Shown in pieces: positions 1 to 22,357 of a stretch of DNA of 22,357 nucleotides. Made by a program: the position numbers and the translations under genes. The DNA is from a virus, in IMG/VR virus record IMGVR_UViG_3300043823_000202, positions 1 through 22,357 of that record; one strand, given 5' to 3'. The stretch's first letter is position 1, and the number at the start of each line of letters is the position of its first letter. The notes under the pieces are model-generated. The model saw nothing but the letters and a program-made list of their open reading frames with translations, was not told where the DNA came from and ran no database searches.

Positions 1-57
1 CATTTGGTCGTTCAGCGTGTTGGGCCAGAAACTAGGAAAATTGCCCAAATCCGACAT
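1..57 (-). CDS. 5' end of a leftward gene running off the left edge
   Basis: Reading leftward from an ATG at 57-55, the frame stays open for all 19 codons to the window edge and begins MSDLGNFPSFWPNTLNDQ. An AGG lies about 9 bases upstream of this ATG and a stronger GGGAGG lies further up, so initiation here is plausible. A second ATG at 3-1 is in the same frame and would be an alternative start without a visible ribosome binding site. The gene follows the 92-301 gene by 34 bases, in the same direction. It may be the next nin-region gene or the first of the packaging genes. I do not recognise the fragment and 19 residues are too few to assign a family. Confidence 0.45.
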   Translation of the reverse strand, partial: MSDLGNFPSFWPNTLNDQM

Positions 58-91
58 CCTGGAGTGCCTAGTTAACCTCCCAGTTTGGATT

Positions 92-301
92 TTAAGGTCT
101 GGCCAATAAATTGCAAATTGCATAAATTGCCAAGATAAAAAGTGCGTATTGAATTAAATTATCGGTTTTTTCATACCAATTTTGTTCAATTCCTAATAAC
201 CATTCCTGTACCCAATCTTGATCTGGGTTGTACATATTTATCAATGGAGGCTGATAATTGCACCCAATTTTGACTTTTCCTGTGTCATATGGAGTATTCA
301 T
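92..301 (-). CDS. small hypothetical protein with C-terminal membrane segment
   Basis: A 69-residue protein that I do not recognise. Residues about 1-45 are polar and aromatic-rich. Residues about 50-66 form one hydrophobic stretch (IQYALFILAIYAICNLLA) ending in Arg-Pro, which suggests a tail-anchored or single-pass membrane protein. An AAAGG motif lies about 8 bases before the ATG. The 5' end overlaps the 3' end of the preceding gene (285-602) by 17 bases, the dense packing typical of a phage early operon. Last complete gene of the nin-like string at the left edge. Membrane placement is inferred from hydrophobicity only. Confidence 0.7.
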   Translation of the reverse strand: MNTPYDTGKVKIGCNYQPPLINMYNPDQDWVQEWLLGIEQNWYEKTDNLIQYALFILAIYAICNLLARP

Positions 302-602
302 TATTTTTAGCCTTTAGTTTGTTTTGAGCTGCGTGAATACAAGCCTCTCTAGTTGCTCCAGTTGATGCTATCTCGTCAATTTCCTGCTCTGTCAAACCTA
401 TCCATTTAGGTTGTACATATTCATTTGTAATAACTTCAAAGAGTTCATCCATTTGTTCGTTTAAATAAACTCCAACATGATTATCTGGAAATTTAACGTA
501 TTGTCTATCAGTTCCTGATATGTGGATAACGCAAATTTCATCTGTTTCAAGGCAAATTAATTGAGAACCTCTTTTGTACTTTGATTTTTTTAGTTCATTC
601 AT
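285..602 (-). CDS. hypothetical protein with C-terminal LTxxEI module
   Basis: A 105-residue protein of unknown function. The N-terminal part (about 1-65) looks like a small beta-rich domain (GSQLICLETDEICVIHI, then VKFPDNHVGVYL). From about residue 66 it carries W-I-G-L-T-E-Q-E-I-D-E-I followed by a helix ending in KLKAKN. This resembles the LTDEE-type tail segment common in small phage proteins, and related segments occur in the 1521-1802 and 1805-2248 proteins (PLTFEQREEI, PLTDDEADEL). Its start overlaps the stop of 595-807 by 8 bases, so translation is probably coupled. Confidence 0.7.
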   Translation of the reverse strand: MNELKKSKYKRGSQLICLETDEICVIHISGTDRQYVKFPDNHVGVYLNEQMDELFEVITNEYVQPKWIGLTEQEIDEIASTGATREACIHAAQNKLKAKNNEYSI

Positions 603-807
603 GATCTGTATTCTTTATTAAAAAGTTTTGCATCCTGGCTAATGCGCCAATCAACTCGGTTGCGTTTGTACTTTCAGTGCAATAAATATTAAACATATCA
701 CCATCTCTTATAAATGATACCGCTTCAGCGTTTGGCATTTTTAGAGTTTGCAGTTCATCTATCAGTTTTTGAAATGATGGCTTTCTTAATACAGTTATGT
801 TGCTCAT
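595..807 (-). CDS. small hypothetical protein
   Basis: A 70-residue soluble protein that I do not recognise. It has a predicted helix around residues 10-22 (FQKLIDELQTL), a short beta hairpin (VSFIRDGDMFNIYC) and a C-terminal helix (ATELIGALARMQNFLI), an alpha-beta-beta-alpha pattern. It starts immediately after a repeated junction sequence (805-822) whose AAAGGA serves as its ribosome binding site while also encoding the last codons of the upstream gene. Function unknown; small size and position suggest an accessory early protein. Confidence 0.7.
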   Translation of the reverse strand: MSNITVLRKPSFQKLIDELQTLKMPNAEAVSFIRDGDMFNIYCTESTNATELIGALARMQNFLIKNTDHE

Positions 808-822
808 TGTTTATTCCTTTAT
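805..822 (-). repeat. junction cassette copy 1 (IKE-stop/RBS/ATG)
   Basis: On the minus strand, ATAAAGGAATAAACAATG encodes Ile-Lys-Glu-stop of 811-1014 and at the same time gives AAAGGA plus ATG for 595-807. The identical 18 bases recur at 1012-1029 and nearly so at 1800-1816. Confidence 0.75.
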
Positions 823-1014
823 TTGTGATTGCTCTGCAACCAGCATTAACATATCAACATCAATATTCAACAACGCTTTTTTTAAACCATAAGCCGATTC
901 TGATGAATTACAAGTGATGCACACATCCCACTTGTCTACCCATTTTTCTTCACCTGGTAATGTGACATTGCTTTTGCTTTGCTGATAAAATTGAACTCTT
1001 ATTGGCAACTTCAT
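811..1014 (-). CDS. small hypothetical protein ending in IKE
   Basis: A 67-residue soluble protein, not recognised. It begins with a beta-like segment (LPIRVQFYQQSK), has a short tryptophan-rich stretch around residues 23-30 (EKWVDKWDVCI) and ends with a helix (SAYGLKKALLNIDVDMLMLV). The last three codons, Ile-Lys-Glu followed by TAA, are shared with the 1018-1521 and 1805-2248 genes because they coincide with the ribosome binding site of the next gene. Its own start follows a second copy of that junction (1012-1029). Confidence 0.68.
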   Translation of the reverse strand: MKLPIRVQFYQQSKSNVTLPGEEKWVDKWDVCITCNSSESAYGLKKALLNIDVDMLMLVAEQSQIKE

Positions 1015-1029
1015 TGTTTATTCCTTTAT
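1012..1029 (-). repeat. junction cassette copy 2 (IKE-stop/RBS/ATG)
   Basis: Identical over 18 bases to copy 1 on the minus strand (ATAAAGGAATAAACAATG). It ends the 1018-1521 gene with Ile-Lys-Glu-stop and starts the 811-1014 gene. Confidence 0.75.
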
Positions 1030-1521
1030 TCCGTGTGCGGCTTCACATTCAAGCCATCCAAGTTTGAACATTTTATTTTCTGCCTGAGTCATCTCGCATG
1101 GCGATTGTGGCGTTAAAAGCTTACGGGGTTGTGGTGATGTGTAGAGTGGTATCCACCCTTCGCTATCAGTCTCGTTTGCAAATGCTCCGTCTTTGTAATC
1201 AAAGAACTCGCCAAGTTCAGGAGAAAACAGTTTTCTCATCCATGCCACAGGTTCTTGCTGTAGGGATTGTGGGAATGTATAGAGTGGGATTGCATGGTTG
1301 CTAATACCTTGCAATGCGTACACAGTGCAATAACCTTGAGTTGTGAGCATGTCGTTCCCGCTAGACCGAATCCACGCCACAGGCTCTTGTTTTTCTAGGT
1401 CTGCTATTATTTTTTTGACTGCGTTGATAGAATTAAATGTCTTTACCCAGTGCGGTGCGTCACTTGGTTTAACGGTATCAAGTTCTAACGCTTCAAGTAC
1501 TTGTTTTAATACTTCAATCAT
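1018..1521 (-). CDS. modular EPVAW/IPLYTxPQ repeat protein
   Basis: A 167-residue protein of a family common in phages and prophages of Proteobacteria, function unknown. Three parts are visible. An N-terminal amphipathic helix runs EVLKQVLEALE. Two copies of a module follow, each opening with EPVAW (46-50, 90-94) and closing with IPLYTxPQ (78-85, 124-131). The C-terminus ends in AAHGIKE. The N-terminal helix and first module match the 1805-2248 protein at the same residue numbers. The start overlaps the stop of 1521-1802 by one base. The second module is probably an internal duplication. No catalytic motif is visible. Confidence 0.78.
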   Translation of the reverse strand: MIEVLKQVLEALELDTVKPSDAPHWVKTFNSINAVKKIIADLEKQEPVAWIRSSGNDMLTTQGYCTVYALQGISNHAIPLYTFPQSLQQEPVAWMRKLFSPELGEFFDYKDGAFANETDSEGWIPLYTSPQPRKLLTPQSPCEMTQAENKMFKLGWLECEAAHGIKE

Positions 1522-1802
1522 TATTCATCTCCTATTCCGTGTGCTTGTTCTACGTGGTCAATAATGTCTCCCAATGTCCAACTTCCACTATGCCACCATT
1601 TTCCAATTTCCTCACGCTGTTCAAATGTAAGAGGTTTACAGGGTTGTGTTTTCGGGGAAAAGTAAGACTCAATCAGCTTGAACATTCCTCCATGCTCTCC
1701 ACAAAGCCAATCAATTGTCTCGTCAACATCTTCACCCGCCATTACTGTTAACTTCTCCACGGCTCGATAAAGACGCATTGCTTGTGTTTCTTTATTTTTC
1801 AT
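1521..1802 (-). CDS. small protein with PLTxEQ...HGIGDE tail
   Basis: A 93-residue protein of unknown function. The N-terminal half has a helix (MRLYRAVEKLTVMAGED) and a short aromatic/Cys segment (IDWLCGEHGGMFKLIESYF). From about residue 57 it reads KPLTFEQREEIGKWWHS and ends VEQAHGIGDE. The PLT...E...HGI tail is shared with the 1805-2248 protein and, partly, with 1018-1521. It is preceded by a junction repeat (1800-1816) that supplies AAAGGA. Its last codons contain AGGAG, the ribosome binding site of the next gene. Likely a member of the same modular family lacking the EPVAW module. Confidence 0.72.
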   Translation of the reverse strand: MKNKETQAMRLYRAVEKLTVMAGEDVDETIDWLCGEHGGMFKLIESYFSPKTQPCKPLTFEQREEIGKWWHSGSWTLGDIIDHVEQAHGIGDE

Positions 1803-1816
1803 GTTTATTCCTTTAT
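1800..1816 (-). repeat. junction cassette copy 3 (IKE-stop/RBS/ATG)
   Basis: Minus strand ATAAAGGAATAAACATG, one base shorter than the other two copies. It ends 1805-2248 with Ile-Lys-Glu-stop and starts 1521-1802. Confidence 0.72.
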
Positions 1817-2248
1817 TCCATGTTTTTGCTCAACGGCTCGAATTAATTCATAACGTGCAAATCGGTTAACCAATTCGTCAGCCTCATCGTCCGTCAATGG
1901 TTTGCGTTGTGTTAGGAATGTTTTGTTCGGCAGATGCGCCATTTCATCACCACACCAAACTGCCCCACAAACGCACTGCAATTCATGGTTCGCCAATGGT
2001 TCGCTATACAACGGAATTTCGGATGTTTGACTGTGGTCAACAAAATCCCTCATATTTTTTTGAAATCGAACTTCATGTGTGCTTTTGTCCTGATACATCC
2101 ACACTACAGGCTCTTGCTTTTCTAGCTCTGCTATTGCTTGGCGTAGAGATATGATTGTGTTTTCATAAGCAAATATTTTCGCTGGATGAAATGTTGCCTG
2201 TTTCAATTCCATAAGTGCCTCAAGTGCTTGTTTTAATACTTCTAGCAT
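1805..2248 (-). CDS. modular EPVVW/IPLY protein with Cys-rich insert
   Basis: A 147-residue protein of the same modular family as 1018-1521. The N-terminal helix is EVLKQALEALMELKQ and the module runs from EPVVW (46-50) to IPLYSEP (78-84), the same residue numbers as in the paralogue. It differs in a short Cys-rich stretch (about 90-105: C92, C94, C99, then H105), which could bind a metal but is not a standard zinc-finger spacing. A tail KPLTDDEADELVNRFARYE ends in EQKHGIKE. The start lies inside the 3' end of 2242-2463 (7-base overlap). Function unknown. Confidence 0.76.
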   Translation of the reverse strand: MLEVLKQALEALMELKQATFHPAKIFAYENTIISLRQAIAELEKQEPVVWMYQDKSTHEVRFQKNMRDFVDHSQTSEIPLYSEPLANHELQCVCGAVWCGDEMAHLPNKTFLTQRKPLTDDEADELVNRFARYELIRAVEQKHGIKE

Positions 2249-2463
2249 AAAAATGCCTCCTCACAAGCATCTATAAACGAATCATTGTTAATCAAATCAA
2301 GACGTACTTCTTCCAATCGGTCCTGCCAAAAGTGCATCTCAAACTCGTACTTCATTGCCAGTTCAAAATTTTCAAGGCGAATAGATTCCCTGCGGTAGTA
2401 AGCCGATTCTGAGTGCATCATTCTTGCATATAGATATGAACATATTAATTCATCTTTAGTCAT
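2242..2463 (-). CDS. small hypothetical helical protein
   Basis: A 73-residue protein that is mostly charged helix (SESAYYRRESIRLENFELA, then FEMHFWQDRLEEVRLDL), with no recognised family. The frame is open for 19 codons further upstream, but I place the start at the ATG at 2463-2461. That ATG overlaps the stop of the preceding gene as ATGA, has AGGAAA about 7 bases upstream, and gives MTKDEL, matching the MTKEE/MTDKE openings of the two preceding genes. Possibly a coiled coil. Function unknown. Confidence 0.7.
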   Translation of the reverse strand: MTKDELICSYLYARMMHSESAYYRRESIRLENFELAMKYEFEMHFWQDRLEEVRLDLINNDSFIDACEEAFLC

Positions 2464-2837
2464 TTTTGTTTTCCTATTTCTGCGGCGGTTTTTACAATCG
2501 CTGTTCGTATTGCCTTGCATGAATCAAATCCTAATTCTTCTATTGCATAACCCTTTCCATCAATAGAAGTTACTCTAACGCAAGCAACGGCAGTACATTC
2601 TGGTACAACATCCCAGATAAATTCAATGTCCATCACCAGCTCTGCGGCTAGTCTAAGAGCATCTCCATCATCTTCTAATGGATTCCAGTAACGCCTATCA
2701 TATTCCGTAGGCTCACGGTCATAAATTAACCAAAGTCCAAACAATTTTTGATGCACTGGATGAGGATTTGATTTCTTAGAATCAAATTCAATTCCAGCCG
2801 CCTTAGCCGCCAGTTCTAATATTTCTTTATCAGTCAT
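2460..2837 (-). CDS. phage ABA-sandwich-like hypothetical protein
   Basis: A 125-residue protein with the look of the phage ABA-sandwich family common in phages of Proteobacteria. It opens with MTDKEILELAAKAAGIEF, has a central WNPLEDDGDALRLAAEL (about 51-67) and ends with a helix containing AIRTAIVKTAAEIGK. I recognise the WNPL-D-DGDALRLA signature from that family; no biochemical role is known to me. It overlaps both neighbours by four bases (ATGA), indicating translational coupling. Family assignment is from memory of the motif. Confidence 0.72.
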   Translation of the reverse strand: MTDKEILELAAKAAGIEFDSKKSNPHPVHQKLFGLWLIYDREPTEYDRRYWNPLEDDGDALRLAAELVMDIEFIWDVVPECTAVACVRVTSIDGKGYAIEELGFDSCKAIRTAIVKTAAEIGKQK

Positions 2838-3034
2838 TCTTTTCTCCTTGCTCTAATTGCGTCACAATGTTCGCCTTGTCGTGATTCCCAATAATCCACC
2901 AACTTTGCACACTCCTCACGTTCTTTTTCTGCTACCAGTCTGGCAAATTTCTCTAGTTGGGTTTGATAAGGTGGTTGACCTGCCACCCACACATCAGCTT
3001 GTCTAGCCATCTCTAAGATTTCTTCTTTAGTCAT
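2834..3034 (-). CDS. small phage protein, FARLVAEKEREECAK family
   Basis: A 66-residue protein of a type very common in proteobacterial phages and of unknown function. It opens with MTKEEILEMARQAD and has a long charged helix (FARLVAEKEREECAKLVDYW) ending in AIRARRKE. A lone Cys sits in the helix and another in a Glu-His-Cys-Asp segment. The start sits inside the 3' end of ninB (8-base overlap). Its opening resembles those of the two downstream genes at the DNA level, perhaps reflecting a shared start cassette. Confidence 0.72.
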   Translation of the reverse strand: MTKEEILEMARQADVWVAGQPPYQTQLEKFARLVAEKEREECAKLVDYWESRQGEHCDAIRARRKE

Positions 3035-3419
3035 TTTTTACTTCATCTTCAAACTTCACATTGTGTTGCGCTCCAAATGCCAAAATTAATTCTAATAATT
3101 CTGACATTTCAGCTTTGGACATCTTAGATGTTGATTGACCCAAAACAACAAATCCTGTGCCGTCAATGTTTGGGACAACTTCTTGCTTTTTAATGGCTGA
3201 CGAAAATACAAACTTCCACTCCTCAGCGCTTAATTTCCGTCCATGCCATACAACCTGTTTAGCCACATCTGCCAGGCAAGCCCACAATTTTGAGTTTTGT
3301 TCTAGCGATCTGGTTGAGGGTTTAAATTCAACCACCCATCCTTCTGGCGCTGCTGAAACAAATTCTTTTGCTCGTTGCCTGGCTTCAGTGTGACTAAGTA
3401 CGAATATTCTTTTGTCCAT
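3027..3419 (-). CDS. ninB: NinB-like recombination protein
   Basis: A 130-residue protein matching the NinB (Orf) family of lambda-type phages. Lambda Orf is a dimeric DNA-binding mediator that helps load single-strand annealing or RecA-type recombinases and can stand in for RecFOR. Recognisable features are GWVVEFKPSTRSLEQNSKLW (about 27-46, the family core), DVAKQVVWHGRKLSAEEWK (about 51-69), FVFSSAIKKQEVVPNIDG and the C-terminal MSKAEMSELLELILAFGA. Length fits the family (about 140). It acts with the ERF, exonuclease and SSB genes of the divergent operon. The 5' end overlaps the preceding gene by 26 bases, unusually long. Confidence 0.9.
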   Translation of the reverse strand: MDKRIFVLSHTEARQRAKEFVSAAPEGWVVEFKPSTRSLEQNSKLWACLADVAKQVVWHGRKLSAEEWKFVFSSAIKKQEVVPNIDGTGFVVLGQSTSKMSKAEMSELLELILAFGAQHNVKFEDEVKND

Positions 3420-3588
3420 AGTCGTACATGGTTTTTTTGATCATTTGATACATTGATCTACCCGATTCTTTTTTAAGTTCGACTTGTAATCCAACTTTTC
3501 TTTTATCGGTTTCATATGTATTGTCATCAACTCTGATGTTATTTTGTCTAAGTGACTGCCTTAGTGCTTTGGCTTTTTTAGAGTTCAT
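3394..3588 (-). CDS. small basic hypothetical protein upstream of ninB
   Basis: A 64-residue, strongly basic protein (MNSKKAKALRQSLRQNNI...) with a C-terminal helix (SMYQMIKKTMYDYGQKN). Similar short basic proteins opening with MNSKxAKALR are frequent in phage genomes next to recombination or replication genes, but I know of no function. Its charge would fit nucleic-acid binding, which is inference only. The reading frame extends 26 bases into ninB, so the two are probably translated in coupling. Confidence 0.65.
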   Translation of the reverse strand: MNSKKAKALRQSLRQNNIRVDDNTYETDKRKVGLQVELKKESGRSMYQMIKKTMYDYGQKNIRT

Positions 3589-3590
3589 GA

Positions 3591-3881
3591 TTAAAACTTC
3601 ACATCAAGGATTGATCTTTTTGGGAGACATTGAATATCAATCACAATGTCGCTCATCATGCCAGATACAATTCGTTTAGACATTATTGGAACTGCTCTGA
3701 GGCCGTCCTGTTCGCATTGAATCGTTGCTGAGACAACTTCGGCTCTGGACATCTGCTGCACCTGTGGATCAACCCTAATCGGGACAACTGGAGGTGATGT
3801 GTAAGTGGGGATGTTGGGAGTTTCAAGTTTCTGAGTTGAACATCCTGTTAAAAATAAAAGTGCGATAAGTAAGTATTTCAT
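3591..3881 (-). CDS. small lipoprotein, RAVPIMSKR family
   Basis: A 96-residue predicted lipoprotein. I place the start at the ATG at 3881-3879, giving MKYLLIALLFLTGCSTQ: a short signal peptide ending in the lipobox L-T-G-C, with AAAGG upstream. The frame is open for 18 more codons, but those would bury the signal peptide. The mature part has a Pro/Thr/Val-rich linker, then a domain with MSRAEVVSATIQCEQDG, RAVPIMSKR and DIVIDIQCLP. Its two cysteines (besides the lipidated one) could form a disulfide in the periplasm. Related small lipoproteins occur in other phages without a known role. An early lipoprotein could act in superinfection exclusion; that is inference. Confidence 0.8.
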   Translation of the reverse strand: MKYLLIALLFLTGCSTQKLETPNIPTYTSPPVVPIRVDPQVQQMSRAEVVSATIQCEQDGLRAVPIMSKRIVSGMMSDIVIDIQCLPKRSILDVKF

Positions 3882-3891
3882 GGTTAACCTT

Positions 3892-4080
3892 TCATTTGTT
3901 TTCGTTGACATAGTGATACATGGTGTTTCCGACAATTAAACATTCATTGTCTGTTTTCAATAATTCATCAATCCAATTTTTATCCTGCAATCTCCAACCG
4001 TCCCATTTGTAACATTCTGTTGCAATTTCAAACCAACCATGAATGTCTTTTACATAAACTGAAATAAGTGGGTTAAACAT
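3892..4080 (-). CDS. small hypothetical protein
   Basis: A 62-residue, tryptophan- and tyrosine-rich soluble protein (YVKDIHGWFEIATECYKWDGW...) with no recognised family. It ends 10 bases before the lipoprotein start and begins 2 bases after the stop of 4083-4298. The pattern of alternating hydrophobic residues suggests a small beta-rich fold. Function unknown. Confidence 0.65.
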   Translation of the reverse strand: MFNPLISVYVKDIHGWFEIATECYKWDGWRLQDKNWIDELLKTDNECLIVGNTMYHYVNENK

Positions 4081-4082
4081 AC

Positions 4083-4298
4083 TTACCTCACTTTCAGTGA
4101 ATAAACTGCAACAATTACATCTTTACCAAATTGGTTTTGGACAACTTTTCTTGATGAGACTATGTGTTTTCCCATCTGCTTTAAATCAGCGATCCTAGCT
4201 GCCAATCTAAAGCATCCAAAACGCTTTAAAGCGTCCAGTGCAGTAAGTGATTTGCCTTTTTCTAAATAACTTAATATCTGTTCATTTTGTGTTTTCAT
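4083..4298 (-). CDS. small winged-helix DNA-binding protein
   Basis: A 71-residue protein matching the small phage helix-turn-helix type often annotated as HTH_39. Helix 1 is NEQILSYLEKGKSLT, helices 2-3 lie in ALDALKRFGCFRLAARIADLK (about 20-40), and a wing follows in KHIVSSRKVVQ...VAVYSL. The GCFRLAARI-DL segment is the family's most recognisable part. It probably binds DNA as a local regulator or replication accessory factor. It lies directly downstream of the replication genes, overlapping its upstream neighbour by 17 bases. The target site is unknown. Confidence 0.82.
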   Translation of the reverse strand: MKTQNEQILSYLEKGKSLTALDALKRFGCFRLAARIADLKQMGKHIVSSRKVVQNQFGKDVIVAVYSLKVR

Positions 4299-4629
4299 GA
4301 TCTTCCTTAGTTGTTGATAAATTCTTCTCTAACTCTTTAATCTTCTTTGCTACATCCTTTCCTAAAGTTTTAAATAACGGCTCGGTCTCCATCTTCTCTT
4401 TTACTACTCCCCTTATGTAATCCCTCCATCCTTTGTTTAGTGCCAGTTTTGCATAAAATTCAACAATTGATTCATACTCTTGTTCCCAATTAAACATATT
4501 GATTCTCACAAGTTTATTTTTAGGTCTTTGCTTTACTGGTATTTTTAAATTTTTCGGGTAATTATTTGGTAACAATTTAATTGGAGTTGGCCAGGGCGGG
4601 ACTGGTTGCCATATTGTTTTAATTTCCAT
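4282..4629 (-). CDS. hypothetical protein downstream of the P-like gene
   Basis: A 115-residue protein with two parts: a proline- and lysine-rich N-terminus (about 1-42, WQPVPPWPTPIKLLPNNYP), probably extended, and a helical C-terminus (EQEYESIVEFYAKLAL, GWRDYIRGVVKEKMETEPLF). Proteins with a GW-x-x-YI-type helix are often found just after the replication gene in similar phages, but I cannot name the family. It starts one base after the P-like stop codon. Function unknown. Confidence 0.68.
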   Translation of the reverse strand: MEIKTIWQPVPPWPTPIKLLPNNYPKNLKIPVKQRPKNKLVRINMFNWEQEYESIVEFYAKLALNKGWRDYIRGVVKEKMETEPLFKTLGKDVAKKIKELEKNLSTTKEDHENTK

Positions 4630-5064
4630 TTAATATTCTCTTAACGCTTGTTTTGCAAATTGAAGTGAAATCGGTCTTACTTGTTCACCAGCTCTATGCC
4701 TAGCAAGTATTTTCTTAGCCCAATCTTTGTAATCGTGGCCTTCTGGCTTTTTTAAGTTCTTTAGCTTGTCAGCCAACTCCAAGGGTACTGGAACACCCTT
4801 AAACTCGATTTTTTGGTATTCACTAGCTTTTGGTGCTGATAAACATAAATTCTTGAATTGGATGAGATTTGGGGGCTTTTCGGGTAAGTGCTCAAGTGCC
4901 CATGCAATCATTTCCAGTTTGTCTCCAAAACCAGCTAATTCGTTCATCCAAAGGGTTTTAACATCGTTGACATTCATTCCAAACCACATATTTACCCATT
5001 GATTGCCGTAAATAATGCCAAACCTATTAAACAGTCGATCTATAGCAGTTGCTGATATGCTCAT
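4630..5064 (-). CDS. replication protein P-like (putative helicase loader)
   Basis: A 144-residue protein similar in layout to the short P-like proteins that follow O-like genes in many phages. The N-terminal RLFNRFGIIYGNQWVNMW (about 10-27) is followed by a helical segment ending in WALEHLPEKPPNLIQFKNLC (about 56-75), the most recognisable part of the family, and a basic C-terminus (YKDWAKKILARHRAGEQV). In lambda, P delivers host DnaB helicase to the O-bound origin; a similar role is inferred from family and position. The start overlaps the O-like stop as ATGA. No helicase, primase or polymerase is in the window, consistent with use of the host replisome. Confidence 0.75.
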   Translation of the reverse strand: MSISATAIDRLFNRFGIIYGNQWVNMWFGMNVNDVKTLWMNELAGFGDKLEMIAWALEHLPEKPPNLIQFKNLCLSAPKASEYQKIEFKGVPVPLELADKLKNLKKPEGHDYKDWAKKILARHRAGEQVRPISLQFAKQALREY

Positions 5065-5816
5065 TCTTTAATCTCCAAAAAGTTCATATCAATTGTTGTT
5101 TTGCCATTTTTGGTAACTCCAGAGAGTTCATCAAAAAATGCTTTTTTTGCTTCCAAGTCTTGTTGATAAAACGACTTTGGCTGCTCTTTTTGCTTTTCAA
5201 TAACCCATTCAGCTTTAAACCCTCTCCATCCTCTAGCCACAATTTCTGTTAATGCCTGCTCAAGTGTCCATTCGATCTTGTCAGCTTCTTTTTGGATTGA
5301 CTTTATGACTGTTTCAGTTACAGCTGCTCTGGATAATTTTCTCTGGGTTAAAAATGATTCCCAGGTTTCTTGTGTTACGCCTTCAGGTGCTTGTATTTTT
5401 AATTGGTTATTGGTTGATGGTTTATGGTTAGTGGTTAATGGTTTATGGTTAGGTGGAGCTTCGTTAACGACTTGTGCACGCTTCGTGCTATTTTCTTTAC
5501 GCTTTGTTTCACGATTGATAGCGATTCGTTTATTTGTATCGGCATTTTTGTGATACTGTAAAAGTTCCTCCAATATTCTGTTTTGGACATATTTGCCCTC
5601 TTTATCCAATTGAAAAAACCTGTTTAATACAAATTTAACTGCATCAATTTCGGCTTCTGTAGATGCCCAAGTCCAATCTAATGCTTGTTCTAAAGTTGGA
5701 AATTCTTCCCTGTCATAGCAGGAATCAATTAAAAGCGTATATGCGCCATGCTGCAACATGGACAATCGCCCTGTTTTTTTGGCATAGTCGCCAATATTTC
5801 TTTTGTAATAGTGCAT
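5061..5816 (-). CDS. O-like replication initiator, DUF1376 domain, carrying heptamer repeats
   Basis: A 251-residue protein. Residues about 1-90 form a DUF1376 domain (MHYYKRNIGDYAKKTGRLSM, then HGAYTLLIDSCYDREEFPT and a region ending IL-EELLQYHKNAD). This domain is found in phage replication initiators in the lambda O position. A low-complexity linker (about 91-140) follows and contains NHKPLTTNHKPSTNN, encoded by a seven-unit heptamer array. The C-terminal domain (about 150-215) has TWESFLTQRK and ALTEIVARGWRGFKAEWV, common in these proteins. It probably binds the repeats in its own gene and recruits the P-like protein. The first ATG has no strong ribosome binding site and sits behind a structured leader. 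Confidence 0.85.
   Translation of the reverse strand: MHYYKRNIGDYAKKTGRLSMLQHGAYTLLIDSCYDREEFPTLEQALDWTWASTEAEIDAVKFVLNRFFQLDKEGKYVQNRILEELLQYHKNADTNKRIAINRETKRKENSTKRAQVVNEAPPNHKPLTTNHKPSTNNQLKIQAPEGVTQETWESFLTQRKLSRAAVTETVIKSIQKEADKIEWTLEQALTEIVARGWRGFKAEWVIEKQKEQPKSFYQQDLEAKKAFFDELSGVTKNGKTTIDMNFLEIKE
5404..5452. repeat. seven tandem heptamers (TGGTTNN), candidate replication origin iterons
   Basis: Seven directly adjacent 7-base units read TGGTTAT, TGGTTGA, TGGTTTA, TGGTTAG, TGGTTAA, TGGTTTA, TGGTTAG on the plus strand. The last six form two 21-base repeats differing at one base. The array lies in the linker-coding part of the O-like gene, as the lambda origin iterons lie within O. Because seven is not a multiple of three, the unit passes through all three codon phases. 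The heptapeptide repeat NHKPLTT/NHKPSTN is therefore a by-product of three units. The invariant TGGTT core suggests protein-binding sites. Confidence 0.75.
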
Positions 5817-5833
5817 TTGACCGACCCAAAACT

Positions 5834-5866
5834 AGACCCTTGAGGAAACCTCGGCAGGAGGGGTCT
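5834..5866 (-). promoter_or_regulatory. nested stem-loop in the leader of the O-like gene
   Basis: In the leftward transcript, AGACCC at 5866-5861 can pair with GGGTCT at 5839-5834, enclosing a smaller hairpin GAGG-TTT-CCTC (5852-5842). The stem lies in the roughly 100-base leader between the cro-like stop and the O-like start. No U-run follows, so it is not a simple terminator. It could be an antitermination (nut- or put-like) or translation-control element, or merely chance structure. Pairing is read by eye. Confidence 0.45.
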
Positions 5867-5916
5867 GGACTCTTTTCAATCTGCTCATGACTTCAGATCT
5901 AGCCGTGTTTCAAACT

Positions 5917-5944
5917 ATTATACCTTTTTTGTGTACTTTTTCAA
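5917..5944 (-). promoter_or_regulatory. sigma-70-type promoter at the 3' end of the cro-like gene, reading toward the O-like gene
   Basis: On the minus strand, TTGAAA (5944-5939) and a perfect TATAAT (5922-5917) are separated by 16 bases. The -10 overlaps the cro-like stop codon. Transcription would start near 5910 and yield a leader of about 95 bases ahead of the O-like gene. This would give the replication genes expression independent of the upstream divergent promoter. It is the best -10/-35 match I see in the control region. Confidence 0.6.
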
Positions 5945-6103
5945 AAATAATTTAGGATATTTAATTTTTATGGATGCGGGTATTCCCCTAGTCCTCCAAT
6001 TATTTACCCTTTGTTTAGCAATACCCAATTTTTTAGCCAGTGCAGTTGTGCCACCGTATAAATGAATGAGTTCTTTGTCAAGTTCAATTTGTTTTGTATC
6101 CAT
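5918..6103 (-). CDS. Cro/YdaS-like helix-turn-helix regulator
   Basis: A 61-residue protein typical of small Cro- or YdaS-type phage regulators. The recognition element is at about 17-37: GGTTALAKKLGIAKQRVNNW, with the Q-R-V-x-x-W turn characteristic of this group, followed by a basic tail (KYPKLFLKKYTKK). It is the first gene of the leftward operon and lies beside a 21/20-base inverted repeat (6121-6180), its probable operator. No Shine-Dalgarno motif precedes the ATG and the likely -10 box is only 6 bases away, so its mRNA may be leaderless. No CI-like partner gene is present, so this may be the phage's main switch protein. Confidence 0.82.
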   Translation of the reverse strand: MDTKQIELDKELIHLYGGTTALAKKLGIAKQRVNNWRTRGIPASIKIKYPKLFLKKYTKKV

Positions 6104-6109
6104 ATCTGA

Positions 6110-6139
6110 ATATTAGCATAATTTTGGTAAAGTAAACAA
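6110..6139 (-). promoter_or_regulatory. leftward early promoter for the cro-like gene
   Basis: On the minus strand, TTGTTT (6139-6134) and TAATAT (6115-6110) are 18 bases apart. The -35 lies inside the left arm of the large inverted repeat, so an operator-bound protein would cover it. Only 6 bases separate the -10 from the cro-like ATG, which predicts a start of transcription at or next to the start codon. Confidence 0.5.
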
Positions 6140-6180
6140 ATATTGTATTATTTTTGCACAATTTGTTTATTTCCCAAAAT
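6121..6180. promoter_or_regulatory. large imperfect inverted repeat, candidate divergent operator
   Basis: The left arm at 6121-6141 (ATTTTGGTAAAGTAAACAAA then T) and the right arm at 6161-6180 (ATTTGTTTATTTCCCAAAAT) are near-perfect reverse complements. They differ by two substitutions or so and one extra base. They are separated by a 19-base AT-rich spacer. Each arm carries TTGTTT reading outward, so each contains the -35 region of one divergent promoter. This symmetry suggests a regulator that controls both early operons at once; the adjacent Cro-like protein is the obvious candidate. Confidence 0.65.
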
Positions 6181-6193
6181 TACTGTGTATACT
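6163..6193 (+). promoter_or_regulatory. rightward early promoter for the recombination operon
   Basis: TATACT at 6188-6193 is a good -10 box. Upstream, TTGTTT (6163-6168, 19-base spacing) is a weak -35 within the right arm of the inverted repeat; GTTTAT (17-base spacing) is an alternative. Transcription would start near 6200 and give a leader of about 40 bases before the 6242 start. No other candidate precedes the plus-strand operon. Confidence 0.45.
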
Positions 6194-6203
6194 CAATCCC
6201 AGG

Positions 6204-6219
6204 CAAACAATCATGTTTG
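6204..6219. promoter_or_regulatory. small palindrome just downstream of the rightward promoter
   Basis: CAAACA (6204-6209) and TGTTTG (6214-6219) are perfect inverted repeats with a 4-base spacer. The AAACAA half matches the core of the left arm of the large inverted repeat, so it may be a second binding site for the same regulator, positioned over the start of transcription. It is short and could be chance. Confidence 0.35.
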
Positions 6220-6241
6220 TCAAAACTAAGGAAACTTAAAG

Positions 6242-6418
6242 ATGGAAACTAAATCACCAAAAGATCATCTCGATCACTATAAAGAAGGATACCAAGATGG
6301 TATTCAATCGGTCTTAACTCTTGTCAACGACTATTGTGGCAGAGACATTAAATGCCAAGCTGACTTAATTAGATTCATCAGAGGTCTACAACTTGATGCT
6401 AAATACCCAAGGAGCTAA
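6242..6418 (+). CDS. small hypothetical protein, first gene of the rightward operon
   Basis: A 58-residue protein found by direct translation, starting METKSPKDHLDHYKEGYQ and ending DAKYPRS. The segment HYKEGYQDGIQSVLTLVN looks like an amphipathic helix, and a second helix is ADLIRFIRGLQL. AAGGAAA lies about 10 bases before the ATG. It is the first open frame after the rightward promoter, so it would be the earliest protein made from that side. Its last codons carry AAGGAG for the next gene. No family recognised. Confidence 0.65.
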   Translation: METKSPKDHLDHYKEGYQDGIQSVLTLVNDYCGRDIKCQADLIRFIRGLQLDAKYPRS

Positions 6419-6420
6419 TC

Positions 6421-6507
6421 ATGGATAAAGAAGATCAAATCGTTGTTTATTTTTGTATTTTGGTTGTTATTTTCTTTTTGGGTTATTTTACGGGGGCACA
6501 AGTATGA
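6421..6507 (+). CDS. 28-residue membrane peptide
   Basis: A very small frame with a strong ribosome binding site (AAGGAG, 7 bases before ATG) that overlaps the ERF start as ATGA. After an acidic start (MDKEDQ), nearly all of the rest is one hydrophobic helix (IVVYFCILVVIFFLGYF), so it should insert in the inner membrane. Good translation signals and perfect packing between two genes argue that it is real. Similar mini membrane proteins of early phage operons can disturb host functions, but no function is known for this one. Confidence 0.6.
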   Translation: MDKEDQIVVYFCILVVIFFLGYFTGAQV

Positions 6508-7091
6508 CTGTTACTAATTCTGGAGGCAAATTAATTGCCACTGCATTTGTTAAAGCACAAAGAGAGTTCGGGCCTGCGCTCAAATCTTCCACCAATCCGC
6601 ACTTTAAATCTAGATACGCTGACCTGGCTGCCTGTGTTGAGGCCGTCATTGACGCACTCAATAACAATGGCATTGGCATGATGCAAAAACTGTATGAAAA
6701 CGCTACTGGAGTCAGCGTTGAGACCGTTTTCTTGCATGAATCAGGTGAAACCATTGAGTGTGGTGTTTTGCACGTTCCTGCGACCAAACACGACGCTCAA
6801 GGGTATGGGAGTGCTTTGACCTATGCTCGGAGATACAGTTTAATGGCTGCCTGTGGCATTGCACCTGAAGATGATGATGGTAACGCAGCAGTTAAACCCA
6901 AAGTCATTCCTAAGCCTGAATTTAACGAATCCGCAGCTGCTGATCTGATTAGCGCAATCGGTGAATGTACTTCACTTGAACAATTGGAGACTGCGTTTAA
7001 AGCAGCTTACAAATATTGCGTAAATAATGAAATTTATAAAGTGGCAGCGATTAAAGCTAAAGATCAAATGAAATCTAAATTAGGAGCATAA
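6504..7091 (+). CDS. erf: ERF family single-strand annealing recombinase
   Basis: A 195-residue protein of the ERF superfamily, named after the P22 essential recombination function. ERF proteins form rings on single-stranded DNA and anneal complementary strands, needed for genome circularisation and recombination. Visible signatures are FVKAQREFGPALKSSTNPHF (about 15-34), then KSRYADL, GIGMMQ and the hallmark QGYGSALTYARRYSL (about 99-113), followed by an acidic GIAPEDDDGNAA. I place the start at 6504 (ATGA overlap, GGGGG upstream) rather than 17 codons earlier, where the sequence is that of the membrane peptide in another frame. It acts with the exonuclease and SSB downstream. Confidence 0.92.
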   Translation: MTVTNSGGKLIATAFVKAQREFGPALKSSTNPHFKSRYADLAACVEAVIDALNNNGIGMMQKLYENATGVSVETVFLHESGETIECGVLHVPATKHDAQGYGSALTYARRYSLMAACGIAPEDDDGNAAVKPKVIPKPEFNESAAADLISAIGECTSLEQLETAFKAAYKYCVNNEIYKVAAIKAKDQMKSKLGA

Positions 7092-7094
7092 CAA

Positions 7095-7289
7095 ATGGTT
7101 GATCACGCATTTCCAGTTCCAGGCCTAGTGCAAAAAGGCTATCCAGTTACAGGTATGTCCCTTAGAGATTATTTTGCGGCTAAAGCAATGCAAGGAATGT
7201 TGTCTTGCGATAAATCTAAAGGTATGTTTGAAGACTTTGCACAATCTGCTTACAAAATGGCAGATGCAATGTTGGAGGCTAGAAAATGA
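7095..7289 (+). CDS. small phage protein, GMSLRDYFAAKAMQ family
   Basis: A 64-residue protein of a type very common in proteobacterial phages near recombination genes. The conserved core is GMSLRDYFAAKAMQGML (about 20-36), and the end is YKMADAMLEAR. The function is not known to me. It starts 3 bases after the ERF stop, with GGAG of the ERF 3' end as ribosome binding site, and overlaps the next gene as ATGA. Confidence 0.75.
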   Translation: MVDHAFPVPGLVQKGYPVTGMSLRDYFAAKAMQGMLSCDKSKGMFEDFAQSAYKMADAMLEARK

Positions 7290-7576
7290 AACACAAACAT
7301 TATGAAGTAATCATTGCGTATGCACTTGGAAAAGAAATTCAATGTTACTCAGAGCAAACAAAAGAATGGATTGACGCATATCGACCATCATTTTTAGATC
7401 ATGTTCAATATCGAGTTAAACCACCAAAACCTGATGTTGTGAAATATGTTGTTTGCAATTATCCGTTAGATGGTAAATGGTTTGAATCAAGATTACCACA
7501 TTTACATGATTGCATAAAAATAACAATTGATGGTGAAACAAACAAACTTAAAGCAGCAGAGGTATATAAATTATGA
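7286..7576 (+). CDS. phage hypothetical protein, YEVIIAYALGKEIQ type
   Basis: A 96-residue protein resembling a widespread phage family with an N-terminal H-x-E-V-I-x-A-x-A-x-G-x-x-I-Q motif, an aromatic middle (EWIDAYRPSF) and a Y-R-V-K-P block (about 42-46). Here it reads KHYEVIIAYALGKEIQCYS and DHVQYRVKPPKPD. The second half (VVKYVVCNYPLDGKWFESR) may be an added beta domain. Function unknown. This gene and the next are visibly richer in A/T than ERF or the exonuclease on either side, suggesting a later insertion. Confidence 0.72.
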   Translation: MKHKHYEVIIAYALGKEIQCYSEQTKEWIDAYRPSFLDHVQYRVKPPKPDVVKYVVCNYPLDGKWFESRLPHLHDCIKITIDGETNKLKAAEVYKL

Positions 7577-7755
7577 CAACGCAGAAATCTAAATCTTTTC
7601 ATGCCCCAGATGGTTATAAAAGATTAACAATTAATTTAAGAGAAGATTTGCACAAAGAAATTAAACTGTTAGCAATTAAAGAAGATCAAACAGTAACTGA
7701 CATTATTCACAAATTGTTAGAAAAAGAAATTGTTTATTCAAAGGTAAAAAAATGA
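7573..7755 (+). CDS. ribbon-helix-helix DNA-binding protein
   Basis: A 60-residue protein with the ribbon-helix-helix layout of Arc, ParG and antitoxin-type regulators. A basic start (MTTQKSKSF) is followed by a beta strand KRLTINL (about 17-23), helix A REDLHKEIKLLAIKED and helix B TVTDIIHKLLEKEI. Such proteins bind operators as dimers through the strand. No toxin gene is adjacent, so it is more likely a stand-alone repressor than half of a toxin-antitoxin pair. It overlaps both neighbours as ATGA. Its start (ATGACAAC) resembles that of the next gene. Confidence 0.78.
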   Translation: MTTQKSKSFHAPDGYKRLTINLREDLHKEIKLLAIKEDQTVTDIIHKLLEKEIVYSKVKK

Positions 7756-8522
7756 CAACTCAAAATGAAATAAGAGCATCAGAATCTCAGCACTGGTATG
7801 ACCGACTGGGTAAACCCATGTACACCGTCATTGGTAAGAATGGGAAAGAGAGAAACACCACACTTAGAGATGCTAGACAACTCAGCCTAGTACCCTCAGT
7901 AACCACCATCCTGAATGTCGCTGCCAAGCCTGCGTTAAACGTATGGATTCAGCGCCAAGTGTTGATGGCTGCGCTAACCCTTCCAAAGAAGTCTGACGAA
8001 TCTGAGGAGGAGTGGATTAACCGCATCATGGCCGATTCTAAAGAGGAGGGCAAAGAAGCTGCCAATCGGGGAACTGAGATTCATGCGTCCATCCAACGTT
8101 TTTATGATGGTGAAGGGTATGGAAATCACATGGAGCACGTTGCATCGTTCCATGATCTACTTTGCGAGAATTATGGCCGACATCACAAATGGATCGCTGA
8201 GATGTCATTTGCCAATGAACTCGGATTTGGAGGCAAAACCGATCTTCATTCAACTGATGGGCATGGAATTGTCATTGATGTTAAGACCAAAGAGTTTGAC
8301 AAAGATGATAAGGTTGTTGGATATGACGAGCATTTAATGCAATTGGCTGCCTATCGTGTGGGCTTAAGACTGCCCCATGCTGAGTGCGCCAATGCGTTTG
8401 TGTCTCGATCTGTGCCAGGTCTGGTTGTCCTACATAAGTGGACTCAGGAAGATTTGGCTAAAGGCTGGGAGATGTTTAAAAACCTACTTCAATTTTGGCA
8501 GGTAAAGAATGGACACAAGTAA
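7752..8522 (+). CDS. PD-(D/E)XK exonuclease (RecB/Cas4-like phage nuclease)
   Basis: A 256-residue nuclease of the PD-(D/E)XK superfamily. Motifs in order are RGTEIH (about 106-111, RecB-type motif I), a Glu in WIAEMSF (E150), GGKTD with D164, the catalytic D-V-K at 176-178 (IVIDVKTKEF) and QLAAY (197-201), the QxxxY motif of this group. These are the two-metal active-site residues. Paired with an ERF annealase, such an enzyme most likely resects duplex ends 5' to 3' to make the strands ERF anneals, like lambda exo with beta; the polarity is inferred. The gene overlaps its neighbours on both sides and has a higher G/C than the two genes before it. Confidence 0.87.
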   Translation: MTTQNEIRASESQHWYDRLGKPMYTVIGKNGKERNTTLRDARQLSLVPSVTTILNVAAKPALNVWIQRQVLMAALTLPKKSDESEEEWINRIMADSKEEGKEAANRGTEIHASIQRFYDGEGYGNHMEHVASFHDLLCENYGRHHKWIAEMSFANELGFGGKTDLHSTDGHGIVIDVKTKEFDKDDKVVGYDEHLMQLAAYRVGLRLPHAECANAFVSRSVPGLVVLHKWTQEDLAKGWEMFKNLLQFWQVKNGHK

Positions 8523-8697
8523 CTTAAATTATTACGAGCTGCGACATTTGGAGTGGTATTACTTAACTCTAGCATATGACCAGTTCGAAAAACATGATGT
8601 TTTGCACTGGATGTATTTATTCAACTCGGCTCAGTTCCGACTTTTAGCAGATGATCAAGGAGGGAAAGATGTTCAATCAAATTCAAATTATAGGTAA
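8509..8697 (+). CDS. small aromatic-rich hypothetical protein
   Basis: A 62-residue protein overlapping the exonuclease 3' end by 14 bases and the SSB start by 29 bases in different frames. It opens MDTSNLNYYELRHLEWYY and is helical and rich in Tyr, Trp and Leu up to about residue 50; the end (GGKDVQSNSNYR) is the out-of-frame SSB start. GGTAAAG lies upstream of the ATG. The frame is open through the exo-ssb gap, supporting it as real, but it matches nothing I know. Confidence 0.55.
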   Translation: MDTSNLNYYELRHLEWYYLTLAYDQFEKHDVLHWMYLFNSAQFRLLADDQGGKDVQSNSNYR

Positions 8698-9085
8698 TGT
8701 GGGCAAAGACCCTGAAATTAGGGCAATGCCTTCAGGAGACCTAGTAGCCAACTTTTCTGTGGCCACATCGGAAAAGTGGAAAGACAAAGCTGGAGAGCTG
8801 CAAACCAAAACCGAATGGCATAACGTCACCGTTTACGGGAAACTTGCGGAGATTTGCGAAAAGTACCTAAAATCAGGGAAAATGGTATTTATTCAGGGTT
8901 CAGTGGTTAGCCAAAAATATACCGACAAAAATGGTATCGAAAAAAGATCAACCCACATCAAGGCTGATACGATCCGCTTGCTCGGAGGGGAAAAAACCGA
9001 CACCAATAAATCTACCCAAAATAATTCAAAGCCTCCCAGTACTGGATCAGGTTTTGATGACATGGACGATTCGATCCCCTTCTAA
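8669..9085 (+). CDS. ssb: single-stranded DNA-binding protein
   Basis: A 138-residue SSB. The OB-fold runs from MFNQIQIIGNVGKDPEIR through VANFSVATSEKWKD, TEWHNVTVYGKLAEICEKYL and KMVFIQGSVVSQKYTDKNG (to about 107). A short disordered linker follows, then the acidic tip DDMDDSIPF that binds partner proteins. I choose the ATG at 8669 because AAGGAGGG lies just before it and the family starts with MxNxxxxIGN; the frame extends six codons further upstream without such a site. It protects single-stranded DNA during replication and ERF-mediated annealing. Slightly shorter than host SSBs (about 150-180). Confidence 0.95.
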   Translation: MFNQIQIIGNVGKDPEIRAMPSGDLVANFSVATSEKWKDKAGELQTKTEWHNVTVYGKLAEICEKYLKSGKMVFIQGSVVSQKYTDKNGIEKRSTHIKADTIRLLGGEKTDTNKSTQNNSKPPSTGSGFDDMDDSIPF

Positions 9086-9102
9086 ACTTTGGAGAAAACG
9101 AC

Positions 9103-9216
9103 ATGGACGCACTAATTGACGCAGTTATTTTTGCAGTTTCTATGATGATTGCTGGAGGCATAGTCACTGGTGTATTCATGTTCATTCTTTACGTTGTTGG
9201 AATGATTGATGACTAA
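9103..9216 (+). CDS. 37-residue membrane protein
   Basis: A short frame found by direct translation: MDALIDAVIFAVSMMIAGGI, then a hydrophobic stretch ending in VVGMIDD. It is almost entirely one or two closely spaced membrane helices with acidic ends. GGAG is about 9 bases before the ATG and the gene fills the gap between SSB and the lipoprotein exactly, overlapping the latter by 8 bases. These signals support it as a real gene. Function unknown. Confidence 0.6.
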   Translation: MDALIDAVIFAVSMMIAGGIVTGVFMFILYVVGMIDD

Positions 9217-9562
9217 GTATTTTATAGTTTTAGTCCTGTCTGGGTGTTCGCTGATCAATATGGCCTCCTATGATTCGTCAGAATACGCTCTAATCAACGA
9301 TTTGCGAACCCAAGCACAAACACTAGACTGCTCTAAAGAATCCCGCCAAACGCTGAATTTGACCGCTTTGCGCTTGGTTAATTTTGTGGAGTTTCAACCC
9401 GATAACCAACCCACAATCAATCTGGTTCAAGACCTGTCAAAATTGGTCAATGAACTGTATATCAGTGAAAACCCTAGTAGTGCATATTGCAAAGCAAAAT
9501 TAGCACTGATTGAGAATAATGCCAAAACCATTCAAAAAGTAATTGGAAACAAACCAAGATGA
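9209..9562 (+). CDS. small lipoprotein of the rightward operon
   Basis: A 117-residue predicted lipoprotein. The signal peptide MTKYFIVLVLSGCSLI ends in the lipobox L-S-G-C with the Cys at position 13. The mature part is helical and carries two further cysteines (TLDCSKES, SAYCKAKL) that could pair in the periplasm. I choose the ATG at 9209; a TTG one codon earlier is also possible. It overlaps the mini membrane protein gene by 8 bases. A second early lipoprotein sits in the opposite operon (3591-3881). Role unknown; a superinfection-exclusion or envelope function is inference. Confidence 0.75.
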   Translation: MTKYFIVLVLSGCSLINMASYDSSEYALINDLRTQAQTLDCSKESRQTLNLTALRLVNFVEFQPDNQPTINLVQDLSKLVNELYISENPSSAYCKAKLALIENNAKTIQKVIGNKPR

Positions 9563-9753
9563 ACAAAGAGATTGCACTCAATAGAATTCAGGATTTTTTA
9601 GATAAATCAAGTCACCACAAATGGCCACAAATCCAAGAAGCCATTGATTTTCTTAAAAAAGACTCGACCTCTGAAGATATGAAAATGCTTGAGCAATGTT
9701 TTGTAAAAGTATTTGGGAAACGCTTTCAAGAAACACTTAAGGCAAAAAAATGA
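9559..9753 (+). CDS. small helical hypothetical protein
   Basis: A 64-residue protein overlapping both neighbours as ATGA. It looks all-helical: ALNRIQDFLDKSSHHKWPQI, QEAIDFLKKD and a C-terminal KMLEQCFVKVFGKRFQETLK. The family is not recognised. Its position near the end of the recombination operon, after the lipoprotein, gives no clear hint of function. Confidence 0.62.
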   Translation: MNKEIALNRIQDFLDKSSHHKWPQIQEAIDFLKKDSTSEDMKMLEQCFVKVFGKRFQETLKAKK

Positions 9754-9959
9754 ATCCTGTTGAACTTAAAGCACTGGCTGAGATGTATAAAACTCAGCAT
9801 GAAGATGGTGAAATTACTGATATTGAATTTAAAGAATTGATCAAAGACTTAGACATTTCAAAAACCATCGCTAAAAACGCAGATGCCTTTGAAAAAGATC
9901 AAGAAACCAGAGATTATCTAATCAAGATTCTTGATATTGCGCTTGCTATTTACCCCTGA
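9750..9959 (+). CDS. last gene of the rightward operon, hypothetical
   Basis: A 69-residue acidic helical protein (MNPVELKALAEMYKTQHEDG, then EITDIEFKELIKDLDISKTI and RDYLIKILDIALAIYP). The family is not recognised. The pattern of two short helices separated by H-E-D-G-E-I-T-D-x-E-F resembles an EF-hand-like or HHH-like turn, but I would not assign it. Its 3' end overlaps by 14 bases the 3' end of the convergent 9946-10155 gene. Confidence 0.6.
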   Translation: MNPVELKALAEMYKTQHEDGEITDIEFKELIKDLDISKTIAKNADAFEKDQETRDYLIKILDIALAIYP

Positions 9960-10155
9960 TTCTGCCAATTCTGAGGTTGAGTTCGTAATCTTCTCGGCAC
10001 TCACCGCCTGGGCAAAATCGTCCTTCAGTAAGTTTATTATTGCAGTTGAGGCAAAACCCAGTAAATTTAACTTCTTTTTGTTTTCTAACTAAGTTAAGTG
10101 AAGATTCCCTGTGGCTTTCCTCGGCCTGGTGAGCGTCATCTGCTAGATCGTTCAT
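9946..10155 (-). CDS. small zinc-binding protein at the end of the late operon
   Basis: A 69-residue protein with a helical N-terminus (DLADDAHQAEESHRESSLNL) and a probable zinc site of four cysteines: F-C-L-N-C-N (about 34-38), then R-F-C-P-G-G-E-C-R-E-D-Y-E. The C-x2-C ... C-x4-C arrangement resembles the small TraR/DksA-like phage zinc proteins of the GxCxxC...RFC...CRxDYE type. TraR/DksA proteins act on RNA polymerase, but this chain is short and I cannot show that role. It overlaps the endolysin gene by 4 bases and the end of the convergent operon by 14. Confidence 0.7.
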   Translation of the reverse strand: MNDLADDAHQAEESHRESSLNLVRKQKEVKFTGFCLNCNNKLTEGRFCPGGECREDYELNLRIGRIRGK

Positions 10156-10601
10156 TTTGCTAAATCAGATAAAAATAATGCTGCTTCGGCTTGCCTTCTT
10201 TTTAAAAGACCAGCCATAACGTGACCGCCTGCTTTATCCCACTTTAAAAATTCCTCAGCTGCGCCTTCGTGATCGCCTTCGTTGACCTTCTTGAGCAGGG
10301 TTGAATTGTCCAAGTTGCGACATCCGCAATTAAAAGCAAAGTCAACCAGTGCGTCAAATTCGTCCTGTGTGACTTCAATTTTAAGTTTAGCGTTCACGTT
10401 ATCAACCGCTTTTTGCACGTCCTCTAAGAGCAGTTTTTCAGCATATTCTTGGGTAATGACAAGCGTTTCAAATACGTCTTTTCCTGTGTGGCCATAACCA
10501 ATCGTCCAAGGATCACCACCAGTACCAGGATCAGGGTAAGCCTCAAGCCTGCATCCTTCAAAGCGTTCAGTTAATTTGAGACCGTCTTTTGAGTATTCCA
10601 T
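10152..10601 (-). CDS. GH24 endolysin (T4-type lysozyme)
   Basis: A 149-residue muramidase that cuts the glycan strands of peptidoglycan at lysis. The catalytic triad is visible: E15 in RFEGCRLEAYPD, D24, and T33 in DPWTIGYGHTG, with spacing of 9 between Glu and Asp as in T4 lysozyme. The C-terminal half has NCGCRNLDNSTLLKKVN and the usual GLLKRRQAEAALF. No signal peptide or SAR helix is seen, so it should depend on a holin for release. I prefer the ATG at 10601, which overlaps the Rz stop as TGATG; a GTG one codon upstream is possible. It is last-but-one in the lysis block, after Rz/Rz1, unlike lambda. Confidence 0.92.
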   Translation of the reverse strand: MEYSKDGLKLTERFEGCRLEAYPDPGTGGDPWTIGYGHTGKDVFETLVITQEYAEKLLLEDVQKAVDNVNAKLKIEVTQDEFDALVDFAFNCGCRNLDNSTLLKKVNEGDHEGAAEEFLKWDKAGGHVMAGLLKRRQAEAALFLSDLAK

Positions 10602-11026
10602 CACTTTATCTCACTTTGTTGTTTGATCCAATCCTGCAAACTAACTAATTGCTGGGTTGTTTGGGCACAATCTGCAATAGTGACTTCGTAGGAGGGTCTT
10701 GCATCAAGTTTGAGGGAGGGAGTGGAAACGCTGGGCATTGTACTGGCACTGGTACGGGCTTGACTGACGAGCAGCCCACCATAATATTGATGCAACTGAG
10801 CAATCCTAGACTCATAATTGCTCGATACAGTCTTAGTGATCTGTTGTTGTTCAGTCTTAATTTGCTCATTTTTAACCTCTTGAAGTTTGCCCTCATTGCT
10901 GACTTTATCCTGAAAAGATGAATATTCTGACTGTAGCGACTTGTACTCTAAATGCTCAAAGTACCATCCTCCAGCTGCTGAAACAATGGACACGATTAAA
11001 ACAAAAACCAGTTTAATGTAAATCAT
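10601..11026 (-). CDS. Rz: Rz-like inner-membrane spanin subunit
   Basis: A 141-residue i-spanin. A single membrane helix (about 4-22: IKLVFVLIVSIVSAAGGWYF) is followed by a periplasmic coiled coil (about 25-80, rich in Gln, Glu and Lys) and a tail with one Cys at about 120. With Rz1 it fuses the inner and outer membranes in the last lysis step. I place the start at 11026, where ATG overlaps the holin stop as ATGA. The frame continues 41 codons upstream but that region is the holin gene in another frame. No Shine-Dalgarno is seen, so it depends on coupling to the holin gene. Rz1 lies entirely inside it. Confidence 0.88.
   Translation of the reverse strand: MIYIKLVFVLIVSIVSAAGGWYFEHLEYKSLQSEYSSFQDKVSNEGKLQEVKNEQIKTEQQQITKTVSSNYESRIAQLHQYYGGLLVSQARTSASTMPSVSTPSLKLDARPSYEVTIADCAQTTQQLVSLQDWIKQQSEIK
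10645..10869 (-). CDS. Rz1: Rz1-like outer-membrane spanin lipoprotein, nested in Rz
   Basis: A 74-residue lipoprotein encoded in a different frame wholly within Rz. From the ATG at 10869 a basic start (MSKLRLNNNRSLRLYR) leads to a hydrophobic stretch ending in the lipobox M-V-G-C (Cys 33; L-L-S-C at Cys 26 is an alternative). A short proline-rich mature chain follows (VKPVPVPVQCPAFPLPP), as in lambda Rz1. AGAGG lies 6 bases before this ATG, which decides it over an ATG nine codons upstream. A mature Cys near residue 45 could form a dimer disulfide. It completes the spanin pair. Confidence 0.88.
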   Translation of the reverse strand: MSKLRLNNNRSLRLYRAIMSLGLLSCINIMVGCSSVKPVPVPVQCPAFPLPPSNLMQDPPTKSLLQIVPKQPSN

Positions 11027-11349
11027 TTTGTTGGAGGAGTTGTCATTGCCGTCATTTTTTCTTGTGACCGTCCAAATGAAGTTATTCCAAGAACCGCACC
11101 CATCGCCAAGTGAAAGAATCCAGCGCCTTGCAAGGTAAGTGGACTCCACTGATCATCAACCTTACCCTTACCGTAAACCTGGATCAATGACCAAAACATG
11201 GGAAAAATAATAAAATCGCAAATACAAACCGCCATATACATCCACCCCATCATTGGACGCCACCTTGCGTTCACCCATGATGAATCATCTGTCACCAAAG
11301 ATGAATCGGTTACTTGGTCTGAAGTTTGGTTTATGCCTATCATGGACAA
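11023..11349 (-). CDS. holin
   Basis: A 108-residue membrane protein resembling the three-TM holin family linked to phage and GTA release. After a polar N-terminus (about 1-28) comes RWRPMMGWMYMAVCICDFII (about 29-48), the family's recognisable motif, then a helix to about 57 (FPMFWSLIQV). A loop with DDQWSPLTLQGAG follows, then a second hydrophobic segment (FFHLAMGAVLGITSFG) and a basic tail. It would form inner-membrane holes that free the cytoplasmic endolysin at a set time. It is coupled to Rz by an ATGA overlap. Confidence 0.85.
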   Translation of the reverse strand: MSMIGINQTSDQVTDSSLVTDDSSWVNARWRPMMGWMYMAVCICDFIIFPMFWSLIQVYGKGKVDDQWSPLTLQGAGFFHLAMGAVLGITSFGRSQEKMTAMTTPPTK

Positions 11350-11353
11350 TAAT

Positions 11354-11530
11354 TTATTTACTCATTGAAAAACCATGCCCAGCCAACCAAAGATAAACTA
11401 GGCCTACAAACGCAGCAGAAAGTAAACCAGTAAAAGTCCATTTGCCAAAAGCAGCAAACTGATCATTTAGCCATTCTTTCAGAGCTTCTTTTACTGCGTC
11501 TTTTGTGATGTTTGGGTCTAAATTTGACAT
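11354..11530 (-). CDS. small membrane protein, putative second holin or antiholin
   Basis: A 58-residue protein with an amphipathic N-terminal helix (ITKDAVKEALKEWLNDQF) and one membrane helix (about 31-50: WTFTGLLSAAFVGLVYLWLA). The start at 11530 avoids overlap with the tailspike gene and gives MSNLDPNITK; an ATG 24 codons upstream would read through the tailspike 3' end and is unlikely. Position directly before the holin, at the start of the lysis block, suggests a role in lysis timing, but the family is not established by the sequence. Confidence 0.65.
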   Translation of the reverse strand: MSNLDPNITKDAVKEALKEWLNDQFAAFGKWTFTGLLSAAFVGLVYLWLAGHGFSMSK

Positions 11531-11544
11531 AATTAAATACCGAT

Positions 11545-13218
11545 TTAAGATGAAATTGATCCAAATGACTTCCAAGTTCCAGAAGTCCCAGCAGATGTAC
11601 AAACCCAGCCTATATTACCTCCTGCTGTTGGAGAAGTATTATTAACAACATCACCAACTGCCCAATAGTATGATGAAGGAATAGCTGATGCTGAAATTGT
11701 TATATTATTGGTAACACCATCACAATTTAATCTACTGTAATTGTAATATTGGGTACCTCCATAACCTTTTCTTTGACCAGCAGAATAATTTCCGTTTATA
11801 TAAGTACCTGACACATTATTAAATTGTGCAGTTATTCCATCGCCAACATAAATTCCAAAAGACCCATAAGCAGAAAGCCCAATCACAGTATTGTTTGACA
11901 CAATTGCATTTGATGCTTGAATACCAAAATTTCTAACTGAAGAATTAGATGTGGCAATGTTATAAATAAAATTACCAATAATTGTTGATGGATCAGCACT
12001 ATAAACACCACATCCTGCAACATCTTTTATGTAATTATTTGAAATTTCAATTTGTGTTGCAGTTGTTGGACTACTGTTATAAACAAAAATACCATCTCCT
12101 TGATAGTTTGTATTTGAATATACAGTACCTTGTATTCTGTTACTGACAATTAAAGCTCTTAAAGTTACACCATTTGTCCAAATACCTGAACAATATGCGC
12201 CTTCTATAGAATTTGCATCAATAATTGCTGATTGAGCACCATTAATTAAAATACCAACACCATTGTTTGACGACCCTGCTCGAAAAATATTATTGGAAAT
12301 AATTACATCTACTGCATTTTTTGCCATTACACCATTGCCCATGCAATTTTCTACAATATTAGCGTTAATAATTCCACCATCTAAATTAGTAGAGCCATTG
12401 GCTTCGCAAGATATTCCATCACCATTATTAAGATTAGAAATAATGTTTGCATCAACAACTAAATCTCTAACAATTTGATTCCAGTCAACAAACACCATGC
12501 CATGCCAACTTAATCCAGTTGACAAATGGTCAGTTCGATTGTTTGATACGATGACGTTTTGTGTTCCAGACAATTCAATAGGCGCACCAGTTGCCAATGC
12601 AACATCTGAAAAAAATGTTTCAAATCTATTATTAATAATAGTTGCTTTACTTCCGTTGTAGCTTCGGATTCCATCACCAGCAAAATTTAATAAATAACAA
12701 TCTTGTACTAAATAACCAGTAAATTGAATATTTGACCAATATAAAGGATTACTAGGTGAATCAGTTGTACCCCAAGCGCCAAACACAAATATTGCGCCTT
12801 GCATATTTGCATCTGGAATTGATTGTCCTGAAATTCCAGAATTTTGACCATTAATTGTTAATCCATAAATAGAAACATTTTTTGTGGCAGTAGGTGTACT
12901 AGGTGTTGTAATAGTTGATCCACTATAAGATACAAATGCACCTGCTTGACCACCAGCAGCAGCTAACCAAGGGCCTAGTAAAATCGTAGCGCCATATCCC
13001 ATGATGGTCACATTGTTAGCAAATCGTACTGTTGCATTTAAATAATATGTTCCTTGAGGAACAATAACCACACCTCCATTAGTATTTGCGCCTGCAGCAT
13101 TTATTGCAGCTTGGAATGCAGCACTGCAATCTGTTGCTCCATCTGGTATTGCTCCATAATCCAAAATACTATATGGACTTCCTTGAATCATTGAATAAGA
13201 AACTTTGGTAAGAGACAT
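11545..13218 (-). CDS. tailspike with pectate-lyase-like beta-helix
   Basis: A 557-residue tailspike. Near the N-terminus is the pectate_lyase_3 signature YGAIPDGATDCSAAFQAAIN (about 21-40) followed by GGVVIVPQGTYYL. A right-handed beta-helix follows, with many V-x-x-N-x-I/F-type coils (for example VIISNNIFRAG, QIEISNNYIKDV). The C-terminus, GWVCTSAGTSGTWKSFG, is common at the end of such spikes. It probably binds or cleaves a surface polysaccharide of the host and is trimeric. AGGATT lies before the ATG. A/T-rich compared with the large fibre gene, as expected for a swapped host-range gene. Catalytic residues cannot be picked out. Confidence 0.88.
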   Translation of the reverse strand: MSLTKVSYSMIQGSPYSILDYGAIPDGATDCSAAFQAAINAAGANTNGGVVIVPQGTYYLNATVRFANNVTIMGYGATILLGPWLAAAGGQAGAFVSYSGSTITTPSTPTATKNVSIYGLTINGQNSGISGQSIPDANMQGAIFVFGAWGTTDSPSNPLYWSNIQFTGYLVQDCYLLNFAGDGIRSYNGSKATIINNRFETFFSDVALATGAPIELSGTQNVIVSNNRTDHLSTGLSWHGMVFVDWNQIVRDLVVDANIISNLNNGDGISCEANGSTNLDGGIINANIVENCMGNGVMAKNAVDVIISNNIFRAGSSNNGVGILINGAQSAIIDANSIEGAYCSGIWTNGVTLRALIVSNRIQGTVYSNTNYQGDGIFVYNSSPTTATQIEISNNYIKDVAGCGVYSADPSTIIGNFIYNIATSNSSVRNFGIQASNAIVSNNTVIGLSAYGSFGIYVGDGITAQFNNVSGTYINGNYSAGQRKGYGGTQYYNYSRLNCDGVTNNITISASAIPSSYYWAVGDVVNNTSPTAGGNIGWVCTSAGTSGTWKSFGSISS

Positions 13219-13228
13219 TTTTTAATCC

Positions 13229-13870
13229 TTAAACAGAATAAAAGCCTGAAATTTGAATTGCGCCTGAAGCATTGTAAGTGACTTGTCCAGGAGTAACAGT
13301 AGTACCTCCAGTTGGACAATTTTCTAAAATAATAGTCGTACTGTTATTATTAACGTATGCACTTAAAAAAGTTCCTGAATTAAATGTAAGAGCATAAAAA
13401 CTGCCTACAGATAAAGATGGATAAGTATTAGAATTTGCGCTTGTAAATGGCAAATTCCCAAAAGTTAAATATCCCGAACCTGTACCACTTACCCAATACA
13501 AATAAATTTCAATATAAACAACACGACCAATTTTTGTATATCGACCATAACGAGAATTGTATGTAACAGTTCCTGCTGTAGATGTACCTACTACAGTTGG
13601 CTGAAACGTGCCTTCTTCATACCAATTCAGCAATTGGCTGGTCATACCTGAAGCAGGAGTGTTGGCACTAAAGTTGTATCCTGTAGCAGCAGTTCCTTGA
13701 GTAACTCCACCAGTGCTTAAAGATAAACTTGCTGCACTTACTGCTCGACCAGCAGTTAAATTTGCAACTGATACTTGTTCAGTTGTTCCACTTTGAACAA
13801 TTGGTAAAACCTCAGTCCCAGCAAGAGGAGTTGTCGCTGAAGTTAATCCTGATATTCTTGAGTTAGACAT
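13229..13870 (-). CDS. tail fibre protein with C-terminal receptor-binding-like domain
   Basis: A 213-residue structural protein. The N-terminus (SRISGLTSATTPLAGTEVLP, then IVQSGTTEQVSVANLTAGR) is a repeat common in phage fibres. A Gly/Ser/Thr-rich shaft follows. From about residue 83, LLNWYEEGTFQPTVVG leads into a beta-sandwich domain with YTKIGRVVYIEIYLYW and GYLTFGNLPFTS, widely found at the tips of phage tail fibres and likely a carbohydrate- or receptor-binding head. It probably attaches next to the tailspike. Confidence 0.82.
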   Translation of the reverse strand: MSNSRISGLTSATTPLAGTEVLPIVQSGTTEQVSVANLTAGRAVSAASLSLSTGGVTQGTAATGYNFSANTPASGMTSQLLNWYEEGTFQPTVVGTSTAGTVTYNSRYGRYTKIGRVVYIEIYLYWVSGTGSGYLTFGNLPFTSANSNTYPSLSVGSFYALTFNSGTFLSAYVNNNSTTIILENCPTGGTTVTPGQVTYNASGAIQISGFYSV

Positions 13871-13872
13871 TT

Positions 13873-14346
13873 TTAGTACCTAATTGAAATAACAGAATTA
13901 ATAGGCGCTGGACTTGTAAGAGTTAATGTACTTCCACTTAAAGTGTAATTTGTTGTTGGAATTTGTAAAACACCATTAATACTTACAAAAACACTATTAA
14001 TATTTGATGGATTTATTGATAATGTGTAACTGACTGTACTTCCATCAGAAGTGAAATTACTTGAATTGTAAAAAACTGATGGTGAATCTACTTGTACATC
14101 CCAAATCAAATTACCGTTAACATCTTTAACTTGCTGACGATAAGAACCAGTTCCGTAAGCAATACATTGACCATTGGCATCTAAAACAATTGGGTTAGTA
14201 TTTAAATTAACTCCAGCATCATCTTGGTATGTATTTTTAAACGTAGTCGTATTTGGAATGTAATAATAAACAAATCCTCCTGCCAATGGTTGACCATTAG
14301 AGTTTATGAATTGTTGTTTGCCATTGGGGAGAATACCGTATGTCAT
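13873..14346 (-). CDS. tail fibre/spike anchor protein
   Basis: A 157-residue protein. Residues about 10-90 form a small beta-domain with GQPLAGGFVYYYIPNTTTF, NPIVLDANGQC and YRQQVKDVNGNLIWD, the pattern of the head-binding or N-terminal anchor domain of podovirus tailspikes, here on its own polypeptide. The C-terminal part (SDGSTVSYTLSINPSNINSV, ending SVISIRY) looks like a beta-strand repeat. It probably connects the downstream spike or fibre to the tail. Confidence in an anchoring role is moderate. Confidence 0.78.
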   Translation of the reverse strand: MTYGILPNGKQQFINSNGQPLAGGFVYYYIPNTTTFKNTYQDDAGVNLNTNPIVLDANGQCIAYGTGSYRQQVKDVNGNLIWDVQVDSPSVFYNSSNFTSDGSTVSYTLSINPSNINSVFVSINGVLQIPTTNYTLSGSTLTLTSPAPINSVISIRY

Positions 14347-14355
14347 ATCAATCCT

Positions 14356-16479
14356 TTATTGTTGTTTCATTGCAGTATTTAACATCAACATATTTAAGAG
14401 ATTATTTTGCTCTCTTGTTGTTTTAGGAATTGTCCCTGCAAGTTTTCCTAAACCATATGCTGCTGCTCCAACTGCTCTAGGGCTTTGAAAAGGCAATGTC
14501 GCAGCCTCAAGAACTGCTGTTGGGTCTTGAATCAATGCACCTTTTGCAACTCCTAGTAAATTTAATATTCCTGCTCCGCCCGCCAATCCTCTTGGAGTTA
14601 AAGAACTCATTGCTTGACCAGCTAAAGCAGGCATTATTGCTTTACCACCTTCAGATTCTAATTGTTGAACAAGATCAAGTCTATGCCCATAATTAGTATT
14701 AACATTATTTCTCATTACAGATTGAAGTTTTCTGAGTTGAGTATCAACTGATGCTTTATTATTTAAACTTAAAGCGCTTTTGATTTCATTTATAGCTTCA
14801 GAACCTTCATGATAATTTTTCATAACTTCTGAATAAGTAGGAGCTTGTTTGCTAATATCTTCTTTTACTGCGTTATACACTTTATTAACAACTGCTCTAC
14901 TTTGTTTTTCCTCAAAAGGTATTTTTTCTGTAATGTTATATATTTTTTGTTTTAAGGCATCAAATCCTTCAGGAGTATGAAAATCAGTAGGATTAAGTTT
15001 TTTCCAATCTGTTACTGCATTTTTAATTTTAGATAAAGTATCAGCAGCTGCTTCATTAAGAGTTTGCCCTTTAAAACTTGTTAAAGGTTCAGCATCCTGA
15101 ATTGCTTTATCTATGTTATTAAAATTCAATACTGTTTTATCATTTTTAGTATCAATCATGCCTGTTTTATAAGCATTTGATAATTTAGATTGCATTGTTT
15201 TAAGATTAGACAAAGCAGAATCTAAAACTTCTGTTTTATCAACTTTTCCAGTTAAATTTTCCCAAAATTCTGGTATTTTATTAACACCAGATAAATATGC
15301 TTGTTTAATTGCTTCTGAACCGACACCAGTAGGCCAATTAAGCATTTCAGCAATTAAATTACCACCCTTTTCAGCTGCTTTAGATAATCCAGTTGAAACA
15401 ATAGGAGCAGCAGAACCAGCTATTGCTCCAAGTCCAATTTGTTCTGCTTTTTGAGGTAAATATTCATTTTGATTTGTAACTGGTTGAGATGCACCATATC
15501 CTGCACCAACCGCTGCGCCTCCAGTAGCTTTTCCTAATAAACTTGCCAATCCAATTAATTTTGGATTTTGACTAAATTGAGCTGCTAATTCAGAACCTTT
15601 AGCGCCTAAAGATTCCATTAATCCACCACCACCTGTCATTAAAGCTGGAATAACTTGACCAATTCCTGCTCCTGCAATTGAAGCTAAATTTGTTGGAGTA
15701 TTTTGTTGGTAAACATTTTCCCAATTGGCAATTTGTTGATTTTTATTTTGAGTTTGAGTATTTAAATTTTGTGCAATATCTGTATTAGGACTTATTTTTT
15801 GCACCAATTCATTTAATAAATTTTGTTTTGTTTGAGACAATCCAATCATGGGAGATGCAATATTATGACCAATAGCATTAATTAAATCCATTGGATTACC
15901 AACAAAACCATTTGATTCTGCTTTTATTTCAGGAGTTGAAACATTAGATTTGATATTTTCATTTTGTTTAGGCAAAAATGAATTAATAATATCTTCATCT
16001 GAAGTGCTATTTTTTAATTCAACATTTGAAAAATTTGATAACGGAGTATTTGAAACTTTATTATCTGAATGTAAAAAAGAAGATAATATTTGATCTTCCT
16101 CATTACCATGAGGTTGATTTAAATTAGCAAATACTTTTGCAACATGAGCTTCTGTTTTTGGGCCCCAATTGGATTTATCAGTTCCTCCATGATAAGCTCT
16201 AATAGCATCTTGAGGATTTCCATATCTATCTAAATTTTCTGCTAATAATTTAGCAATTGCTGGAATAGATTCATTTGGATCTTTTGGATTTTTTAATTTA
16301 AGACTAATTGCAGTTGAAGGAATAAATTGTCCTAATCCTTCCGCTTTGCCTTGTTTAGTTTCTTCACCAACTGCATTAGTGTTTCCACTAGATTCAGTTT
16401 TAATTACTGCTTTTATTAAAGCAGGATCAACATTATTATTTTTTGCAGCTAATTCAATTAAATCAGAATAATCATTCAT
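14356..16479 (-). CDS. DNA ejection protein with N-terminal lytic transglycosylase domain (gp16-like)
   Basis: A 707-residue internal virion protein. The N-terminus is an SLT transglycosylase domain: VIKTESSGN with the catalytic Glu at 29, GLGQF at 48-52 (the GLMQ motif) and AYHGG at 95-99 in place of AYNAG. A polar Asn-rich linker and glycine-rich hydrophobic stretches follow (about 265-350, IAGAGIGQVIPALMTGGGG, GGAAVGAGYGAS). These could enter membranes during infection. In podoviruses such proteins are ejected first, locally cut the wall and help form a DNA channel. It is last in the P22-like order gp7-gp20-gp16. A/T-rich. Confidence 0.85.
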   Translation of the reverse strand: MNDYSDLIELAAKNNNVDPALIKAVIKTESSGNTNAVGEETKQGKAEGLGQFIPSTAISLKLKNPKDPNESIPAIAKLLAENLDRYGNPQDAIRAYHGGTDKSNWGPKTEAHVAKVFANLNQPHGNEEDQILSSFLHSDNKVSNTPLSNFSNVELKNSTSDEDIINSFLPKQNENIKSNVSTPEIKAESNGFVGNPMDLINAIGHNIASPMIGLSQTKQNLLNELVQKISPNTDIAQNLNTQTQNKNQQIANWENVYQQNTPTNLASIAGAGIGQVIPALMTGGGGLMESLGAKGSELAAQFSQNPKLIGLASLLGKATGGAAVGAGYGASQPVTNQNEYLPQKAEQIGLGAIAGSAAPIVSTGLSKAAEKGGNLIAEMLNWPTGVGSEAIKQAYLSGVNKIPEFWENLTGKVDKTEVLDSALSNLKTMQSKLSNAYKTGMIDTKNDKTVLNFNNIDKAIQDAEPLTSFKGQTLNEAAADTLSKIKNAVTDWKKLNPTDFHTPEGFDALKQKIYNITEKIPFEEKQSRAVVNKVYNAVKEDISKQAPTYSEVMKNYHEGSEAINEIKSALSLNNKASVDTQLRKLQSVMRNNVNTNYGHRLDLVQQLESEGGKAIMPALAGQAMSSLTPRGLAGGAGILNLLGVAKGALIQDPTAVLEAATLPFQSPRAVGAAAYGLGKLAGTIPKTTREQNNLLNMLMLNTAMKQQ

Positions 16480-16480
16480 A

Positions 16481-18049
16481 TTATTCTCCAGCTTTAATTA
16501 AACCTGATTGAACCATTTCAGCAAGATTTTTCTTAAATTGTTGATATTTAGGAGAATCATTTAATGATTTATCTTTTTCTTTTAGCCTAGACAAAAATTC
16601 AGTTCTTTGTTCTGGTTTCATTGCACTAAAAACAAATGGTTCAACAGATAACTTATCATTGAAATTAGATTCCCATTGAGGAAATTTATCTGCTGTAATA
16701 CCTGAATTTTGAAACGCTTTATTTTTGGCAGCAAGAATTTTTTCAATTGCTTTTGTCTTTGTAATAATATCTTGATTTGCCATTTTTGAAATATCAGGAT
16801 TTGCATTTCCAGTTATAGAAGCATTTAAACGACTATCTGTTCCTGTGCCCATAGTAGAAGATTGCATATTTGCATAATTAGTCAAAATTTTCTTTAATTC
16901 ATCATATGATGCAACTTCTTTATCGGCTCCAATTTGTTTAGCAACATCTGGAGAAAGTGCTCCCATTGCTGATTTAACTTTGTTTCTCCAATCAGTGCCA
17001 GGCCCTGTTTGTACATTTGGATTAGCCAACAAATCTTGAGCTTGATTTAGCCAACTTAATCTTACTGGGACATCTCCTGCACGTTTACTTAAATCACTTA
17101 CTTGATTAGCTGCATTTGTTCCAGCAGTTGTCATTGCAGCAGATTGACTTGGTGAAATTCCTGTTACAACTCCACCAAGTTCACCTATTTGTCCTTGTCC
17201 AGTTTGTTGTCCAGTATAGCGTCCTGTGTATCCTTGATTTCCTGTTGTATTTTCTTGATTTCCTGTTGTGCTTTGTTTGCTATTGATAGCATTAAGAAAC
17301 TTTTCAGTTGTTGTTGTTATTGTTTTACCTTCAGCATCTTTATATTCAACTGGACGAGCCAAATCAGCAGGAGTCAATGTATTTGTAATGCTTCCTACAA
17401 TTGTTGCTTTTCCTGTTTTCTTATCAATGTTTAAAATATTAGTTGCACCACCTGAACTTATAGCCATCACTTGTGGAATTAATAATTCCAATTGTTTATC
17501 ATTAGACAATGTTTGAGCATAATGATGATTTAAAAATTCAGGCATTTTTTCATTAGTTTCTGGCAAATCAAGCATATGTAATTTAGCTTGATCAAGAGTA
17601 AAAACTTTATTAGCAACTAATCTGCCCATTTCAGTTGCATAATCATCTTTGGTTACTTTTTCGCCTTTATTGACTCGATCAATTAAACCACCAAGCATTT
17701 GATTTGCTTGAGTATTTTGATTTGTTACATTTTGTATTTGAGAATTTAACGCTTGATTTTTAGCGTTTTCCATTTGATAAACCTGATTCATTATTGTTGG
17801 CAAGTTATAAGCCGATGCAGGATTATTTGATAATGCTTGTATTAATCCAGGCAAATTCAAATTACCTTGTTGATCAATATTGCCTTGAATAGCAGAAGAT
17901 GCAGCTTGATTTGCTTGCATTTGTTGTTGAGATTGTTGAATTGCAAGTTTGTTTTTTTGCAAATTCATCAAAGTGTTAGCAGTATCTGCAATGCCTGCAA
18001 AATTAGGCAATGTTTGCTTTGTAGGTATGATTGAAACGTCTAATGGCAT
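16481..18049 (-). CDS. DNA ejection protein (gp20-like)
   Basis: A 522-residue internal virion protein by position and composition. The N-terminus (VSIIPTKQTLPNFAGIADTA) is followed by a long Gln/Asn-rich coiled-coil region (about 30-130), a central part with QGYTGRYTGQQTGQ, and a helical C-terminus with SWLNQAQDLLANPNVQTGPG and MGTGTDSRLNASI. That region resembles the C-terminal parts of ejection proteins in many podoviruses. It corresponds by order to P22 gp20 (471 residues). One base separates its stop from the gp16-like start. Function is assigned by synteny rather than by a catalytic motif. Confidence 0.78.
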   Translation of the reverse strand: MPLDVSIIPTKQTLPNFAGIADTANTLMNLQKNKLAIQQSQQQMQANQAASSAIQGNIDQQGNLNLPGLIQALSNNPASAYNLPTIMNQVYQMENAKNQALNSQIQNVTNQNTQANQMLGGLIDRVNKGEKVTKDDYATEMGRLVANKVFTLDQAKLHMLDLPETNEKMPEFLNHHYAQTLSNDKQLELLIPQVMAISSGGATNILNIDKKTGKATIVGSITNTLTPADLARPVEYKDAEGKTITTTTEKFLNAINSKQSTTGNQENTTGNQGYTGRYTGQQTGQGQIGELGGVVTGISPSQSAAMTTAGTNAANQVSDLSKRAGDVPVRLSWLNQAQDLLANPNVQTGPGTDWRNKVKSAMGALSPDVAKQIGADKEVASYDELKKILTNYANMQSSTMGTGTDSRLNASITGNANPDISKMANQDIITKTKAIEKILAAKNKAFQNSGITADKFPQWESNFNDKLSVEPFVFSAMKPEQRTEFLSRLKEKDKSLNDSPKYQQFKKNLAEMVQSGLIKAGE

Positions 18050-18059
18050 GATTGTGTCC

Positions 18060-18863
18060 TTATCCTGGAGCGAAAGCAGCTAAAGCAGATGAACCACCAG
18101 CTGCTGCGCCACCACCTTGAAGTTGTTGCAATGCTGCTGCCAGTTGTCCAGCCTGTCCACCAGATGCTAATGAATAAATGCCTGCTGCACCTGTGCCAAG
18201 ACCTAACAATGAACTGAGAGCATTTGAAGTCACATTACCTTGAGCAATCTGACCCGCTGCCGTTGCGCTTGCACCTGAAGTTAAATTGCTACCCACCGCA
18301 GTTGCAGTGTTCATTCCCGCCTGACCAACTCCAGCAGCTGCGTTCTGACCCAAATTCAGCAAATTAGATAACTGACTTGCATTGGTCTGATAAGTTTGCA
18401 GTGCATTTTGATATTGTTGGTTATAGGTACTTTGAGCAAGTCCAGTTGCATAGTTAGCCAATGCCTTAGCCTGTGCGCCTGAAGCGTTTTGACCAGTAGC
18501 CGACGCTGCGTTATTAACCGCATTTAACCCTTGTTGGAGGGTAAATTGATAACCTGGTGTTTGGGCTAAATTGGATGGATTAAACTGAAAACCCTGACCT
18601 GATACACCTGTCAACTGTCCATTTGACCCATATTGACCTTGATAACCCAAAGAACTGAGTAACTGAGGCAAAACTGACGTACCAATCGCCATGTACGGGG
18701 AAAGATTAGCCTGAGTCGTGTTAAACGCTTGTTGTTGAAGTTGAGCAGCGTAATTAGCAGCATTAGCTTCGGTTTGAGCAGCTGCTTGAGATGCTTGGGC
18801 TTGTTGATTTGCGCCTGTTAAACTTCCAAGCACACTACCAATTGCATTTGTAATAAAAGACAT
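18060..18863 (-). CDS. DNA transfer/ejection protein (gp7-like)
   Basis: A 267-residue Ala/Gln/Gly-rich protein of a type widespread in podoviruses. The N-terminal hydrophobic stretch (ITNAIGSVLGSLTGA) is followed by an Ala/Gln coiled coil (about 20-50), the recognisable TPGYQFTLQQGLNAVNNAAS (about 101-120) with SGAQAKALANYATGLAQSTY (about 127-146), and a glycine-rich tail. This matches the DNA-injection or gp7-like group. Being first in the trio, it would be packed in the virion and delivered into the envelope at infection. It is visibly richer in G/C than the two ejection genes after it. Its start overlaps the gp14-like stop by one base. Confidence 0.83.
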   Translation of the reverse strand: MSFITNAIGSVLGSLTGANQQAQASQAAAQTEANAANYAAQLQQQAFNTTQANLSPYMAIGTSVLPQLLSSLGYQGQYGSNGQLTGVSGQGFQFNPSNLAQTPGYQFTLQQGLNAVNNAASATGQNASGAQAKALANYATGLAQSTYNQQYQNALQTYQTNASQLSNLLNLGQNAAAGVGQAGMNTATAVGSNLTSGASATAAGQIAQGNVTSNALSSLLGLGTGAAGIYSLASGGQAGQLAAALQQLQGGGAAAGGSSALAAFAPG

Positions 18864-19258
18864 TATTCTCTCCCCATCATTACCATTGCTCGGTCAATGC
18901 CGTCACGTTGGTAAGCCTTACTAATTCGCCCTTCCTCCCTAAAACCGCATCTTTTAGCCAATTTTAGCGCAGGGACGTTCCAATCACCAATAGTTCCAAG
19001 GAACTTTTTCACACCTTTTTGCCTCATTTTTTCAAGGCAATCTAAAAAGAAAGAATCCACTTCTTTAGCGCCTTTCAACATACAAATATGCACCTCATAC
19101 ATAGTCGGAGTGGATGGTCTAAACATCACAAATCCATGCTTATTTGTATAGTAAATTTCCCCTTCTTTATATCCAAAATTCTCTCTATTAATTCCGTCAA
19201 CTCTGACCCATTTCCAAACTCTAGGGTCTTGCATTACAAAAGTTACAAATTGCTTCAT
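18863..19258 (-). CDS. gp14-like GNAT-fold protein
   Basis: A 131-residue protein at the same place as P22 gp14, just before the ejection genes. It has acetyltransferase-fold features: VKKFLGTIGDWNVPALKLAK (about 93-112) and RCGFREEGRIS, a GNAT motif-B-like helix and strand with the N-x-x-A-x-x-L-x-x-x-x-GF pattern, and a central beta region (TPTMYEVHICMLKGA). The acetyl-CoA-binding loop is weak, so activity is uncertain. Gp14-family proteins are linked to virion assembly, but their substrate is unknown. The start overlaps the fibre stop as ATGA. Confidence 0.78.
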   Translation of the reverse strand: MKQFVTFVMQDPRVWKWVRVDGINRENFGYKEGEIYYTNKHGFVMFRPSTPTMYEVHICMLKGAKEVDSFFLDCLEKMRQKGVKKFLGTIGDWNVPALKLAKRCGFREEGRISKAYQRDGIDRAMVMMGRE

Positions 19259-21801
19259 ATCAACAAAATATTATTAGGTATGTATCCAAAAATAACCCAA
19301 TTTGTACCATTAGATACAAGAGTGCAAACATCACCAGCAGTTGCGTTCAAAATTGCAGTTTCAGCCGATCCACCTCCGACTGGGACAACATTGCTTGATG
19401 CAGAAACAACCGTTTGAGCTTGATAATTCTGAAGTTTTAAAACTCGCCCACTGTAACTTGATGCAGTTGGCAAAGTAATCGTACTTGATCCACTGCTGTA
19501 ATTATTGATAATCCAATAATCAGTTGATAAAACTGTGTAAGCGCTTGTTGTGTAAGTAGAGGGTGCAACATTAGGTTGATATGCCAATGATGGAATATCT
19601 GCAGAAACTAATGCTCTAAATGTTGGCGCTGCTGCCGATCCGCTACTTGGGCCTGCAAATACATAATTAGCCGTTTCGTTGGCTAAAGTGGCCGTCAATG
19701 TACCGCTTGATGTAACTGGAGACCCTGTGACATTAAATATGGATGGTAATGACAATCCTACTGAAGTTACCGTAGCAGTTCCAGCAGGAGTTCCCCAAAC
19801 AAATGAAGTGCCATTCCATCCTAAATATGTTGATGCAGTTGTTGGAGCAGTAACAAAAGATGTTGCACTTGAACCAGTGTTGTAGACAAGTTCATTAGCT
19901 GCGCCTCCTGCAACATTGGTTGCATTAGTTGCAGTTCCAACAGTTAATGAAGATGGTGCAACCCAAGTCGGAGCAGTAACTGTTCCTAAAGTCATTAAAA
20001 GACTGCCTGAAGTCCCTGCTGACAAATAAGAAGTATTGCCTGCACTTGTCTGGTAAACCAATGAATAAGTCGATCCACCTGACAAATTGGTTGCAGTAGA
20101 AGCATTACCTGTTAAAGCGCCTACAAAACTTGTTGATGTAACACTTGTCAATCCAGCTAAAGTTGTAGAAGATGCGCCTAAATTTATTGCAGTAGTTCCA
20201 ACTGTAATTGAACTGTTTGCTAATTGAGCATTTGTGACTGTACCACTCAACACACTTGTTGGAATCGTTGTGGATGCCGTAACCGCACTTGAACCATTGG
20301 CATACATATAACCAGTTAAACCAGTTACTGTAATGTTAGAAAAAGCCTCAGAACTTGATCCGTTGATCTTTTCCCATGCGTTTGTAGTGCCGTTGAAAAT
20401 AACCCAATCGCCAACTGACCATAGTGAAATTCCGTTCAAAGTGGTCGTTCCTGCCACTGAAACAACATAATAATTGTTGTTAGTACCTGAACTTGATGTC
20501 AGAGTCGGACTATTTGTTGAAGCGTTCCAAGTCCCCTGATAAGCAGGAGAATTCAACGGATTAGTCGTGATTGATGTAATCTGACCTTGAGCATTAACCG
20601 TCAAACTAGGAATTGCAGTTGCAGTTCCATAAGTACCCGCAGTTACTCCACTATTTGAAAGTGCAATTGTGACTGCGCTTGATCCGTTGTATGAACTACC
20701 TGAAAGTCCTGTCCCAATGGTTAAAGCATAAGGAGCTACCGCAGTTACAGTCGTTGAACCACCTAAACTGACTGAATTTCCGTTAATAGTGATTGAACTA
20801 TTGGCCAAATATCCGTTTGCAATGGGCGTTGCGTTCCATGTTCCAGTAGTCACCGTTCCAAGCGTTGTGACGCTTGTTGAACCTGCTGTTGGTGCATATG
20901 GAAGACTAGGAATATCCGCTGCTACCAATGCTCTGAAAGTCGGTGCTCCAGCACTCCCATTAGGAGCAGCAAACACATAATTGGCAGTCTCAGATGCCAA
21001 AGTTGCAGTAAGTGTGCCTGACCCTGTTACTGGTGAACCTGAAACTGTAAATATGCTTGGTAAAGATAATCCAACACTTGTGACCGTACCACCTGAACCT
21101 GTCGCAGATAAAGTTCCACTACTGAAAGTAATTCCTGAACCAATTGTTACACTTGAAAATCCACCAGATCCATTTCCGTAAAGAATGGACGTTCCTGAAG
21201 TTAAAGGAGCATAACTTAGTGCAGGAATATCCCCTGCAACAAGTGCCCTAAATGTAGGAGCAGCTGCGCTACCACTGGATGGCCCTGCATAGACATAATG
21301 AGCAGTTTCAGTTGTTCCAGGATTAAACGGAGTGTATCCAAGTGCGCCTGTCACATCACTTGAGAGCAAAGTAACTGCGCCTGTCCTGGTATTAAAAGAA
21401 TCCACACCACCAGTAGACTGAACTGTGTATTTAATGTTTCCTGAATCAGAAACAACTTGCCAACCACTGCCATGAGTGAATGTTAATTTGTCTCCAATGG
21501 ACAATTCCACATAAATAATCTGATATGGTGTGCTTGTGTCCACCATTTCAATCGTCACAAATGCTGCTGCCGTATCGGTATTAAGTACGGAAAGCATATC
21601 AATATCCCTGACCGCACCTGAAGCTGGAGCAGAGCAAATCGTCACCGCAGTTGTTCCGTTTGAATTGGATAACTGAGTCGCACCGTTATAAGTGGATACA
21701 GTTTGATCAGAATAACAAACAACAATTTGCAATGGGTTAGTCGTAGTCGCTGACCCTAAGAAAAGCTGCAATGATCTGTTAACTGTATCAAGTCTAATCA
21801 T
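19255..21801 (-). CDS. large repetitive tail fibre
   Basis: An 848-residue Ser/Thr/Gly/Ala-rich fibre with almost no charged residues after position 150. The N-terminal about 130 residues (MIRLDTVNRSLQLFLGSA, GDKLTFTHGSGWQVVSDSGN) look like the globular domain. Shaft repeats follow: ETAxYVxA...PTFRALV-ADIPxL-Y at 165-200, 271-304 and 708-742, and TVTSVGLSLPSIF at 239-251 and 677-689. A domain YQGTWNASTNSPTLTSSSGT to WSVGDWVIFNGTTNAWEKIN (about 421-480) is common in phage fibres. The C-terminus (TSAYTVLSTDYWIINN, VLKLQN, VSNGTNWVIFGYIPNN) is a typical fibre cap. It sits where P22 has tail needle gp26. Confidence 0.85.
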   Translation of the reverse strand: MIRLDTVNRSLQLFLGSATTTNPLQIVVCYSDQTVSTYNGATQLSNSNGTTAVTICSAPASGAVRDIDMLSVLNTDTAAAFVTIEMVDTSTPYQIIYVELSIGDKLTFTHGSGWQVVSDSGNIKYTVQSTGGVDSFNTRTGAVTLLSSDVTGALGYTPFNPGTTETAHYVYAGPSSGSAAAPTFRALVAGDIPALSYAPLTSGTSILYGNGSGGFSSVTIGSGITFSSGTLSATGSGGTVTSVGLSLPSIFTVSGSPVTGSGTLTATLASETANYVFAAPNGSAGAPTFRALVAADIPSLPYAPTAGSTSVTTLGTVTTGTWNATPIANGYLANSSITINGNSVSLGGSTTVTAVAPYALTIGTGLSGSSYNGSSAVTIALSNSGVTAGTYGTATAIPSLTVNAQGQITSITTNPLNSPAYQGTWNASTNSPTLTSSSGTNNNYYVVSVAGTTTLNGISLWSVGDWVIFNGTTNAWEKINGSSSEAFSNITVTGLTGYMYANGSSAVTASTTIPTSVLSGTVTNAQLANSSITVGTTAINLGASSTTLAGLTSVTSTSFVGALTGNASTATNLSGGSTYSLVYQTSAGNTSYLSAGTSGSLLMTLGTVTAPTWVAPSSLTVGTATNATNVAGGAANELVYNTGSSATSFVTAPTTASTYLGWNGTSFVWGTPAGTATVTSVGLSLPSIFNVTGSPVTSSGTLTATLANETANYVFAGPSSGSAAAPTFRALVSADIPSLAYQPNVAPSTYTTSAYTVLSTDYWIINNYSSGSSTITLPTASSYSGRVLKLQNYQAQTVVSASSNVVPVGGGSAETAILNATAGDVCTLVSNGTNWVIFGYIPNNILLI
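19576..19773 (-). repeat. 66-codon repeat in the large fibre gene, copy B
   Basis: Codes fibre residues 677-742, from TVTSVGLSLPSIF through SPVTSSGTLTATLANETANY to ADIPSLAYQP. Near copy of 20890-21087 about 1.3 kb away in the same orientation, so recombination between them would shorten the shaft by 438 codons in frame. Confidence 0.7.
20890..21087 (-). repeat. 66-codon repeat in the large fibre gene, copy A
   Basis: Codes fibre residues 239-304, from TVTSVGLSLPSIF through SPVTGSGTLTATLASETANY to ADIPSLPYAP. It matches copy B (19576-19773) with few residue changes. A shorter related unit lies at 21202-21309. Confidence 0.7.
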
Positions 21802-21803
21802 AA

Positions 21804-22286
21804 TTATCCATGCCTCGCAGCATAAGCATAAGCAGTCGGAGATGTTCCGCCTCCACCAGTTGCGCTTAAAGTACCACCAGAAAAATTCAAATTTGCGCCA
21901 ATAGTCACATTACTAAATCCGCCTGCACCATTTCCATAAAGTATGGAATTTCCTGAAGTTGGAGGAGCGTAATCAGTACCTGAAACCGCTTCTTCAAGAG
22001 CAGTTCCATTACCTTTAACCATGCCTGTAACAGTCGTTTCAAGCGTGACTTGAGGAGTTGTTCCAGATGTAATCGTGCCATTAAACCCGTTTGCATCTTC
22101 AATTGTGATTTGTGTAATTGCACTATTGGAAATTTGAGCTAAGTTAAGATTTGGGATTGTCTGACCACCAGTTCTCTCAAATAGTTGAATCAAAAACAAT
22201 AACCAAGTCTGACTCACCGTTCCGTTTGGATTAAGAAACGGAATATTAAGTGAAGGAGTGCTTGCAGATAAATACTGTTGACTCAT
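21804..22286 (-). CDS. short fibre or adaptor protein preceding the large fibre
   Basis: A 160-residue structural protein. The first 40 residues (LNIPFLNPNGTVSQTWLLFL, then IQLFERTGGQTIPN) match a common N-terminal motif of phage tail components in which a W-x-x-F-L-x-x-L-F-x-R-x-G-G helix attaches to the tail. The middle has ITSGTTPQVTLETTVTGMVK and GNGTALEEAVSGTDYAPPTS. The end (SILYGNGAGGFSNVTIGANL...GTLSATG) repeats as a shaft unit in the next gene. It probably forms the base or adaptor of the fibre. It starts within the stop of the upstream gene (ATGA). Confidence 0.78.
   Translation of the reverse strand: MSQQYLSASTPSLNIPFLNPNGTVSQTWLLFLIQLFERTGGQTIPNLNLAQISNSAITQITIEDANGFNGTITSGTTPQVTLETTVTGMVKGNGTALEEAVSGTDYAPPTSGNSILYGNGAGGFSNVTIGANLNFSGGTLSATGGGGTSPTAYAYAARHG
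21855..21971 (-). repeat. shaft unit shared with the next fibre gene
   Basis: Codes residues 106-144 of the short adaptor (YAPPTSGNSILYGNG...LSATG). The same 39-codon unit, with substitutions, lies at 21097-21213 in the large fibre gene (YAPLTSGTSILYGNG...LSATG). Both end in a Gly-rich stretch. Confidence 0.65.
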
Positions 22287-22357
22287 TTGTGATTAGGCAT
22301 TGCATCAACAAATGCCCCCGATAAAGCAGTTTTTACCGCATCTGACCATTGAATTTG
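22283..22357 (-). CDS. C-terminal end of a gene running off the right edge
   Basis: The minus-strand frame from 22357 to a TGA at 22285-22283 is open for 24 codons and ends SDAVKTALSGAFVDAMPNHK. The stop overlaps the start of 21804-22286 as ATGA. By P22 order it would be a neck or tail gene, but the fragment is too short to identify. Confidence 0.55.
   Translation of the reverse strand, partial: QIQWSDAVKTALSGAFVDAMPNHK

Follow-up and report, generated by a model that had tools for sequence, protein, structure and literature searches.

What a run of short, nearly identical repeats is doing inside a protein-coding gene is the question raised by this locus. The window, which is the whole 22,357-base virus record analyzed here and may be a fragment, contains on its plus strand seven contiguous TGGTTNN units starting at 5404, 5411, 5418, 5425, 5432, 5439, and 5446 and filling 49 bases (5404..5452). 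The array lies about 370 nt inside a gene on the minus strand (5061..5816) whose 251-aa product has a DUF1376 domain; the array is thus antisense on the plus strand, and the coding strand reads AACCANN. The seven units are exactly as described in the first-pass annotation, and a four-unit TGGTTNN pattern with three mismatches permitted finds no match in 100 dinucleotide shuffles of the window. No second array of this kind occurs within the record. The annotation had proposed a lambda-O-like origin of replication, and comparison of related sequences indicates that the array region is very probably where replication of these viruses starts. The reading favored here, to which a probability of roughly two in three is assigned, is that of a bipartite origin within the gene, in which duplex sites spaced at 11 bp would adjoin a directional heptamer array serving as the element for unwinding and strand capture.

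The product of the gene is proposed to be a replication initiator on the basis of family, fold, and structure-prediction searches. Residues 2-85 match Pfam DUF1376 (PF07120) with E = 1.4e-21 and 77.1 bits vs a gathering score of 30.1; this Pfam family of unknown function receives only passing mentions in the open-access papers searched. PHROGs matches are to a primosomal protein (3e-37) and to O-like replication initiation proteins (7e-19), the O-like match covering the linker and the C-terminal half. In the AlphaFold2 model (pLDDT 86), residues 8-109 form a well-predicted N-terminal domain that is helical, wHTH-like, and includes a two-strand hairpin, residues 110-148 a low-confidence linker that is encoded by the array, and residues 149-232 a helical C-terminal domain. 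The best fold match in the PDB is B. subtilis DnaD (9a5c_B, a GlpD-DnaD model), and it is weak (E = 2.4e-3, probability 0.92, whole-model TM ∼0.2). The DnaD N-terminal domain (2v79) is a further match, the TubR winged helix is among the weak ones, and the Pfam search of the 251-aa protein returns no match to DnaD. Across relatives the array is located between the N- and C-terminal domains and starts a median of 29 aa beyond the DUF1376 domain; in the window it encodes the peptide PPNHKPLTTNHKPSTNNQ, ∼37 residues past the end of that domain.

The surroundings of the gene are those of a phage replication-recombination region, with ERF, SSB, PD-(D/E)XK nuclease, and NinB neighbors in the window (Pfam, PHROGs). 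Immediately downstream, overlapping the DUF1376 stop by 4 bases, is a minus-strand gene (4630..5064) for a 144-aa protein of the P-like helicase loader family. The match of this protein to the P-like helicase loader phrog_109 is weak (E = 0.021); its homologue from another locus (L346) gives a P-like match with E = 2.5e-5, and phmmer links the 144-aa protein to 77 of 322 downstream proteins, all within one BLAST cluster of 152. In ∼210 of the 322 DUF1376 loci the gene directly downstream is P-like, IstB/DnaC-like, or DnaB, where the class is named from representatives of downstream clusters of sizes 152, 27, and 31. The order of initiator followed by loader or helicase is conserved.

The first-pass annotation observed that the repeat passes through all three codon phases, and this is confirmed for the window array. 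The unit itself requires revision: the TGGTT core stands, but the two remaining positions are not free. In array-bearing DUF1376 genes, units in phases 1 and 2 mostly precede NT (TAACCA) and so favor T at the second position, whereas phase-0 units have mainly TA or AG and never T before the next AACCA, because CAN-TAA would create a stop codon. Tandem Repeats Finder reports a period of 7 and also a period of 21. The longer period had been read as two turns of the helix, but the least common multiple of 7 and 3, combined with avoidance of TAA in phase 0, is sufficient to yield it, and a helical design of the super-period is therefore rejected as a coding artefact.

Scanning IMG/VR for four TGGTTNN units gave a sample, not a census, of 120 listed matches. 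Of these listed matches, 111 have the array inside the linker of a DUF1376 gene; a DUF1376-like N-terminal domain is present in the ORF in 106 of them, the other five being interrupted by contig ends, and in the 106 ORFs the arrays are antisense and mostly at residue 115-160. Most of the remaining listed matches come from GC-rich contigs, where runs of AACCAAG type occupy unrelated frames. Heptamer runs of AACCAAG/GGTTCTT type outside DUF1376 genes (loci L118, L361, and L379 and other GC-rich contigs) fall in several frames, sometimes more than once per contig, and are probably unrelated interspersed repeats.

Collecting DUF1376 relatives through peptides other than that of the array gave 63 distinct ORFs, 62 of them with three exact units or more. 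Cultured phage records scanned whole contain the three-unit pattern in 10 of 14 cases, each time in the DUF1376 gene only, and at least three reversed units are found in 0 of 312 genes. ACCA arrays occur in most DUF1376 genes, down to ∼25% identity and including genes with unrelated C-terminal domains. Since array-bearing genes fall into at least five sizeable C-terminal domain groups without BLAST links between them, presence of the array does not depend on the type of C-terminal domain. The array is missing in ∼20% of distant DUF1376 genes and in YdaU of the E. coli Rac prophage, and it is thus not essential for every DUF1376 protein. Vibrio phage 1.232.O (locus L489, 1138-1959) encodes an O-like C-terminal half as in DUF1376 proteins together with a different N-terminal initiator domain (phrog_12556); the ACCA array is absent from its gene, which contains ∼two copies of a 21-bp repeat, TTAACCTGATTCCTGATCCCC. 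In this single case seen, a swapped N-terminal domain is accompanied by absence of the array.

Whether the DNA or the encoded peptide is conserved was addressed by codon-free scans with NHKPxTxNHKP and NQEPxTxNQEP, in which every synonymous codon was permitted; both are samples, not censuses. The first lists at least 119 distinct DUF1376 loci, and in these the AACCA core is kept at all Asn, Pro, and Thr codons (595/595): Asn is AAC 238 times and AAT 0 times, Pro is CCA in 238/238, and Thr is ACC in 119/119, with Lys being AAA in 238/238. Among the matches listed by the second scan, all five cores are intact in 90 of 98 DUF1376 loci. Independently of the array, 132 genes were gathered in which Pro is encoded by CCA in 260 of 261 instances inside the array vs 484 of 1666 elsewhere in the genes. 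At least five units are observed in 89% of close relatives vs 1.6% after synonymous-codon shuffling within the gene; for 79 distant bacterial (mostly prophage) genes, at least four units are observed in 63% vs 2.8% after synonymous shuffling. The array is selected at the level of DNA and not of the peptide, in agreement with the first-pass annotation. A peptide retained after loss of the heptamer would have pointed the other way, and the opposite is seen, every core base being retained in 119/119 listed loci.

Related linkers also include variants that keep the DNA array while the peptide changes. Over all genes the ACCA spacing is 7 in 2032 instances, 6 in 25, and 8 in 11. Variants with 6-bp units encode PTPTPT or NQNQNH, CACCANN 7-mers encode HQTPDT, and the Acinetobacter phages fEg-Aba01 and IME-Ap7 have 8-bp units at the array position; ACCA is retained in 6- or 8-bp spacing variants having unrelated peptides (PTPTPT, NQNQNH, LTNKPI). 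Five copies of TACCCAA occupy the array position in Vibrio phage 1.052.A. Across such distant members, core, spacing, and peptide change although an array stays in place. A scan with the reversed pattern (TTGGTNN) was discarded as a control because it overlaps with TGGTTNT arrays. A decaying array (ACT for ACC, CAA for CCA) with a largely preserved peptide is seen at loci L190, L194, L195, and L196 (and L151), and these DUF1376 genes may have shifted to another origin element.

Just 5' of the heptamer array on the coding strand is a second block, missed in the earlier reading and newly noted here. It consists of three 11-bp-phased units on the minus strand (5459..5491), which read CTTCGTTAACG, ACTTGTGCACG, and CTTCGTGCTAT on the plus strand and contain a palindrome, TCGTTAACGA (5461-5470), and an inverted repeat, GCACGCTTCGTGC (5476-5488). 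A Cro/CI operator role for the block was weighed for the window only, where each of the two inverted repeats occurs just once over the entire length. The periodicity is a property of the family: across 312 non-redundant genes, the 77 nt that immediately precede the array on its 5' side have a self-match of 0.444 at lag 11, 0.398 at lag 22, and 0.379 at lag 33, compared with ∼0.26 at the remaining lags and for the DUF1376 domain and C-terminal part. Because eleven is not a multiple of three, this block is also a feature of the DNA.

Alignment on the array start reveals subfamily-specific 11-mers in fixed register to the array, namely ATGCGAACGCA, CGTTCAACGGA, CGTGAACGAAG, units containing AACCCA, GAAATCAGATC, and GCCCCCCTAAT. 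The 11-bp type tracks the N-terminal domain, being the same in 163 of 170 nearest neighbors with at least 70% identity and in 22 of 31 with 50-60% identity, and the heptamer core is constant while the 11-bp block and the C-terminal domain vary. The 11-bp type covaries with N-terminal residues, the top domain columns being W48, W50, L46, and D47; this association is suggestive but confounded by phylogeny, and columns 92-95 overlap with the DNA block. The 11-bp sites are proposed as duplex binding sites of the initiator.

In the mechanism envisaged for the bipartite origin, the DUF1376 initiator would be made from a gene that holds its own origin. Its predicted wHTH-like N-terminal domain would bind the double-stranded sites at 5459-5491, one on each turn of the helix, and this binding would strain and open the adjoining heptamer array. 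The most likely agents for capturing a single strand of the array would be a conserved surface on the initiator itself or a host factor, and the C-terminal domain, acting with the product of the next gene (a P-like/DnaC-like loader or phage DnaB), would load the helicase there. A division of labor between 11-bp sites and heptamers would be consistent with their different properties. The ACCA core, repeated at 6-8 bp and nearly always at 7, is constant family-wide and always in the same orientation, and the array is AT-richer than the gene in GC-rich phages (GC 0.37 vs 0.54; 0.49 vs 0.64) but hardly so in low-GC phages (GC 0.34 vs 0.37). Being oriented, constant, unphased, tolerant of 6-8 bp spacing, and AT-richer in GC-rich genes, the array may be expected to act as an unwinding element that is captured single-stranded. 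The detrended GC-skew minimum in eight complete phages lies 42 bp (AbP2), 677 bp (1.184.A), and 1.95 kb (BA3) from the array, and far from it in the other five, so that these genomes agree on no one position; in the window the GC skew takes a local turn near 5500-6500, where transcription diverges too.

More broadly, DUF1376 proteins might constitute a large class of phage initiators, in which a near-universal ACCA array would act as a strand-specific code for unwinding and helicase loading and fast-evolving 11-bp recognition sites would give each phage its own specificity, a viral counterpart of the DnaA-trio. This generalization is tentative, a possibility to which we give somewhat less than even odds. 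How an origin passes from recognition to opening and loading is still not well understood, and these functions would be separated if a short repeat stays constant while the phased block next to it varies. The conserved anatomy provides a testable role for DUF1376 and, for hundreds of phages and prophages, a base-level prediction of the origin; origins in viral metagenomes can be sought simply by searching for the array pattern.

Alternatively, the heptamers might be classical duplex iterons for the DUF1376 N-terminal domain, with the 11-bp block as an accessory or host-factor site. In lambda, the origin repeats sit where the O gene encodes the linker of the initiator, and the present locus is similar in having direct repeats in that region, a predicted loader gene next (P in lambda), and an O-like PHROG match. 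The array also accompanies the DUF1376 N-terminal domain and not any one C-terminal domain, and a constant core is paired with a conserved Pfam domain. However, a spacing of 7 bp (6 or 8 in variants) places neighboring units on different faces of the helix and is below the usual winged-helix footprint, which is longer than 7 bp. Moreover, the separate, helically phased block varies with the N-terminal subfamily whereas the array core does not; phased, subfamily-specific, and variable beside constant heptamers, the 11-bp block is the better fit for the role of duplex iterons. In lambda, O dimers bind iterons that are 19-bp inverted repeats, and a 40-bp AT-rich region is also present (PMC5043065). 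Iterons of that kind (∼19-bp inverted repeats) are not found here; 7-bp direct repeats adjoin an 11-bp-phased block, widely different phages have the repeat core in common, and DUF1376 forms the N-terminal domain. The lambda-O-like interpretation of the first-pass annotation is thus retained as to an initiator-type gene with a DNA-level array inside it and a conserved gene order, but not as to the heptamers being ordinary duplex iterons, which is considered unlikely.

It is improbable that the repeats act in mRNA or as an operator for autoregulation. The array is indeed transcribed and strictly oriented to the gene (0/312 reversed), but coding can account for this orientation, as TGGTT in the sense direction would give a Trp/Leu/Val-rich peptide. 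In addition, an Rfam search gives no match, the array lies ∼370 nt inside the gene, the gene that most often follows encodes a helicase or loader, and the helically phased 11-bp neighbor suggests duplex DNA. Centromeres can be short direct-repeat arrays, and a partition role might also be suggested by the TubR winged helix among the weak fold matches; with no ParA/TubZ neighbor found in the annotated stretches and a helicase or loader as the usual neighbor, this explanation is highly improbable.

Neutral slippage, by which short tandem repeats do grow, could be invoked from the AACCAAG runs in unrelated GC-rich contigs outside DUF1376 genes (L118, L361, L379), but the core and its position stay the same even between proteins only ∼25% identical, with NN and flanking sequences that differ, and slippage by 7 bp would break the frame. 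The codon-free search, the spacing variants, and the synonymous shuffles all contradict it, leaving it hardly credible. Selection for the peptide heptad NHKPLTT, common as it is in the family, is rejected by the codon-free peptide search, by the invariance of synonymous positions in the core, and by the 6- and 8-bp variants that keep ACCA with unrelated peptides, and is the least credible explanation of all.

The bipartite arrangement has parallels in other systems. At RK2 oriV, TrfA binds iterons and also four strand-specific repeated 13-mers of the DUE (PMC4081077). The candidate duplex sites here also adjoin short direct repeats; the sites are phased and in fixed register to the repeats, which are oriented. 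In RK2 the initiator binds a single strand of the second set, as it may do here; the differences are that both sets are here inside the initiator gene, the repeat length is 7, and the core is near-universal in the family. The oriC BUS, with DnaA boxes and DnaA-trios and the DnaD recognition element, likewise pairs duplex sites with a short oriented repeat that comes after them, although no DnaA boxes are invoked here. DnaD binds one strand of oriC at pairs of 5'-TnnT-3' (PMC10201434). DnaD is the best PDB match of the DUF1376 protein, and each TGGTT unit contains TGGT, which fits TnnT; this is a lead only. DnaD uses a C-terminal tail, and the homology here is a weak fold match.

The E. coli Rac prophage resembles the window in having ydaU (DUF1376) followed by ydaV, a putative ATP-binding protein, but differs in that ydaU is without an ACCA heptamer array. 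The ydaU linker of the K-12 prophage (L200, ∼7450-7640) contains TGTTCAAAC/TGTTTGAAC and TGTTCAAACA / TGTTGAAG / TGTTTGAACA repeats in ∼11-bp steps. Rac also carries oriJ, an origin that is active but repressed (PMC3945230), of which the ydaU linker repeats are a candidate core; no link between oriJ and ydaU was found in the open-access papers searched.

Elsewhere in the window, at 5918-6103 and 6104-6240, a Cro/YdaS-like gene lies just upstream of the DUF1376 gene, and the divergent intergenic region contains operator-like inverted repeats, TAAACAAAT / ATTTGTTTA. A doubled octamer, TTTATTCCTTTATTCC, at 1017-1032 and 1804-1819 marks the 3' ends of two nearby genes, both of whose proteins end in HGIKE and have EKQEPV motifs in common, and which are likely paralogues.
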